Assembly: GCF_000258515.1 (NCBI RefSeq)
Contig: NZ_AJLF01000002.1
Coordinates: forward strand, 1 to 64,000
DNA: 64,000 nt
Reading direction: 5' to 3'
Source of the DNA: Thermococcus zilligii AN1
GTDB lineage: Archaea > Methanobacteriota_B > Thermococci > Thermococcales > Thermococcaceae
Part shown: positions 1-64,000 of the stretch, one piece after another
How the letters are laid out: every line of letters starts with the position of its first letter
Numbering within the stretch: position 1 is the stretch's first letter
Translations under genes and position numbers: made by a program
Notes under the pieces: model-generated
What the model was told of the DNA's origin: nothing
The model's input: only the letters and a program-made list of their open reading frames with translations
Databases searched by the model: none

Positions 1-2702
1 TTTAAGTCAACAACTTCAAACATCTTTCGTCATGTTGCAATAAGACTCTGGGAGAATGGAAACTCGGAGTATCAACTGAAACAATCAATGGAATACCATA
101 GTTGCAATAAGACTCTGGGAGAATGGAAACTGCAAGCAACACCAACGGCCGCTCAGGAACATCAATAAGTTGCAATAAGACTCTGGGAGAATGGAAACTC
201 ACCCACCACCTCCCATCACTTCAAAAGGTAACATAGTTGCAATAAGACTCTGGGAGAATGGAAACTAACAATATCCTTTAACGTCATTTTGTCTGTCCTC
301 AGTTGCAATAAGACTCTGGGAGAATGGAAACAAGGAGGCTGAGTTTTTACTGAAGCAGGGTGCTATGGCTTTGGTTGCAATAAGACTCTGGGAGAATGGA
401 AACCTAATCGTCCCATCATTACCCAAACCACTCTTATCCAACGTTGCAATAAGACTCTGGGAGAATGGAAACTAGGCCCCCTTGTCAAAGTCATAATAAA
501 CTCATACCACGTTGCAATAAGACTCTGGGAGAATGGAAACAATGAGGCGGAGATGGTAATGGATGCAGTGTTGGCGCGTTGCAATAAGACTCTGGGAGAA
601 TGGAAACCATCCTCAACATCGACAACCGTCGTAAACCACAAACCGTTGCAATAAGACTCTGGGAGAATGGAAACTAAGACCACCAAAAATTAGGACAACA
701 CAACAAAATTGTGTTGCAATAAGACTCTGGGAGAATGGAAACAAGATTGTTGCGAATGGTTATGCTGGTGTTGTGAGTTGCAATAAGACTCTGGGAGAAT
801 GGAAACAAGGAGTTTGAGGAGTTGATAAGGGATATTATTGGTAAGTTGCAATAAGACTCTGGGAGAATGGAAACTAGTAACCGTTCGCGTCAGAGACCCT
901 CACACCCTCGTGTTGCAATAAGACTCTGGGAGAATGGAAACTAGAGGTAGCTCCCCACAATGTCCTCGTCCTCCTCCCCAGGTTGCAATAAGACTCTGGG
1001 AGAATGGAAACCATAAACGGCCCTGTTCCCCACCTTCCCCACCGGCGTTGCAATAAGACTCTGGGAGAATGGAAACCGGAGAGATTGACCTCTTTGCTGA
1101 GAACACGCTCGAGTTGCAATAAGACTCTGGGAGAATGGAAACCACGGATGAGGAGGCAGAGAAGGTCATCGCTGAGATCCTGGTTGCAATAAGACTCTGG
1201 GAGAATGGAAACAGGAGCGAGGGATCACAATCACCGGCTGGTTTGTGGACAAGGGTTGCAATAAGACTCTGGGAGAATGGAAACGTTATGTTTGTTATGC
1301 TTAAGATGTTAAAGTCTTCGGTTGCAATAAGACTCTGGGAGAATGGAAACACGATAGGGGCAACAGGATACTTGAACCAGAGGTTAGGGTTGCAATAAGA
1401 CTCTGGGAGAATGGAAACGTTATGTCTGTTATGCTGAGGACAGTGAAGTCTTCGGTTGCAATAAGACTCTGGGAGAATGGAAACCCGGCACTGAAGGACG
1501 TGGGCGGGTTCGAGGATCTGTTGCAATAAGACTCTGGGAGAATGGAAACAAAGATTAAAAACCGGCGTTCATACGCTTTCAAGTCTGTTGCAATAAGACT
1601 CTGGGAGAATGGAAACACGACGCAGACACAATAGTTCAGAAGGCTGTCGACATTATGTTGCAATAAGACTCTGGGAGAATGGAAACCACCTGAACGTCCT
1701 CGACTTCCCACTCCTTCTCGCTGAAGTTGCAATAAGACTCTGGGAGAATGGAAACCGGCACCCTAACAAACAGCACTTTCTCCCTCATCCCGAAGTTGCA
1801 ATAAGACTCTGGGAGAATGGAAACCAGTTCCACTGCCTCGACCACCCTATCGAGAACCACGTTGCAATAAGACTCTGGGAGAATGGAAACGCAGGGCGAC
1901 GGGACGATTACTGTGGACTTTGTGTTCGTTGCAATAAGACTCTGGGAGAATGGAAACAGGCAGATATGGGGAATAAAACTCACGGAAACGAACCGTTGCA
2001 ATAAGACTCTGGGAGAATGGAAACGAGGGCTCTTCCGACCCCAGCCCGACCCTTGACGGCTGTTGCAATAAGACTCTGGGAGAATGGAAACTCCCAGTAC
2101 ACTGCAACCTCCACATCATACGCGTATGTTGCAATAAGACTCTGGGAGAATGGAAACGAGGCGCTACCGGTTCTATGACGCGCTCGATGCAGCGGTTGCA
2201 ATAAGACTCTGGGAGAATGGAAACAAACACAATCTCAACCCTAAACAACATCTCCAACCACCGTTGCAATAAGACTCTGGGAGAATGGAAACAAGGGAGT
2301 CACCGGGACAGTCCCCGGCCTGGCAGTGGGCGTTGCAATAAGACTCTGGGAGAATGGAAACTTCGCTGGTGCTGGGACTACGCTTGTTGTTGCTGAGCGG
2401 GTTGCAATAAGACTCTGGGAGAATTGAAACTTGATGTAGAACATCGTGTCGACTGCTGGCTGTTTTGAGTTGCAATAAGACTCTGGGAGAATTGAAACCG
2501 ACGTTGGTATACACGTCTTTCCACATACGGGTGTCGGTTGCAATAAGACCCTGAGAGAATTGAAACGGAAGTTCTCGAAACTGAACGCAGCGTTAGAGGG
2601 ATGTTGCAATAAGACTCTGAGAGAATTGAAACACGACAGCCAGCACGGAGAGCAATGCCACAACTCCTTTGTGTTGCAATAAGACTCTGAGAGAATTGAA
2701 AC
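1..2702 (+). CRISPR. CRISPR array, 40 complete repeats, left end outside window
   Basis: Forty 30-bp repeats (first 34-63, last 2673-2702) begin GTTGCAATAAG and end GAATGGAAAC; they are separated by 39 unique spacers of 34-42 bp, and bases 1-33 are part of another spacer. The first 35 repeats are identical. From the repeat at 2401 on, they drift: G25T at 2401 and 2469, T14C/G18A/G25T at 2537, G18A/G25T at 2603 and 2673. Decay at the right end places the leader to the left, outside the window, and transcription on the + strand. The last eight repeat bases (ATGGAAAC) resemble the 5' handle of Thermococcales crRNAs. No cas gene lies in the window, so the subtype cannot be told. Confidence 0.99.
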
Positions 2703-2783
2703 AAGGGGTATTATTGCAGGCACTGTGGTTATGCGGTTAGTGATGCTGAGTTGGCTCGTAGGGGGTATGTAGTTATTGAGTGA
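2703..2783 (+). pseudogene. C-terminal fragment of a CxxC-containing protein
   Basis: An open frame starting directly after the last good repeat encodes 26 residues ending in TGA at 2781-2783. It contains YYCRHCGYAV, a zinc-knuckle-like CxxC, and finishes RRGYVVIE. No start codon lies in this frame before the repeat, so it is the tail of a gene whose front is missing. The stop overlaps the GAGGTGAT ribosome binding site of the next gene, which is typical of a real operon. The parent protein is not recognised. Confidence 0.5.
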
Positions 2784-2793
2784 GGTGATATTT

Positions 2794-2967
2794 ATGGGTA
2801 TAGTTTTAGATGTGTTGCTATATTTGGTTATTTTATTTGTTGTTGGTTTTAGTGCTTTGGTGTTGTTGGTTTGGTTTTATTCGATGTTGGCGGATTTGTT
2901 CCTTGAACCGTTAAGGGGGTTGTTTGATGAAGGTGAGGGATTACGTGAGAATGAAAGGTATAAGTGA
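2794..2967 (+). CDS. Small single-span membrane protein, unknown function
   Basis: A 57-residue protein with one long hydrophobic helix (about residues 4-33, rich in V, L, F and I) followed by a short charged tail ending ENERYK. The ATG at 2794 was chosen over a TTG at 2776 because GAGGTGAT at 2782-2789 precedes it by four bases. Codon use (TTG, GTT, TTT, ATT) is unlike the GC-rich host genes around it. It is the only intact gene in the 319-bp segment between CRISPR repeats. Whether it is still expressed is unknown; no relative is recognised. Confidence 0.6.
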   Translation: MGIVLDVLLYLVILFVVGFSALVLLVWFYSMLADLFLEPLRGLFDEGEGLRENERYK

Positions 2968-3031
2968 TTTATATCCTCACCAGAAGGAGGCTTTGAAGGT
3001 TCTTCTTGGGACTGATAAGAAGTTGCAATAA
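2927..3031 (+). pseudogene. N-terminal fragment, possibly of an SF2 helicase
   Basis: A 34-codon frame from ATG 2927 (or ATG 2951 in the same frame) overlaps the end of the small membrane gene and ends at a TAA supplied by the decayed CRISPR repeat (CAATAAG). The text ISDLYPHQKEALKVLLG resembles the stretch with the conserved Gln before Walker A in superfamily 2 helicases, where a hydrophobic-P-x-Q-x-x-A pattern is common. The P-loop and everything after it is absent. The helicase reading rests on this short pattern alone. Confidence 0.4.
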
Positions 3032-3051
3032 GGCCCTGGGAGAATTAAAAG
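3022..3051 (+). repeat. Decayed CRISPR repeat
   Basis: Thirty bases matching the array repeat at 25 of 30 positions (differences at 12, 14, 25, 26 and 30), in the same orientation. It closes the right side of the 319-bp segment. Confidence 0.9.
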
Positions 3052-3130
3052 ACAAGAACACAGTTCACCCCGGGCTTTGGTGGGGGTCTCAGGAAACTTC
3101 GAGGGGGTGTGGGGGACGGGACGTCCCCCC

Positions 3131-3150
3131 AGACTCTGGGAGAATGGAAA
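3131..3150 (+). repeat. Partial CRISPR repeat
   Basis: Twenty bases identical to repeat positions 10-29; the first nine bases are missing. A further 11-base match to the repeat end (AGAATCGAAAC, 3156-3166) follows and runs into the stop codon of the PHP gene, so the array once reached at least to about 3166. The 79 bases between this piece and the decayed repeat (3052-3130) hold no gene. Confidence 0.85.
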
Positions 3151-3165
3151 TCAGAAGAATCGAAA

Positions 3166-3819
3166 CTACAGGAACTCCTCAAAAAGGAGGTCTTCCTTCT
3201 TTCCGCCGGCCTTTAAAAACACGCTCTCGCTCCACCCCACACTCCCCACGTCCCCGGGGGTGTGGGCGTCGCTCGCGAGGGTGAGCTTTATTCCCCTCCT
3301 TATGCACTCCCTCACGAAGTCAAGCTCCGGGACGTTGTAGCGGGAGCTTATCTCAAAGGCCTTTCCATTCGCTTCTGCAAGCTCGAGGATCTCCCCGATC
3401 TCCTCCGTCCCGGGGAAGCCCGTGTACGGAAAGTTGGCCCCGAAGTGGCCGATGACGTCAACCTCCTCGTCCATTAAAGCAATTTTGACGAGCTCCAGGT
3501 ACTGCCCGGGGGTCTCAAGGTACTCGTGGACGCTCGCTATAACGAAGTCGAGCTTCTTCGCCATAAAAGTCGGGACGTCGACGCCGTTTTCCGTTATGTT
3601 CCCTTCCACCCCGGCCAGGACCACGACCTCAGAGTCTTCCGCCCACTGCCTTACCTCGCGGACGTAGCGGTTCAGGGTCTTCGGCTCAAGGTAGTGGCTG
3701 TGGTCGGTTATTGCGAGAACCCTCAGCCCCTTCTCCTCAGCGGCCGCTATGTTGTCCGATACCGTGCCAATGCCGTCCGAGTAAACCGTATGCGTATGGG
3801 TGTCGTGGGGGAACCTCAT
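3166..3819 (-). CDS. PHP-family metal-dependent phosphoesterase
   Basis: A 217-residue PHP-domain hydrolase, the fold shared by histidinol phosphatase, the DNA polymerase X/III PHP domains and TrpH-like phosphoesterases. Metal-binding motifs are in order: HTHTVYSDG near residues 8-16, ITDHSHY at 37-43, a GVEGNI stretch, SVHEY, and a late SDAH. The single-domain length fits stand-alone archaeal PHP proteins. The ATG at 3819 was chosen because the motif begins seven residues later; longer frames add a low-complexity head. Its stop codon touches the last CRISPR repeat remnant. It is divergent from the methylmalonyl-CoA mutase gene. The substrate is not predictable. Confidence 0.9.
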   Translation of the reverse strand: MRFPHDTHTHTVYSDGIGTVSDNIAAAEEKGLRVLAITDHSHYLEPKTLNRYVREVRQWAEDSEVVVLAGVEGNITENGVDVPTFMAKKLDFVIASVHEYLETPGQYLELVKIALMDEEVDVIGHFGANFPYTGFPGTEEIGEILELAEANGKAFEISSRYNVPELDFVRECIRRGIKLTLASDAHTPGDVGSVGWSESVFLKAGGKKEDLLFEEFL

Positions 3820-3913
3820 GGCAAACACCGGGTGATGTTGGACAGGGGGTTTAAGCCCCTTATTGTCGGACAAAATATCCAATGTAAGGGCTAAACTTGA
3901 ACTTTGACAAACC

Positions 3914-3921
3914 TTTAAATA
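3914..3921 (+). promoter_or_regulatory. TATA box of the methylmalonyl-CoA module
   Basis: TTTAAATA lies 31 bp upstream of the ATG at 3952, in the intergenic region shared with the divergent PHP gene; start of transcription near 3945 is inferred. Confidence 0.6.
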
Positions 3922-3951
3922 CGGCGGAGACAATTAGGTGTGGTGGTGTTC

Positions 3952-4380
3952 ATGGTGGAGCGCTCAAAGGTGCGCGTTGTAGTGGCGAAGCCCGGCCTCG
4001 ACGGCCACGACAGGGGGGCAAAGGTCGTTGCGAGGACCCTCAAGGAGGCAGGCTACGAGGTCATCTACACCGGGATAAGGCAGACGCCCGAGCAGATAGT
4101 CGAGACGGTTATCCAGGAAGACGCCGCAGTCCTCGGGATAAGCATACTTTCAGGGGCGCACATGGTTCTCATCCCGAAGATACTCAGGCTTTTGGAAGAG
4201 AAAGGTCTGAAGCCAGGGGAGGACGTTGCCGTCTTTGCCGGCGGGATAATCCCACCCGACGACGCTGAGGAGCTCAAAAAGATGGGAGTCTTCGAGGTCT
4301 TTGGCCCCGGAACACCGCTGAAAACCATAATAGAGGCCGTTGACAAAGCCGCCGAGAACCTCAAGAGGTTCAGGGCTTAG
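3952..4380 (+). CDS. Methylmalonyl-CoA mutase, cobalamin-binding subunit
   Basis: The 142-residue B12-binding subunit of methylmalonyl-CoA mutase (alpha C-terminal domain type), which interconverts methylmalonyl-CoA and succinyl-CoA with the separately encoded catalytic subunit. The base-off cobalamin motif D-x-H-x-x-G is present as D17, H19 and G22, followed by SILSGAH and AGGIIPPDD, the expected loops of the flavodoxin-like fold. ATG 3952 follows GGTGGTG; a GTG at 3940 is less likely. It heads an operon-like row with meaB and the epimerase. The catalytic subunit is not in the window. Confidence 0.95.
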   Translation: MVERSKVRVVVAKPGLDGHDRGAKVVARTLKEAGYEVIYTGIRQTPEQIVETVIQEDAAVLGISILSGAHMVLIPKILRLLEEKGLKPGEDVAVFAGGIIPPDDAEELKKMGVFEVFGPGTPLKTIIEAVDKAAENLKRFRA

Positions 4381-4412
4381 CTTTATATTCTCCCTGGATA
4401 ATTTCTCCAGTG

Positions 4413-5390
4413 ATGCCTATGACTGAGGAGCTCGACGGCATAATCGACCTCGCACTCAAAGGCGACAAGAAGGCGATAGCCAGGCTGATAACCCTCGTCG
4501 AGAACGACGAGGAGAAAGCCAGGGAGATAGTGAAGAGGGTATACCCCCTCACCGGAAAGGCCTACGTCGTTGGAATAACCGGCCCACCCGGCTCTGGAAA
4601 GTCGACCCTCCTCGACAAGCTCATAAAGCTCGCGAGGGATGAAGGGCACAGGGTCGGCGTCATAGCCGTTGACCCGACTTCACCTTTCACCGGCGGGGCT
4701 TTGCTGGGAGACAGGTTAAGGATGCAGAGGCACTCGACCGACGAGGGTGTATTCATAAGGAGCATGGCAACGCGCGGCGCCCTTGGGGGTCTGGCAAAGG
4801 CTACCAACGACGCCATAAAAGTCCTCGACGCCGCTGGCTACGACCTGATATTCGTTGAAACGGTTGGAGTCGGCCAGATAGAGGTGGACATCGTCAAGAC
4901 CGCCGACACGGTTGTTCTCGTAACCGTTCCCGGACTTGGCGACGGGGTTCAGGCCATAAAGGCCGGCCTCATGGAGGTCGCCGACGTATTCGCCATCAAC
5001 AAGGCCGACAGGGAAGGCGTGGAGATAGTTTACCTCGAGCTCAAGATGGCCCTTGAGTTCGAGATGGACAGGTGGAAGGAACTGGGCTGGGAGCCGCCGA
5101 TAGTAGAAACGACGGCCTTCACCCTTAATGGAGTCAGACCCCTCTGGGAGGCCATAAAGCGGCACAGAGAGTACATGGAGTCGAGCGGAAGGTTAAGGGA
5201 GCGCAGGGCCTTCCGCGCCAGGGAGGAGGTAAAGACCATAATAGCCTCTTCGATAGCGAGGAAAGTCGAGGAGAGGCTCGCGGGTGGGGAGGCCAAAGAG
5301 CTTATTGATGGTGTCGTGGAGGGGAAGCTTGACCCCTATTCGGCCTCTCAAATCGTCATGGAGAAACTTAAGGAGGACCTCTGGAGGTGA
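4413..5390 (+). CDS. meaB: MeaB/ArgK-type GTPase, methylmalonyl-CoA mutase chaperone
   Basis: A 325-residue G3E-family P-loop GTPase that gates cofactor loading and protects methylmalonyl-CoA mutase. Walker [10 protein letters not shown] is at 57-65, followed by VDPTSPF, switch region VETVGVGQ, and the NKAD guanine motif. Length matches the family. A TATA-like CTTTATATT begins one base after the upstream stop, about 30 bp before the start, so a leaderless transcript from ATG 4413 is possible; ATG 4419 and GTG 4410 are alternatives. It overlaps the ribosome binding site of the epimerase gene. The family was once called LAO/AO kinase, a misnomer. Confidence 0.95.
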
Positions 5391-5394
5391 TGGC

Positions 5395-5793
5395 ATGTTT
5401 AAGAAAATAGACCACGTTGGCATAGCCGTCAGGAACCTTGAGGAGGCCATGAAGGTGTGGGAAGGCCTCGGCCTCAGGGTCGACGAGGTTGAGGAGGTTC
5501 CGGATCAGAAGGTCAGGACTGCAATAATCCACATAGGAGAGAGCAGGATAGAGCTTCTGGAGCCAACTGCGGAGGACTCGCCGATAGCGAAGTTCATAGA
5601 GAAGCGCGGGGAAGGTATACACCACATAGCCCTCGGCGTTGATGACATGGAGGAACACCTCAGGGAGCTGAAGGAGAAGGGCTACCAGCTCATAGACGAG
5701 AAGCCGAGGATAGGCGCCGGCGGGGCAAAGATAGCCTTTGTGCACCCGAAGGCGGTAACAGGTGTTCTCCTGGAGCTTTGCCAGAGGGAATGA
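5395..5793 (+). CDS. mce: Methylmalonyl-CoA epimerase
   Basis: A 132-residue vicinal-oxygen-chelate protein that epimerises (R)- and (S)-methylmalonyl-CoA. The beta-alpha-beta-beta-beta modules start [10 protein letters not shown] and [10 protein letters not shown], carrying metal-binding His residues, and the protein ends with GVLLELCQ, where the family places a metal-binding Glu. A strong GGAGGTGATGGC precedes ATG 5395 and contains the stop of meaB, indicating coupled translation. Together with the two upstream genes it links the mutase to the decarboxylase encoded at 53.6-57.2 kb. Confidence 0.97.
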
Positions 5794-5932
5794 ATTTTTC
5801 AGCCCGTTTCACTTTTTGTGATGCTTTTTGTTTGCCCTCAACGGCCTTATTCCAAATGTATTCAAACGTTCAGGCAAAATGTAAAAATTTAATGGAACCC
5901 AATGTTATGACAGGTGCCAAAAACCGATAATC
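5794..5932. terminator. T-rich intergenic region after the epimerase
   Basis: Runs of T on the + strand (TTTTTC after 5794, CTTTTTG and GCTTTTTGTTTG around 5814-5835) follow the epimerase stop, as in archaeal oligo-T termination. No gene seen here. Confidence 0.35.
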
Positions 5933-5940
5933 TTTTATAC
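5933..5940 (+). promoter_or_regulatory. TATA box of the DUF835 gene
   Basis: TTTTATAC ends 29 bp before ATG 5970. Confidence 0.55.
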
Positions 5941-5969
5941 AACAACTACAACTTTCTCTGGGACCGGAT

Positions 5970-6452
5970 ATGATGTTCCCAAGGCTGGCAAAATCGTGGG
6001 GAGCGAAAAGGAACGTTGATGAAAACGCCGGAATAATTTCACCAGTGGAGCTTGGGGATGTGCTTCTCTCTGTATCCAAACTGTCTCCAGTCCTTTTTGT
6101 TGGCAGGATTCCACCAAAAGTCCTCTTCTCCAGTTTGAAGGCCCCAGCAGAAAAAATAAAACCCCTCTGGCTTACAACGGTCGAAACGCAGAGTCCCCAC
6201 GCGGTTAACCCGAGACATCTGTATAAGATCGTGGCAATAATTGAGAGGGAAGTGGCAACAAACAAGTCCTGGGTAATAGTCGATGGAATTGAGTACCTCA
6301 TAATAGAAAACGGACTGGAACCAACCCTAAAGTTCTTAGGGCAGGTAAGAGACGTAACGGCTCTCCATGGATCAAGCCTCTATGTGGTGGCAAGCGACGC
6401 CCTAAGCGGGAAGGAGATGGCCCTCATAAGAAGGGTTTTGGGTTTGCCGTAA
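5970..6452 (+). CDS. DUF835 family protein
   Basis: A 160-residue protein of the DUF835 family, common in Thermococcales. Visible family features are PLWLTTVE, the middle NPRHLYKIVAIIERE, the signature VIVDGIEYLIIENGLE, and a C-terminal half reading LYVVASDALSGKE. The fold resembles RecA-like two-layer domains without a P-loop; no catalytic motif is apparent. There is no signal peptide or membrane segment, so it should be cytoplasmic. Two adjacent ATG codons (5970, 5973) serve as possible starts. It stands alone, convergent with tRNA-Arg. Function is unknown; some family members sit next to sensory domains. Confidence 0.8.
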   Translation: MMFPRLAKSWGAKRNVDENAGIISPVELGDVLLSVSKLSPVLFVGRIPPKVLFSSLKAPAEKIKPLWLTTVETQSPHAVNPRHLYKIVAIIEREVATNKSWVIVDGIEYLIIENGLEPTLKFLGQVRDVTALHGSSLYVVASDALSGKEMALIRRVLGLP

Positions 6453-6461
6453 AAACTGTTC

Positions 6462-6539
6462 TGGCGCCCCGGCGGGGATTTGAACCCCGGACCGCGAGGT
6501 CCGCAGCCTCGCGCCCTATCCTGGCTAGGCCACCGGGGC
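6462..6539 (-). tRNA. tRNA-Arg (anticodon GCG)
   Basis: The minus strand folds as a cloverleaf: acceptor GCCCCGG/CCGGGGC, T arm CGGGG-TTCAAAT-CCCCG, anticodon loop CTGCGGA reading GCG for CGC. G discriminator and encoded CCA (6462-6464). A minus-strand TATA (TTTATAAG, 6566-6573) lies upstream. No intron. Confidence 0.96.
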
Positions 6540-6660
6540 ACGCCCGCTAACATTCCTGAGGACGCCTTATAAATTTAACTTTTCTGCCGTTGTCGAACCA
6601 TGCAATGTCAAAGGAACGTTAACTTTATCTCGGGAAATGTGTAACACCGTCGGTGATACC

Positions 6661-7902
6661 ATGGATCCAAGGAAGCTGGTAATCTACGAGGTCTTCCCCA
6701 GGAACCATACCGAAGAAGGAACCCTCAAAGCCCTGATGGGTGACCTTCCCAGGATAAAGTCCCTCGGCGTGGATTACGTCTGGCTCATGCCGATATACCC
6801 CATAGGGGAAGAGGGAAGGAAGGGAACCCTCGGCTCTCCATACTCCATAAAGGACTACCGTTCTATAAACCCGGAGCTTGGAACCTTTGAGGACTTCAAG
6901 GCCTTCGTTGACAGGGCCCACTCCCTTGGCCTGAAAGTCATGATAGACATTGTATACAACCACACCTCCCGGGACTCCATCCTGTTCCGCGAGCATCCCG
7001 AGTGGTTCTACAGGGAAAACGGAGCCCCCTCCCGGAAGGTTCCGGACTGGAGCGACATCTATGACCTTGATTATTCCAAGCCAGAGCTCTGGGAATACCA
7101 GATAGAGACCCTCAAGTTCTGGGCCAGATACGTGGACGGCTTCAGGTGCGATGTGGCCCCCCTGGTTCCCCTCGAGTTCTGGAAGAGGGCAAGGGAAGAG
7201 GTTTCTAAGGTGAACCCCAACATCCTCTGGCTTGCCGAGACGGTACATCCTTCCTTCCTGCTCTGGTTGAGGGGCAGAGGCTTTGCTGTCCACTCTGATC
7301 CGGAGATGCACGCGGCTTTTCACCTCACCTACGACCACGACGGCAGGGAAGTCTTTGAAGCCTACCTGAGGGGGAAGAAAGGCCTCGGGAGCTATGCCGA
7401 CTATCTAAACGTTCAGGAGGCGCTGTATCCAGCGGACTACGCGAAGCTCCGTTTCCTGGAAAACCACGACACTCCAAGGGCGGCCTCCTTATTCCGGGAT
7501 GAACTCAGGCTCAGGAACTGGACTGCGCTTACGTTTATGCTCAAGGGAGCGACACTCGTTTATGCCGGCCAGGAATACGCGATAAAAAAGGCCTCGAACC
7601 TCTTTGAGAAGGACCCGGTCCCCTGGGAGACCGGCGATGAGGAGTTCCTGAGGTTCTTCGAGAGGCTTATTCCCATCAAGAAGACCCTGAAGTGTGAAAA
7701 CCAAAGGGTAAGGATGCCCAAAGAGGGTGTGCTTGTCGTGGAGTGCGATAACGCGACGGGGGTCTTCAACGTAGAGGGGAAGATCGGGGAGATCGAACTG
7801 GAGATCAACGGAAAGAACCTCCTCACGGGGGAGGATGTAAGGAGCAGGAACGGGAAACTGGAGCTGGACTTTGAGCCCATGATAATCCTCCGGAGTGGCT
7901 AA
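6661..7902 (+). CDS. Cytoplasmic GH13 alpha-amylase-type glycosidase
   Basis: A 413-residue glycoside hydrolase family 13 enzyme. The conserved regions are in order: MIDIVYNHTS (94-103), GFRCDVAP with nucleophile D164, WLAETVHP with acid/base E193, and FLENHDTPR with D270. A short beta-rich C-terminal domain follows the barrel. There is no signal peptide, so it should act inside the cell on imported maltodextrins or glycogen-like polymers. It lacks the N-terminal domain of typical cyclomaltodextrinases and is shorter than secreted Thermococcus amylases, so the exact substrate is open. ATG 6661 follows GGTGATACC; the longer frame from 6637 is unlikely. Confidence 0.92.
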   Translation: MDPRKLVIYEVFPRNHTEEGTLKALMGDLPRIKSLGVDYVWLMPIYPIGEEGRKGTLGSPYSIKDYRSINPELGTFEDFKAFVDRAHSLGLKVMIDIVYNHTSRDSILFREHPEWFYRENGAPSRKVPDWSDIYDLDYSKPELWEYQIETLKFWARYVDGFRCDVAPLVPLEFWKRAREEVSKVNPNILWLAETVHPSFLLWLRGRGFAVHSDPEMHAAFHLTYDHDGREVFEAYLRGKKGLGSYADYLNVQEALYPADYAKLRFLENHDTPRAASLFRDELRLRNWTALTFMLKGATLVYAGQEYAIKKASNLFEKDPVPWETGDEEFLRFFERLIPIKKTLKCENQRVRMPKEGVLVVECDNATGVFNVEGKIGEIELEINGKNLLTGEDVRSRNGKLELDFEPMIILRSG

Positions 7903-7921
7903 CGGGGGAGCCACCGAAAGA

Positions 7922-7929
7922 TTTATAAA
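7922..7929 (+). promoter_or_regulatory. TATA box of tRNA-Gly
   Basis: TTTATAAA lies 32 bp upstream of the mature tRNA 5' end at 7961. Confidence 0.6.
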
Positions 7930-7960
7930 GCGGCCGGGAGTGAGTATGTAACGGGCCAGT

Positions 7961-8038
7961 GCGGTGGTAGTCTAGCCTGGTCCAGGACAGCGGCCTGCCA
8001 CGCCGCTGGCCCGGGTTCAAATCCCGGCCACCGCACCA
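7961..8038 (+). tRNA. tRNA-Gly (anticodon GCC)
   Basis: Cloverleaf with acceptor GCGGTGG/CCACCGC, anticodon stem GCGGC/GCCGC, loop CTGCCAC giving anticodon GCC, and T arm CCGGG-TTCAAAT-CCCGG. A discriminator and encoded CCA at 8036-8038. No intron. Confidence 0.96.
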
Positions 8039-8071
8039 CAACAATATAATTTCTGACGTCGCTATTTTATG

Positions 8072-8091
8072 AGATTTTTCGATAAAAATCT
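8072..8091. terminator. Perfect A/T inverted repeat downstream of tRNA-Gly
   Basis: AGATTTTT and AAAAATCT are complementary across a four-base loop. It may end the tRNA transcript or act as a protein-binding dyad before the next gene; the rest of 8039-8218 holds a GC-rich dyad (CCCGCTTCCCGGG) and a likely weak promoter near 8165. Confidence 0.35.
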
Positions 8092-8218
8092 TCAGAGCCA
8101 GGCACGTTACCGTTTTCTGAGGTTCCCGCTTCCCGGGACGTTAGGACGCGCATGAAGGGAAAACCTTAAAAGCTCCCAGTTTTTAGTAAATACAGGTAAC
8201 GAAAAAGGAGGTGGGAAG

Positions 8219-8974
8219 ATGACGTACGTGGCTGTTCTGGCCAACATAAACGGAAACTTCCCGGCGTTCGCGAAGGCCCTCGAAAGGATTGAAGAGCTAA
8301 AAGGAGAGGGCTATGAAATTGAGAAATACTACATCCTGGGCAACATCATAGGGCTCTTCCCATACCCAAAGGAGACCATTGACGCGCTGGATGACCTGAT
8401 GAAGGAAAACAGGGTAAAGGTGATCCGTGGTAAATTCGACGAGATCATCGCGGAAAGCGACCCGCACGCGGAGGGCCCGGATTACATGGACAGACTGGCT
8501 CTCCCCCACTACATCAAAAAGGCCCTAAAGTACACGTGGGAAAAGCTCGGACACGAGGGAAGAGAGTTCATAAGGGATCTACCGATTTACTTAGTGGACA
8601 AGATAGGGAAAAACGACATCTTCGGCGTTTATGGAAGCCCGCTTAATCCCTTTGACGGAGAAGTACTTCCAGACCAGCCCACAAGCTACTACGGGGCGAT
8701 AATGAGGCCCGTAAAGGACTACGAGATACTCTTCGTCTCGTCCCCGAGGTACCCCGTGAACGCAATGACCAGGTATGGAAGGGTCGTCTGCCCTGGAAGC
8801 GTAGGCTATCCCCCGGGGAGAGAACACAGGGCAACGTTTGCACTGGTGGACGTGGATACCCTCCATACTAAGTTCATAGAGGTCGAGTACAACAAGAAGT
8901 TGATCGAGGAAAAGATAAAGACCGAAGGCCTCCCGGAGGAAATCATCAAGGTACTCCACCATGGAAAAGTCTGA
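8219..8974 (+). CDS. Metallophosphoesterase-fold protein with all metal ligands lost
   Basis: A 251-residue protein that follows the calcineurin-like phosphoesterase fold from end to end but has replaced nearly every metal ligand. The usual D-x-H is N9-x-N11 (ANINGNF for SDIHGN), GD is GN at 41-42, GNHD is GKFD at 71-74, the next His is Y138 (VYGSP), and GHTH is SSPR at 174-177. Structural text such as CPGSVGYPPG is kept. Active enzymes of this class appear elsewhere in the window (48204-48716). It has a strong GGAGGTG binding site and healthy codon use, so it looks expressed. A binding or regulatory role is inferred. Confidence 0.85.
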   Translation: MTYVAVLANINGNFPAFAKALERIEELKGEGYEIEKYYILGNIIGLFPYPKETIDALDDLMKENRVKVIRGKFDEIIAESDPHAEGPDYMDRLALPHYIKKALKYTWEKLGHEGREFIRDLPIYLVDKIGKNDIFGVYGSPLNPFDGEVLPDQPTSYYGAIMRPVKDYEILFVSSPRYPVNAMTRYGRVVCPGSVGYPPGREHRATFALVDVDTLHTKFIEVEYNKKLIEEKIKTEGLPEEIIKVLHHGKV

Positions 8975-8985
8975 GGTTTCCTTTT

Positions 8986-9285
8986 TCATCCCTTTTGGAA
9001 CCCCAGGTAAAAACCTGCTATAAAAGCACCAGTCCCCGGAAGAAGTCCAACGGCCTTCTGGACCAGACTTACTGTCTGAGAGGTTGCACTCTCAGCCAAA
9101 TTGAAAAGTTTCTGGGTATCTATTGTTATGACGCCCTTCTGCTGGAGCCAGAACAGGCTGAGTATATAGGCACCGATTATCGTCATCACTATTTTCATGA
9201 ACTTCTTCAGAGCGTAGCCGGTGACGAAGCCCGCTACACCCCCGACGCCAACATCCCCCATCATACCACCAAGGCTAAACTCCAT
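8986..9285 (-). CDS. FUN14 family membrane protein
   Basis: A 99-residue protein with the FUN14 pattern: glycine-rich start, GVGGVAGFVTGYALKKFMK, then hydrophobic MTIIGAYILSLFWLQ and a C-terminal glycine-rich helix with GAFIAGFYLGF. Two to three membrane-associated helices are expected. In eukaryotes FUNDC1 is a mitochondrial outer-membrane protein; archaeal relatives have no defined role. ATG 9285 is preceded by GGTGATGACGC. It shares a divergent promoter region with the PadR gene and is convergent with the phosphoesterase-like gene. Confidence 0.85.
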   Translation of the reverse strand: MEFSLGGMMGDVGVGGVAGFVTGYALKKFMKIVMTIIGAYILSLFWLQQKGVITIDTQKLFNLAESATSQTVSLVQKAVGLLPGTGAFIAGFYLGFQKG

Positions 9286-9343
9286 GCGTCATCACCGGGG
9301 ATACTGAAACATGGGAATTAATAAAGTTTTCCAGAGCAAAAGG

Positions 9344-9351
9344 TTTAAATT
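9344..9351 (+). promoter_or_regulatory. TATA box of the PadR gene
   Basis: TTTAAATT lies 48 bp before ATG 9399. A minus-strand TATA for the FUN14 gene (TTTATTAA) lies at 9318-9325, giving a compact divergent promoter. Confidence 0.5.
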
Positions 9352-9398
9352 ACACGGCTTTGAAATATTTTACGAGCCTTAAACTCGAAGGTGGGAGC

Positions 9399-9725
9399 AT
9401 GACGGGCCCAATGGAAAGGTTAAAGGTTAAAATAACGAAGGAAGTTTTATGGCTCTACGTACTCAGCCTCCTCAAAGAGAGGCCCATGTACGCCTATGAA
9501 CTGAAGCAGAGAATAAAGGAAAGCTTTGGGTTCGAACCCGCGACGGTAAGTTCCTACGTCGTCCTGTACAAGCTGGAAAAAGAGGGCTATGTAACTTCGG
9601 AATGGCAGGAAAGTGAGGTCGGGAAGCCACTCAGGAAGTACTACCGCCTAACCCCGAAGGGGGAGAAACTGCTGGAGGAAGGCATAGCTTTTCTCGAAGG
9701 GATACTCTCAAAATTGAAGGGATAA
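9399..9725 (+). CDS. PadR-family winged-helix transcription regulator
   Basis: A 108-residue PadR-type regulator. The winged helix-turn-helix covers about residues 20-100: LWLYVLSLLKERPMYAYELKQRI, the recognition helix around TVSSYVVLYKLEKEGYV, then a wing with KPLRKYYRLTPKGEKLLEE, the family hallmark. A short C-terminal helix follows for dimerisation. ATG 9399 follows GGTGGG. Its divergent neighbour is the FUN14 gene, a plausible target along with itself. No ligand can be predicted. Confidence 0.93.
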   Translation: MTGPMERLKVKITKEVLWLYVLSLLKERPMYAYELKQRIKESFGFEPATVSSYVVLYKLEKEGYVTSEWQESEVGKPLRKYYRLTPKGEKLLEEGIAFLEGILSKLKG

Positions 9726-9773
9726 GCCACCAGGCGTAGCAAAACGGAAAACATAAAGACAGAATAGAAAACC

Positions 9774-9932
9774 TCAGCGTGCCATTCCACCGCGTGGCTC
9801 TCTCGCCTTTGGTCTAAGCCCCTTGTAGCCGCACTTTCTGCACTTCTCGGCCTTCCAGGGGTTAGTAGCACCGCAGCGCCTGCAAATGTATTTCTTAAAT
9901 ATTCTTGCCTCAGCTTCAGGGAATCTCGCCAT
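9774..9932 (-). CDS. 50S ribosomal protein L40e
   Basis: A 52-residue zinc-ribbon ribosomal protein of the large subunit. It reads [20 protein letters not shown] and continues with two CxxC pairs (YICRRCGA and EKCRKCGY) that bind one zinc, then a basic tail. Size and motifs match archaeal L40e. It ends the S13-to-S2 operon after a tRNA-Leu gene. Confidence 0.97.
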
Positions 9933-9967
9933 CGTAATCACCCCAAGATCCTGACATGTCTTAAAGC

Positions 9968-10055
9968 TGGTGCGGGGGACGGGATTCGAACCCGCGCAGC
10001 CCTGCGGCAGCGGATCTTAAGTCCGCCCCCTTTGGCCAGGCTCGGGCACCCCCGC
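9968..10055 (-). tRNA. tRNA-Leu (anticodon TAA)
   Basis: Class II tRNA with a long variable arm: acceptor GCGGGGG/CCCCCGC, anticodon stem GCGGA/TCCGC, loop CTTAAGA giving anticodon TAA, T arm GCGGG-TTCGAAT-CCCGT. CCA is encoded (9968-9970). It sits between S2 and L40e and is probably cut out of the operon transcript. Confidence 0.96.
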
Positions 10056-10094
10056 GCGAGGGAAATTAAGTGGGGGGAGTTAAAAAGTTTCCCC

Positions 10095-10700
10095 TCAGGC
10101 TTTGACGATCGTCATCTCGAAGTCCTCAACCGGAACCTTGAAGTCCTCCCTGCTCTCAATTTCCTTCCTGTTGTAGAGTATCTCCCTTGCGAGGATCCAG
10201 TAAATGAGGGCCAAAGATTTCCTGCCCTTGTTGTTGGTCGGTATCGCTAAGTCGACGTAGCTGAGGAAGTTCTCGGTGTCAACGAGGGCAACTATCGGGA
10301 TACCTATCTCAACGGCTTCCTTCACAGCCTGGTGGTCGGCCCTCGGGTCGGTGACGATGAGAACGTCAGGTTCTACGAAGTTCCTGACCTGCGGGTTGGT
10401 CATAGTTCCCGGAAGGAAACGGCCTGGTATTGTCCTGGCGCCGGTGACCTCGCCGAACTTCTTGACGGGCTTTTGGCCATAGAGCCTGACGCTCACGGCG
10501 AGGATGCTCTCGGGGTCAAACTTGGCAAGGAACTTGCCGGTGACCCTCAAGCGCTCGTCGGTTTTCCTGACGTCGAGGACGTAAAGGCCGTCCTGTCTAA
10601 CCCGGTAGATGAACTTCTTCATGTCCTCTGTCTTCTGCTGGGTGCCGATGTGGACACCTGCGGCAAGGTATTGATCGAGCGGAACCAGATACTCCTCCAT
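10095..10700 (-). CDS. rps2: 30S ribosomal protein S2
   Basis: A 201-residue S2 protein of the small subunit. Signature stretches include [12 protein letters not shown] near the start, [14 protein letters not shown], and the C-terminal [14 protein letters not shown] and [20 protein letters not shown]. The ATG at 10700 is preceded by GGAGGT nine bases before; a TTG at 10709 is less likely because it overlaps that site. It follows the enolase-like gene in the conserved archaeal S2 cluster. Confidence 0.98.
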
Positions 10701-10715
10701 CTTTCCCAACCTCCT

Positions 10716-11756
10716 TCATTCTTCAAACGTTATCAACCTACCCCTTTCGCCGAGATCCTCGGCAATTCTGTTGAGTTCATTAAGCTTAGCCACCGAGTCC
10801 TTCCCCAGCATAATGGCCGGGCAGCGAAGGCCCAGGGCTATGTGGGGAAGGGCCTCGTCGGCCGATTCATATCTGGCCTCGGCCAGGATTGGGGTTATTC
10901 TCTCGGATTTAACATCGCTGACTAAATTGTAGAGATCAGTGAGAGTGCCGAGGTTTATGGGTTTTATGGACAGGGCATTGTAGTAGCGTCTGTCGAGTAT
11001 GCCCTTTCTCTGGAAGAGATACTCTCCATCGACAAAAACTCCATGGGTTCCGGCTATCAGCTCAAGGAACACCTCTTCGTCGCCCACCGGCTTTATATAG
11101 GAAACGTTGTAATCCTCAACGATGGAAAGCACTTCCTGGATCGAGAGGGGTTTCTTCTGGACTATGCCCAGAGTTACTTCGAGGCCCAGCTCACTTCCAA
11201 CCTTCTCGCTGGCCCTGGAAAGTTCCTCAAGCGAAGGCTTCTCTGCAACATTCAGGAGATTAACCGCGGCGTCAACAACATCGGTTATCTCCATGATGTC
11301 CTTTACCAGGACATAGTAGTCGAAGTCTTCTCCCCCCATAATCTCAAGGAGTGGAACCGGGAGTTCTGTTGTGAATGTACCCCCGATGTAGCTGTACAGG
11401 GGCATCTTCTTTACACTGGCCGCCGCCTTGGCAACGGCCACCGAGACCGCCAGTGCAGTGTTGGCCCCGATGTGGCTGAAGTCCTCCGTCCCGTCTATCT
11501 CCCAGAGATAACTGTCGATCAGCTCCTGCTCGCTCGCGTCGAATCCTATGAGTTCGGGCCCTATGATCTCGTCAACCTCACTGACCGCTCTGTGGGCCTC
11601 CGCTATGTAGAGCTGAGGGTTATCATCGACAGGGGCGGCGAAGCGGCCGAAGCCCGAAGTAGTTATGACGTCAACTTCAACCGAATACCTACCACCCCTG
11701 AGCACTGCAACCCTGCCCACTATGTTCTCTATGATGGTCATCGCCCATTCCCTCAT
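10716..11756 (-). CDS. Enolase-like protein with degenerate active site
   Basis: A 346-residue relative of enolase, about 80 residues shorter than the glycolytic enzyme. The barrel text is recognisable ([48 protein letters not shown] with the catalytic-position Lys kept). The metal-binding stretches are not: the usual IEDP reads YIKPVGDEE, and the GDD segment reads FVDGEYLF; the GGxHA loop is GGEDFD. Enolase activity is therefore doubtful. ATG 11756 overlaps the rpoK stop (ATGA), implying translational coupling. A separate true enolase is expected elsewhere in the genome. Its place in the S2 operon is conserved in archaea. Confidence 0.9.
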
Positions 11757-11926
11757 ACGGGTCTTACAACTGTTATTGGGATTACCCCCATCTCAAACTC
11801 GACTATCGCGGCCTGGAGCGGAGTAGCCCCCTCCGGGACGTCCACCAGCACGGGGGCACCCATTGCTATCTGGAGCGCCCTCGCTCCGATGATGCGGGCC
11901 TTTTCAAAGCGGGTATATGTGAACAT
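11753..11926 (-). CDS. rpoK: RNA polymerase subunit K
   Basis: A 57-residue RpoK, the archaeal counterpart of Rpb6 and bacterial omega. It reads [20 protein letters not shown] and then [11 protein letters not shown], matching the family. It helps assemble and clamp the large RNA polymerase subunits. ATG 11926 follows GGTGGTAAGC. The gene lies between tRNA-Pro and the enolase-like gene and ends by overlapping the latter. Confidence 0.98.
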
Positions 11927-11962
11927 GCTTACCACCCTGCCACTTCCAGTGAGGTCAAATTT

Positions 11963-12040
11963 TGGTGGGGCCGCCGGGATTTGAACCCGGGTCTCCGGCA
12001 CCCCAAGCCGGGAGGATAGACCAAGCTACCCCACGGCCCC
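11963..12040 (-). tRNA. tRNA-Pro (anticodon GGG)
   Basis: Acceptor GGGGCCG/CGGCCCC, anticodon stem CCGGC/GCCGG, loop TTGGGGT with anticodon GGG, T arm CCGGG-TTCAAAT-CCCGG. CCA is encoded (11963-11965). It lies between rpoN and rpoK within the operon. Confidence 0.96.
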
Positions 12041-12055
12041 CCAGAAAGGTGGTTT

Positions 12056-12253
12056 TTAATACACCTTATACTCCATTACCTGGTCTATTAACTCGACGTG
12101 GCTCAGGAGGGTTCTTCTGCAGCAGTACCTCTCAACACCGAGCTCGTCCAGTACTCTAACCGGATCTTCCCCGGCCTCGACCCTCTTCTTGAACTCGTAG
12201 TATTTGTCGCCTATGACCTTGCCACACGTGAAACACCTTACGGGGACTATCAA
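12056..12253 (-). CDS. rpoN: RNA polymerase subunit N
   Basis: A 65-residue RpoN, the Rpb10 counterpart that joins the D-L platform of archaeal RNA polymerase. The zinc-binding pattern CFTCGK at the start and RYCCRR near residue 44 is intact. The TTG at 12253 is chosen because GGGGTGAT precedes it with the usual four-base gap and gives the family-standard beginning IVPVRC; the ATG at 12259 sits inside that site. Confidence 0.96.
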
Positions 12254-12285
12254 CCCCATCACCCCAAATTTTTAAAGGAAAGCCA

Positions 12286-12693
12286 TCAGCGGTAGGACTT
12301 CTGCCTCTTGGCCCTCGGACCCTTGGTCGAGCGGTTGGGCTTGTGGGGCTCGGTTCTCCTGCTGTCACCAACGAGCATAGTTCTGTCATACTTCATAAAC
12401 TTTTCCTTCAGGTTCATGTCGTTGGTCCACTCAACGAGGGCCCTGGCTATGGCGACGCGGGCAGCTTCTGCCTGCCCCATGAAGCCGCCGCCCTCCACCT
12501 GGACGTCGATGTCAACCTTGCTGACGATCTCCTCACCCGCAAGGATCAGCGGTTCCATGATGGCGAAGCGAGCCATCTCGGGCTCGATTATCTCGACCGG
12601 CTTGTGGTTGATCCTGACGCGGCCCTTCCCTTCCCTTATGGTGGCCCTCGCTATGGCAGTCTTTCTTTTACCAGCAGTCTGGATGACCCTCAT
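12286..12693 (-). CDS. rps9: 30S ribosomal protein S9
   Basis: A 135-residue S9 (uS9). It begins [18 protein letters not shown] and ends [11 protein letters not shown], the basic C-terminal tail that reaches the P-site tRNA. ATG 12693 is preceded by GGTGAGAAAG. It lies between L13 and rpoN in the conserved L18e-L13-S9 row. Confidence 0.98.
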
Positions 12694-12703
12694 CTTTCTC
12701 ACC

Positions 12704-13132
12704 TCAGAACTTTCCACCCAGGAACTTGGCAACCTCACCAACGGTGACGTACTTCGGAGTTGCAAGCCTCGACATGTGAGCCTCACTTATGGTCTCGAAC
12801 TCCTTACCCTCCAACTCCCTGGGAACACCAGCGTAGACCTTGAGCCTCTTGAAGGCCTTCCTTCCGCGGTCTGTCTTCCACGGGAGCATTCCCCTGATGC
12901 TTCTCCTGACAATCTCGTCGCTCCTCTTCGGGTAGAATGGCCCCCTCCTGGGGTTGGTTCTGGTTCTGAGCTCAGTCCTCTGCTTATACCTGGCGAAGAT
13001 GTCCTCCCTGTTTCCCGTGATGACGGCCTTTTCCGCGTTGACTATGACGACTTCTTCGCCTTCGAGGAGCATCTTGGCAACCTTTGAGGCGAGCCTTCCA
13101 AGTATGAGTCCTTCAGCGTTGATTATCCTCAT
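12704..13132 (-). CDS. rpl13: 50S ribosomal protein L13
   Basis: A 142-residue L13 (uL13). It starts [20 protein letters not shown], contains [10 protein letters not shown] and the [21 protein letters not shown] signature split across its centre, and lies between L18e and S9, overlapping neither. Confidence 0.98.
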
Positions 13133-13138
13133 AGCCCA

Positions 13139-13504
13139 TCACTCCATTATGATTACTCCACTACCCTTCGGGTTTCTCTCGATGAGCTCCTCAATCGTGA
13201 GAACCTCGCCACCGGCCTCGACTATCTTCTTCTTGGCCATCTCGCTGAACTTCCAGGCGGCAACGGTGACCTTGTGCTCGAGCTTGCCTGCACCAAGAAC
13301 GCTCCCCGGAACGATGATGGTGTCACCCTCTTTGGTGTAGCGGTTTATTTTGCTGACGTTTACCTCGGCCCTCTGCCTCCTTGGCCTCTCAAGGCGCCAT
13401 GCGATGTCCTTCCATATCCTAACCCCTTCCTCGTTCGACTTCTTTCTGAGGTAACGGATGAGTCTCCTCAGGTTCACATCAGTTGGTCCAGTTCTTTTGA
13501 CCAT
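13139..13504 (-). CDS. 50S ribosomal protein L18e
   Basis: A 121-residue L18e (eL18), related to L15. It carries [19 protein letters not shown] and the family C-terminal [20 protein letters not shown] 13504 is used because GGGAGGT lies six bases upstream; an ATG two codons earlier directly abuts that site. It is first after the tRNA-Leu(CAA) gene. Confidence 0.97.
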
Positions 13505-13570
13505 GATCATACCTCCCGTTCTCTCTCACAGTGGGAAACCGACAGGTCCGGACGGGGTGAGCGTGAATAG

Positions 13571-13655
13571 TGCGGGGGCGGGGATTTGAACCCCGGAACC
13601 CCTGCGGGAGTGGATCTTGAGTCCACCGCCTTTGACCAGGCTCGGCAACCCCCGC
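13571..13655 (-). tRNA. tRNA-Leu (anticodon CAA), CCA not encoded
   Basis: Class II tRNA with acceptor GCGGGGG/CCCCCGC, anticodon stem GTGGA/TCCAC, loop CTCAAGA with anticodon CAA, and T arm CGGGG-TTCAAAT-CCCCG. The A discriminator is followed by CTA, so unlike the other five tRNAs here the CCA end must be added enzymatically. Its 5' end is one base from the rpoD stop codon. Confidence 0.95.
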
Positions 13656-13656
13656 G

Positions 13657-14439
13657 TCAGTCGGCTAATTTATGGAGCTCGTTTATAAATCTATCGCTCT
13701 TTCTCATGAGTATCTTGAGTGCTGTGCTGACGATTTCCCCAACGGGGAGTTCTCCGTTGCTCTCCACGGTAAAGACGAACGTATTGGGCACCACTTCCTC
13801 CCTGATCTTCTCACCTTCGTATGCCTCAAATTTGCGGGGGAGGTAGAAAGACTTGGTGGTCTCTATCACAAGCTCCTTTTCAGTTTCCTCAACTGGGAGG
13901 CCTCTCTTTTTGGCGAGTTCTTTAAGTTCTTTCCACTCGGGAACTTCTTTGCTCACGTGGATCCTCGTGAGGTACTTGTAGTAGACAAAGCCCGGCTGCC
14001 ACTTGGCGTGGTCCTTTCCGCGGCCGAGCCTTGCATAGGCGTTGAGAGCAAGCTTTTGCCCTTCGGCGAGCTTTACTATCGGGATATTGGGATTAGCGGG
14101 CTTAATTTCGGGGTCATCGCTCTTGAGATCGCCGGAGTATACGACCCCCGGGCCTTCGGCCTGGAGCGAAAGGGTAACCGTGTAATCATCCAGTTCCAGG
14201 GAATCGAGGGAAAACCTGGTGTATGGCGTCGTCAGGGGGATCATAGCCAGCCTGTGGGCTATTATCTCGTCAAACAGAGCTGAATCGTTCTCGAAAAATT
14301 CGACCTCGTCAACCGCAAAAGTCGGGACCTCCGCCAAAATAGTCCTCCTGAGGGCATTGGCAAAAGCTACATCAACGCCACGGAGAATGAACTTCAGAGA
14401 ATCTTCCCTTTTTTCAAGAATTTCGAACTTGGGCTCCAT
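13657..14439 (-). CDS. rpoD: RNA polymerase subunit D
   Basis: A 260-residue RpoD, counterpart of Rpb3 and bacterial alpha, which with subunit L nucleates polymerase assembly. The alpha-motif [19 protein letters not shown] and the following [11 protein letters not shown] are clear. The insert domain has no cysteine cluster, so no iron-sulfur centre is expected. ATG 14439 follows GGTGGTGCAC; the GTG at 14451 is part of the upstream site region. The stop codon is one base from the tRNA-Leu 5' end. Confidence 0.97.
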
Positions 14440-14468
14440 GTGCACCACCAAAAAAGAAGTTATGGGGG

Positions 14469-14885
14469 TCAGACACGCCTACCCCTTCTTCCGCCCTTTG
14501 GCCTGGTGCCGTCGTGGGGTATTGGTGTAACGTCCTCAACGCGGCCTATCTTTAGTCCCGCCCTGGCGAGGGCCCTGATGGCCGCCTGGGCACCGGGGCC
14601 CGGGCTCTTGCTCTTGCTTCCACCGGGTGCGCGAACCCTTATGTGGACACCGGTGATACCCTTCTCCATGGCCTCTTCTGCGACCCTCCTGGCGGCCAGC
14701 ATGGCCGCGTAGGGGGAAGGCTCATCCCTGTCAGCTTTGACGACCATACCACCGCTACACCTGCTGATCGTCTCGGCCCCGGTGAGATCAGTGATGTGGA
14801 TGATGGTATTGTTGTAGGAGGAGTAGATGTGCGCGACTCCCCACTTCTCCTTCTTCTTTATGCTAACCTGCCCTTCCTCGCTCAT
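14469..14885 (-). CDS. rps11: 30S ribosomal protein S11
   Basis: A 138-residue S11 (uS11). It reads [20 protein letters not shown], then [20 protein letters not shown] and the C-terminal [20 protein letters not shown], the universal tail. The start overlaps the end of S4 by four bases, a coupling typical of this operon. Confidence 0.98.
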
Positions 14886-15424
14886 GCCTCACCACCCTGC
14901 TTAGCCTGTTCAATAACCATCCTCTCGGGGTGGCTCTCCTTGGCAAAGGGAGAGCCCTTGGCGTAGGTTATAGCGTCTTCCTCCTCACGGAGGACGAGAT
15001 AACCCGGGGAACGGATTATCTGGCCGTTGACCTGGATATGTCCGTGAACTATAAGCTGTCTGGCCTGCCTTATGGTCCTTGCAAAGCCTTTCCTGTAGAC
15101 AATGGTCTGCAACCTTCTGTCAAGAACGTCCTCGACGGTGAGGGAGAGGACATCATCGAGGACTGCATCGGCCGGAAGTAGACCGAGCCTGTAAAGCCTC
15201 TGGAGGAGCTGGGCCCTCTCGATCTCAGCCTGCTTTCCACGGGCCGCGAGGAGTCTCCTCGCCCTACGCCTGAACTCCTTGAGCTGGGTCTCGTGGCGCC
15301 AGAGCTCCTTCTTGTTCTTGAGGGCGTACTTCCTCATGAGGACTCTCTCACGGTCGAGCCTCTCCTTAATCCACGGGTGAGAGGGAGTCTCATACTTCTT
15401 CCTCTGCCTCTTCGGGTCTCCCAT
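14882..15424 (-). CDS. rps4: 30S ribosomal protein S4
   Basis: A 180-residue archaeal S4 (uS4). It starts [17 protein letters not shown] and contains an S4 RNA-binding domain from about residue 104: [38 protein letters not shown]. It binds 16S rRNA early in assembly. It overlaps S11 by four bases and follows S13. Confidence 0.98.
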
Positions 15425-15434
15425 TTACACCACC

Positions 15435-15884
15435 TCACTTCTTCTTCCTGCTAACACCAACGGTAGTTCCATGCCTGAAGTTCGACCTCGTTCTCTGGCC
15501 CCTGACCGGGAGACCAAGCTCGTGCCTGATGCCGCGGTAGGCCCTTATCCTCTTCAGCCTGTTGATGTCCTCACGCCAGGCCATGGCAAGCTTGGCGGTG
15601 ATGAGGTGCATGTCCTTACCCGTCTCGTAGTCCTTCGGCCTGTTCACTGCCCACGCGGGGATTCCGTGGGCAACAGGATCCTCGAGGATTTTCTCTATCA
15701 GCTTGACCTGCTGGTCGGTGAGGTAGCCTGCCTTCATGAACGGGTCTATGCCTGCAACTCTCAGCACCATCGTGGCAAAGTTTATCCCTATTCCCCTTAT
15801 GCCAGTCAGTGCCCACCTAAGCTGTTTGTTTCCGTTCAGATCAACGCCCGCAACGCGGACTATGTGCCTGAAGTTCTCGGTCAT
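15435..15884 (-). CDS. rps13: 30S ribosomal protein S13
   Basis: A 149-residue S13 (uS13). It has [20 protein letters not shown], the helix-hairpin-helix [16 protein letters not shown], and the C-terminal [20 protein letters not shown] that contacts tRNA and the subunit bridge. ATG 15884 is chosen with GGAGGT nine bases before; GTG 15893 and TTG 15890 are alternatives. It is the first protein gene after tRNA-Ser. Confidence 0.97.
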
Positions 15885-15919
15885 TACCAACACACCTCCA
15901 CATCTTTCTCAGAGGATTT

Positions 15920-16006
15920 TGGCGCCGGGACGGGGATTTGAACCCCGGCGGGCAAACGCCCACGGGCTCTCAAGGCCCGCGCCATTCCAGGCTAGGCGAT
16001 CCCGGC
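15920..16006 (-). tRNA. tRNA-Ser (anticodon TGA), overlapping an upstream gene end
   Basis: Class II tRNA: acceptor GCCGGGA/TCCCGGC, anticodon stem CGGGC/GCCCG, loop CTTGAGA with anticodon TGA, long variable arm GGGCG..CGCCC, T arm CGGGG-TTCAAAT-CCCCG. CCA is encoded (15920-15922). Its first 15 bases also encode the last four residues and stop of the methyltransferase gene. Confidence 0.96.
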
Positions 16007-16579
16007 ATACACGCGATAGCCAGACCCCTTAGCCAGCTCTCTCACTTCGGTAAAGCTCTCCTCCAGCAGGGCCTTAATATAGTTTGCGCCCTGCTTTGTG
16101 CGGACGACCAGCTGCAGCAACCCCCCGTCGTTGAGATGCCTGGGAGCGTTTATAACTATTTCCCTCAGGATGTCCTTGCCAGCGTGAACCGGGGGGTTTG
16201 TAATGATAGCGTCGAACTTCTCCCCCCTAACGGGCTCGTAAAGGTTCCCCCACCTAACCTCGGCGTTTCTAACGCCGTTGATTTTTAAGTTTTTCTTCGC
16301 TATGGCAACTGCCCGCCTGTTAACATCGGTCATCACCACGTGATCAACGAAGCGGGAGGCCACTATTCCAATCGCACCGTAGCCGCAGCCCAGATCGAGG
16401 ACGCGCCAGTTATCGTTGAGCACCATGCTCTCTATGAGCAGTTCCGTCCCCCTGTCGAGCTTCCCGAAGGAGAAGACCCCACTGGCGGTGATGAACTTGA
16501 AGCACTGCCCCCTGAGGCAGACCTCTATCGTTTTGGTCTTCAACGGCGTGCTCGGCTCTTCTGAGTAGTAGTGGCTCAT
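15992..16579 (-). CDS. RsmC-like class I SAM-dependent methyltransferase
   Basis: A 195-residue methyltransferase with a Rossmann fold: VLDLGCGYGAIGI binds S-adenosylmethionine (about residues 60-72), TDVNRRAV follows at strand 2, and the N6/N2-type ITNPPVHAG motif sits near 128-136. It resembles the catalytic half of 16S rRNA G1207 methyltransferase RsmC, so an RNA guanine target is likely but not shown. ATG 16579 lies about 22 bp from a TTTATAAA box (16601-16608), suggesting a leaderless mRNA. The TAG stop is the one inside the tRNA-Ser D-arm region; RNase P cutting would separate it. Confidence 0.9.
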   Translation of the reverse strand: MSHYYSEEPSTPLKTKTIEVCLRGQCFKFITASGVFSFGKLDRGTELLIESMVLNDNWRVLDLGCGYGAIGIVASRFVDHVVMTDVNRRAVAIAKKNLKINGVRNAEVRWGNLYEPVRGEKFDAIITNPPVHAGKDILREIVINAPRHLNDGGLLQLVVRTKQGANYIKALLEESFTEVRELAKGSGYRVYAGIA

Positions 16580-16634
16580 GTGCGGTGGTAAGAAGAGGGG
16601 TTTATAAAGATGAAGGGCAGAGCGGTTTATAGGG

Positions 16635-16833
16635 CTAATGCCACTTAAAGCCGATAAGCACCGTGAGTATGATCACAACCAGCCATACCCATCCAACTGC
16701 TCCCAAGTACTCGGAAGAGCCTCCATTGTGGGCTTTCCAGGTCATGAGACCCAGGAGGACCCTAAAGCTTGCCCCCTCTAGCTGAAGTACCCACGAGACT
16801 CTATTCCTGCCCGCAAAGAGATACCGTGTTCAT
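16635..16833 (-). pseudogene. Small membrane protein gene with a frameshift near its start
   Basis: A ribosome binding site (GGAGGTG) and ATG at 16833 open a frame that stops after ten codons. One base out of phase, an uninterrupted frame starts right after that ATG region and runs to a TAG at 16635: it reads RYLFAGRNRVSWVLQLEG, then SFRVLLGLMTW, and ends with a hydrophobic helix (VGWVWLVVIILTVLIGF). A promoter-like ATATAAG lies near 16870. The good binding site and membrane-type frame suggest a roughly 65-residue protein that lost phase within its first codons; an internal start at MTWKAH is the other option. It is downstream of the halocin-like gene. Confidence 0.5.
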
Positions 16834-16870
16834 TTTTCACCTCCGGCTGATGGGAATAGACGCTTATATC

Positions 16871-17173
16871 CTATGTCGCCAGTGCTAAAGTGATAGCCGC
16901 AGTAACGATTAACAGAACAACCCCAATCAATAGCTCCACAATGGCGGTTTTTCTTGTCCGTTCAAGTACACTCCGCTTAAATGATTCTTCAAGCCTGTTT
17001 TTATACTCCCTCACATCCTCCGGAAGCTCCTCCTCTGGAAGGGGATTCAACGTATCTTTTTCAAGCACGAAGGCGAACCTCTCCGGCCCTTTAATGTATT
17101 TTAGAAGTCCAGATGTTATCAACCACAGCGAAATACCGCAACCAGCTCCGAGGAGGTATTCGACAGGAACCAT
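16871..17173 (-). CDS. Two-helix membrane protein, unknown
   Basis: A 100-residue protein with one hydrophobic helix at the start (about 5-24, YLLGAGCGISLWLITSGLL) and one at the end (about 78-99, IVELLIGVVLLIVTAAITLA). Between them is a charged, helical cytoplasmic or external segment rich in E, K and R. ATG 17173 follows GGAGGTG; a TATATAA box lies just upstream. It stands between the secreted Cys-rich precursor gene and a frameshifted membrane gene, all on one strand, so a shared role such as self-protection or export is conceivable. No family was recognised. Confidence 0.65.
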   Translation of the reverse strand: MVPVEYLLGAGCGISLWLITSGLLKYIKGPERFAFVLEKDTLNPLPEEELPEDVREYKNRLEESFKRSVLERTRKTAIVELLIGVVLLIVTAAITLALAT

Positions 17174-17218
17174 ACCGGGCACCTCCAGTTATATACTGGC
17201 AACCTAAATAGTCAAGGG

Positions 17219-18208
17219 CTAACATAATCCTGCCTTTTCACAGATATAAGCTCCTCCTATCTGACAGGCTGTGTAAGTCCCTGCTCCTATTATAACCCTA
17301 AGCAAAGTGTTGCATGTTGTCCCACAAACTCCCATGCAGATTATAAACCCAATGCCTCCCGCTCCTATAAAACCTACACAGAAGGGGGTACAGGCCTTTG
17401 TGCACGCTAGATAACCAGACACACCCTCAGCCAGCACTGTACATAGAAAACCAGCTAAAGCTATACAGCCCGTGCATCCAACGCTAAAGTCAAACGTAAG
17501 AGCTATTCCTACTGCTTTCTCTTGGTTATACTCTGGGAGTTTGAGTTTCACCAGGTGTGATAGGTGTCTCAGCTCGCGGGCGCTCTTATCCCAGATCCAC
17601 TTCGTCACATCGTGCTTCCCAAGCCCCATGAGAACCTTGCCAAGAGCCCAATAATACTCTGGAAGAGTCAAATTGTCAGCAGTAATTATCGCGTCACCAA
17701 CGGGGACGACTCTCCCCTCATCATTAGGAGCAATGTTCATCCCAGTTACAAAAGCCCGGTACTCACCAGTCTCCGGGTCAGTGAATATCCTCGTAACGAG
17801 GGTAAAGTTATACTGCTCCCGTTCAGCATGATAAACGAGCGCATACATCGTGTAATTAAACGTGCCGTTGTAGAAGTTCAGCCCGAAGAACAGCAACTGC
17901 TCATGCTTTTTTGTCATATTGTATAATGTAACCACTGAAACATTGACGTTAGCACCCACGTTCGAGGCATTGCAGTTCGAACAGGCGCACGAGTGGTTCG
18001 TCAAGTTAGCGAAGTCTATAGTCTCGTTCACCCAGGTGACGTTCATCTGGAGCTTACCCTTCTCATCGTACCACGCAACTACCGCCCTGCGGAAGGTCAC
18101 GCTGGAGTTATTCGCACCCATCGCCATAGCCTGAGGAGCCGCAATCAACTGCAGACTCAACAGCATAGCAACGAGGAAAAGGCTAAGAGCAGACTTCCTC
18201 CAGTTCAT
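17219..18208 (-). CDS. Secreted precursor with halocin C8-like cysteine-rich C-terminus
   Basis: A 329-residue secreted protein. Residues 1-29 form a signal peptide (SALSLFLVAMLLSLQLIAA, then AMA before the likely cut). The middle is polar, with many N-x-S/T sites and a small SCACSNC cluster. The last 88 residues (242-329) hold 12 cysteines in a glycine-rich hydrophobic context, starting VGCTGCIALAGFLC and ending ICEKAGLC. Halocin C8, a haloarchaeal peptide antibiotic cut from the C-terminus of a larger precursor whose N-terminal part gives immunity, has a similar Cys-rich makeup and the same AGLC ending. ATG 18208 follows GAGGTG. The antimicrobial role is inference. Confidence 0.75.
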   Translation of the reverse strand: MNWRKSALSLFLVAMLLSLQLIAAPQAMAMGANNSSVTFRRAVVAWYDEKGKLQMNVTWVNETIDFANLTNHSCACSNCNASNVGANVNVSVVTLYNMTKKHEQLLFFGLNFYNGTFNYTMYALVYHAEREQYNFTLVTRIFTDPETGEYRAFVTGMNIAPNDEGRVVPVGDAIITADNLTLPEYYWALGKVLMGLGKHDVTKWIWDKSARELRHLSHLVKLKLPEYNQEKAVGIALTFDFSVGCTGCIALAGFLCTVLAEGVSGYLACTKACTPFCVGFIGAGGIGFIICMGVCGTTCNTLLRVIIGAGTYTACQIGGAYICEKAGLC

Positions 18209-18253
18209 GGCCAACACCTCGGCATGTGGTCATCGACAATAGTGGCACAAGAC

Positions 18254-18261
18254 TATATAAA
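18254..18261 (-). promoter_or_regulatory. TATA box of the halocin-like precursor gene
   Basis: On the minus strand TTTATATA lies 45 bp before ATG 18208, preceded by an A-rich BRE-like stretch. Confidence 0.65.
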
Positions 18262-18399
18262 CTTTTCTTCCCACCAGTTGAATTAGGCAAAGCTTCTATC
18301 CTTCGTAAGGTTTTCAATTTCCAACCGTACCAAAACAAAGAGCGAACAAAAGAATACAAAAAGGGCACCGGCTCCAGCAACCTTTGCCTGGTAAAGTTT

Positions 18400-19404
18400 C
18401 TACCACATCTTTGGATACCACTCCCTCGGCATGAAGACCTTGTCAACGTCAACGGCTATGCCCTTGCTCCCCTGGAGCATCTCGCCGCTCGTCATCGTGG
18501 CCTTACCAATTGCCACCAGCTCATCCTTGAGGGTCATTATGGCCACTAAATCGCCCTTCTTTATGCCCTCGTTGAGCTTTACTATACCCGGAACGGCTAA
18601 ATCGGCACCGTGGGTGACGGCTGAGACAGCGGAGTCCCTTATCCACACCTTGGGGAGGTGTTCAACTGCCTTCTCCATCGGCTGTATCGCCCTCCTGAGG
18701 TACTCCTCGATGCCGTCTTCTTTCCAGAAGTGGTAGTAGTCAACGAGGTCGTGGAGCGTCACGAGGGTTTCATCCTCCTTAAAGGGGCCGCTTCTGGTGC
18801 GGCGCAACTCGGCCATGTGCGCCCCAACTCCAAGGGCAAGGCCAATGTGGTGGATGAGCGAACGGACGTATGTTCCGGCCTCAACGCCAGCGCGGAAGAG
18901 AACGTCCCTGCCCTCTATCTCAAGCACCTCGATGTAGTAGACTTTCCTCGTCCTAAGCCTCCTCTTGACCGCGCTCCTGAGGGGTGGCCTCTGGATTATC
19001 TCGCCCTCAAACTCCTTCATGACGGCCAGGATTTTATCCTCCGGGACGTCTCCGTGAAGGTGCATTAGAGCAACGTACTCCTTTCCAGCAGGAAGGAGGG
19101 CCTGGACAACTCTGGTTGCCCTGCCAATCGCGACAGGTAGAACCCCGCTGACTTTCGGGTCTAAAGTTCCTCCGTGGCCGGCCTTGCTGAGGTTGAGGAG
19201 CTTCTTAATCCATGCAACGACTTCGTGGCTCGTCGGCCCGGGTGGCTTGTCGAGGTTTATTACGCCAAACTGCATGTGCATCTCGAGGGGCCTCTTTTCC
19301 GGCGGAAAGCCCCACTTCGGATTGGTTTCAGCCTTTTCGTCCTTGATAAGAACTTCTCGCTTTATATCAGCCGGCAAAATCCTCCTGACTTCGTCCCTCG
19401 CCAT
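18400..19404 (-). CDS. cbf5: Cbf5, H/ACA RNP pseudouridine synthase
   Basis: A 334-residue TruB-family enzyme that makes pseudouridine in rRNA guided by H/ACA RNAs with Nop10, Gar1 and L7Ae, and can act on tRNA U55. The catalytic motif GHGGTLDPKVSG has D82; LDKPPGPTSH precedes it, and RSLIHHIGLALGVGAHM lies in the catalytic domain. A PUA domain fills the last 80 residues. ATG 19404 is placed four bases after GGTGAT; upstream ATG 19410 lies in that site. It ends the long ribosomal superoperon, separated from L14e by accessory genes. Confidence 0.97.
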   Translation of the reverse strand: MARDEVRRILPADIKREVLIKDEKAETNPKWGFPPEKRPLEMHMQFGVINLDKPPGPTSHEVVAWIKKLLNLSKAGHGGTLDPKVSGVLPVAIGRATRVVQALLPAGKEYVALMHLHGDVPEDKILAVMKEFEGEIIQRPPLRSAVKRRLRTRKVYYIEVLEIEGRDVLFRAGVEAGTYVRSLIHHIGLALGVGAHMAELRRTRSGPFKEDETLVTLHDLVDYYHFWKEDGIEEYLRRAIQPMEKAVEHLPKVWIRDSAVSAVTHGADLAVPGIVKLNEGIKKGDLVAIMTLKDELVAIGKATMTSGEMLQGSKGIAVDVDKVFMPREWYPKMW

Positions 19405-19413
19405 GAGCATCAC

Positions 19414-19646
19414 CTACGGATCCCCTAAAGCCTTAATGAATTCATCTTTCTCAATCCCAGCCAGCCTGAGGACACCTACTAAGGTACCCGGCTTGAGTTC
19501 ACGGTGCAATGGGACCACAGTACCAATCCATTGACGTGTTTAATCAAAATTACATGGCTTCCCCTTTGACGGGAGACCTCAAATCCAAACTTTGAAACGA
19601 GCACCTTAACAACATCTTCACCCGAGAGCCTTGGCAATCTGGACAT
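19414..19646 (-). pseudogene. HicA-type toxin gene with a frameshift
   Basis: The first frame reads SRLPRLSGEDVVKVLVSKFG and RQRGSHVILIKHVNG, the double-stranded-RNA-binding-like HicA mRNA interferase with its GSH catalytic His. The next frame continues GTVVPLHRELKPGTLVGVL and AGIEKDEFIKAL to a TAG at 19414, the standard HicA ending. The switch falls near 19520-19535, so a one-base change has broken the gene, ending the intact frame early at 19479. It starts inside the 3' end of hicB. It could also be a sequencing error. Confidence 0.8.
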
Positions 19647-19839
19647 TGATATCGCCCACAAAGGTTATGTTCTTCAGTTCGTCCTTTAGCTCTGGAAATT
19701 CTTCCAGATAAAGTTCCAGGGCCTCCCTCAAGTTCTCTATAGCCTCCTCTATGGTCTCCCCTTGAGTTGTAACTCCGGTGAAGACTTCTCTTATCACATA
19801 AACACCCTCTTCCTCCCATATGACCGCGTGGAAGTTCAT
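19618..19839 (-). CDS. hicB: HicB-type antitoxin
   Basis: A 73-residue HicB antitoxin of the short, partial RNase H-fold type: FHAVIWEEEGVYVIREVFTG, then TTQGETIEEAIENLREALELY and a C-terminal strand. It lacks a DNA-binding domain. It should bind and silence the HicA interferase encoded just downstream, whose gene overlaps it by 29 bp. ATG 19839 follows GGTGAGGGC. It remains intact although the toxin gene is broken. The pair is inserted between the SDR gene and cbf5. Confidence 0.9.
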   Translation of the reverse strand: MNFHAVIWEEEGVYVIREVFTGVTTQGETIEEAIENLREALELYLEEFPELKDELKNITFVGDINVQIAKALG

Positions 19840-19883
19840 GCCCTCACCCGCTGGATTTTCTAAGAACGCCCTTATAAATCCAC

Positions 19884-20594
19884 CTAATACCTAAACCGAT
19901 ACGTGAAGACCGGCCAGTTGGGTAAGTATTTAACGAGCTTCAGATAGCCTGGCACAAAGACCTCCCTTTTGCCCTTGTCGAGCCCCCTCAGTATAGCATC
20001 GACGACTTTTTGGGGTTCCACCGAGCCCTTCGGGACCCTGCCATTCCAGAAATCCGTCTTAACCTGCTTGGGGTATACCCTCATGACGTGGATTCCCCTC
20101 GCCTCCAGCTCCCTCTCAAGGTTTATGGTAAGGTAGTGGAGGGCGGCCTTGGCGGCGCAGTAGGATGGCAGTTCCGGGACGTTGATAAAGGTAACTCCGC
20201 TGATCACGAACACTACAGTCGAGCCCTTCGGAAGCATCGGAGTGAGAGCCTTTGTGAGCTCAATTGGTGCAAAGGCGTTCACCCGGAAGAGGTTCTCCAA
20301 CTCCCCTCTCGAGTGCTCAAGAAGGGGCTTCCTGACGGCAAAACCCGCGTTGTTTACCAGAAGGTCAACCCTTTCGACACCAAGCCTCTCGAGCGCCTCT
20401 AAGACTTTATCTGAAAAATCCTCCTTACTCAGATCGGCGATTATGTATTCAAAGGACAGCAGCTCATCCCGGAGTTTACGGAGCTTCCCCTCATCTCTGG
20501 CCACACCCACAACCCTATAGCCCCGCTCAATGAGCTTCTCAACGAGGAGCCTCCCAATTCCACCGGTTGCGCCCGTCACAAGTGCGGTCTCCAT
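19884..20594 (-). CDS. Short-chain dehydrogenase/reductase
   Basis: A 236-residue classical SDR. It has the NAD(P)-binding TGATGGIG at about 8-15, VARDEGK after strand 2 (Arg suggests NADPH), LVNNAGFA, the catalytic Ser region VFVISGV and Y-x-x-x-K in YCAAK. The C-terminal VFVPGYLKLVKYLP resembles lipid- or hydroxysteroid-type SDRs. ATG 20594 follows GGTGGTTTC. It lies between L14e and HicB where many Thermococcales have L14e next to cbf5. The substrate is unknown. Confidence 0.9.
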   Translation of the reverse strand: METALVTGATGGIGRLLVEKLIERGYRVVGVARDEGKLRKLRDELLSFEYIIADLSKEDFSDKVLEALERLGVERVDLLVNNAGFAVRKPLLEHSRGELENLFRVNAFAPIELTKALTPMLPKGSTVVFVISGVTFINVPELPSYCAAKAALHYLTINLERELEARGIHVMRVYPKQVKTDFWNGRVPKGSVEPQKVVDAILRGLDKGKREVFVPGYLKLVKYLPNWPVFTYRFRY

Positions 20595-20668
20595 GAAACC
20601 ACCACAAAAACCTGAAAACAAGGATTTAAAAGCGTTGAGAAGTGAAGAAGCGGCCAAAGGCCGCTGTC

Positions 20669-20920
20669 TCACTCAAGGCTTATTCCAGCCCGCTCAAGGG
20701 CGGCCTTTATCTCCTCGTCGGAGGCGCCCCTGGCGATGTTCACCTTCTCCGGAAGGGGCTCGAGGTGCCTGACGTTCATCCTCCTGCGCTTGACCTTATT
20801 CAGTCCTGCGCCGGTAACGAGGACGAAGTTCCTGTCGATTATGTCGGCAACGACGACCTTCTGACCGGCCCTCCTTCCGGCAATAACGACGGCAATCCTT
20901 CCAACCTCTATAGCTGGCAT
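20669..20920 (-). CDS. 50S ribosomal protein L14e
   Basis: An 83-residue L14e (eL14) with a KOW-type start: [36 protein letters not shown], and a central [14 protein letters not shown]. It abuts the cytidylate kinase gene with no gap, as in many archaea. Confidence 0.97.
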
Positions 20921-21505
20921 TCATCCCACCTCCTTTTCTTTTTTCTTCTCTCCCTCCGCGTCACCGACGGAGGAAAGGTGGTCGATGGCGGCCTTCACGA
21001 TCGCGAAGACCCCATCGGGACCCCAATGGGCAGTGTTGATTATCAAATCGTAGATGGATTTGTCCTCGATGTCGATACCGTAGAGGTTTAAATACCTTTT
21101 CCTGTTCTGCTTCTCCCTCTCGGCTATCTGGACAAAGGCCTCCTCAACGGAGATGCCTTCCCGTTTGGCAACCCTTCTGGCCCTCTCCATTATAGGAGCA
21201 TCGAGCCAGATTTTGAGGTCTGCGTTTTTAACCATCCATCCCGCCAGACGACCCTCAATAACCACGTTACACTCCCTGGCTGCCTCGACCTGTTTCCTGT
21301 CAACTTCCCTATCGATCTCGGGGTGAAGCTCCGCGTATTTTTGGAACTCTTCGAGGGTCATGCCCATTTCCCTGGCCATCTGACGGAAGATTAGCCCGGC
21401 ATAGATGTGCTTGAACCCGTAGTGCCTGGCAAGGTTCTGGCAGAGGGTTGTGGTTCCCGAACCGGCAAGGCCACCGACGGTTATTACGAGGCAGCCCTTC
21501 GGCAT
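20921..21505 (-). CDS. cmk: Cytidylate kinase
   Basis: A 194-residue archaeal (d)CMP kinase. The P-loop GGLAGSGTTTL lies at about 11-21; IYAGLIFRQMAREMGM is the CMP-binding start and VIEGRLAGWM follows strand 3. A charged C-terminal tail (EGEKKKEKE) is extra. It phosphorylates CMP and dCMP for nucleotide supply. It lies between L34e and L14e, a conserved archaeal order. Confidence 0.95.
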   Translation of the reverse strand: MPKGCLVITVGGLAGSGTTTLCQNLARHYGFKHIYAGLIFRQMAREMGMTLEEFQKYAELHPEIDREVDRKQVEAARECNVVIEGRLAGWMVKNADLKIWLDAPIMERARRVAKREGISVEEAFVQIAEREKQNRKRYLNLYGIDIEDKSIYDLIINTAHWGPDGVFAIVKAAIDHLSSVGDAEGEKKKEKEVG

Positions 21506-21515
21506 GGGAACACCT

Positions 21516-21788
21516 TCAGAGAGCTATGCTGGCCCTTATCTGGGCCTTCATGACCTTTCTCATGCAGCCCGGGCAGAGGTTCGGGTAGGGCCTTTCCGGC
21601 CTCTTTGCGGTCTTCGGGAGCTTCCTGAGTTCGGTGGGCCTTCCGCGCGGGACGCCGTTGAGCGGCCTTCCGCACATGGCGCAGTGAGCTATCTTAGGTT
21701 TCTCCCTCTCAAAGTGGATAACGGTTCTTCCCCCGGGAGTTCTGACGTACTTCCTCCTCCATGACCTTGACCTGTACACCGGCTTCAT
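21516..21788 (-). CDS. 50S ribosomal protein L34e
   Basis: A 90-residue L34e (eL34) starting [20 protein letters not shown]. Two CxxC pairs ([10 protein letters not shown] and [10 protein letters not shown]) form a zinc site. ATG 21788 follows GAGGTGAGAGGA; the GTG at 21797 is part of that site. Confidence 0.97.
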
Positions 21789-21830
21789 TCCTCTCACCTC
21801 GCAACTCCTTTCAGCGGGGCATTTTTAAAT

Positions 21831-22352
21831 TTAACCCATATCGAGGAATTTCCTCAGCACCATGCCGATTACATAGCTCGAAAGCACATACCATCCAAAG
21901 TAGCCGAGCTCGTCTGGCCCAAGGGCAGAGTGGTACCAGCCGTGGAACCAATCAAAGAGGAAGAAGTTAAATGGCGCTTTGGCTATCGCGACTTCCACGT
22001 ACCACCTCCCCAGCCAAGCGAAAAACACCCAAAATATGGGCAGAGTCAAAAGCATAGGAATCATCTGCTGCCTCATCAAGTCGCCCTGCATTCTCATGAG
22101 CTCCAGCTGCTTCTGCTGTACTTTTTTTAGCTTCTTTTCATCCCCGCTTTTCTGGGCCTCCATCATTTCTTTTTGAAGCTGCTTTGAAAGCTCCTGGATT
22201 TTCCGCATCTTCTCGACGTCCATGAAGAAGTAGTAGATCAGAGTATACAAACCACCGATCACGAATCCAGCTAAGGTTATAGCAAGCAGGGGATGCTGGA
22301 CTATGTAGCCCCCGAAAAGACCGTCAAGGAACTCGTATATTCCCTCAATCAT
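21831..22352 (-). CDS. DUF106 membrane protein, archaeal YidC/Oxa1-like insertase
   Basis: A 173-residue protein of the DUF106 family, the archaeal branch of the Oxa1 superfamily (with YidC, EMC3 and TMCO1). Three membrane helices are visible: about 21-43, 97-118 ([19 protein letters not shown]) and 148-167. Between the first two is a long charged coiled coil rich in K, E and Q. It probably helps insert membrane proteins at the ribosome-SecY complex, in keeping with its place two genes after secY. It overlaps adkA by eight bases. Confidence 0.93.
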
Positions 22353-22935
22353 ATTCCCTCACCGCCAAGTTCAGCACTTCCACCAGCTCATTTACTGCCT
22401 CTTCAAGACCCTTGTCCTCATGGTTTTCGATTATCTTTATAAGGGCATCGGAGTGCATTGCGTAGGCCACAGCGGCTGCTCTGTTGAGGTCCTGGTGCCT
22501 TTCTATCTGCTCCTCGGTTTCAACGTCCCGGTCTCTCTTCAAGTCCCTCAGCCTCCTGCCAAGGATCTCACTCGGGGTTGCCTCGATGATGACGATAAAA
22601 TTTGGCCTTATCGTCTCGATGACCTCTTTTGGAAACCCCAAAAGATAGCCCATGGGAGTTTTTATTGTGGCATGCGTGTCGAGAAGAACCGGTTCCTCCC
22701 TGGCAATTTCCACGGTTCTTTGGGCCGCCTTAAGCTGAAGCTCCTTCTGGATTAGGGGATCAAGTTTCCTCATCTCGTCCCGGTGCTCCACTAACCCCAG
22801 TTTCCTGGCCTCCTCAAACATCAAATCACCGAAGTTCACCAGCCGGAACTTAATCCGGGACTTTTGGAGCGCCAGCCGGGTTATTGTGCTCTTCCCAACC
22901 CCAGGAATCCCGGTTATCATGACAACGAAGGGCAT
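22345..22935 (-). CDS. adkA: Archaeal adenylate kinase
   Basis: A 196-residue AdkA, the archaeal adenylate kinase family distinct from bacterial Adk. The P-loop GIPGVGKST is at 9-17, followed by [30 protein letters not shown] and [16 protein letters not shown] 22935 is placed after GGTGGTAGGG. It follows secY in the conserved archaeal spc operon end. Confidence 0.96.
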
Positions 22936-23010
22936 CCCTACCACCTTTTTCTTCAATCCGGTAAAAATAGCCGCACAGGTTTAAAAGATTTAGCCGGAAA
23001 AAGAAAAAGT

Positions 23011-24390
23011 TCACTCAGCAAAGAACCTTCTAAGGGCCGGGAACATTTCTGTGGCCTGCTCCCTGGCTATCTCCTCATAGAACCTGTAGAGTATACCAAC
23101 GGTAAGGAGTATTCCCGTTCCGGTACCGAGTGCACCGAGGAAACTTGCCAGCACTGCCACTATTGCAAGGGTAAGCGAACCCCAGAAGGTGACGTAGGGG
23201 ATGTACCTGCCGAGCACCCTCTCCAGTATCCTCGGATCCCTCCTGAAGCCAGGTATCTGAAGTCCGGCGTTCTGAAGCTGTTTGGCTATGCTCCTGGCGT
23301 CAAGGCCGGTAAGCTCAACCCACAGGAATCCAAAGAGCACCGACCAGAATATCGTCTGGATTGCGTATATCAAAGCATGAAGCGGGTTGTGTACGAGCTG
23401 GAACACATCATAGGGTGGCACAGTATATTTGACGAGACCCGATACCGGAGTGGTGTCCTGGAACGTCCCGAGCCAGGTGTAGCCGTAGTTGTTGAGTAGC
23501 CTGGCCCAGAGCTGGATGTTCGAATAGAGCGCCATCGTGAGGATAATGGGTATGTTACTGACGTACATGAACCTTATCGGATACCTTCCGCGGACTGTTA
23601 CCCTTCCATAACTGAGCGGTATCTCAACGCGCATGCTCTCCAGGTAAACGACTATCAGGAACACCACGATAGTTGCCAGCAGGTTAGTCATGTCCGGGAG
23701 GTTCGGTCTGTAAACTGCCCCGCTGAGATCCCCGTTAACGAGGTGCTTTATGAAGGCTGGAATAGCACCGCTGAGTTCATCCGGGTTCCCGGGTAGGGGT
23801 AATGGGTTGAGGGATTGTACCATGACCTCCTGAGAGACTCCGGCGGCAATGAACAGGCTGATACCGCTCCCTATTCCCCACTTGCTCACGAGCTCGTCGA
23901 GCAGTATCAGTACCGTCGAGCCAAGTCCGAGCTGGATGATAATTAGTATGCCCACCGCGAGAGTAATATCCACCCCGATCCTGCCGAAGGCGCCCGCGAG
24001 GACGTATATCGCGGCCTCGAAGAAGGCCATGAATACCGAGAACAACCTCTGAAGGGCCTGATAAAACCTCCTATCCTCGGGATTTGAGAGATCAAGCCTG
24101 AGGATCTCGGAACCAACAAGAAGCTGGAGTATGATTCCAGCGGTGACGATTGGACCTATACCGAGGGTCAAAAGCGTACCGTTCTTACCGGCCAACACGA
24201 ACCTGAGGGAAGCAAGATAGTCCTGGAATTGAGGCGGGAGACCATACAGCGGGATCTCCGACAGGATGAAGTACAGCAACAGGGCGGTGCCGGTCCAGGT
24301 GAACTTCTCCCTCAGCGGAACCCTTCTCTTGGGCCTCTCAACCTCGGGGAACCATTTTTCGATGGCGTATATTACTTCTCGGACGCCCAT
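23011..24390 (-). CDS. secY: Protein translocase subunit SecY
   Basis: A 459-residue SecY, the channel of the Sec translocon. Ten membrane helices can be followed, with the plug region and GLPPQFQDY after helix 1, [12 protein letters not shown] in helix 4, [14 protein letters not shown] in the cytoplasmic loop, [19 protein letters not shown], and the C-terminal [16 protein letters not shown]. It partners with SecE and Sec-beta encoded elsewhere. It lies between L15 and adkA as in most archaeal spc operons. Confidence 0.98.
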
Positions 24391-24436
24391 TTTTCAACAC
24401 CCGTGGCAACTGTAATGAAAGTTAAAGAAGGTAGGA

Positions 24437-24883
24437 TCAGGCGAGGATAACCTCGCCACCGGCCGCTTTGATCTTCTCCTCGGCCTTTGGAGTGACATAG
24501 TAGGCTTTGACGACCAGTGCCCTGGTTAGCTTCCCTGTACCCATGACCTTGTCAACACCGAGGGCGGTTGCATCAAAGACGAGCTTCCCGTCCTCCTCGT
24601 AGATGACGCCCATGTCCCTGTAGAGTTCAAAGTTTTCGTCAATGTCGCTGAGGTTTATGGTCCGCGGGGTGTACTGAACCTCTTTGGGCCTGTGGAAGCC
24701 GCGCTTGCCGAGGTGGTCGGGGGCGTACTTGATGGTCCAGGTGAACTTCTGGTCCTTCCTCTTTCCTGTTCCAGCCATACCGCGACCGCCTTTGCTTCCA
24801 CCGCCGCGGTGCTTCTTCTTGCAACCCCACCCGTGAGTGTGACTCCCGCGAAGCTTTCTAACCTTCTTCCTCCTCCTTATCAT
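24437..24883 (-). CDS. 50S ribosomal protein L15
   Basis: A 148-residue L15 (uL15). It begins [19 protein letters not shown], followed by a glycine/lysine-rich extended stretch, and ends [20 protein letters not shown], the family signature. It lies between L30 and secY. Confidence 0.98.
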
Positions 24884-24894
24884 CTCTCGCCACC

Positions 24895-25362
24895 TCAGAG
24901 CATTCTCTCAATGAGCTCGTTTATCTTCTCACCGCGGTAGCCCAGGGCACCACCTTCCTTAAAGCTGCGCTTCTTGCTGTCCTTAAGTCCTCCCCTCGGG
25001 GGGTGGAGCCTGAAGACGGGCTTTATGTTCGGAAGGTCGGTGAGCTTCATCTCGCCGTTTATTATCTTCTCCGCGAACTCGTCGATGGTTATTCCGAGCT
25101 TCTCCTTGACGTACTCATCCGTGACGGGCCTGTTGCCGATGAGCCTGCCGCGCTTCCTGATGAGCTCCGCGAGGGTCTCCTTGTTGATCTCGCCCCAGGT
25201 TATGTAGTCCTTGACCTTCTGAATCATGCCATTGTAGCTCGGCGTGTCATCAATTATGACAAGGTGGTTAACCCGGTGGAGGCGGAGCATAGCCAGGGTG
25301 TCCCTCACTTCACCCTTCGCCCTGATCCCGCTCCTAAGCCTGATGAGTGCGAGCTTTGTCAT
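24895..25362 (-). CDS. 50S ribosomal protein L30
   Basis: A 155-residue archaeal L30 (uL30), longer than the bacterial form. It starts [20 protein letters not shown], then [18 protein letters not shown] and [15 protein letters not shown]; the C-terminal [18 protein letters not shown] is typical. ATG 25362 is preferred to the GTG at 25377 inside the upstream GAGGTG. Confidence 0.98.
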
Positions 25363-25373
25363 GTTCTCCCACC

Positions 25374-26081
25374 TCACTCAACCGGAAAGTTCGCTGACAT
25401 CTCTTTACCCACAACTATGCCGTAGCGCTCGACGTCCTCTGGCTTAATGGCAACGCGGTTGGTGTTGTAGAGCGCGTTGAAGACAGCCCTGGCGAAGTTG
25501 ACTGTCGTCCTCGTCTCACCCAGTGTCTGGGACCAGACGTCCTGAACACCAGCCAGTGTGAGTACCTTCTTGCCAACGTCACCGATGACCAGTCCGAGAC
25601 CACGTGGACCGGGCATGAGCCTGACCTTGACGCTACCCTCCTTACCCTCAACTGCAAAGGGTATGGAGTGTGGCCTTCTGCACCTGCACTCCCAGCTTCC
25701 ACAGCCACGCTTGACTTCGATGATGTTCATCTTTGCATAGTCGAGGGCCTTCCTGATGGCTATTCCAACTTCCCTTCCGTGGCCGATTCCGAGGCCGACG
25801 TAGCCGTCCCTGTTGCCAACGGCAGCAAGAACGCGGAACCTGATGCGCCTTCCGCTGTCGGTCATTCTAACGGTGAGGGCTATGTCGAGGATCTCCTGGT
25901 TCTCCCTGAGGTTGACCTCCGGAAGGAGGACGTCGACTATCTGCGGTTCTTTTATCTGATAACCCTTCCTGAATATCTCGTGAATGTCAGTTATCTGCCC
26001 CTCTTTAACGAGCTTACCCAGCTTTGTCCTCGGCTCCCACTCCTCAAGAACGCGCTGGGCCATCTCTCTCGGGTCGCTCAT
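25374..26081 (-). CDS. 30S ribosomal protein S5
   Basis: A 235-residue S5 (uS5). It contains the double-stranded RNA-binding domain [20 protein letters not shown] and the C-terminal domain [33 protein letters not shown] stretch is characteristic of archaeal S5. It overlaps L18 by four bases, so translation is probably coupled. Confidence 0.98.
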
Positions 26082-26683
26082 TCTCTCGCCTCCCCAAACT
26101 TCTCGATTATCCTGGCCTTAACCTCTTCAAAGTGCTCCGGGAGCTTCTCGGGCTCGAGGCCCTTAATGAGATAGCCACCAAACTGCTTCCTGTAGAGGGC
26201 CTCGTCTTCCTCCTTAAGGGCCTTGGCGTAGTTTGCCACGTGCTCACCGTTTATCCTGTAGTCCTCCGGGTAGATCTCCTCGCTGTGGGGGATGTTAAGC
26301 CCGGCATCAACGGCACCCTTGAGGACGGCGAAGATTGAGCTTCCCCTGGTCGGCGGGTGAAGGCCTATGTCGAGGATTGCCTCCTCAATGCCCGCCTGCT
26401 TCGCTTTGTAACCTATTAGAAGACCGAGAAGGTAAGCTGACGGAGTGTTTCCGCCGTGGCCCTTCCAGCCGAAGTCCCTCACGAGTTCCCTGGTGTGGGC
26501 GGAAACGAGTGTCCTGTCCCCCTTGGGGTCGTAGACAACTATCTGCGCTATGTGGTGGTTGAGTGTCTTCCTCACGACAAGCCTGGGCTTGCCGGACTTC
26601 AGGAGGGCAAGCCTCTTGTGATAGTTGGTCTTACCCTCTCTCCTCCTCCTGAACGGAACCTTATACCTCGGTCCGTGTGCCAT
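26078..26683 (-). CDS. 50S ribosomal protein L18
   Basis: A 201-residue archaeal L18 (uL18), the 5S rRNA-binding protein. It reads [37 protein letters not shown], and [21 protein letters not shown] 26683 follows GGTGAGAGAA. It overlaps S5 by four bases. Confidence 0.98.
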
Positions 26684-26693
26684 TTCTCTCACC

Positions 26694-27140
26694 TCACCCT
26701 TTCAGGATACCGTGCTCCTGCATGAACATGTAGAGCTGCCTCTTGTTCCTGAACTGGCCGCCCTTGACTCTGATGTACAGCCTCCTGTAGGTGTGGGCAT
26801 CCAGTTTTCCTTCCGCTTTGAGCTTTCTCAGCTCCTTCCTCAAGGCCCTTATGATCATCATCCAGCGCTCCTTCTTGCCCATCCTGGCGGTCTTCCTGCC
26901 CTTCTTGCTCCCCGGGCCGCGGTGCCTGCCCTTTCTCCTGGCCTCCTGGTAGGCCCTCGCCCTGGCCCTGCTCTGGCCCCTGACCGGCTTCTTCTTTATG
27001 ACACCGTCGTGGATCAGCCTCTTAATGTCCTCACGGGTTATCGCGGTGGCAACGTCATCAATCCTCTCGGGGTCTATCCACACCCTGTTCTCTCCACACT
27101 TCAACAGCTCGGCGGCGATCCTTCTCTGGGTCCTGAGCAT
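26694..27140 (-). CDS. 50S ribosomal protein L19e
   Basis: A 148-residue L19e (eL19). It begins [20 protein letters not shown], has the central [20 protein letters not shown], and ends in a long basic helix. ATG 27140 follows GAGGTGATAATC; the two earlier in-frame starts lie inside that site. Confidence 0.98.
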
Positions 27141-27145
27141 GATTA

Positions 27146-27529
27146 TCACCTCACGTTGAGAACCTTAATACCGAGCTCCCTGGCCCTTGCAATGATTATC
27201 TCCCTCTTCTTGGCCCCGACGGTTCCCGCAATCCTGGCGGCCTGCCTGGTTGGGTCTATGGCTTCGAGCTCTTTGACATTGTGAACGAGGACTTCCTCGT
27301 AACCGCTCGGGTGGAGACCGCGAACGGCTTTCGGTGAACTCCAGCCGATGCTGGGTGAGGGTAGTTTGCCCTTCTTCTTGAGCCTCATCTTGCTGTCTAT
27401 TCCCTGGGGCTTTCTCCACTTGGGGTCGTTCTTGAACTTAGGATACCTCCACCACTCCTGGCGGAGGAACCTCGGTTTTTTCCTCTTGAGCCTGGCCCTT
27501 ATCCTCAGGAGTCTCGCCTTCTCGTTCAT
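27146..27529 (-). CDS. 50S ribosomal protein L32e
   Basis: A 127-residue L32e (eL32). Signature text: [38 protein letters not shown], and [19 protein letters not shown]. It lies between L6 and L19e, the archaeal order. Confidence 0.98.
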
Positions 27530-27544
27530 CCCTCACACCTCACT

Positions 27545-28099
27545 TCAGAACTTAATCGGCTTGCCCGCCTTGTCAACTATGTAAATACCATCTTGGAACA
27601 CTCTTCTATCCCACTTGGTTATCCTTGTGGCCTGCTCGATGTTTGCGGCAGTCTGACCAGTTGCCTCCCTGTCAATGCCCTCGACGATGACCTCCTGACC
27701 GCGAACCTTGACGGTAACGCCCGGGAGTATCTTTGCCCTCCTCGGGCTCTTCTCACCGAGGAAGTTCTCTATGATGACCTCATCCCCCTGAACCTTGACC
27801 GTTATCGGGAAGTGGCTGTAAACTACCTTGAGCCTGTAGGTGAAGCCCTCGGTCACGCCCTTAATCATGTTGGCTATGTGGGCCCTGAAGGTTCTCGCCA
27901 TAGCCACGTCCTTCTTCCTCGGGAACTCCTTGTAAACCACAACTTTCCCGTCCTCGGTGAATATCTGGACGCCGGGGTACTTGAGCTCCCTCTCAAGCTC
28001 GCCCTTTGGTCCTTTGACCTTGACGGTGTTACCCTCAACGGCAACCTCGACGCCCTCCGGTATCTCAATTTCCTCACGAATCCAAGCGTCCACCGGCAT
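27545..28099 (-). CDS. 50S ribosomal protein L6
   Basis: A 184-residue L6 (uL6) made of two similar alpha-beta domains: [20 protein letters not shown] and [19 protein letters not shown]. The end [20 protein letters not shown] matches archaeal L6. ATG 28099 follows GGTGAGAAA. A 123-bp gap with a hairpin element separates it from S8, unusual for this operon. Confidence 0.98.
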
Positions 28100-28113
28100 T
28101 TTTCTCACCTCAG

Positions 28114-28141
28114 CAGCCCTTCGCTCCGCAAAGCGCTGGCG
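28114..28141. repeat. Dispersed hairpin element, copy 1 (S8-L6 gap)
   Basis: CAGCCCTT and GCGCTGGCG flank a short inverted repeat (CGCT..AGCG). A second copy at 37221-37248 keeps the same flanks around a different but also self-complementary core. A 24-codon open frame (28110-28184, minus strand) covers this copy but its status is doubtful. Confidence 0.45.
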
Positions 28142-28222
28142 CAGATCCTGCCAGCGGGATCGTCAACACATTTTTCTGCTTCATATCCTCCAACTCCTTT
28201 TCGTCAGCCTTTCTCAGGCTGC

Positions 28223-28615
28223 TCAGTAGACGTAGGCTATCAGCCTTCCGCCGATCCCTTTCTCGATGGCCTCCCTGTGCGTCATAACGCCCTGAGACGT
28301 CGAGACTATGAGGATACCGAACTCGAACGCCGGAAGGAACCTCTTCTCCCATTTCTCGTATTCCATGGCCTTAACCGGGAAGCGGGGTTTTATTGCTCCA
28401 GCCCTGTTTATCTTGCCCACCAGCTGAACCCTGTAAATGCCGGCCCTCCCGTCGTCAATGAACTCAAACTCGCCGATGTAACCGTTCTTCTGCATAACCC
28501 TGAGGACTTCGCCGATTAGCTTTGAGGCGGGCTTTATGTAGACCTCCTTCTTTCCAACCCTCTCACTGTTGGTCATGTGGGAAAGGGCGTTTGCAAGCGG
28601 GTCAAGCAAAGTCAT
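28223..28615 (-). CDS. 30S ribosomal protein S8
   Basis: A 130-residue S8 (uS8) that binds central 16S rRNA. It begins [20 protein letters not shown], has [20 protein letters not shown], and ends [18 protein letters not shown] with [11 protein letters not shown]. It lies between S14 and L6. Confidence 0.98.
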
Positions 28616-28626
28616 CGCATCTCACC

Positions 28627-28797
28627 TCACTCATACTTCTTAAAGCCGAGCTTTGGAGCGACCTCGCGGAAGCAGTGCCTGCAGAGCATGAGGCCCTGCA
28701 CCCTGACTATCGGACCGTACTGGCCGCAGCGCACGCACCTTCTCGCTCCCTTCCCAAACTTCCTCGGCTTCCTCTTGTTGTAATCAGCCTTCGCCAT
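28627..28797 (-). CDS. 30S ribosomal protein S14, zinc type
   Basis: A 56-residue S14 (uS14) starting [20 protein letters not shown]. Two CxxC pairs (RRCVRCGQ and MLCRHCFRE) bind zinc. It stops with GFKKYE and TGA inside the binding site of S8, and its start is one base from the end of L5. Confidence 0.98.
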
Positions 28798-28798
28798 C

Positions 28799-29350
28799 TC
28801 ACAATCCCTCCACCTTGACCTTCAACTCTTCCATAGCGAAGAGGATTCCCTCCTCTTTGGTCAACTTGTGCTTGGTCGGTATCTTCCTCCTCTGCCTCTT
28901 TCTCCTCGCTACCCTAAAGCCCGGCCTCTCGAGGGTGACGCATACGTCCATACCGAAGATACCTATCTCCGGATCGTACTCAACGCCGGGGATGTTGATG
29001 TGCTCGTGAATCCCAAAGCAGAAGTTGCCGTGCTCGTCAAAGTTGCTCACGTTGAGCTTCCTGTCGACGGCATCAAGGAGCCTGTTGAGCATCCGCCTGG
29101 CTTTCTCGCCGCGGAGGGTGACTTTCACGGCTATTGGCTCACCACGCCTGATTCCAAAGTCCCTGTTTGTCTGCTTGGCCTTTCTCCTTATCGGCTTCTG
29201 GCCAACCAGGCGCTCGAGCATTGTCTCGGCCTTGGTAAGTCTCTCACCGCTCTCGCCAACACCGATGTTTATGGTGACCTTGGCTATCCTGGGCTTCCTC
29301 ATGGGGTGAGCTTCCCAGTCAGCGAGTATGGCTTCCCTGTTTATCTCCAT
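28799..29350 (-). CDS. 50S ribosomal protein L5
   Basis: A 183-residue L5 (uL5), which binds 5S rRNA. It has [40 protein letters not shown], and [20 protein letters not shown]. It lies between S4e and S14. Confidence 0.98.
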
Positions 29351-29361
29351 CTCTTCTCACC

Positions 29362-30093
29362 TCACGGAAGGGAGATAATGGGCCTGTCCTTACCAAGGAC
29401 AAAGGCGTATTCCTTCAGGGTGTCGAACTTCTCCCCGTTCTCGTCCTCGATTGTAACCACATCAGGCCAGCCCATCGGGAACTGCCTGATCTCAACGACC
29501 TTGCCTCTCCTTGCCACGTTCTTACCCTGAGTAACGAAGACGTAGGCACCGACCTCGAAGGGTATAACTTCGACGATCTCCCTCTCCGGGACCTTCATGA
29601 GGACGGTGTAGGATGTCCTGAAGGAGTCCTTCTCAGCAAAGCCAACGAGGTGGTTGCTTCCGTCGTGGAGGTTGAGCTGGACCTTGGAGCCTTTGACCAT
29701 GCGCTTGTTGGTTATCCTGAAGGGCTTGAGCTTTGCCTCTTCCTCGCTTATCGGGTGGAGTATGAGCTTTCCAATCCTGTTTGGAAGAACCCTGTAGTGT
29801 TCGCCGGTTTCAGGAATGGAAACTACGTCCATTATTCCGACCGGGAACTTGTAGTCCTTCCTAACGCGTCCATCGACGAGAACCTTGCCCTCGTTGAGTA
29901 TCTTCTTAGCCTCACGTGCGGTCTTCGCGTAGCCGAGGTAGTCCCTGACGATGTAGAGCAGCGGTATCGAAGTGCCCATGCTGTGCGGGCCCGGCATCGG
30001 TCTAACGGCCCATTTGTACTCCTTCCTGTGGAGATACCATGAGGTTGGAGCGGCAAGCCTCTTAAGGTGCCTCTTCGGACCCTTTCTCGCCAT
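29362..30093 (-). CDS. 30S ribosomal protein S4e
   Basis: A 243-residue S4e (eS4). It starts [20 protein letters not shown], followed by an S4-like RNA-binding stretch ([20 protein letters not shown]) and a KOW-like C-terminal domain. Its start codon overlaps the last base of the L24 gene. Confidence 0.98.
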
Positions 30094-30458
30094 CAGGCAG
30101 CCCTCCTCTCAATTATTTTCTTCCTCTCCTCGTCCTCGAGGTTGAGTTCGATTATCATCACGTTGGATGGGTGGAGCGGATAGAAGACCTCGGTACCGTT
30201 TACCTTGGTCTGAGTAACGCCCTCAACGTGAATTCTGTAGCTCTTGAGATCAACCTCGAGAACTTTCCCTTCCTTCCCCTTGAAGTCACCGCGCATTACC
30301 CTAACCTTGTCCCCTTCCCTGATTGGGAGATTTCTCACACCGTACTTCTCCCTGAGCTCCCTGCTAAGGGGAGCGCTCATTATCTTCTGCCTAAGGTGAA
30401 GGGGAGCGTTGTAAAGGAACTTCCTCTGCTTTTTGGGCTGTTTAGAGTCGAGCCTCAT
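30093..30458 (-). CDS. 50S ribosomal protein L24
   Basis: A 121-residue archaeal L24 (uL24). It has [20 protein letters not shown] and a KOW motif [20 protein letters not shown] near residue 47. ATG 30458 follows GGTGAGAGAA. It lies between L14 and S4e. Confidence 0.98.
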
Positions 30459-30468
30459 TTCTCTCACC

Positions 30469-30894
30469 TCACAGCACTATGCTCGCTATGCCACCGAGCC
30501 TGATCCACCTCTCGGCGGCCTCCCTAGCTATCGCACCCCTGATCTCGGTTCCCCTCGGAACGCCCTCAGGCGTGACTAAAGCTGCCGCGTTGTCCTCGAA
30601 CTTGACGCGCATGCCGTCAAGCCTTCTGTATTCCTTCTTCTGCCTTACGACGACAGCTCTAACCACCTGGTGCCTCATGTCCGGTCTTCCCTTCTTGACT
30701 GTTGCTATAACCATGTCACCAACGCCGGCTGAGGCAAGCCTTCTCCTGGTGCCCTTGTAGCCGATGACACCGATGATCTGGATGACCTTGGCGCCGCTGT
30801 TGTCAGCTACATTGAGGTAAGCACCAACCGGGAGGGCCCGGGTGGGCCTGACTGGACTTATACCCCTCGTTGCACCGGCACCCTTCTTGGCCAT
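30469..30894 (-). CDS. 50S ribosomal protein L14
   Basis: A 141-residue L14 (uL14). It contains [53 protein letters not shown] and [20 protein letters not shown], the full family signature. It lies three bases after S17. Confidence 0.98.
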
Positions 30895-30897
30895 ACG

Positions 30898-31242
30898 TCA
30901 CACCCCCCCAGCCCTTTCAGCCCTCTGAACGACTGCAACGACGACAAAGCTCTTGGTCTTGCTTATAGGCCTGGTCTCAGCTATGAGGACACGGTCGCCC
31001 ATCTTGGCGTTTATGCACTCCGGGTTGTGGGCGTGAACCTTGCTCCTCCTGAGCTCGTACCTCTCGTACTTCTTGAGGTACCTGTAGTGCTGTCTCTCAA
31101 CCACAACCGTCTTCTTGCCCTTGTCGCTGACCACTATCCCCTCGAAGTATCTACCGTGTATTTTGAGGTGCCCGTGCCACGGGCAGTTTGGATCGTCGCA
31201 CTTTTCAGCGGGAGGCTGAACGTTCAATCCTATCTCTCTCAT
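30898..31242 (-). CDS. 30S ribosomal protein S17
   Basis: A 114-residue S17 (uS17). It has [20 protein letters not shown], then [20 protein letters not shown] and [23 protein letters not shown] 31242 follows GGTGGCGAAA and overlaps the last four bases of the Rpp29 gene. Confidence 0.98.
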
Positions 31243-31616
31243 TTTCGCCACCTCTTTTTCAACCTCATCTCAGGTCTCCCAACCAGGTTAATACCATTCA
31301 CCCGAATCTTGCCGGCGGCCGTTTCAAACTCGAACTCGGCAACGTCCTTCGGAACGGTCCAGACCCTATCACCCAGGATGGTGAGAGTGTTACGCGTCTC
31401 ATCAAGGACGTAGCCCTCGATGCCAACCAGCTCTGGATGAGATGCCCTTATAACCTTTGCTTTCAGCCCTATGAGCTCGTGCCAGAGTATGTTTTTTGCC
31501 GTTACTCGACCTCTATGAGCTCCTCTGAAAATCCAAGTTCTGCCAGCAATTTCTTGACCCTCTCTCTGTGGTCTCCCTGGAGCTCGATCTTTCCATTCTT
31601 TACGGTTCCGCCGCAT
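31239..31616 (-). CDS. RNase P protein component Rpp29 (Pop4)
   Basis: A 125-residue RNase P subunit that with Rpp21 helps the catalytic RNA process pre-tRNA 5' ends. The core reads [36 protein letters not shown] and [14 protein letters not shown], an Sm-like barrel. The only ATG/GTG/TTG available in frame before the core is the ATG at 31616, which gives an N-terminal arm ([11 protein letters not shown] ... [11 protein letters not shown]) like that of the Pyrococcus protein. This start lies 115 bases inside the SUI1 gene, an unusually long overlap. Confidence 0.9.
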
Positions 31617-31798
31617 GCCAGCTTCGCCTTCAGATTTTTTGCTATGTCATTGAGGTCGAATTCCTTCTCGTCTATGCCCTCGATTATGGTCTTGAGCTTT
31701 CCATAGCGGGCCTTCTCAACGTAGACCCGAATCCTCTGCTGTTCCTTCAGCACCTCTTTAAAGAGCATCTCATCCAGAGGGTTAACAATCCTTGGCAC
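31502..31798 (-). CDS. SUI1/eIF1-family translation initiation factor
   Basis: A 98-residue protein of the SUI1/YciH family, the archaeal aIF1 that checks start-codon choice on the 30S subunit. It has [40 protein letters not shown] and [18 protein letters not shown], the hallmark fold. GTG 31798 is the start, with GGTGAGGTTCG before it. Its last 38 codons overlap the start of Rpp29 in another frame. It lies between L29 and Rpp29, a conserved archaeal position. Confidence 0.96.
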
Positions 31799-31804
31799 CG
31801 AACC

Positions 31805-32005
31805 TCACCTTTTCTCCCCGAGCTTCTCCTTTTTTATGGTAAGCAGGCGCGCTATATCGCGCCTGAGGTTGCGGATGACCATGGGGTTCTCCAGAGAAGT
31901 CCCCATGGTGAGCATACCCCTCTCCTTGGCGAGCTCGAGGCGGAGCTGTCTGATCTTCTCATTAATCTCCTCGACGCTCATCTCCCTAATCTCACTGGGC
32001 TTCAT
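31805..32005 (-). CDS. 50S ribosomal protein L29
   Basis: A 66-residue L29 (uL29), two long helices: [20 protein letters not shown] and [20 protein letters not shown]. It sits near the peptide exit tunnel. Its start overlaps the S3 gene by 14 bases. Confidence 0.97.
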
Positions 32006-32621
32006 TGGTGCTCACCTCTTCCTCCACTATCTCCTTGATCCCGATCTCGTCCGGAAGCTTTGCATCGGGCGGCATGATCGAGACCTTGACACCTATGACA
32101 CCCAGCTTGAGCACCGCCTGGGCGTAGCCCTTGCTGACGAGGGTCTCGGCCGGATTTCCGACCTTTGCCAGGTAGCCCTGGTAGAACCTAACGCTCTTAG
32201 CTCTTTCACCGGTGAGCTTTCCGCTGAGCCTTATCTCAACGCCCCTTGCACCGTTCCTCATGATGGCCCCTATGGCAGAGTAAGCGGCCCTCCTGAAGTG
32301 TATTCCCCTCTCAAGGGCCTGGGCCAGGCGAACGGCCTGAACCTTGGCGTTGAGGTAGGGGTTCTTTATTTCCTCGACCTCGATCTGGGGGTTCTCAAGG
32401 CCAAACTGCCTCTCAAGTACTCTGGTCAGATCCCTTATCTTCCTTCCGCCCCTGCCAATAACGTAACCGGGGTCGGCGGCGAATATTATGACCTTGGTTC
32501 CGAGGGGGGTCTTCTTGATGTCGATTCCACCATAGCCGGCTCTCCTGAGCTCCTTCTCAAGGTACTCGTCGATAAGCATCTCCTTAACTCCTTCCTTGAT
32601 GAAGTACCTCTCAACGGCCAA
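31992..32621 (-). CDS. 30S ribosomal protein S3
   Basis: A 209-residue archaeal S3 (uS3). A KH domain reads [20 protein letters not shown] and the C-terminal domain has [23 protein letters not shown] 32621 is taken as the start because it gives the family beginning [19 protein letters not shown] and GGGGGTGA lies six bases before; GTG 32630 overlaps that site. It overlaps L29 by 14 bases. Confidence 0.96.
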
Positions 32622-32626
32622 AAGTT

Positions 32627-33097
32627 TCACCCCCTAATCTCCTCGACAACTATCTCTATGTGGGTCGTCTGCTCGTTAAACTGGGTGGCCCTTCCAAAGG
32701 CCCTCGGGAGGTAACCGTGAAGCACTGGACCGCGGTGCGCTGCAGCATGGATTATCCTGAGCTTGTCAACGTCGAGGCCCTTCTGCTCGGCGTTGTTCTT
32801 AGCGTTGAGGAGTATCTTCCTGACGGCCCTGGCAACTTTGACGGGATAGCGACCGGGGCCGAAGCCCCTGCCCGGCTTGTGGCCCTGGCTGTCGTGGTGC
32901 TTCCTCAGCGGAACGGGCCTCCTCTTTGCTATGACGTCGTCGAGGTAGCGGAGAGCGTCGTTAAGCATCATGCCCCTTATCTCCCTGAGCAGTTCAACGC
33001 TGTACTTTGGTGAAATTCTAAGGTCCCTCGCGCTGGCGCGAGCCATCCTCTCGGGGTCAAAATTTTGGAATGAGTAGGAAAACCTGCCCCTGCTCAT
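32627..33097 (-). CDS. 50S ribosomal protein L22
   Basis: A 156-residue archaeal L22 (uL22), which lines the exit tunnel. It reads [38 protein letters not shown] and [20 protein letters not shown], with the tunnel loop near [10 protein letters not shown]. It lies between S19 and S3. Confidence 0.98.
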
Positions 33098-33107
33098 CTA
33101 TACCACC

Positions 33108-33506
33108 TCACTTAACCGCCACGAACATCGATGACCTCGTTGCACCGACACCCGGTGCGCCGTGGTGGACAACCTTTCTCGTCATGGCAAACTCCCCGAG
33201 GTAGTGGCCTATCATCTCCTCCTTTATCTCAACCGGGACGAACTCCTTGCCGTTGTGGACGTGGATGGTTATGCCGACCATCTCAGGGAGTATAACCATG
33301 TCCCTGCTGTGGGTCCTTATCGGCTTGTTGTACTTGCCCTTCTTGGCAAGCCTTATCTTCCTGAGGAGCTTCTTCTGCTCGGGTGGAAGGCCCCTCTTAA
33401 GGCTCCTCCTCTGCCTGGAGGGGAGGAGCTTGGCGAACTCCTCAAGGGGCATGTTGAGCAACTCATCGAGCGTATAACCCCTATATCTAAATTCCTTTCT
33501 CGCCAT
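33108..33506 (-). CDS. 30S ribosomal protein S19
   Basis: A 132-residue archaeal S19 (uS19). It has [40 protein letters not shown] and [23 protein letters not shown] 33506 lies after AGGAAGTGAAG. Its start overlaps the L2 stop region closely. Confidence 0.98.
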
Positions 33507-33508
33507 CT

Positions 33509-34228
33509 TCACTTCCTCCTACCAGTTCTTCTCGCGGCTATGTGACCAACCTTCTGACCTGGAGCGGCTCTCCTCGACACTGTGCTCGGACTACCGATGT
33601 GGTGCTCCTTACCACCGTGCGGGTGGTTGACCGCGTTCATCTTGACACCCCTCGGCTTCGGCCAGAACCTGTTCCTGGCCTTGGCTATGTAGTAGGCCTT
33701 ACCGGCCTTGACGATGGGCTTCTCAAGCCTACCACCGCCGGCGACAATGCCTATCGTTGCCCTGCAATCGGGCTTGAACTGCTTGAGCTCACCGCTCGGG
33801 AGCTGGACTATGACTTTGTCCTTCTCCCTGCTCACGACGAGGGCGTAGGTTCCCCCGGCGCGGACGTACTTCCCACCGTCTCCAGGGGTGCCCTCGATGT
33901 TGTATACGTACGTTCCCTCAGGTATGTTTGCGAGGGGAAGGGTGTTGCCCGTATCTACTGGAGCCTCGGGGCCGATGTAAATCTCCTGGCCAACGAGAAC
34001 TCCCTCGGGGGCAATGATAAGCTTCTTAGTCCCATCCTCCAACTTAACGCGGGCAACTGGGGCCGTTCTTCCAGGGTCATGGAGGATTTCCTCAACGACT
34101 CCCCTGATGGTCTTCTCCCTCGTGATGTTGAGCGGAATGTACTTAACAGCGCCCCTGTACCTGTGGGAGGGGGCCCTAAAGGTCGTGGTTCCCTTACCTC
34201 TCCTCTGCTGGATCAAACTCTTTCCCAT
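33509..34228 (-). CDS. 50S ribosomal protein L2
   Basis: A 239-residue L2 (uL2), essential for the peptidyl transferase region. It contains [36 protein letters not shown], and the universal [19 protein letters not shown] with the functional His. ATG 34228 follows GGGGTGAGTGAG; longer frames are not supported. Confidence 0.98.
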
Positions 34229-34241
34229 CTCACTCACCCCG

Positions 34242-34502
34242 TCAGAACAATCCCATTCTTGCGGCAACCTCACTTGCGTTGTACTCGGGCTTGAGCTTCA
34301 CGTAGGCCTTCTTCTCGCCTTTCATGGTTATGAGGGTGTTGACCTTCTCAACCTTGACCTGGAACATCTTTTCCACGGCCCTCTTGATCTCCTGCTTGGT
34401 TGCCCTCTTGTCCACTATGAAGGTGAGCTTGTTCTCCTTCTCAATGAGTGAAACGGCCTTTTCGGTAACGACGGGCCTTACGATAACCTTGTACGGATCC
34501 AT
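34242..34502 (-). CDS. 50S ribosomal protein L23
   Basis: An 86-residue L23 (uL23), a docking site for SRP at the tunnel exit. It reads [20 protein letters not shown] and [20 protein letters not shown], then [20 protein letters not shown]. It lies between L4 and L2. Confidence 0.98.
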
Positions 34503-34508
34503 TTCCCA

Positions 34509-35276
34509 TCACCCGTAGATCTCCCTAAGCCTCTCTATCGCACCCTTCGTCCAGATTGTGAGCCTTCCCGGGTGGGTTCCCGGGGCGAGCAGCTCGACAC
34601 CGAGGTTGTCAACGGTAACGACATCAACTCCGGGGTGGTTCCTGGCCCCCTGGACGATGCCCTCGTTCTTTGCAACGACGATGAGCGGGCCCTTGGCCTT
34701 CTTGTATCTCCTTCCACGCATCTTGCCCTTTCCGGCCCTTATTCCGGTGTTCGCCTTTGCCCTCTCGATGTCGTCCCAGATACCGAGCTTCTTGAATATC
34801 TCCCTGGTCTGTGCCGTTTTGAAGACCTTCTCGAGGTCGTCAACTACAACGAGCGGGAAGGCAGGAACGTTGTCTACGATGTGACCCCTGGCCTTAACGA
34901 GGTCTGGGTTTGCCGTTGCGGCGATGGCGCTCATTATAGCTAACCTGCGCTCCTTCCTGTTGACGTCCTCCCAGATGATCTTCTCGACCTTCGGCGGGTG
35001 GGTCCTTCTTCCTCCGACCGCGAAGGGGACGAATGCGGCAAACCTCGGCGGGGTCTTTATCCTCTCAACCCTCGCCATGTCGTGGCCCTTTCCGATGTTC
35101 TCGGTAACCCTTCTCTTACCCGCCTGGGGGTCCCTGCCCTGTGGCTGTATCCTGTGAGTCCATGAAGCGATGACTGCGCGCCTTATGAGGTCGGGCCTGA
35201 AAGGCGTGGCAAAGACCTTGGGAAGCTCGATCTCCTCCACCGGCTCGCCTTCGAGGTTGAAAACCTTAACCTTCAT
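34509..35276 (-). CDS. 50S ribosomal protein L4
   Basis: A 255-residue archaeal L4 (uL4). It starts [20 protein letters not shown], carries the tunnel loop rich in G and R ([19 protein letters not shown]) and ends with [23 protein letters not shown] 35276 follows GGTGAGATAT. It lies between L3 and L23. Confidence 0.98.
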
Positions 35277-35286
35277 ATATCTCACC

Positions 35287-36327
35287 TCACTGCTTGGACT
35301 CCCTACTGATGTAAGTTATCTGCGGCCTCTCAACGGGCGGCTTCTTCGCGGGCGGCCTTATGGCCGGCCTAACCCTTATTATCCTCTTGAATGAGCCCGG
35401 AATCGTGCCCTCTATCATGAGGAAGTCACTCCTGACGATTCCGTAGTGCGGGAAGCCACCCTTGGGGGTTATCTCAATCTCGTTACCGTCCAGGTTGAGC
35501 TTTCCGTTCTCCCCTATGGCGATGAGCCTCTTGTTGAGCTCGGTCCTGTGGTGGAAGCCCGTCTGACCGGCCTGCGGGACAGTCCACATAACGCGAGCCG
35601 GGTGCCACGGGCCGAGGTTACCGACGTGTCTGCCCTTTCCAGCACGCTGGGCCTTGTGGAACTGGATCTTGACGCCCCAGCGCTTGACCGGACCCTGGGT
35701 TCCCTTGCCCTTGGTAACCGCCACAACGTCGAGAAGCTCGCCCTCGTGGAGAACCTCGCTGGCCCTTATCTCTCTGCCTATCCTCTCCTTGGCGTATTCG
35801 AACTTTGCCGCGATATCGTTGCCGCCAATGGCGTACTCCATGACTTCCGGCTTCTTCTTGAGCCCGATGAGCCACGGCTGGGTGTGGACGAGAAGGCGAA
35901 CGTCGACTACCTCACCCTCGTTGACGAGGTCTTCAAGCTGGCCGAGCCTGGCCTGGAACGCCTCTTCGCTGTAGTCCTTGGGCAGGGTCTTTATCCTTCT
36001 CCTGACGTGGTCGTTCAGCTTGTGGAACCAGACCTCGGTCGCCGTTTCAAGGCCGAGGTAGCCCTGTCTGTAAGCCCTGATGCCGTAGACGAAGAGCGGC
36101 GGAACCTCTACTATGGTGACCGGTGCGAATATCTCCTTTCCTTTGGTGAGTCCGGGGTTGTCGTCTATCATGAGGATGTGGGTCATCCCGGCCTTATAGC
36201 CCGCAAAGCCCAGCATCCTGACTTCACTGTCCTCTGGCCAGTTTCTAATCTTGGGCACTATGCTCCTGGCCCTCTTCCTCGGGGAATATGCCAGTGAACC
36301 TCTCCTTGGCCTGTGTATGTTTCCCAT
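35287..36327 (-). CDS. 50S ribosomal protein L3
   Basis: A 346-residue archaeal L3 (uL3). It starts [20 protein letters not shown], has [40 protein letters not shown] and [20 protein letters not shown], which touches the peptidyl transferase centre. It is the first ribosomal protein gene of the superoperon, one base from the SPOUT gene end. Confidence 0.98.
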
Positions 36328-36328
36328 C

Positions 36329-37099
36329 TCAATCCCTCCTTATGAGGTTAAATATCGCGAGCGTAGCGAGGAGAGCCTCCTCGGTGCGGACCGTTTCAGT
36401 CCGCTGATCAGGGATCGTGTTGAGGATCAGATCAAACTCAAACTCCTCTCCGCCGAGGAGCTCCATCACACCCTTCCTCGGTGAGCCAAACACGAAACCG
36501 ACCTCCCCCTCCAGCGGGGGAAGCTTCACCTCCCGGATGTCGCGACCCCTCCTGGAGGTCGCGATGACCAGATCCAGCCTGGCCTTTTTAAGTGTTTTCG
36601 CCAGCGACTCCTCCGTCAGGTGCACCCTGTACCCCCAGTATTCAGCTGGCTTCGCTGGCACCACTCTGAGCGGTCTTAACGAGACAATCCTGAACGTCGC
36701 ACGCCCCTCGATGTCCCCTTCGACCATCGCGAGTTCGTCAAGCCCGATGTCCGCGTAGACCCTTCTGCCCTTCCTGAAGGCGAAGCCCTCGCGGATTTCG
36801 CCAACCTCCGGCTTTCCCTCGAGCTTGTGGTGGGGCGTCCTGAGCGGCGGTATAACGCCGGCGTACTTGAGCTCTGGCATGAGCGGGAACAGCTTCTTCC
36901 TGAGGTACTGCGGCGTTTCCGCGTATTCGAGGATGGTCTTGATGAATTTCCCGTCCTTCCCGCCGGCCCCGTAAATCCAGATGTGCTCGACGCCGAAGAT
37001 TGCACAGGCCCTGGCTATCTGTCCGACCTTGTAGGTTCTGATCTTTGGGTCATCGCGCTCTTCGAGGAGTGAATCCGGAATGAAGACGTGCCAGGCCAT
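36329..37099 (-). CDS. SPOUT-family putative RNA methyltransferase
   Basis: A 256-residue protein of the COG2106 type, archaeal relatives of human SPOUT1, with a SPOUT knot. It begins [20 protein letters not shown], has [18 protein letters not shown], and the C-terminal knot region [20 protein letters not shown] with [20 protein letters not shown]. Target RNA is unknown; location directly upstream of L3 in many archaea suggests rRNA. ATG 37099 was chosen over a longer frame that starts in the promoter region. A TATA at 37157-37164 drives it, and probably the whole superoperon. Confidence 0.92.
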
Positions 37100-37156
37100 T
37101 TTTCCGTCATCCTTCGCTCTGCTAACTTCAACGCTGGAGTGGGGTCTATGGAGACT

Positions 37157-37164
37157 GTTTAAAA
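37157..37164 (-). promoter_or_regulatory. Probable promoter TATA of the L3 superoperon
   Basis: On the minus strand TTTTAAAC lies 57 bp upstream of ATG 37099; transcription would begin near 37133. No comparable promoter was seen within the operon until the accessory genes. Confidence 0.55.
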
Positions 37165-37220
37165 GGCTTTCGAACCCTTCCACCCTTTTTGGTTTGGGGG
37201 GTGTGAAATTTTTTTGCAAT

Positions 37221-37248
37221 CAGCCCTTGCTTGCGCAAGCGCTGGCGG
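37221..37248. repeat. Dispersed hairpin element, copy 2
   Basis: CAGCCCTTGCTTGCGCAAGC followed by GCTGGCGG: the core GCTTGCGCAAGC is a perfect palindrome. Flanks match the element at 28114-28141. It lies between the RNA ligase gene end and the SPOUT gene promoter; the remainder of 37100-37309 shows no gene. Confidence 0.45.
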
Positions 37249-37309
37249 AAAGTTTGCGGGCCGTTTTAGTGATGCCAATTTGACCACACAAAAGCTGGAG
37301 AAGGTAACC

Positions 37310-38452
37310 TCAGTCCACAAACGCCAGCCCGTTCCACAGCTCCCGTATCTGGCGCGTGGCCTCTGGATAGACCCGCTTAAAGGTTATCCTCCAGTAGCCG
37401 TTCTTCAAATCCTCGATGTCCTCGATGTGGATCTCAACGCCCAGCCTCTCGAAGTGGGTGACCATCCTGTGGGCGGTGCCTATGCCCTTCACCCTGACGG
37501 TGAAGGTCTCCTCGACCTCCCCTCCGTGCGCCACCTCGTGTATGCTCTCGACGAAGGGCCTCAGCAGGGCCTTTCCGAGGGCTTTGGCGTACTCTTCGAA
37601 CTCCTCTCCTTTGAGGTGCTTCTCAGCCAAGTAGAAGGCGAGCCTCTCTATCCTTCCCATGAAGTAGCCGTGGGGGAGGTCGCGGAACACGTGCGAGCCT
37701 ATCTTTAGGTCGTTGATGTTGGCGTAAGGAGTCGCGTACTTCGCCATCTTCATCATGTCCGGGCTCTTCATGACGATGCCCTCCCTCTTCTCCCTGCTGA
37801 GCCTCCCTATTAGGTCATAGAGCTCATCCAGGCGGGAGTAATCAAAGAGGCCAAAGCTCTCGACCTGCGGAATCCCGTACTCCTCAGCGAGTTTATAGCG
37901 CTCCTCAACCGGCAGGCTCTTTCCGGTTCCCTTCTCCTGGATATCGAAGAGGAAGAACCCTATATCCTCCTTCACGTAGGGCGGCCCCTCAACTATGTAA
38001 GGGCTTTCGGGCCCGGCCACCTCCCCCGCCAGGACAAGGTCGGGGTAGTCTTTGAAAAACTCGAAGTCCACAAAGTCCCCTATCCTCTCCGTCGTGAACG
38101 GGCAGACGAAGCCGCCGCGGGTGAGGGCGAGGACTTTCTCCCCGACCTTAACGACGCGGACGTTGTAGCCGTCCACCTTCTCCTCGACGTAGAAGGGCCT
38201 GCTCTTGAAGACCCGCTTTATTCCGTTCTCAAGCTGAACGATCCTCTTTATGTGGGGAAAGCCGATAACGGCTTCTCCGTTCTCAAAAACTACCGTCCCC
38301 CTGCGGAGTCCCCCGGCAGAATCGCGGAAGCGGACGTATCTGACGCCCTCAAACTCGTCCTCAACGATGCCTCCCTTACCCTCAAGAACGAGCAGCCTCT
38401 CCTCGGGGAGGCCCAGCTTGAGGAGGAGATGCCTGAACTGTGGGCTCACCAT
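37310..38452 (-). CDS. ATP-dependent RNA ligase (archaeal Rnl3 type)
   Basis: A 380-residue RNA ligase of the Pab1020 family, homodimeric enzymes that join or circularise single-stranded RNA. The nucleotidyl-transfer Lys is K92 in EEKVDGYNVR; RGGFVCPFTTE (motif III region), LAGEVAGPESPY, EGIVMKSP (motif IV) and KYATPYANINDLKIG (motif V) follow. A C-terminal helical domain mediates dimerisation. ATG 38452 follows GGTGGGAAG. It is alone, downstream of the L10e gene on the same strand with a 113-bp gap. Confidence 0.93.
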   Translation of the reverse strand: MVSPQFRHLLLKLGLPEERLLVLEGKGGIVEDEFEGVRYVRFRDSAGGLRRGTVVFENGEAVIGFPHIKRIVQLENGIKRVFKSRPFYVEEKVDGYNVRVVKVGEKVLALTRGGFVCPFTTERIGDFVDFEFFKDYPDLVLAGEVAGPESPYIVEGPPYVKEDIGFFLFDIQEKGTGKSLPVEERYKLAEEYGIPQVESFGLFDYSRLDELYDLIGRLSREKREGIVMKSPDMMKMAKYATPYANINDLKIGSHVFRDLPHGYFMGRIERLAFYLAEKHLKGEEFEEYAKALGKALLRPFVESIHEVAHGGEVEETFTVRVKGIGTAHRMVTHFERLGVEIHIEDIEDLKNGYWRITFKRVYPEATRQIRELWNGLAFVD

Positions 38453-38565
38453 CTTCCCACCGGAGAGAATAGGGCGGCATCATTAATAATCATTATGAAA
38501 CCCCGCACAAAAATTCGCCATAGGGCGCGCACAAAGTAAAAGGAAGGGGCGAAGAGGGTAGCGCA

Positions 38566-39114
38566 TCAGAGCTTCATCGCGGAAAGAACCTTGGTGGTGA
38601 CGTCGTTGCCTTCCCTATCGTAGATCCTGTAGTAGGCTGAGTAGGGCAGCTTCATCTTTGCCCTGCGCATCGAGTCAATGGCAAACTTAAGGTGGGCCTC
38701 GTTCACCCAGACGGTGAGGATTTTCTGATCCTTCTTAACCCTCGCCGCCAGTCCAATCGGCTTTCCAAAGGGCCTGCGCATACCGTTTCCGTAACGGTCG
38801 GCCTTCCTTCCGGTAGCCATCGGGTTCTCCCTGAGCACCTGGAACGGGTAAACCCTTATCTTGAAGTGGTAGTTGTTCTTTCCGACGGCCGTCTGAAGGT
38901 ACCTGTTGACCTGTATACGGATGGCCTCAAGGGCGTTCTGCCTTATCTGCATGGCCTGCTTGGCGTGAAGGCTGACCTCGTACTCAAACTCGGCCGAAGG
39001 TTCGCCCATGTCGAATATCGTTATCTTCGGCCCGGGAGCACCGCGGATGTACTCCCTCCTCGTGTAAGCGGGCTTGTCAACGTCCCTATCAATCTTTGCT
39101 GGCCTCAGTCCCAT
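38566..39114 (-). CDS. 50S ribosomal protein L10e (uL16)
   Basis: A 182-residue L10e/uL16. It starts [20 protein letters not shown], has [20 protein letters not shown] and [20 protein letters not shown], the loop near the P-site tRNA. It has its own promoter (CTTTTATAAAAG at 39166-39177) about 55 bp upstream. Confidence 0.98.
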
Positions 39115-39165
39115 ACTCTCACCTCCAAATGAGCGTAAGCCAGGCCTAAACTTAGCTTGACCACC

Positions 39166-39177
39166 CTTTTATAAAAG
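39166..39177. promoter_or_regulatory. Palindromic TATA element, probably bidirectional
   Basis: CTTTTATAAAAG reads the same on both strands. It is well placed for L10e on the minus strand and for the candidate RNA starting near 39200 on the plus strand. Confidence 0.6.
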
Positions 39178-39199
39178 TTTTGGACGGTCTCTCAAGAAA

Positions 39200-39275
39200 C
39201 TGCCTCCAGATGATGGGCACCTGTTACGGGTTAATGCCCGTTCTCGCCCGCGTTCCATCAGGCAGACCCTGAACG
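39200..39275 (+). ncRNA. Candidate structured RNA, class unknown
   Basis: CTGCC (39200-39204) pairs with GGCAG (39261-39265) and TGATGG (39211-39216) with CCATCA (39255-39260), leaving six bulged bases on one side only. Inside, ACGGG-TTAATG-CCCGT (39226-39241) forms an upper hairpin, with unpaired pockets of 9 and 13 bases between the two stems. The start lies about 25-30 bp from the TATA at 39166-39177. The two-stem-with-pocket plan recalls H/ACA guides, but no clear ACA box or K-turn was confirmed. The 307 bases between L10e and the aminotransferase hold no protein gene. Confidence 0.5.
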
Positions 39276-39381
39276 TCAGTGTGAAATTTTAAAAAGCACC
39301 GGCCGAACTGAAAACTTTTCATTTGCTCGACGTTTGGAAGAAAAAAGCTTCAAAAATCAAACGCCCAGTTGGGGAGAATCC

Positions 39382-39389
39382 TTTTATAG
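39382..39389 (+). promoter_or_regulatory. TATA box of the aminotransferase gene
   Basis: TTTTATAG ends 32 bp before ATG 39422, which also shows that longer upstream starts are not used. Confidence 0.65.
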
Positions 39390-39421
39390 ATCCCGGCTCA
39401 ACTCCCCCCGAGGTGATGTTG

Positions 39422-40579
39422 ATGGAGCTGAGGTTCAAAATGCAGTACGAGGACGCGTACAGGGAAGTTTACGAGATGGTGAAGCCCAAATACAGGCTCT
39501 TCACAGCTGGCCCCGTTGCCTGCTTCCCCGAGGTTCTCGCGATAATGAGCGTCCAGATGTTCAGCCACCGCGCGGCCGAGGCCAAGGAGGTTCACGTTGA
39601 TACCCTCAAAAGGCTCAAGGCCTTCATTGAGGCCGACAAGGGCGAGATAATCCTCTTCCCGAGTTCTGGCACGGGATTCATGGAAGCGGCCGTTAGAAAC
39701 ACAGTACCGCGCGGCGGGAAGGTTCTCGTCACGGCCGTGGGAGAATTCGGAAGGCGCTTTGCGGAGGTCGTCAGGGCCAACGGAAGGGAGGCCGTTGTCT
39801 TTGAGAAGGAACCGGGCCAGGCGGTCAAGCCCGAGGAACTTGAAGAGGCCCTCAGGAAGAACCCGGACGTTCATGCGGTGACGATAACCTACAACGAGAC
39901 TTCAACTGGTGTCCTCAACCCGCTCCCCGAGCTTGCAAAGGTTGTCCACGAGCATGACAAGCTCCTCTTCGTCGATGCCGTCTCCGCCATGGGCGGTGCG
40001 GACATAAGGTTCGACGAGTGGGGCATTGATCTGGTCTTCTCGAGCAGTCAGAAGGCCTTTGGAGTGCCGCCCGGGTTGGCGATGGCGGCCGTCAGCCAGA
40101 GGGTGTTCGAGATCGCCGAGAAGATGCCGGAGCGCGGCTGGTACTTTGATTTGCCGCTCTACAAGAAGTTCAACGAGAAGGAGAAGGGGACGCCCTCAAC
40201 GCCACCCCTGCCGCAGATACTCGGCCTCAACGTCGTCCTCAGGATAGTTGAGAAGATGGGCGGAAAGAAGGAATGGCTCGACATGTACAGGAAGAGGAGC
40301 GAGATGATCAGGAACGGTGTTAAGGAGATGGGCCTTGGGATTTTGGCGGAGCCCGGCTACGAGAGCCCGACCATCACAGCCGTTGTCGTACCCAGCGGGA
40401 TGAAGGGCGTTGATGTCTACAACGCGATGCGCGAGCGCGGCTTTGAGCTGGCCAAGGGTTACGGAAGCGTGGCAGAGAAGACCTTCAGGATTGGAAACAT
40501 GGGCTACATGACCTTCGAGGACATAGAAGAGATGCTCGCCAACCTCCGCGAGGTCATAGAGAAACTCAGGAAGAAGTGA
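39422..40579 (+). CDS. Class V aminotransferase, alanine-glyoxylate/serine type
   Basis: A 385-residue PLP enzyme of the serine-pyruvate/alanine-glyoxylate branch. It has RLFTAGPVACFPEV at the start, FPSSGTGFMEAA (cofactor phosphate), ETSTGVLNP, FVDAVSAMGG with D185, and SSSQKAFGVPPG with Schiff-base K211. The fold-type I architecture is complete. The amino donor and acceptor cannot be told; serine or glycine metabolism is likely. ATG 39422 lies four bases after GAGGTGAT and below the TATA at 39382, which rules out a longer start. Confidence 0.93.
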   Translation: MELRFKMQYEDAYREVYEMVKPKYRLFTAGPVACFPEVLAIMSVQMFSHRAAEAKEVHVDTLKRLKAFIEADKGEIILFPSSGTGFMEAAVRNTVPRGGKVLVTAVGEFGRRFAEVVRANGREAVVFEKEPGQAVKPEELEEALRKNPDVHAVTITYNETSTGVLNPLPELAKVVHEHDKLLFVDAVSAMGGADIRFDEWGIDLVFSSSQKAFGVPPGLAMAAVSQRVFEIAEKMPERGWYFDLPLYKKFNEKEKGTPSTPPLPQILGLNVVLRIVEKMGGKKEWLDMYRKRSEMIRNGVKEMGLGILAEPGYESPTITAVVVPSGMKGVDVYNAMRERGFELAKGYGSVAEKTFRIGNMGYMTFEDIEEMLANLREVIEKLRKK

Positions 40580-40581
40580 AA

Positions 40582-41163
40582 TCAGGGCAGGGGCTTGAGC
40601 TCCCCGTTCTTCACTTTGTAAATTTTGTTTATCCCCTTTGTTCCCGTCCTCCAGTCCCTCTTGAGCTCCACAACGACATCGAACCTGTCGAAGGTCTCCC
40701 CGCCTATCCTGAGCCAGTGCCCCACCTCGCTTTTTATGTCATCGGCGAGGGCGAGCGAAGTCACTATGAAGGCGTAATGGCCCATCAGCTCGAGCAGGAT
40801 TTTAGCCACGTCTACCGTGTGGAGCGTGTCGATGACAACGTAATCCGGGTTTATCTTCTTTATTTTGGCTATCACATCGGCGGTGCGGTTCTCAAGCGGC
40901 TGGCCCTCGAACTGGGTGTCTATGATAGCCAAGTTGGGCTTGAAGGGCTTGAACTCGCCGTAGGCAGTAATTACCGCCACCTTCCAGTCGTCCGGGACGT
41001 AGTGGAGGAGGGCCTCAACGAGCTTCGTCTTTCCGGAGCGGCTGGAACCGACGATGAGGACGTTCTTTTTGGCCAAAAGAGCCTCTTTAAGAACCTTAAG
41101 TTGCTCCTCCGTTGCGGAGCCGTAGCGGACGAGGTCCTCCGGCGTGAAGATGTAGACGCCCAT
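40582..41163 (-). CDS. P-loop ATPase, secretion-ATPase-like
   Basis: A 193-residue ATPase with Walker A GSSRSGKTKL at about 39-48, a Walker B-like NPDYVVIDTLHTVD, and GHYAFIVTSLALADDIKSEV. Layout and the HAVDVA-like stretch resemble the ATPase core of type II/IV secretion (GspE/VirB11) but the N-terminal domain is short and no His box is clear. It is convergent with the aminotransferase and divergent from asparagine synthetase. Role unknown. ATG 41163 follows GGTGGAAGCC. Confidence 0.75.
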   Translation of the reverse strand: MGVYIFTPEDLVRYGSATEEQLKVLKEALLAKKNVLIVGSSRSGKTKLVEALLHYVPDDWKVAVITAYGEFKPFKPNLAIIDTQFEGQPLENRTADVIAKIKKINPDYVVIDTLHTVDVAKILLELMGHYAFIVTSLALADDIKSEVGHWLRIGGETFDRFDVVVELKRDWRTGTKGINKIYKVKNGELKPLP

Positions 41164-41268
41164 GGCTTCCACCACGGGTATTCCGTTTCAGGAGTTATAA
41201 CCCTGCCGCTTGGCCACTCCAAATTTGGCTGAATTCATGTCAATCCAAATCTAAAATCTGGAACTTTA

Positions 41269-41305
41269 GACAAAAATTTTGTCAAAATCTTGTCATTATT
41301 TGACA
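41269..41305. promoter_or_regulatory. Two operator-like palindromes upstream of asparagine synthetase
   Basis: GACAAAAATTTTGTC (41269-41283) is a perfect 15-bp palindrome; TGTCATTATTTGACA (41291-41305) has 5-bp arms. Their centres are 22 bp apart, about two helical turns. TTGTCA/TTGACA units recur every 10-11 bp. A TATA-like TAATAAA lies at 41332-41338 on the plus strand. Confidence 0.6.
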
Positions 41306-41372
41306 GGAATTCAAAATTTTTTGCACAAGGGTAATAAACCCAGAGCACCTTGACGAAAAGTTGGTGATTAAC

Positions 41373-42281
41373 ATGAACGCCCTCCAAATCGCGACCAGGA
41401 CAATTGAACCGATAATGGATATCCAGACGAAAGCCATTGACTATATGACAAGACATCTGGTGAGCAGGGGCTTCAAGTGGCTCCTCCCCGTGATGCTGAG
41501 CCCGATAACCGACCCGCTGTGGCCGGATCCGGCGGGGGAAGCTTTGAAGCCTCCGGAGATAGAGGCCTATGGCTCAAGGCTCAGGCTAATGCACAGCATG
41601 ATACTCCACAAGCAGATTGCAGTGGCCATGGGAATAGACAAGCTGTTCATCCTCTCCCCGAACATAAGGCTCGAAAGCAGGGAAGCAGACGACGGGAGGC
41701 ATGCCTACGAGTTCACCCAGCTCGACTTTGAAATCGCCTACGCGAGCATGGAAGAGGTTATGAGTCTCATCGAGGAGCTAATAACGGGCCTCTTCCGCGA
41801 GCTTAAGCTTCTCGTACGGGAAACCTTTGAAAGGGAACTTCCGAGGGCAAGGAGGCCTTTCAGGCGCTTTACCCTCGAAGAGATCAGGGAAGCATTCGGA
41901 AGCGAGGAAGAAGCGAGCAGGGCTTTGGAAGAGCCCTTCTGGATAACGGACATTGAAAGGGAGTTCTACGACAGGGAAGACCCTGTGAGGCCCGGGCACT
42001 TCAGGAACTACGACCTCTACCTTCCCGAGGGCTACGGAGAGGTTTCAAGCGGTGGGGAAAGGGAGTGGGAGTACGGGAGAATAATCGCGAGGATACGCTC
42101 CTCGGGGTTGAGCGAAGAATCCTTCAGGCCCTACCTCGAGGTCGCAAAGGCCGGCCTCTTGAGGCCCAGCGCGGGAGCCGGGATAGGTGTGGAGCGCTTG
42201 GTCCGCTATATTGTGGGGGCAAGGCACATAGCAGAGGTTCAGCCCTTCCCGAGGATTCCGGGCCTTCCGGCGGTTATCTGA
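41373..42281 (+). CDS. Archaeal asparagine synthetase (AsnRS-related)
   Basis: A 302-residue protein equal to the catalytic core of a class II aspartyl/asparaginyl-tRNA synthetase without the anticodon-binding domain. Motif 2-like FILSPNIRLESREADDG, then HAYEFTQLDFEIAYASMEE, and motif 3 GAGIGVERLVRYIVG are intact. Such stand-alone cores in Pyrococcus and Thermococcus make asparagine from aspartate, ammonia and ATP. ATG 41373 follows GGTGATTAAC. Palindromes just upstream suggest amino-acid-dependent control. Confidence 0.92.
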   Translation: MNALQIATRTIEPIMDIQTKAIDYMTRHLVSRGFKWLLPVMLSPITDPLWPDPAGEALKPPEIEAYGSRLRLMHSMILHKQIAVAMGIDKLFILSPNIRLESREADDGRHAYEFTQLDFEIAYASMEEVMSLIEELITGLFRELKLLVRETFERELPRARRPFRRFTLEEIREAFGSEEEASRALEEPFWITDIEREFYDREDPVRPGHFRNYDLYLPEGYGEVSSGGEREWEYGRIIARIRSSGLSEESFRPYLEVAKAGLLRPSAGAGIGVERLVRYIVGARHIAEVQPFPRIPGLPAVI

Positions 42282-42342
42282 TTTCGGCCTTTAACACGTT
42301 CATGCAAATTGATTTAAACGTATTCTCCAAACTTTTTTGGCG

Positions 42343-43530
42343 ATGCCAATGAGGAGAAACCTGTTCCCGGCGCTGAGAAAGTTCAGGGCCTATCTGAACA
42401 CAGCCAGCCTCGGCCTTATGCCAGCAAGCGCCCTCCAGAGGGCCAACGAGCTCCTGATAGAGGCCATAAACTTTGAAGGCGAGGTTAATTCGGTGGACTA
42501 CATGAACCAGGTCTTCCTCGAGCCGGCGCTCAGGGAAGCCGCAAAACTAATGGGGGTTCACGTTGAAAACGTGGGCCTCTCAATCCAGACAACAGAGGGG
42601 CTCAGGAGACTCCTCCTCTCTATGGAGCCGCGGAAGGGACAGAACGTGGTCTCCCTCGACACCGAGTTCCCCACGATACCGGCGCTCCTGAAGAGCTACT
42701 CCGGGAGGTTCGGCTTGGAGCTCAGGGTGGTCAGGAACGAAAACGGCCTCCACCCCCTGGAGACCATCGAAAGGGCCATAGACGACAACACCCTCGCCGT
42801 AGTCCTCAGCAGCGTCAACTGGGTAACCGGTGAGAGGATCAACCTGCGGGAGCTCTCCAGGGCCGTTCACGAACACGGGGCGTGGCTTATCGTTGACGCC
42901 GTCCAGCACCTCGGCTCCCTGAGGCTTTACCCTGAGAAGGAAGGGGTTGACGCCCTCGCAGCGGGGGGAGAAAAGTGGCTCCTGAGCCCGGACACCGGGG
43001 CGGGACTGATCTACGCCTCTGACGAGTTCTTAGAGGAGGCAAAGCCCATAACCGGCCTTCTCAACATGGAGCCCCCAACAGAAAACTGGGGGAGCTGGTG
43101 GGGGTTACCGGACAAGGACCCCTGGGGCAGGCTAAAGGTTTCCAGGGGAGTTAAGAAGCTTGATTTCGGTGGCGGGCCGCCTTATATTATCGCCGCAGCC
43201 TTCAGGGCCTCCCTGGAGCTGATAAACGAGGTGGGAATTGAGGAGATAGAGCGCCATAACCTGAGGCTCGCTGAGATGGTAATAGAGAGGGCCCTGAGCG
43301 CGGGACTCGGTGTTTTTGGCGGAGACTCCGCGATAGTGACAGTAAAGACCGGCATGGGCTATGAAGGGGAGGAAGAAGTATACAGAAGGCTCTCCGGGAG
43401 GGGAATCGCTGTCAGCCACCGCGGCGTTTTAGGCCACCACGGGATAAGGGTCTCGCCTCACCTCTACAACACAGTGGAGGACGTTGAACTATTCCTGGAA
43501 GAGCTGCTCAGGGCCATGGGGGCCGGCTAA
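42343..43530 (+). CDS. Class V aminotransferase, cysteine desulfurase-like
   Basis: A 395-residue fold-type I PLP enzyme. It has TEGLRRLL at the cofactor-phosphate site, SVNWVTGERINL, WLIVDAVQHLG with D185, and AAGGEKWLLSPD with K211, then GLLNMEP. The fold resembles SufS/CsdA and kynureninase-like relatives, but the loop that carries the desulfurase Cys is not obvious, so sulfur transfer is unproven. TATA-like GATTTAAAC (42311-42319) lies about 25 bp upstream, suggesting a leaderless start at 42343 or 42349. It follows asparagine synthetase with a short gap. Confidence 0.85.
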   Translation: MPMRRNLFPALRKFRAYLNTASLGLMPASALQRANELLIEAINFEGEVNSVDYMNQVFLEPALREAAKLMGVHVENVGLSIQTTEGLRRLLLSMEPRKGQNVVSLDTEFPTIPALLKSYSGRFGLELRVVRNENGLHPLETIERAIDDNTLAVVLSSVNWVTGERINLRELSRAVHEHGAWLIVDAVQHLGSLRLYPEKEGVDALAAGGEKWLLSPDTGAGLIYASDEFLEEAKPITGLLNMEPPTENWGSWWGLPDKDPWGRLKVSRGVKKLDFGGGPPYIIAAAFRASLELINEVGIEEIERHNLRLAEMVIERALSAGLGVFGGDSAIVTVKTGMGYEGEEEVYRRLSGRGIAVSHRGVLGHHGIRVSPHLYNTVEDVELFLEELLRAMGAG

Positions 43531-43577
43531 GGGGCAGGGGGCATCTGCATTTTCTCGCCCGGCCTTTCCTCGAAACC

Positions 43578-43586
43578 CTTATATTC
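43578..43586 (+). promoter_or_regulatory. TATA box of the DUF257 operon
   Basis: CTTATATTC lies 31 bp before GTG 43618. Confidence 0.5.
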
Positions 43587-43617
43587 ATCGCCTCAAAATT
43601 TAGTTAAGGTGAGAACG

Positions 43618-44277
43618 GTGGACGCGAGCGTTCACAGATTGATCGAGGGCATCAAGCCCGGTGAGACTGCCCTTCTCGAGTACCTGCCCTCCTACATCCC
43701 GGAGTTCACGCTCCTGAAGCTCATGGAATACTCGGAGGAGAAGAAAATCCCCCTCATAATCGACGACAACTTTGATACCCTCCCCGTCATAGCGGCCCAC
43801 ATAGAAAACTTAGGAATCAAAGTGGACTTCAGCGGGGTCTACGTCATAAAGACAGAGGGCAGGATAGATGTGGGCAACGTTGTTGCGAGGGTCCCCTTCC
43901 ATCCTGACCTCCGGGTTTACATAAAAAATTACGAGAACGAGGCTGGCAAGGTCTTCGAAGGGTTCAGTGATTCCATGAACCTGGTCCTCGGCCTTGAAAA
44001 CTTCCTCAAACCCCTCTCAAGTCCCTCGGATATTTACCTGACCATTTGGGTCCTTCAGAGATTCCTCGGGAACACAAGGAGGAGGGCATTCTACCTGCTC
44101 AACAGGAAAATACTGGAGTCCATCAGCCCCGTTGTCTACAGCGAGGTCAGAAGGGTGGCCAGCACGGTTGTCGAGATGGTTCCATATCCTACGGGTGCAA
44201 TACTCCGCTTTGTCAAGAGCCCCAACGTGGACCTACTCGGGGAGGAGCTAAAAGTAGACATAGGTGGTGAGCTATGA
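43618..44277 (+). CDS. DUF257 family protein, copy 1
   Basis: A 219-residue DUF257 protein, a family largely confined to Thermococcales, with a RecA/KaiC-like core lacking a P-loop. Family text: LLEYLPSYIPEFTLLKLMEY, IPLIIDDNFDTLPVIAAHIE, GVYVIKTEG, and the C-terminal RRRAFYLLNRKILES. GTG 43618 is chosen because GGTGAGAACG precedes it; the GTG at 43609 lies in that site. The next gene overlaps by four bases and encodes a related protein. No catalytic residue is apparent; function unknown. Confidence 0.85.
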   Translation: MDASVHRLIEGIKPGETALLEYLPSYIPEFTLLKLMEYSEEKKIPLIIDDNFDTLPVIAAHIENLGIKVDFSGVYVIKTEGRIDVGNVVARVPFHPDLRVYIKNYENEAGKVFEGFSDSMNLVLGLENFLKPLSSPSDIYLTIWVLQRFLGNTRRRAFYLLNRKILESISPVVYSEVRRVASTVVEMVPYPTGAILRFVKSPNVDLLGEELKVDIGGEL

Positions 44278-44957
44278 GCCTTTCCGAGCTCTTTGGCCTT
44301 CTCGAAGGAATGAAGTTCGGCAGCACCGTCATCGTGGAAAACCGCGCTCCCGTGGGTGGGGAGGCATTCCTGGCAGTCCTCCTCAGGCACGCCCGGGAGA
44401 GGGAGATTCCAGTCCTTGTTGAGGACATCCTCGACGCGTTCCCCCTTTACATCAAGCATCTTAACATGATGGGCATAAACCCCGACCTCTCAGGCGTCAG
44501 GGTTCTCAAGGTGGGCGGAAAGGAAACCGCTGGAAACGTGGTCAAAAGGGGACACTTTGATATGGATCCCAACGTGTATGTAAAACACTATGAGGAGCTC
44601 TTCTCCTCGGCGGCCCCTGAGGGGGAGTTCATAGATATTGTACTTGGCTTCGACAGGCTCCTCGTCTTCCAGGACAGCCCGCGGGGAACTGAAACCCTCA
44701 TGCAGGCCATGAAGTCCTTCATCACAAACAGGAAAAGAACCGCGTTCTACATACTGGAGTCCACGATAATGGAGAACCTCAGAACGGGACCCCTTCCAGT
44801 TCTCGAAGATTTAGCGACCTCTGTGCTGGAACTGAAACAGGAAGGGCGGACGCTGGAAGTGAACATCCGCAAGGATCCCTCGATGGTTAAAACGAACGTG
44901 AGTATCATAAAGCTCGATCTAAGGGAAGTTTTCCCGGGGAGCGAAACAACCCGGTGA
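44274..44957 (+). CDS. DUF257 family protein, copy 2
   Basis: A 227-residue paralog of the preceding protein: SLSELFGLLEGMKFGSTVIV, EIPVLVEDILDAFPLYIKHL, GVRVLKVGG and KRTAFYILESTIMENL match the first copy in order. The start overlaps the end of the first copy by four bases, so the two are coupled and may form a complex. A diverged tandem duplication is the simplest reading. No signal peptide or membrane segment. Confidence 0.85.
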   Translation: MSLSELFGLLEGMKFGSTVIVENRAPVGGEAFLAVLLRHAREREIPVLVEDILDAFPLYIKHLNMMGINPDLSGVRVLKVGGKETAGNVVKRGHFDMDPNVYVKHYEELFSSAAPEGEFIDIVLGFDRLLVFQDSPRGTETLMQAMKSFITNRKRTAFYILESTIMENLRTGPLPVLEDLATSVLELKQEGRTLEVNIRKDPSMVKTNVSIIKLDLREVFPGSETTR

Positions 44958-44962
44958 GATCG

Positions 44963-45283
44963 ATGGGGCTCCTGGATAGAGTATTCAGAAGAGCCAAAGA
45001 CGAAAATCCCCTGGAGATAGTCTCCATAAAGCCAGTGGGAAAGTTCAGAGTAGAGAAAAGCCTAACCGTTTGGGGGAGGCAAGTTCTCATCGGTGAGGTT
45101 CTTGAGGGGGTTATTTACCCCGCTTACAAGGTCAAAGCAGGTAAAAGCGTTGCCCTCATCTACCGCATCGAGAGGGAGCACAGGGAGGTCGAGTTTGCCG
45201 CTCCGGGGGACAGGGTGGCGCTCATTCTCGAAGGAGAGGTAAAAGTGAGAGAAAACGACGAAATCGAGGTTTACCAGTCGTGA
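44963..45283 (+). CDS. Small beta-barrel protein, possibly EF-Tu domain II-like
   Basis: A 106-residue protein. After a basic start (LLDRVFRRAKDE) it alternates beta strands: VGKFRVEKSLTVWGRQVLIG, GVIYPAYKVKAGKSVALIYR, REVEFAAPGDRVALILEG. This layout resembles domain II of translation GTPases (EF-Tu/IF2), with a GDRVAL-type turn. ATG 44963 follows GTGAGATCG; the GTG four bases into the previous stop is less likely. It lies between the DUF257 pair and the TatD-like gene in an apparent operon. The function is unknown. Confidence 0.65.
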   Translation: MGLLDRVFRRAKDENPLEIVSIKPVGKFRVEKSLTVWGRQVLIGEVLEGVIYPAYKVKAGKSVALIYRIEREHREVEFAAPGDRVALILEGEVKVRENDEIEVYQS

Positions 45284-45292
45284 GGTGGTCGC

Positions 45293-46135
45293 ATGATAAT
45301 CTGGGACGACCACTTCCACGTTGACCCCTACCACGGGCTCTTCCTTGAGGCCGTGAAGGAGTTCCACCGCGCCGGGGGGACGCATCTTGTCGTCGTTTAC
45401 AAGACGGCCCACGACTACGGCTTTGGTGGAATGAAAGCTGAGGACTTCATGAAGGCCATGGACTTTCACGTTGGGCTCGTCGAAAAAATCAACAGGGAGA
45501 CGCCTGTGAAGGCCTACGCGGTCGTTGGCGTCCATCCTGCTGAGTTTGATTACCTGGCAAGGGAAAAGGGCCTCGAATACGCGAGAAACGAGGTCATGAA
45601 AGCTCTGGAATACGCCCAAAAGCTCTGCCTTGAGGGGAAAGCGATAGGCATAGGGGAGATAGGAAGGCCGCACTATGAGGTTCCCCCGGAGATCTGGGAG
45701 GCGAGCGTGGAGCTGATGAAGTATGGAATGGCGCTGGCGAAGGAAGCCGATTGCGCCGTCCAGCTCCACACCGAAAGCTTCGACGAAGCAAAATTCAGGG
45801 AGCTCGGGAGATACGTTAAAGAGGCCGGCATAAAGCCCTACAGGGTCGTCAAGCACTTCTCGCCGCCGCTGGTGAAGGCCGCGGAAGAGGTAGGGGTATT
45901 CCCGAGCGTAATAGCCAGCAGGAAGAACATCGAGGAAGCGATCAAACAGGGCAACCGCTTCATGATGGAGACCGACTACATAGACGACAGGCGCCGCCCG
46001 GGTGCGGTCTTAGGGCCAAAAACAGTTCCAAAGATCACGAAGGCCTTCCTCCAGAACGGCGTCTTCACAGAAGAGGACGTCCATAAAATCCACGTCGAAA
46101 ACCCGGGAAAGGTTTACGGGGTCGAGGTAGAGTAG
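45293..46135 (+). CDS. TatD-related metal-dependent hydrolase
   Basis: A 280-residue amidohydrolase-fold protein of the archaeal TatD-like group. Metal-ligand motifs: DDHFHVDP at about 5-12, VGVHPAEFD, GEIGRPHYEV, VQLHTES, VKHFSPP and METDYIDD near residue 225. TatD enzymes are often nucleases, but this archaeal branch has no tested substrate. ATG 45293 lies after GAGGTGGTCGC. Last gene of the DUF257 operon; it converges on rtcA. Confidence 0.9.
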   Translation: MIIWDDHFHVDPYHGLFLEAVKEFHRAGGTHLVVVYKTAHDYGFGGMKAEDFMKAMDFHVGLVEKINRETPVKAYAVVGVHPAEFDYLAREKGLEYARNEVMKALEYAQKLCLEGKAIGIGEIGRPHYEVPPEIWEASVELMKYGMALAKEADCAVQLHTESFDEAKFRELGRYVKEAGIKPYRVVKHFSPPLVKAAEEVGVFPSVIASRKNIEEAIKQGNRFMMETDYIDDRRRPGAVLGPKTVPKITKAFLQNGVFTEEDVHKIHVENPGKVYGVEVE

Positions 46136-46252
46136 GGAGAGCTCGATGAAGGTTGGTTAAGCCCCCATCACCTAACGCTTCATCCACCACCCGCACTCGA
46201 TTCGCCCGGACGGGCATATGGAAAAAGTCCAGATTGTAATGTTTAACACCCC

Positions 46253-48183
<1,931 letters not shown>

Positions 48184-48203
48184 ACGCACCGCCCGAAAAC
48201 CAC

Positions 48204-48716
48204 TCAGAGGCCAATGGTCCCGAGGAGCTCCCCGGTGTCGAGGTTTATTATCTGGACTTCCCTCCTCCTTGTGTCGAGAAGGGCCACGCTTTTAACACCG
48301 GTGACGTAGCCGCAGACCTCACCGGGGTTAATGAGTATCGTCCTGCCGGCTTCCCTGATTTCGTAGCGGTGTGTGTGGCCTACCACTACAACATCGTAGA
48401 GCCTGCTGTGGGCCAGGGCCTTAACAAGAACCTCGTTGGTTCCGTGGGTCACGGCTATCCTCATCCCATCGGCCTCAAGCTCTATAAGCTCGTCGTAAAT
48501 CCCCAAAGCTTCGTAAAGACCCTTCCTTTCTCCATCGTTGTTGCCGAAAACCCCCCTGAGCGGCGCCTCCAGCTTTTTAAGCTCACCGGCAACGAAGGGG
48601 GCAACGAAGTCTCCTGCGTGTATGACGAGGTCAACCTTCTTTGAGTTGAAGAACTCGACCGCCTTCCTTATGGCGGGAAGGTTATCGTGAGTATCGCTCA
48701 TTATCCCTATCAGCAT
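48204..48716 (-). CDS. YfcE/MJ0936-type phosphodiesterase
   Basis: A 170-residue calcineurin-like phosphodiesterase with all metal ligands: MSDTHDNL (DxH), HAGDFV (GD), FGNNDGE (GNND), VTHG, and VVVGHTHRYE (GHTH), followed by ILINPGEV. Relatives cleave phosphodiesters such as bis-p-nitrophenyl phosphate or cyclic nucleotides; the natural substrate is unknown. ATG 48716 follows GGTGAGAGC. It is a useful reference for the ligand-less relative at 8219-8974. Confidence 0.93.
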   Translation of the reverse strand: MLIGIMSDTHDNLPAIRKAVEFFNSKKVDLVIHAGDFVAPFVAGELKKLEAPLRGVFGNNDGERKGLYEALGIYDELIELEADGMRIAVTHGTNEVLVKALAHSRLYDVVVVGHTHRYEIREAGRTILINPGEVCGYVTGVKSVALLDTRRREVQIINLDTGELLGTIGL

Positions 48717-48864
48717 GCTCTCACCCATGTTCTGGTGAACCCAACGGTTTATAGGCTTATCGTGCACTGCCTGTGGGACTGCCAAAGGTGAATACATGAA
48801 TACATTGGAAAGAGAAAAGGGCTCCAGGAAGGGTACAGCGGGTCACCAAGGTGTACTCCCAAAG

Positions 48865-48872
48865 TTTATTAG
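48865..48872 (+). promoter_or_regulatory. TATA box of the GINS-MCM operon
   Basis: TTTATTAG lies 30 bp before ATG 48903. Confidence 0.5.
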
Positions 48873-48902
48873 ACCCCTGCCCAACCACGGCGAGGTGGTG
48901 GG

Positions 48903-49394
48903 ATGTTCACGGGCCGGGCACTCATACCGGTGAAGGTGCTCAAACCCTTCGAAGAGAGAAATCCGGGAGACATAGCCCTCGTTGAGGACTGGAAAGCCAA
49001 GGTTTTGTGGGAAGCTGGCGTAGGGGAAGTGGTTGACGAGACGGATAAAATCATAGGCGAGATCGACAGGATCATAGCCCAGGAAAGGGAGAATGAGCCC
49101 CTAACGGCTATTCCCGAAGGCCTCTACGAGAGGGCGGAATTCTACATATACTACCTCGAGAACTACGTGAGGAAAAACCCGGGAGAGAGCATAGACGTCC
49201 TCGGAGTTAAGATGACCAAGCTGGCCAACCTTAAGAGAAAGTACCGCTACCTAAAGGAGCTGCGCTTCAAAAAGATACTCGAGGCCGTAAGGCTCAGGCC
49301 AACCAGTCTGGAAGTCCTCGGTAGACTTTCCCCGGAGGAGAGGAGGATCTACCTGGAGTTCTCCAGGATAAGAAACGAGTGGCTCGGGGAGTGA
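48903..49394 (+). CDS. GINS replication subunit, probably Gins23
   Basis: A 163-residue GINS protein of the CMG helicase. It begins with the small B domain (ALIPVKVLKPFEERNPGDIA) and is followed by a helical A domain ending RRIYLEFSRIRNEWLGE, the B-then-A order of Gins23-type subunits. It partners with Gins51 and activates MCM. RBS GAGGTGGTGGG. It ends five bases before the MCM start; this pairing with MCM is conserved in Thermococcales and supports the Gins23 name. Confidence 0.9.
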   Translation: MFTGRALIPVKVLKPFEERNPGDIALVEDWKAKVLWEAGVGEVVDETDKIIGEIDRIIAQERENEPLTAIPEGLYERAEFYIYYLENYVRKNPGESIDVLGVKMTKLANLKRKYRYLKELRFKKILEAVRLRPTSLEVLGRLSPEERRIYLEFSRIRNEWLGE

Positions 49395-49399
49395 TGAGT

Positions 49400-52300
49400 A
49401 TGGAGAGAGAGGATGTGGTATCGCGGTTCTCTTCCTTCCTGAGGGAATACAAGGACGATGACGGTAACCAGTTGTACATAAACAAGCTCCGTGATCTGCT
49501 CACGGTAGTCCCCAGAAGATCGCTAACCATAGACTGGACTCACCTGAACTCCTTTGATCCCGAGCTCGGGGAGGAGCTCATAAACAACCCAGAAGAGGTG
49601 ATAGCCAGCGCCGAGGACGCGATCCAGATAGTCCTGCGCGAAGACCTGATGTACGAGGGAGAGCTCAAGGTTCACGCGAGGTTCTACAACCTGCCTCCAA
49701 CACTGCTCGTCAAGGAACTCGGGAGCGAGCACATAAACAGGTTTATCCAGGTTGAGGGAATCATCACGCGCGTGAGCGAGGTAAAGCCCTTCGTCGAGAA
49801 GGCCGTCTTCGTATGCAAGGACTGCGGAAACGAGATGGTCAGAATTCAAAGGCCCTACGACAACCTGGTAAAACCCGCAAAGTGCGACGCCTGCGGCTCA
49901 AGAAACGTAGACCTGGACGTGGAGAAAAGCCGCTTCATCAACTTCCAGAGCCTCCGCCTTCAGGACAGGCCCGAGAGCCTTAAGGGCGGCCAGATGCCCC
50001 GCTTCGTTGATGCAATACTCCTTGACGACCTCGTTGACACGGCTTTGCCCGGCGATAGGGTTCTTGTGACTGGAATTCTGAGGGTCATCCTCGAGCAGAA
50101 GGAGAAGAGACCCGTCTTCAAGAAAGTTCTCGAAGTGAACCACCTCGAACAGCTGAGCAAGGAGATAGAGGAGCTTGAAATCTCGCCGGAGGACGAGCAG
50201 AAGATTCGCGAGTTAGCCAAGAGGAAGGACGTCGTCGATGCCATAGTGGACTCGATTGCTCCAGCCATCTGGGGCCACAAGACAGTGAAGAAGGGAATAG
50301 CCTTAGCCCTGTTCGGCGGCGTCCAGAGGGTTCTGCCGGATGGGACGAAACTGAGGGGAGAGAGCCACGTTTTGCTTGTGGGTGATCCCGGTGTTGCTAA
50401 GTGCGTTGATTACGACACAGAGGTCGTTTTGGCCGATGGGAGCCTGAAGAAGATTGGAGACCTTGTTGAAGAAGCCGTCAAGAAGGCGGAAAAAGAAGGA
50501 ACGCTCGGGAAAGTTGACGATGGCGTCTACGCTCCCCTCGATCTCGAGCTATATGCCCTTGACGCGAAGACCCTGAAGGTAAGAAAGGTCAGGGCGAACA
50601 TAGCCTGGAAGAGAACAGCTCCAGGGAGAATGTTCAGAATAAAGACTGCCAGCGGCAGGGGGATTAAGGTAACACCGACTCATCCATTCTTCATTTTTGA
50701 GGACGGACAGTTTAAGACGAGAAAAGCGGAGGAGCTTGGAAGGGGGGATTTAATAGCAACACCAAGGAAAGAGAACGAGCCAAGAATAATACCTGAAACG
50801 GAAGACGAAAACCTTAGAGAACTCCTCGCCAACTCGGACATCTTCTGGGATAGGGTTGAAGAGATCGAAGAATACAGGCCAGAACACCCCTGGGTCTATG
50901 ACCTTCAGGTTCCGAAGCACCACAACTTCATCGCCAACGACATCTTCGTCCACAACAGTCAACTCCTCCGCTACGTGGCCAACCTGGCACCGAGGGCTAT
51001 TTACACGAGCGGAAAGAGCAGCTCCGCGGCCGGTCTCACGGCAGCCGCCGTGAGGGACGAATTCACGGGCTCCTGGGTTCTGGAAGCCGGTGTCCTTGTA
51101 TTAGCTGATGGTGGGTTCGCCCTGATCGACGAGTTCGACAAGATGAGCGATAGAGACAGGAGCGCCATACACGAGGCCTTAGAGCAGCAGAGCTACCACC
51201 ACGACTTTGAGGTTATGCTCGCGGACGGCAGGAAGGTGAAGATAGGCGAGCTGGTGGATGGGCTCATAGAGAAGAACCGCGATAGGGTGATACCCGGCAA
51301 GGACACCGAGATACTGCCAGTTGACGACATCGAGCTCCTGGCTTACGACCTTGAGAGAAAGGAGATCGTGAAGGCCAAAGCCGACCGCGTGAGCAGGCAC
51401 AGAGCCCCCGACAGGTTCATACGCCTAAGGTTCTCCAACGGCAGGGAGATAACTGTGACTCCAGAGCACCCCGTAATGGTCTGGGAAAACGGCGGGATAA
51501 AGGAAAAGCCGGCCGGGGAAATCTTCCCCGGGGATATAGCCTTAGGAGTTAGAGAGTATCCCATCGAGATACGGGCGGAATTCAGGAGCGTCTACAGGGA
51601 AAGAAAGGAGGCGGAGGACTACCACGACTATCTATACTCCAGGGGCATTGTGGGAAGGGTAACGAGGATTGGAACGAACTTCGCGGTAAAAGAAACGGAG
51701 AGGGCACTCCCGAAGGAGCTCGTAAGGCCACTCCTGAAGGCGTGCAGGGCCCTGAACGTAAGACTGACTTTAAAGGAACGCATGAGGCTCACCCAGCCCC
51801 TGGTGAGGGAGCGCCACATAAAGGCCCTACTGGAAAAAATTGAAGGAAGAATGGCCGAGCTTGAAAGGATTGCCAGGGAAGAGCCTGTCAGGGCGCTGGA
51901 GTATATTCCAAAAAGCTGGATCTACCCGAGGTCGGGAATAACCTACAACAGGTTCAGAAAGATGCTGGGCCAAGGAAACGAAGCAGCAGTGGGAATGATA
52001 AGGGACATTGCAGGCAGAATGACGAGATCAGCCAGGGAACACCTAAACGAGTTCTACGGCTGGTGGAAGGCCAACGTGAACTTCCTCAGGGTTACTAAGG
52101 TGGGGAGAATACCAAACGACGGCTGGGAGTGGGTTTACGACATAACCGTCGAGCCCTACCACCTCTTCGTGTCCCACGGGCTGGTCCTCCACAACACCAT
52201 AAGCATCAGCAAGGCGGGCATCACCGCTACCCTCAACGCCAGAACAACCGTTATAGCGGCCGCTAACCCGAAGTTCGGAAGGTTCAACAGGATGAAGTCC

Positions 52301-53008
52301 CTTCCCGAACAGCTGGATCTCCCGCCAACGCTCCTTAGCCGTTTCGACCTCATATTCCTTCTCCTCGACGAGCCCGACGAGAAGGTTGATGCGAGCATAG
52401 CGGAGCACATCCTCAGGGTCAGAAGGGGCGAGGCGGAGGTGGCAACGCCGAAGATACCCTACGACCTACTCAAGAAGTACATAGCCTACGCCAGGAAGAA
52501 CGTTCACCCCGTCCTCAGCATGGAGGCGATGGAGGAGATCAAAAACTACTACGTCAGAATGAGGAGGGGCTTCAAGAAAAAAGGTGAGGACGAGGGGCTG
52601 CAACCCATACCGATAACTGCAAGGCAGCTTGAGGCGCTGATCAGGTTGAGCGAGGCCCACGCCAGGATGCGCTTGAGCGAGACGGTAACGAGAGAGGACG
52701 CGAGGGCGGCAATAGCAATCGTGGAAGAAATGCTGAGGACTATAGCGGTGGACGAAGAGGGGATGGTTGATGCCGCGATCTTAGAAATCGGAAAGAGCAC
52801 GAAGAAGCTGAACAAGATAGAGAAGCTCCTCGACATCATAAAATCCGTAGAAGCGGAGGGGGAGTTCGGGGCCCCCGAGGACAAAGTCATTGAGGCCGCC
52901 AGACAGGCCGGGCTCGGAACTGAAGAGGATATCAAAAAGCTCCTCAATGACCTGAAGAAGGAGGCAAGGATATACGAACCGAGGGCGGGATTCTACAGGG
53001 TGCTCTAA
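49400..53008 (+). CDS. mcm: MCM replicative helicase precursor with two inteins
   Basis: A 1202-residue precursor; 682 residues remain after removal of two inteins. N-terminal hexamer domain with a zinc site (C139, C142, C162, C165), then the AAA+ motor. Walker A GDPGVAKS is split after the Lys by intein 1 (335-519). Walker B LIDEFDKM and then [14 protein letters not shown], the latter split by intein 2 (598-932). The sensor stretch [12 protein letters not shown], the SRFDLIF arginine-finger region and a winged helix at the end follow. ATG 49400 is four bases after GTGAT; ATG 49394 and GTG 49379 are alternatives. It unwinds DNA at replication forks. Confidence 0.97.
50402..50956 (+). other. 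Mini-intein 1 in MCM Walker A site
   Basis: 185 residues from Cys1 ([14 protein letters not shown]) to the terminal His-Asn (IFVHN), followed by extein Ser. Block B VTPTHPF has the TxxH, and block [18 protein letters not shown] is intact. There is no homing endonuclease, so it is a mini-intein. Insertion right after the P-loop Lys keeps the ATPase inactive until splicing. Confidence 0.95.
51191..52195 (+). other. Intein 2 in MCM sensor region
   Basis: 335 residues from Ser1 ([14 protein letters not shown]) to a terminal His-Asn (HGLVLHN), followed by extein Thr. Block [11 protein letters not shown] and block [18 protein letters not shown] are present. About 170 residues lie between the splicing halves but no LAGLIDADG motif is evident, so the insert may be a decayed endonuclease or another domain. 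Confidence 0.93.
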
Positions 53009-53052
53009 CAAAGGTTATAAAGGCCGCCGGGGATGTAGGGTGGGGTGAGAGC

Positions 53053-53484
53053 ATGAGCGAGAAGAAGATTGACTTTTACGATTTCGAAGGCCTGCTCGAT
53101 AAAGCTTACGATGAACTCCCTGAGAACGTCAAGCACCACACTTCCCGTTTTGAGGTTCCTCCCGCACAGGTCACCATATCCGGGAACAGGACGATAATCG
53201 AGAACTTCGCCGATATAGCCGAAGCAATGAACCGCGATCCGGATCACCTGCTCAAGTTTATACTGAGGGAGGTGGCAACGGCCGGAACGCTCGAGGGGAG
53301 AAGGGCAATCCTCCAGGGGCGCTTCACGCCCTATCTGATAGCCAACAAGATAAAGAAGTACCTCAAAGATTACGTCATCTGCCCGGTCTGCGGAAGCCCC
53401 GACACAAAGATCATCAAGAAGGACCGCTTCCACTTCCTCAAGTGCGAGGCCTGCGGTGCGGAAACGCCAATACAGCACCTGTAA
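53053..53484 (+). CDS. Translation initiation factor aIF2 subunit beta
   Basis: A 143-residue aIF2-beta. N-terminal helix for gamma binding ([17 protein letters not shown]), the core [20 protein letters not shown], then a zinc ribbon with CPVCGSPD and CEACGAET. With alpha and gamma it brings Met-tRNAi to the small subunit. ATG 53053 follows GGTGAGAGC. It lies right after mcm, an order common in Thermococcales. Confidence 0.97.
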
Positions 53485-53552
53485 ACTCCTTCGGTTTTCC
53501 CTTTCAATTGTATACATCCCTTCTTCTGTTCATCTCGGGGCTTTGAAAATCC

Positions 53553-53560
53553 TTTTAAAC
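53553..53560 (+). promoter_or_regulatory. TATA box of the methylmalonyl-CoA decarboxylase operon
   Basis: TTTTAAAC lies 41 bp before ATG 53602. Confidence 0.6.
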
Positions 53561-53601
53561 TTTACAAACTACAAGGCTCAGCAAATCCAGGGGGAGTTCT
53601 C

Positions 53602-55170
53602 ATGAGCATGGAGGAAAAGCTCAACGAACTGTACGAGAGGAAAAAGAAGGTTCTCGAAATGGGCGGCAAAGAGGCCGTTGAGAAGCAGCACTCCAACGGT
53701 AAACTTACCGCCCGCGAGAGGATTGAGAGGCTCCTCGACCCGGGAAGCTTCGTTGAAATAGGAGCGTTCGTCAGGCACAGGGCCACCGAGTTCGGAATGG
53801 ACAGGACGGAGCTCCCGGCGGACGGTGTCATAACAGGCTACGGGACCATCGACGGAAGGCTCGTCTTCGTCTACGCCCAGGACTTCACAGTTATGGGCGG
53901 CTCGCTCGGTGAAATGCACGCGGCAAAGATAAAGCGCGTCATGGAGCTGGCTTTAGAGGCCGGGGCACCGGTCATAGGCCTCAACGACTCCGGTGGGGCC
54001 AGGATTCAGGAGGGCGTTGACTCCCTCAAGGGCTACGGCGAAATCTTCAAGATGAACACCGTTCTAAGCGGCGTGGTCCCGCAGATTACAGCCATCATGG
54101 GCCCCTGCGCGGGTGGGGCCGTTTACAGCCCTGCCATAGGGGACTTCATCCTGATGGTTGACAATCCCGCCAGCTTCATGTTCATAACCGGCCCGCAGGT
54201 GGTCAAAGCTGTTACGGGCGTCGATGTTACACCTATACAGCTCGGTGGGGCGATGGTCCACGCCCAGCGCTCGGGCCAGGCCCACCTCATAGGAAAAAGC
54301 GACGAGGAGGTTCTGGCACTCATAAGGCGTCTCCTGAGCTACCTGCCTTCCAACAACATGGAGAAGCCGCCGAGGGTTAAGACGAACGACTTACCCTTCA
54401 GAAAGACCGAGAACCTTTACAGCATCGTCCCTGACGACCCGAACAAGGGCTACGACGTAAGGCAGGTAATCTACGAGATAGTTGACAGGGACGAGAACGG
54501 AAACCCTGACTTCCTCGAGATCCTCCCCTACTTCGCCCCGAACGCCGTTGTTGGCTTCGGAAGGATGAACGGGCAGACCGTTGGCATAGTGGCCAACAAC
54601 CCGATACACCTGGCTGGAGTGCTCGACATAGACAGCTCGGACAAGATTGCGCGCTTCGTGAGAACCTGCGACGCCTTCAACGTCCCGATAGTCACGCTCG
54701 TAGACGTCCCCGGTTACCTGCCCGGAACAGACCAGGAGTACAGGGGGATCATAAGGCACGGGGCCAAGGTTCTCTACGCCTACGCCGAAGCGACAGTTCC
54801 AATGGTCACGGTCATCCTCAGGAAGGCCTACGGAGGGGCTTACCTGGCCATGGGAAGCAAGCACCTCGGTGCCGACTTCGTGTTTGCATGGCCCACAGCC
54901 GAGATAGCGGTCATGGGGCCGGACGGGGCGGCAAACATCATATTCAGGAAGGAGATAGCCCAGGCGGCGAACCCCGAGGAGGTTCGCCAGCAGAAGATTA
55001 AGGAGTACAGGGAAAAGTTCGCCAACCCGTACGTGGCAGCCTCGCGCGGATACATAGACGACGTCATCGACCCGGCCGAGACCCGTGCGAAGATAATCAT
55101 GTCGCTCGAAGCCTTGGAGAGCAAGCGCGCTAAACTGCCACCCAAGAAGCACGGCAACATACCGCTGTGA
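53602..55170 (+). CDS. mmdA: Methylmalonyl-CoA decarboxylase, carboxyltransferase subunit alpha
   Basis: A 522-residue carboxyltransferase of the propionyl-CoA carboxylase beta/MmdA type that moves the carboxyl group from methylmalonyl-CoA to biotin. Two crotonase-like halves: VYAQDFTVMGGSLGEMHAAK, GLNDSGGARIQEGVDSLKGY, ITAIMGPCAGGAVYSPAI, then VDVPGYLPGTDQEYRGIIRH and RKAYGGAYLAMGSKHLGAD. ATG 53602 follows GGGGGAGTTCTC. It heads a four-gene operon with the gamma-like, biotin carrier and beta subunits, a layout seen in Na+-pumping decarboxylases. Confidence 0.96.
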   Translation: MSMEEKLNELYERKKKVLEMGGKEAVEKQHSNGKLTARERIERLLDPGSFVEIGAFVRHRATEFGMDRTELPADGVITGYGTIDGRLVFVYAQDFTVMGGSLGEMHAAKIKRVMELALEAGAPVIGLNDSGGARIQEGVDSLKGYGEIFKMNTVLSGVVPQITAIMGPCAGGAVYSPAIGDFILMVDNPASFMFITGPQVVKAVTGVDVTPIQLGGAMVHAQRSGQAHLIGKSDEEVLALIRRLLSYLPSNNMEKPPRVKTNDLPFRKTENLYSIVPDDPNKGYDVRQVIYEIVDRDENGNPDFLEILPYFAPNAVVGFGRMNGQTVGIVANNPIHLAGVLDIDSSDKIARFVRTCDAFNVPIVTLVDVPGYLPGTDQEYRGIIRHGAKVLYAYAEATVPMVTVILRKAYGGAYLAMGSKHLGADFVFAWPTAEIAVMGPDGAANIIFRKEIAQAANPEEVRQQKIKEYREKFANPYVAASRGYIDDVIDPAETRAKIIMSLEALESKRAKLPPKKHGNIPL

Positions 55171-55180
55171 GGTGAAAGGG

Positions 55181-55549
55181 ATGGACACCCAGGCCTTCAT
55201 GGAGGGCTTCAACCTGACCATCATCGGCATCGCGGTGGTTTTCGCCATACTCGGGGTGCTCGCCCTTACCCTCTATTTCGTGGGGTGGCTTGAGAGGAGG
55301 CTCGTTGAGAGGGAAAAACAGGTTACGCAACCTGCAGCTGCCCCTTCCGTCCCAGAAGAAAAACCGGCGATACCGCCGAGGGATCTCGCAGTTATTACGG
55401 CCGCGATTTTAGCTTATACCGCGGAAAAGGCGGCCCAGCTCAGGCCCCTGCCATTTAAGAGGAAGGTTTCCGATTCCTGGCGCCTCTACGGCCTTCAGAC
55501 TCAGATGGAGGATGTTGAGGACTTTAACTACGAGATCGGGAAGTGGTGA
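55181..55549 (+). CDS. OadG-like gamma/delta subunit of the Na+-pumping decarboxylase
   Basis: A 122-residue protein with one N-terminal membrane helix (about residues 11-36: NLTIIGIAVVFAILGVLALT) and a polar, Pro/Ala-rich linker followed by a cytoplasmic C-terminus. It fits the OadG/MmdD family that anchors the carboxyltransferase to the membrane pump. ATG 55181 follows GAGGTGAAAGGG. It ends two bases before the biotin carrier start. Confidence 0.9.
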   Translation: MDTQAFMEGFNLTIIGIAVVFAILGVLALTLYFVGWLERRLVEREKQVTQPAAAPSVPEEKPAIPPRDLAVITAAILAYTAEKAAQLRPLPFKRKVSDSWRLYGLQTQMEDVEDFNYEIGKW

Positions 55550-55551
55550 AA

Positions 55552-56010
55552 ATGGCCAAGGTTAAAGTCATCGTCGATGGTGTTGAATACGAAGTTGAGG
55601 TCGAGGAACTCCCCGGAGGGAAGTTCAGGGTAAGCTTCGAGGACAAGGAATACACCGTCGAGGCCAGGGGGCTCGGGATAGACGTTGGGGCCTTAAGCGT
55701 CCCGGCCCAGGTCTCAGCGCCAGCGCTAACGCCAACTCCAGCTGTAACTCCTGCACCGGTTACTCCCGCGGCACCTGCTGCTCCGGCCCCGGCTGGTGAG
55801 GGCGTCGTTACTGCACCGATGCCCGGGAAAATCCTCAGGGTGCTCGTTAGTGAAGGCGAGCAGGTCAAAATAGGCCAGGGACTGCTCATCTTAGAGGCAA
55901 TGAAGATGGAGAACGAAATACCGGCACCGAGGGACGGCATCGTTAAGAAAATCTTCGTGAAGGAAGGCAACACCGTGAACACTGGTGACCCGCTAATAGA
56001 ATTAGGGTGA
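55552..56010 (+). CDS. mmdC: Biotin carboxyl carrier subunit
   Basis: A 152-residue biotin carrier. The N-terminal 45 residues form a small domain; a Pro/Ala/Thr linker (about 55-82: APALTPTPAVTPAPVTPAA) gives flexibility; the biotinyl domain follows with EAMKMEN and biotinylated K118. It swings between MmdA and the membrane beta subunit. ATG 55552 follows GGTGAAA. The holoprotein needs a biotin ligase encoded elsewhere. Confidence 0.96.
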   Translation: MAKVKVIVDGVEYEVEVEELPGGKFRVSFEDKEYTVEARGLGIDVGALSVPAQVSAPALTPTPAVTPAPVTPAAPAAPAPAGEGVVTAPMPGKILRVLVSEGEQVKIGQGLLILEAMKMENEIPAPRDGIVKKIFVKEGNTVNTGDPLIELG

Positions 56011-56015
56011 TGTAA

Positions 56016-57209
56016 ATGGCGACGTTCTTGGACTTCTTTAACACCCTCGGGCTCCTCCACCTCACGGTGGGAAACGTTATAATGATCATCGTTGGCTTAA
56101 CACTGGTATACCTTGCCATAAGGTACGAGATGGAGCCCCTGCTCCTCCTGCCGATAGGCATAACAGCGGTGCTGGTGAACCTCCCGTTGAGCGGCATAGC
56201 AAACTGGCCCGTGAACGTGAACCTCCCCGAGAACGTGAGCAGCAGCATCTTCGATACAATCACCTACATGGGCCAGCACTACGGGGAGCCGGGACTCTTT
56301 GACCTTATCTACTACCTGCTCGTCAAGACTGAGGTTATCCCCCTCCTGATATTCCTCGGCCTTGGAGCGATGACGGACTTCGGGCCCATGATAGCAGACC
56401 CGAAGACGGCCTTGCTCGGGGCGGCGGCCCAGCTCGGCGTTTTCGTTGCCATGCTGACGGCTCTGGCTTTGGGCTTCAACCTGAACCAGTCGGCCAGCAT
56501 AGGCATCGTCGGCGGCGCTGACGGGCCGACGACGATCTATCTAACCACGAAGCTCGCACCGGAGATACTGGCGGCGACTGCCGTCGCGGCTTACTCCTAC
56601 ATGAGTCTCGTCCCGCTGATACAGCCACCCATCATCAAGGCGCTGACGACACCCGAGGAGAGGAAGATAAGGATGGAGCAACTCAGGCCGGTCTCAAAGC
56701 GCGAGAAGATACTCTTCCCCGTGATTACAATGGTTCTCATAGGTCTTCTCGTTCCGAGCGCGGCGCCGCTTATGGGGATGTTCATGATAGGGAACCTCTT
56801 CAGGGAAAGCGGCGTCGTCCAGCGCCTGAGCAAAGCGGCACAGGAGGAGCTCATGAACATCGTCACAATCTTCCTCGGCCTTGGCATCGGCTCAACGATG
56901 AGGGCTGAAAGCTTCCTCACGGCCCAGACCCTCATGATACTTGGACTCGGCATCGTTGCCTTCGCAAGCGCAACGGCTGGTGGAGTGCTCTTCGGAAAGC
57001 TCATGATGAAGCTCAGTGGGGGCAAGATAAACCCGATGATAGGCGCTGCGGGAGTTTCAGCCGTTCCAATGAGCGCAAGGGTTGTTCAGAGGATAGCGAG
57101 CGAAGAAGACCCCGGCAACTTCATCCTCATGCACGCAATGGGACCCAACGTCGCGGGCGTTATAGGGACAGCGGTCGTTGCGGGTGTCTTCCTGGCCCTC
57201 CTGGGCTGA
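56016..57209 (+). CDS. mmdB: Na+-translocating decarboxylase subunit beta
   Basis: A 397-residue membrane subunit that decarboxylates carboxybiotin and pumps Na+ outward. About ten helices; the family signatures GLGAMTDFGPMIADPK, FNLNQSASIGIVGGADGPTT, and GLGIGSTMRAESFL are present, including the Asp of the first that is needed for Na+ binding. It lies five bases after the biotin carrier. In Thermococcales the pump would add to the sodium gradient used by the ATP synthase. Confidence 0.96.
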   Translation: MATFLDFFNTLGLLHLTVGNVIMIIVGLTLVYLAIRYEMEPLLLLPIGITAVLVNLPLSGIANWPVNVNLPENVSSSIFDTITYMGQHYGEPGLFDLIYYLLVKTEVIPLLIFLGLGAMTDFGPMIADPKTALLGAAAQLGVFVAMLTALALGFNLNQSASIGIVGGADGPTTIYLTTKLAPEILAATAVAAYSYMSLVPLIQPPIIKALTTPEERKIRMEQLRPVSKREKILFPVITMVLIGLLVPSAAPLMGMFMIGNLFRESGVVQRLSKAAQEELMNIVTIFLGLGIGSTMRAESFLTAQTLMILGLGIVAFASATAGGVLFGKLMMKLSGGKINPMIGAAGVSAVPMSARVVQRIASEEDPGNFILMHAMGPNVAGVIGTAVVAGVFLALLG

Positions 57210-57266
57210 CCTTTTTTCCAAAAACTTAAATAGAAGGAAGCCGTTTTATGTTGAGCGGTGGTGAAG

Positions 57267-58109
57267 ATGAAGGTTGGAACACTGATGACAAAGGACCCGG
57301 TCGTCATCCAGCTCCCGGCGACGAGGGAATACGCCATCGGGCTCTTCAGAAAGCACAAGGTTCGTTCCTTCCCAGTTGTCGGAAAGGACGGCAAGCTGGT
57401 TGGAATAGTGAGCATAAAGAGGATTCTGCTCCACCCGGACGAGGACCAGCTGGCGATGCTGGTAAGGAGGAACCTGCCAGTAGTTAAGGCCACAGACGAC
57501 CTCAAAAAAGCCGTCAGGGAGATGCTCGAGATGGACTACCGCAGGGTAGTCGTTGTGGACGACGAGAACAGGCCCGTTGGAATACTAACGGTCGGCGACA
57601 TAGTAAGGCGTTATCTGGCGAAAAACGAAAACCTCAAAGAGGTCACCATAGAGCCGTACTACCAGAGAAACGTGGGCGTGGTGTGGAAGGGGACCCCGCT
57701 AAAAGCCGCCCTCAAGGCACTCCTGCTCTCCAACTCCATGGCGATACCGGTTATAGACGACGAGGGCCATCTCGTGGGCATGGTGGACGAGACGGACCTC
57801 CTCAAGGACAGCGAGGTAATCAGAATCGTGAAACAGACAGCTTTAGCGGCTCAGAGCGAAGAGGACTGGATACTTGAGAGTAACCCAACGCTCCTCTTTG
57901 AGAAAGCCGAACTCCAGCTTCCCAAGAAGCCGGTTGAGGGAATAATGAATCCAAACGTTATCGTTGCCACCCCGCACATGAGCGTCTATGACGTTGCACA
58001 GAAGATGGTGAAGTACAACATTGAGCAGTTGCCCGTCATCAGGGGCCAGGGTGAGCTCGTGGGAATAGTCAGGGACATGGACATCATCAAAGTGATCCTC
58101 AACAAGTGA
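57267..58109 (+). CDS. Four-CBS-domain protein
   Basis: A 280-residue protein made of four CBS domains in two Bateman pairs. Repeats begin near VGTLMTKDPVVIQLPA, LPVVKATDDLKKAVREMLEM, RNVGVVWKGTPLKAALKALL and GIMNPNVIVATPHMSVYDVA, each closing with LVGIV/VGILT-type strands. Such proteins sense adenine nucleotides or SAM; no catalytic domain is attached. ATG 57267 follows GGTGGTGAAG. TATA CTTAAATAG lies at 57225-57233. It is separated from the decarboxylase operon by 57 bp. Confidence 0.93.
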   Translation: MKVGTLMTKDPVVIQLPATREYAIGLFRKHKVRSFPVVGKDGKLVGIVSIKRILLHPDEDQLAMLVRRNLPVVKATDDLKKAVREMLEMDYRRVVVVDDENRPVGILTVGDIVRRYLAKNENLKEVTIEPYYQRNVGVVWKGTPLKAALKALLLSNSMAIPVIDDEGHLVGMVDETDLLKDSEVIRIVKQTALAAQSEEDWILESNPTLLFEKAELQLPKKPVEGIMNPNVIVATPHMSVYDVAQKMVKYNIEQLPVIRGQGELVGIVRDMDIIKVILNK

Positions 58110-58145
58110 TTTAACCCCTCTTCTCAATTCTTACCGGTGGTGCCT

Positions 58146-59156
58146 GTGGGGGAGGTTAGAGTTTCGCTCTTCGGTTTCGGGAACGTCGGAAAAGCAGTGG
58201 CAAGGGTTCTCGTCGAGAAACAAAATGTCTTCCGGGAAAAGTACGGGCTGAGCTTTAGAGTGGTCAGCATATCGGACACGAGCGGGACCCTCTGGCTTCC
58301 CGAAGGGGTAGACCTCAGGGAGGCCCTTTTAGTAAAGGAGACCTTTGGAAGGCTTTCTTCCTGGGCGAACGAGTATGAGGTCTACAATTTCACTCCCGTG
58401 GAAGCGGTGAAGGAGATTGAAGCTGATATCGTTGTCGACGTGACCAACGAGGGGAACGCCCACGGGTGGCACCTCACCGCGCTCAGGGAGGGAAAGGCCG
58501 TCGTAACCAGCAACAAGCCGCCTTTGGCTTTCCACTACGCTGAACTTACGGGGGAAGCGGAGAGGAGAAACGTTCCCTACCTCTTCGAGGCGACGGTGAT
58601 GGCTGGGACGCCGGTTATAGGCCTTCTGCGCGAGAACCTCCTGGGGGATACAGTTGAAAGGATAGAAGCGGTTCTGAACGCGACGACGACTTTCATCCTA
58701 AGCAGGATGGAGATGGGGCTCGACTTCGAGGAGGCTTTAAAGCAGGCCCAATCCCTTGGAATAGCAGAAAGGGACCCAAGCGGGGATATCCTCGGCATAG
58801 ACGCGGGCTACAAGGCAACTATACTCCACTGCGTCGCCTTCGGGCCAAAAACCTTCGACGAGGCGAGGGTAAAGGGTATAGCCGAGATAACTCTGGGGGA
58901 AGTCCAGAGAGCCAGGGGGAAGGGAAAAACAATAAGGCTGGTTGGGACTGTCGAGAGGGGAAGCATAACCGTCGAGCCGAAGGAGGTGCCGCTGGATAGT
59001 CCGCTGGCCGTGGAGAGCCACGAGAACGTTGCGGTGATATGGACTGACCTCCTCGGGAAACTGGTGATAAAAGGGGCCGGTGCGGGGCTGAAAGAAACCG
59101 CCAGCGGGGTCGTGAGCGACGTTATAAAGGCCGCTCTGACCCTCACGGGAGGGTGA
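58146..59156 (+). CDS. hom: Homoserine dehydrogenase
   Basis: A 336-residue NAD(P)-dependent homoserine dehydrogenase, making homoserine for threonine and methionine. It has VSLFGFGNVGKAVARVLVEK (nucleotide binding), VVDVTNEGNAHGW, AVVTSNKPPLAFH with the catalytic-region Lys, ATVMAGTPVIGLLRE, and ERDPSGDILGIDAGYKATIL (family signature). No ACT domain. GTG 58146 is placed after GGTGGTGCCT; GTG 58137 and 58140 are within that site. Its 3' end overlaps the next gene (opposite strand) by 14 bp. Confidence 0.95.
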   Translation: MGEVRVSLFGFGNVGKAVARVLVEKQNVFREKYGLSFRVVSISDTSGTLWLPEGVDLREALLVKETFGRLSSWANEYEVYNFTPVEAVKEIEADIVVDVTNEGNAHGWHLTALREGKAVVTSNKPPLAFHYAELTGEAERRNVPYLFEATVMAGTPVIGLLRENLLGDTVERIEAVLNATTTFILSRMEMGLDFEEALKQAQSLGIAERDPSGDILGIDAGYKATILHCVAFGPKTFDEARVKGIAEITLGEVQRARGKGKTIRLVGTVERGSITVEPKEVPLDSPLAVESHENVAVIWTDLLGKLVIKGAGAGLKETASGVVSDVIKAALTLTGG

Positions 59157-59553
59157 TCTTTTTGTTTTTCTCCCATATGACCAGTTCAATCTTTCCAAAG
59201 CGGTGATTGATGGCCTGAATTTTTAAAGTTCCGCAGGGAGTTTCTATCTCCTCCGCCTCAAAAAGGGGAAAGGGCCTCTTCAGGAGAACCTGCCCACCGG
59301 AGTCCTTCAGGATGACAGATGATGTGGAGTAATCAGGGATAATGAAAAACGTTTTCCCAACGCACTCAAGTTTGACTGCACGAAATCTGTTGGCCATAAC
59401 AATAAAAATGACCCCAACAAAGACATTGAGCAGCGAGAACAAAGTGCCCCTTTTCATCACTTCAACCGCAAGCAGTACTACCGAAAGAACCAAATAGGCC
59501 ACACCATTCTTCCAGAACCATTCGTCCCTGAGGGTGATTTTCTCGAGCTTCAC
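59143..59553 (-). CDS. Membrane-anchored protein with a C-terminal beta domain
   Basis: A 136-residue protein with two hydrophobic helices (about 17-32 and 38-54, VAYLVLSVVLLAVEVM and LFSLLNVFVGVIFIVMAN) followed by a predicted beta-rich soluble domain (VKLECVGKTFFIIPDYST, SVILKDSGGQVLLKRPFP). A PH-like or lipid-interacting role is possible but unsupported. The stop region overlaps the end of the homoserine dehydrogenase gene by 14 bp (convergent). Start ATG 59553. Confidence 0.75.
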   Translation of the reverse strand: MKLEKITLRDEWFWKNGVAYLVLSVVLLAVEVMKRGTLFSLLNVFVGVIFIVMANRFRAVKLECVGKTFFIIPDYSTSSVILKDSGGQVLLKRPFPLFEAEEIETPCGTLKIQAINHRFGKIELVIWEKNKKITLP

Positions 59554-59610
59554 AGCAGGGAGTTGCCATAACTCTTTTTAATCCTTTTTCGAGCCCTCGG
59601 TGGTGGAAGC

Positions 59611-60135
59611 ATGGAGCACGTCATAGCGCTCCACCAGGTCTACGCCGAACTAATATTCAGGGGCCTCAAGACCGTTGAGATACGGAAGAGCCGTGCTTTT
59701 CAGGAAGGAGACCTGGTTTTTCTTTACGTCGCGAGGGGCAATCCCTACGAGCTTCGCGATACCCTCAGAAGGCTCGGCCTCCACGAGGAGCAAACGCTGA
59801 CCAAGAAGGGGGCTATAGCCGGGGGCTTCGAGGTGGGGGAGGTGATCAAGGCCGACCTGGATACCCTGTGGGAGATGACGAAGGAGACGAGCGGTTTAAC
59901 CCTCGTTCACGGCGAGAACGGGAAGAAGTGGCTTGGGGAGTACATTAAGGACTACGGCTACGCCTTCACCATAGAGAGGCCCTTCCTCTTCAGGGAACCC
60001 GTGGGCAGGGAAGAAATGAGAGAAAGATACGGCATCCACGTGGAAGGGATAATCCATCTCTCGAGGAGGACGAGACAGGTGTGGGTGAAAAACCTGATAG
60101 AAGACCTTTTGACGAGAGAGGTGGTTTACCTCTGA
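59611..60135 (+). CDS. ASCH/PUA-fold protein
   Basis: A 174-residue protein with an ASCH-like beta barrel: ALHQVYAELIFRGLKTVEIR is the family opening, followed by KSRAFQEGDLVFLYVARGNP, then an all-helical insert and AIAGGFEVGEVIKADLDTL. ASCH domains resemble PUA and are thought to bind RNA or modified nucleotides. ATG 59611 follows GGTGGTGGAAGC. It lies alone between oppositely oriented genes. Confidence 0.85.
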   Translation: MEHVIALHQVYAELIFRGLKTVEIRKSRAFQEGDLVFLYVARGNPYELRDTLRRLGLHEEQTLTKKGAIAGGFEVGEVIKADLDTLWEMTKETSGLTLVHGENGKKWLGEYIKDYGYAFTIERPFLFREPVGREEMRERYGIHVEGIIHLSRRTRQVWVKNLIEDLLTREVVYL

Positions 60136-60146
60136 GCGGCCTCTTC

Positions 60147-60806
60147 TCAGGGCTTTTCCTCAGGGGAATCCTCGCCCTCAAGCTCTTCCGGGCTGACCCT
60201 CACGTAGGGGCCGAGGCTGAGGGAGTCTATCTCCTCCTGCGTTAGAAGCCTGCTCCTGACCTTCTCGCCTATCAGCGCGCTGTTTCCGAAGGGATCCATT
60301 ATCCTGACGGTTAGCGGCCTCTTTCCGTCCTTAACGTCCTCGATGTAGTCCATGATCTCGTCCACCCTCTTAACAGCTTCCTCATCCCCCTCCTGCCGTC
60401 TGAATTCCCTCGCCATGAGGAGGGTCTCCCTAACCCTCTCAAGGACGCCTTCAACGTTGGTGACAAAGCCCTCTGCCGCCGGTCCCGGCTCTATCCTGAC
60501 GCCTATCTCGTCCAGCTCTATGGTCCCGCTCTTGCTCCTCACGACGCGGGTGAATAGGTCTTTTTCCTCCTCAACTTTTACCGTGTAGAGCTTTGGCGGT
60601 CTGTCCTCAAGGATCATGACGTCGGCGTTTCTGTAGCCGCATTTTTCACAGATTATGGTGCTCTCCATGACTTTACCAAAGTAGGGGATCTCGTGAACGT
60701 GCTGTATGGCCTTCAGGGTGTTTTTCCCGCCGCAGATCGGACAGTCGCCGAGGGATATTACCTGAACCTCGCCCACTTCCCCGTGAGATGTGACTTTCTC
60801 ACCCAT
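60147..60806 (-). CDS. ZPR1 zinc finger domain protein
   Basis: A 219-residue archaeal ZPR1-type protein, one zinc finger (C22, C25, C53, C56: CPICGG and CEKCGYRN) plus a beta-rich ZPR1 A-box-like domain with GVRIEPGPAAEGFVTNVEGV, MDPFGNSALIGEK. Eukaryotic ZPR1 has two such modules and binds eEF1A; the archaeal role is unknown but eEF1A folding is a fair guess. ATG 60806 follows GGTGGGCGAT. Confidence 0.92.
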   Translation of the reverse strand: MGEKVTSHGEVGEVQVISLGDCPICGGKNTLKAIQHVHEIPYFGKVMESTIICEKCGYRNADVMILEDRPPKLYTVKVEEEKDLFTRVVRSKSGTIELDEIGVRIEPGPAAEGFVTNVEGVLERVRETLLMAREFRRQEGDEEAVKRVDEIMDYIEDVKDGKRPLTVRIMDPFGNSALIGEKVRSRLLTQEEIDSLSLGPYVRVSPEELEGEDSPEEKP

Positions 60807-60879
60807 ATCGCCCACCGGGAAAAAGAAGCAAAGGCCAGTTTATAAATAATTGGTACCCGCAAGGAAAATCAAAAGGGGA

Positions 60880-61302
60880 TCACTTGGCGAACTTTATATC
60901 CTCCGGGACGAGTAAGAGTTTTATTTCGTCCTTGCAGACCTTCGCCAGCTGGCCGCCAAGTGCCGTTGTCATCCCCTTGATCTGCTCGGCAACCTTTTCC
61001 AGTATATCGGGCTTGAGTTCAAGGGGACTCAGATCCACGAGGACAAGGTTACCGTTCTGGAGCTCCCCGGATATCTTTTCGAGGTCAGAGTAACTGGTTA
61101 CTACGACCTTTTTGACGTACCTAACCTGGGGCTTTACGATCTCCCTGGCGAGGGTATCCTCCTCCAGGGGGATAATGGCTACTTCCCGGTGTACCTGGGG
61201 GGGTTCTTCCTTCTTCTTGGCCGACGGGGAAACCTCCTTAACTGGAACAGCTTTCTTGGGTTTATCCTTCTCCTTCTTTAAAACGCCGTCAAACAGGCCC
61301 AT
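60880..61302 (-). CDS. sepF: SepF-family cell division protein
   Basis: A 140-residue SepF, the archaeal FtsZ membrane anchor. The start GLFDGVLKKEK is an amphipathic membrane-targeting helix, followed by a Lys/Pro linker (about 12-40) and the SepF core: VRYVKKVVVTSYSDLEKISG, GNLVLVDLSPLELKPDILEK, GMTTALGGQLAKVCKDEIKL. ATG 61302 follows GGTGAAAGCC. It lies between ZPR1 and the exosome operon with its own upstream gap. Confidence 0.93.
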   Translation of the reverse strand: MGLFDGVLKKEKDKPKKAVPVKEVSPSAKKKEEPPQVHREVAIIPLEEDTLAREIVKPQVRYVKKVVVTSYSDLEKISGELQNGNLVLVDLSPLELKPDILEKVAEQIKGMTTALGGQLAKVCKDEIKLLLVPEDIKFAK

Positions 61303-61397
61303 GGCTTTCACCCCAGTTTGACCATAATCAAGGCTAAAGCATTTAAGCGTTAACGTTTATATTTCTTTCCCATTTGGAGCGGCAAAAATAAAAGAGT

Positions 61398-62228
61398 TCA
61401 CGCCTGGGGAAGCTCGAACCCCGTGACATTGAGCAGGATTTCGCGGATTTCTGAGGCCTTCTTGAAGGCGGTATCAACGGCGTACATGATCTCTTCAAGC
61501 TTAAAGGCACCACCTTCTCCTTTCTGAACTGCTGAGATGTGACCGGTCTCGTCAGTCGTTATAGTCAGCCTGCTGTCCATGACTGTCTCTTCCTCCAGGC
61601 TGGGGTCAACTACCAGGGAAGACCCTATCTTGGCGAAGGTTACAGGGACCGGGACGTGATTAACTGGCAGAGGCTCAAGCTCGTTCAGCTTTATCAGCTC
61701 TCCCGTTTCCGCGTTGTACTGAACCCTGGGGATTTTCGTGGTCATCAGGGCAGCCATTGCCGCCAACCCCGCCGCGTCGATCAGGTTCCCGTCGTGGTCG
61801 AGGACGTGAACGTCGATGAAGAGGACGTAAACGAGCTTTCCGGGCACTATAACCAGCTTGTCAAGGTCAATGGCGTTGCTCTCCCTTATTCCCCTGTCCA
61901 CAATGCGGGCCAGCTCGACTGCCCTCTCATCGGGAGGACCCGGTTCAAAGGTCGGTGAAGCGAGTGGAACAAGCTCCACGTTAGTCGTCATTACTCCCCT
62001 CTCGGGCAGATCCGGGAAGGGCTCCCCAAACTCGACCTTGACACCCACGAGCACCATTGTGTCCCCAAGCTTAACGAGTGCAGAGCCCTCCGCCTTTTCA
62101 ATGAGGCCGGTCCGGATCTCTATGTTTCTGTAGTCTTCAAGACCCCTGCCATCGAGTCTTTTTCCGTCTTTGAGCAGACTGAGTATCCTGTCGCGCATGA
62201 GGCTGGCCATTATCTCGACGTCACTCAT
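61398..62228 (-). CDS. rrp42: Exosome subunit Rrp42
   Basis: A 276-residue RNase PH-fold subunit, the inactive partner in the hexameric archaeal exosome ring. It has [40 protein letters not shown], and [23 protein letters not shown] 62228 follows GGTGGGG. It overlaps rrp41 by eight bases; the ring's active site lies in Rrp41. Confidence 0.97.
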
Positions 62229-62970
62229 CCCCACCCACCTCCCCGGAGATCTTGAGGTACTTCTCCTTAAGCGCCTCGCGTTGCTTCTGATAAACGGCCT
62301 TTGCACCCTTCATTGCGAGCCTGACTGCCTCAAGGAACTCCTCCTTGGTTAAGTACCCGTCCATCTGGAGCAGGGTTATGTCGTTCTTCATGGGCATTAC
62401 GGCCACCGGGACGTCGGCCTCCCCGTAGTTGTCCTCCTCCTTGTTCGGATCAAGGACTATCTCACCGTCTATTTTTCCTGCAGCACAAGCTGCCACGAGG
62501 TCGCGCATGGGTATTCCGGCGTCAGCTAAGGCGAGAGATGCTGCCGTTATTCCGGCCACCCTGGTTCCGGCATCGGCCTGAAGAACTTCAATGAAAACGT
62601 CTATAACAGTCCTGGGGAACATCTCGAGTATGAGAGCCGGTTGGAGTGCCCCGTGGATGACCTTGCTTATCTCAACGCTTCTCCTGTCAGGGCCGGGCTT
62701 CTTTCTCTCCTCAACGCTGAAGGGGGCCATATTGTAACGAACCCTCAAAATAGCCGTTTCAGGTCTCTGGAGGTGCTTTGGATGAATTTCCCTTGGGCCG
62801 TAAACGGCAGCTATGATTTTGTTATTCCCCCATTCAATGTAAGCCGAACCATCGGCGTTTTTTAGAACACCTACCTCCATACGAATCTGCCTGAGTTCAT
62901 GCTTCTTCCTGCCGTCTATTCTTTTCCCGTTCTCGTCGATGAGCTTTAAACCCTCAGGCCTGCCCATCAT
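62221..62970 (-). CDS. rrp41: Exosome subunit Rrp41
   Basis: A 249-residue RNase PH-fold subunit that carries the phosphorolytic site of the exosome. It has [80 protein letters not shown] and the catalytic-region DVPVAVMP. It degrades RNA from the 3' end with phosphate. ATG 62970 follows GGTGGTGAAGGGC; ATG 62967 is next. It overlaps rrp4 by 17 bases and rrp42 by eight. Confidence 0.97.
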
Positions 62971-63730
62971 GCCCTTCACCACCCTCTGTTTCACCAAGAT
63001 CCGGAATCTCGTCTATTATTCCTCTCTCCTTGAGATCCTGAAGCCGGGAGAGGAGAAACTCCTTGACCCTGTCGGTTAATCCACTGGTGTGGCTCTCCCT
63101 GTTCACTTTGAGTATCGCCTCCACGGCCAGCTCCTCCAGTTCCCTGTTCGTTCCACTTACCCAGACCCAGCCGTTCTGGCCAACTATTATCCTCGTTCCG
63201 GTGAGTTTTTTGATCATGTTTATCATCGAGCCACCCTTTCCGATTACCCTGGGCACCTTGGAGGAGGTTATCGTCACCAGCTGACCTCCCCTGAGAGGGC
63301 CCCCGTTGAAGGGCATTCCCTTAGTGGTCAGGTCGATCTGGTTCACCTCATCGAACGCCTTAACCTTGGCGTAGATTATGTCCCCGATGTCGAATATCTT
63401 CCTAAGGTCAGTCTTCAGCAGGTCTATCTTCTCTTCCACCGCGTCTTGAGCGCGGAGAGTTGCCTGGTACGGAGCGCCTATGTCAACTGTCCAGGACGAG
63501 AACTTCACGTCAACTATCTTTCCCAGAACGTTGTCCCCAACCTCAGGTATGTAAGGCCCCTCCAGGGGAATAACCTTTATTGTGTCGCCCCTGATCTCAA
63601 CGAGCCCCACAACGGTTGAATAGACCCTGTTACCTTCCCTGAACGTTCCCTTACCTGCCTGAAAGGCTCCCTGCGCAAGCAGAGTTCCAGGAACAACCAG
63701 CTCCCTTGGTTTTACAAAAACTCTCTTCAT
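62954..63730 (-). CDS. rrp4: Exosome cap subunit Rrp4
   Basis: A 258-residue cap protein that recruits RNA to the exosome ring. N-terminal domain [18 protein letters not shown], an S1 domain ([20 protein letters not shown]), and a KH domain with the [11 protein letters not shown] loop. ATG 63730 follows GAAGGGGCT. It overlaps SBDS by four bases upstream and rrp41 downstream; SBDS-Rrp4-Rrp41-Rrp42 is a standard archaeal operon. Confidence 0.97.
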
Positions 63731-64000
63731 AGCCCCTTCCTCTCTAGCAGTTTAGTTAAAGCTTCGCCCTTAGTGAGGGCATTGAGTTTTTCGTAAAACT
63801 CCTCCTCGATTCCTCCCGGAATCTCTATTACGAACATCCAGGAGCCGTCGCTGCCCCATTCTTCGCGCTTTATCGTTCCAAACTTCCTGACTTCGCCGTA
63901 GGCTTTTCCAACGTAATCGCTCGGTATCTTGACAGCTATAACCTTCACCTCAAGCTTTATCGGGAGGAGTGACCTTATTGCTTTGATCACCGCCGGAACC
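63727..64000 (-). CDS. SBDS/SDO1 ribosome maturation protein, C-terminal part
   Basis: The frame is open to the window edge and reads [39 protein letters not shown] and [11 protein letters not shown], the third (C-terminal) domain of SBDS, which helps release the anti-association factor from the large subunit. The first two domains lie outside. An in-frame GTG at 63988-63990 is internal, not the start. The end overlaps rrp4. Confidence 0.93.

Follow-up and report, generated by a model that had tools for sequence, protein, structure and literature searches.

The first 64,000 nucleotides of contig NZ_AJLF01000002.1 of Thermococcus zilligii AN1 (hereafter the window) open within a CRISPR array whose repeats are 30 nt long and whose leader side is cut off by the contig start. 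The old end of this array contains 319 bp of T/G-rich DNA unlike that of the host, which lie flush between two CRISPR repeats (Table 1). This anomaly of the array is real and rare, foreign in its make-up, and most likely the product of recombination. The interpretation favored here, although its chances are somewhat short of even, is that invader DNA recombined with the array through two former spacers, the outer edges of which became the edges of the segment.

Position of the segment in the array

The segment is bordered by array repeats on both sides, as a spacer is, but its length of 319 nt falls outside the 33–49 nt typical of these arrays. The junctions given in an earlier note on this DNA, a repeat ending at position 2,702 and a decayed repeat starting at position 3,022, were confirmed exactly. 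Downstream of the terminal repeat, a trailer of approximately 100 bp, which includes a partial repeat, is followed by a gene on the opposite strand encoding a PHP-domain-like protein (named by eye). Three further arrays are present in the genome (C1, approximately 66,834–69,500, minus strand; C2, 368,669–372,308; and C2, 391,439–395,270), and the ends of all three match the terminal repeat and the trailer of the window array at 85%–92%. Because these two elements are common to all four array ends, the oldest spacer slot is the one taken up by the segment; in the three other arrays, this slot comprises 36–37 nt. Its location at the old end of the array, as proposed in the earlier note, was borne out by this comparison, and what was described there as a decayed repeat turns out to be the terminal repeat, conserved in all four arrays.

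Besides the CRISPR repeat family, nothing was detected in the Rfam search. A cryptic repeat was not found inside the segment, where the best match has 15 mismatches in 30 nt, the commonest value in shuffled sequences. A row of several decayed repeat–spacer units, to which the length would roughly correspond (349 nt, approximately 5 × 70), was ruled out by the lack of repeat traces and by the continuous reading frames. The trailer includes a G+C-rich palindrome (GAGGGGGTGTGGGGGACGGGACGTCCCCC, positions 3,096–3,130) without a match in Rfam, which recurs at array ends and elsewhere in many Thermococcus genomes.

Table 1. Features at the old end of the window array (positions in the window)
Feature	Position	Strand	Remarks
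CRISPR array	34–2702	+	39 ordinary spacers between 40 repeats, each 30 nt long; CRISPR-DR6 (Rfam) at 2603 and 2673
Last good repeat	2673–2702	+	GTTGCAATAAGACTCTGAGAGAATTGAAAC; 1 mismatch; left border of the segment
Foreign segment	2703–3021	+	319 bp; oldest spacer slot
Gene tail with CxxC	2703–2783	+	KGYYCRHCGYAVSDAELARRGYVVIE*; open at left edge, cut at repeat
Putative former spacer A	2703–2739	+	starts AAGGGGTATTATTGC; right limit uncertain; inference only
Intact hydrophobic ORF	2794–2967	+	57 amino acids, MGIVLDVLL...; probably membrane
Gene head	2927–3021	+	MKVRDYVRMKGISDLYPHQKEALKVLLGTDKK; similar to SF2 helicase N-terminus; open at right edge, cut at repeat
CCA	2980–2982	+	candidate PAM of putative former spacer B
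Putative former spacer B	2983–3021	+	39 nt; ends GGGACTGATAAGAA
Decayed terminal repeat	3022–3051	+	GTTGCAATAAGGCCCTGGGAGAATTAAAAG; 4 mismatches; also found where the three other arrays end
Conserved trailer	3052–3130	+	with G+C-rich palindrome
Partial repeat remnant	3131–3151	+	beyond the trailer

Gene content and composition

Three open reading frames on one strand cover nearly the entire segment. The gene tail with its CxxC motif, the intact small membrane ORF with a ribosome binding site and the cutting of both outer genes at the repeats, all reported previously, were recovered, the site upstream of the 57-aa ORF being the Shine–Dalgarno-like sequence GAGGTGAT. In none of 3,000 dinucleotide shuffles did three open frames of such lengths occur together. 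The base usage differs from that of the host, in agreement with the earlier description: C makes up 7.8% of the segment but 28.5% of the remaining window, and it occupies the third position in 5 of 115 codons, whereas two host genes have it there in 178 of 465. The 319 bp are a continuous stretch of a foreign operon, probably of viral or plasmid origin.

Family profile searches with the gene tail gave weak zinc-ribbon matches only, and neither a family nor a relative of the 57-aa ORF was found in protein searches. Over 23–24 residues, the gene head is 46%–58% identical to a motif at the N-terminus of large helicase ORFs; one of these appears Hel308/Ski2-like by eye, and the head also resembles the start of a viral helicase (DLYPHQKEA). 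It is truncated before motif I, and the similarity to helicases is confined to the N-terminal motif. Of the proposed assignment to an SF2 helicase, this similarity stands, whereas a Pfam match was not obtained and the likeness lies below any family threshold; the assignment is plausible but weak. The segment displays no sign of a present function, and it is probably inert, because its transcript would greatly exceed the length of normal crRNAs and both outer genes are incomplete.

Rarity of the segment and search for its source

In 39 Thermococcus arrays from approximately 23 genomes, which were chosen by repeats similar to those of the window and cover the genus in part, 1,196 of the 1,206 repeat-to-repeat intervals are 33–49 nt long. 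The ten remaining intervals measure 4, 52, 57, 58, 67, 70, 79, 115, 132, and 319 nt. Those of 52–79 nt adjoin degenerate repeats, the 115-nt interval conceals a repeat with 11 mismatches, the 132-nt interval includes 100 Ns, and the 4-nt interval is a slippage-like duplication; the 319-nt interval is the sole one of its kind. The 4-nt interval (AAAG, at L036:7640-7900, corresponding to approximately 394,640–394,900 of C2 in G000) is flanked by two identical copies of a spacer, as from slippage or unequal recombination. A comparable case was not found in the open-licence literature.

In eight relatives (L039, L040, L044, L067, L070, L076, L077, and L082), the array end adjoining the corresponding PHP gene was compared, and the segment is absent from this orthologous position in all of them. 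Seven carry ordinary spacers of approximately 35–40 nt up to the array end, and in L040 degenerate repeats alone are left beside the PHP gene. According to the earlier note, the idea of a capture would fail if relatives carried the segment as ordinary chromosomal DNA without flanking repeats, or if a longer host gene crossed it. Both were sought: 101 genomes contain no match, the orthologous array ends have ordinary spacers, and no host gene crosses the segment. In these 101 genomes, the segment DNA gave only matches of 25–52 nt with E-values of at least 5.7 ∙ 10−4 and no array nearby, which were taken as chance.

No match of the segment DNA was obtained in phage and plasmid collections, and its comparison with 835 spacers gave only chance matches of 10–15 nt. 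Protein searches with the three frames revealed nothing except the helicase N-terminal motif. Relatives of the segment, for which the earlier note had suggested a search in Thermococcales viruses, plasmids, and integrated elements, were not found in phages, plasmids, viral contigs, genome contigs, or the 101 genomes. The capture of mobile-element DNA proposed there is in accordance with the foreign composition, the spacer slot, and the absence from the chromosomes of relatives, but a Thermococcales mobile element as the source was not substantiated, since no homologue was found.

Routes of entry

Like ordinary Thermococcales spacers (type I-A and I-B/G, with P. furiosus-like cas genes), the segment is foreign, lies between two repeats with its edges at the repeat borders, and has a PAM-like CCN candidate, located inside its right end. 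It differs from them in being approximately 8.5 times longer than usual, in containing one complete ORF and parts of two others, and in being confined to the oldest slot of one array. The exact repeat borders leave two main routes of entry, namely the joining of a very long fragment by Cas1–Cas2 or an exchange limited by spacers.

In the favored exchange, the array end would formerly have consisted of a repeat, spacer A, a repeat, spacer B, and the terminal repeat. Both spacers (approximately 37 and 39 nt) would stem from a single invader, with order and orientation preserved and a distance of approximately 240 bp between them. Recombination of the invader via the A and B arms, by double crossover or gap repair, would then have replaced A, the repeat, and B, plus anything between them, with the 319 bp of the invader that are bounded by the outer edges of A and B. 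The coincidence of both edges with repeat borders would follow because the spacers set the limits. Both the origin of the segment ends as former spacers and the recombination itself are what we infer from this arrangement. The broader idea that stored spacers may serve as homology arms, by which part of the archive becomes a longer continuous copy of an invader, and hence as a second entry route besides Cas1–Cas2, is put forward a little more tentatively still.

With an exchange through two spacers, unlike with a single oversize capture, a CCN PAM is expected within the segment at a distance of one spacer length from its right edge, and the trinucleotide CCA immediately precedes the last 39 nt of the segment. 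Because CCN occurs 35–40 nt from the right edge in approximately 6% of shuffles and the motif was noticed while the idea was being formed, it is a hint only. A source protospacer with a 5′ PAM was not found for the segment, and the internal CCA suits the last 39 nt alone. The type I-A PAM of T. siculi is YYN (PMC11246428), and the acquisition PAM of P. furiosus is NGG, which corresponds to CCN on the other strand (PMC7192623). The cas genes of the genome are P. furiosus-like and include the Cas1, Cas4, Csa2, and Csx9 families. In L088 and L089, the sequences matched by spacers of this genome are flanked by CCT, CCT, CCT, and CTT, which represent approximately two independent cases, because the two loci are homologous.

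A spacer pair of the kind required by the two-spacer exchange exists in the genome, since the neighboring spacers L033-7544 and L033-7613 of the C1 array (L033:7544-7651) match one provirus-like locus of two relatives (L088:1498-1964 and its counterpart in L089) on the same strand and in the same order, 428–434 bp apart. By eye, this locus seems to encode a HerA/FtsK-like ATPase and membrane proteins and appears similar to an integrated element. When the genome's own spacers were concatenated and compared with the genus, one outside target locus type was found in a search that left out the last array and a few other spacers, scored few candidates per genome, and was not exhaustive.

A sister array retaining A and B as separate spacers was not seen among the arrays compared. 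The lack of a second oversized case in the 39 arrays counts against the two-spacer exchange, as do its arms of 37–39 nt, which lie near the lower limit of what recombines efficiently. P. furiosus COM1 reportedly recombines with approximately 40 bp. Sulfolobus recombines with 48- and 30-bp arms (PMC5684531), and in Haloferax, recombination is raised by Cas3-dependent targeting (PMC12814878).

The main rival is a direct capture, in which an untrimmed 319-bp fragment of the invader would have been joined by Cas1–Cas2 at either side of a repeat as a giant spacer in the first acquisition of the array, perhaps after a failure of Cas4 trimming. We regard it as rather unlikely, although exact repeat borders are the mark of Cas1–Cas2 joining, the segment occupies the slot that was filled first, and Cas1 and Cas4 are present in the genome; moreover, Cas1–Cas2 of S. 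pyogenes integrates unprocessed substrates in vitro in the absence of Cas9 (PMC8034620). The tightly held spacer length in the interval sample counts against a lax integrase, the internal CCA is not predicted by a direct capture, and in S. pyogenes a ruler-like effect impairs the second joining step of longer prespacers (PMC8390005), the long substrates tested there being far shorter than 319 bp. Recombination with a repeat-bearing element (for example, a mini-array), or some other repeat–repeat exchange in which the DNA became trapped, is improbable. Repeats recombine readily and arrays are rearranged at repeat borders (PMC8047081), and array slippage occurred in this very genome, as in the case of the 4-nt interval. 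The known events, however, delete or duplicate spacer–repeat units, whereas the segment is added foreign DNA of non-unit length. Such an element would have to carry repeats within two adjacent genes, since both outer genes break off at the repeats, and no repeat-bearing source was found in the 101 genomes, phages, and plasmids. That foreign DNA was captured is supported. As to the route, the earlier note offered direct capture and recombination between repeats; we prefer recombination with an invader through two spacers to a repeat–repeat exchange.

An assembly error, in which a foreign contig became linked to the array via the repeats, is very improbable. The contig does end inside the array, 2.7 kb away, but a stray contig would need a repeat at both ends, and to the right of the segment come a degenerate repeat that is unique, the true trailer, and the PHP gene. 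Hardly to be expected at all is a transposon or integrating element that entered an old spacer and decayed later. The foreign composition would suit such an event, and insertion sequences likewise disrupt regular arrays with foreign DNA; yet neither Pfam nor PHROGs gave a transposase match, the edges of the segment lie exactly at the two repeats, and nothing recognizable is left of the two halves of a spacer.

If recombination through two spacers was the route, spacers would be targets of host–invader recombination in addition to guides, invaders could rewrite an array, and hosts could archive whole stretches of genes. A direct capture, if true, would be an extreme natural failure of spacer-length control. 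Either possibility lends itself to a simple test in those Thermococcales that are amenable to genetics.

Two further observations concern ordinary spacers of the genome. The spacer at L034:9218-9284 (approximately 369,217 of C2 in G000), composed of GCAAGTCCAGTTC and GTTTCAATTCTCCCAGAGTCTTAT, includes a 24-nt piece of the reverse-complemented CRISPR repeat and hence originated from a CRISPR array; the 13 nt joined to this repeat piece occur nowhere else in the sequences compared. In the window array, the spacers at positions 1,285–1,320 (GTTATGTTTGTTATGCTTAAG...) and 1,419–1,454 (GTTATGTCTGTTATGCTGAGG...), one unit apart, are clearly related, as if they stemmed from two variants of one protospacer.
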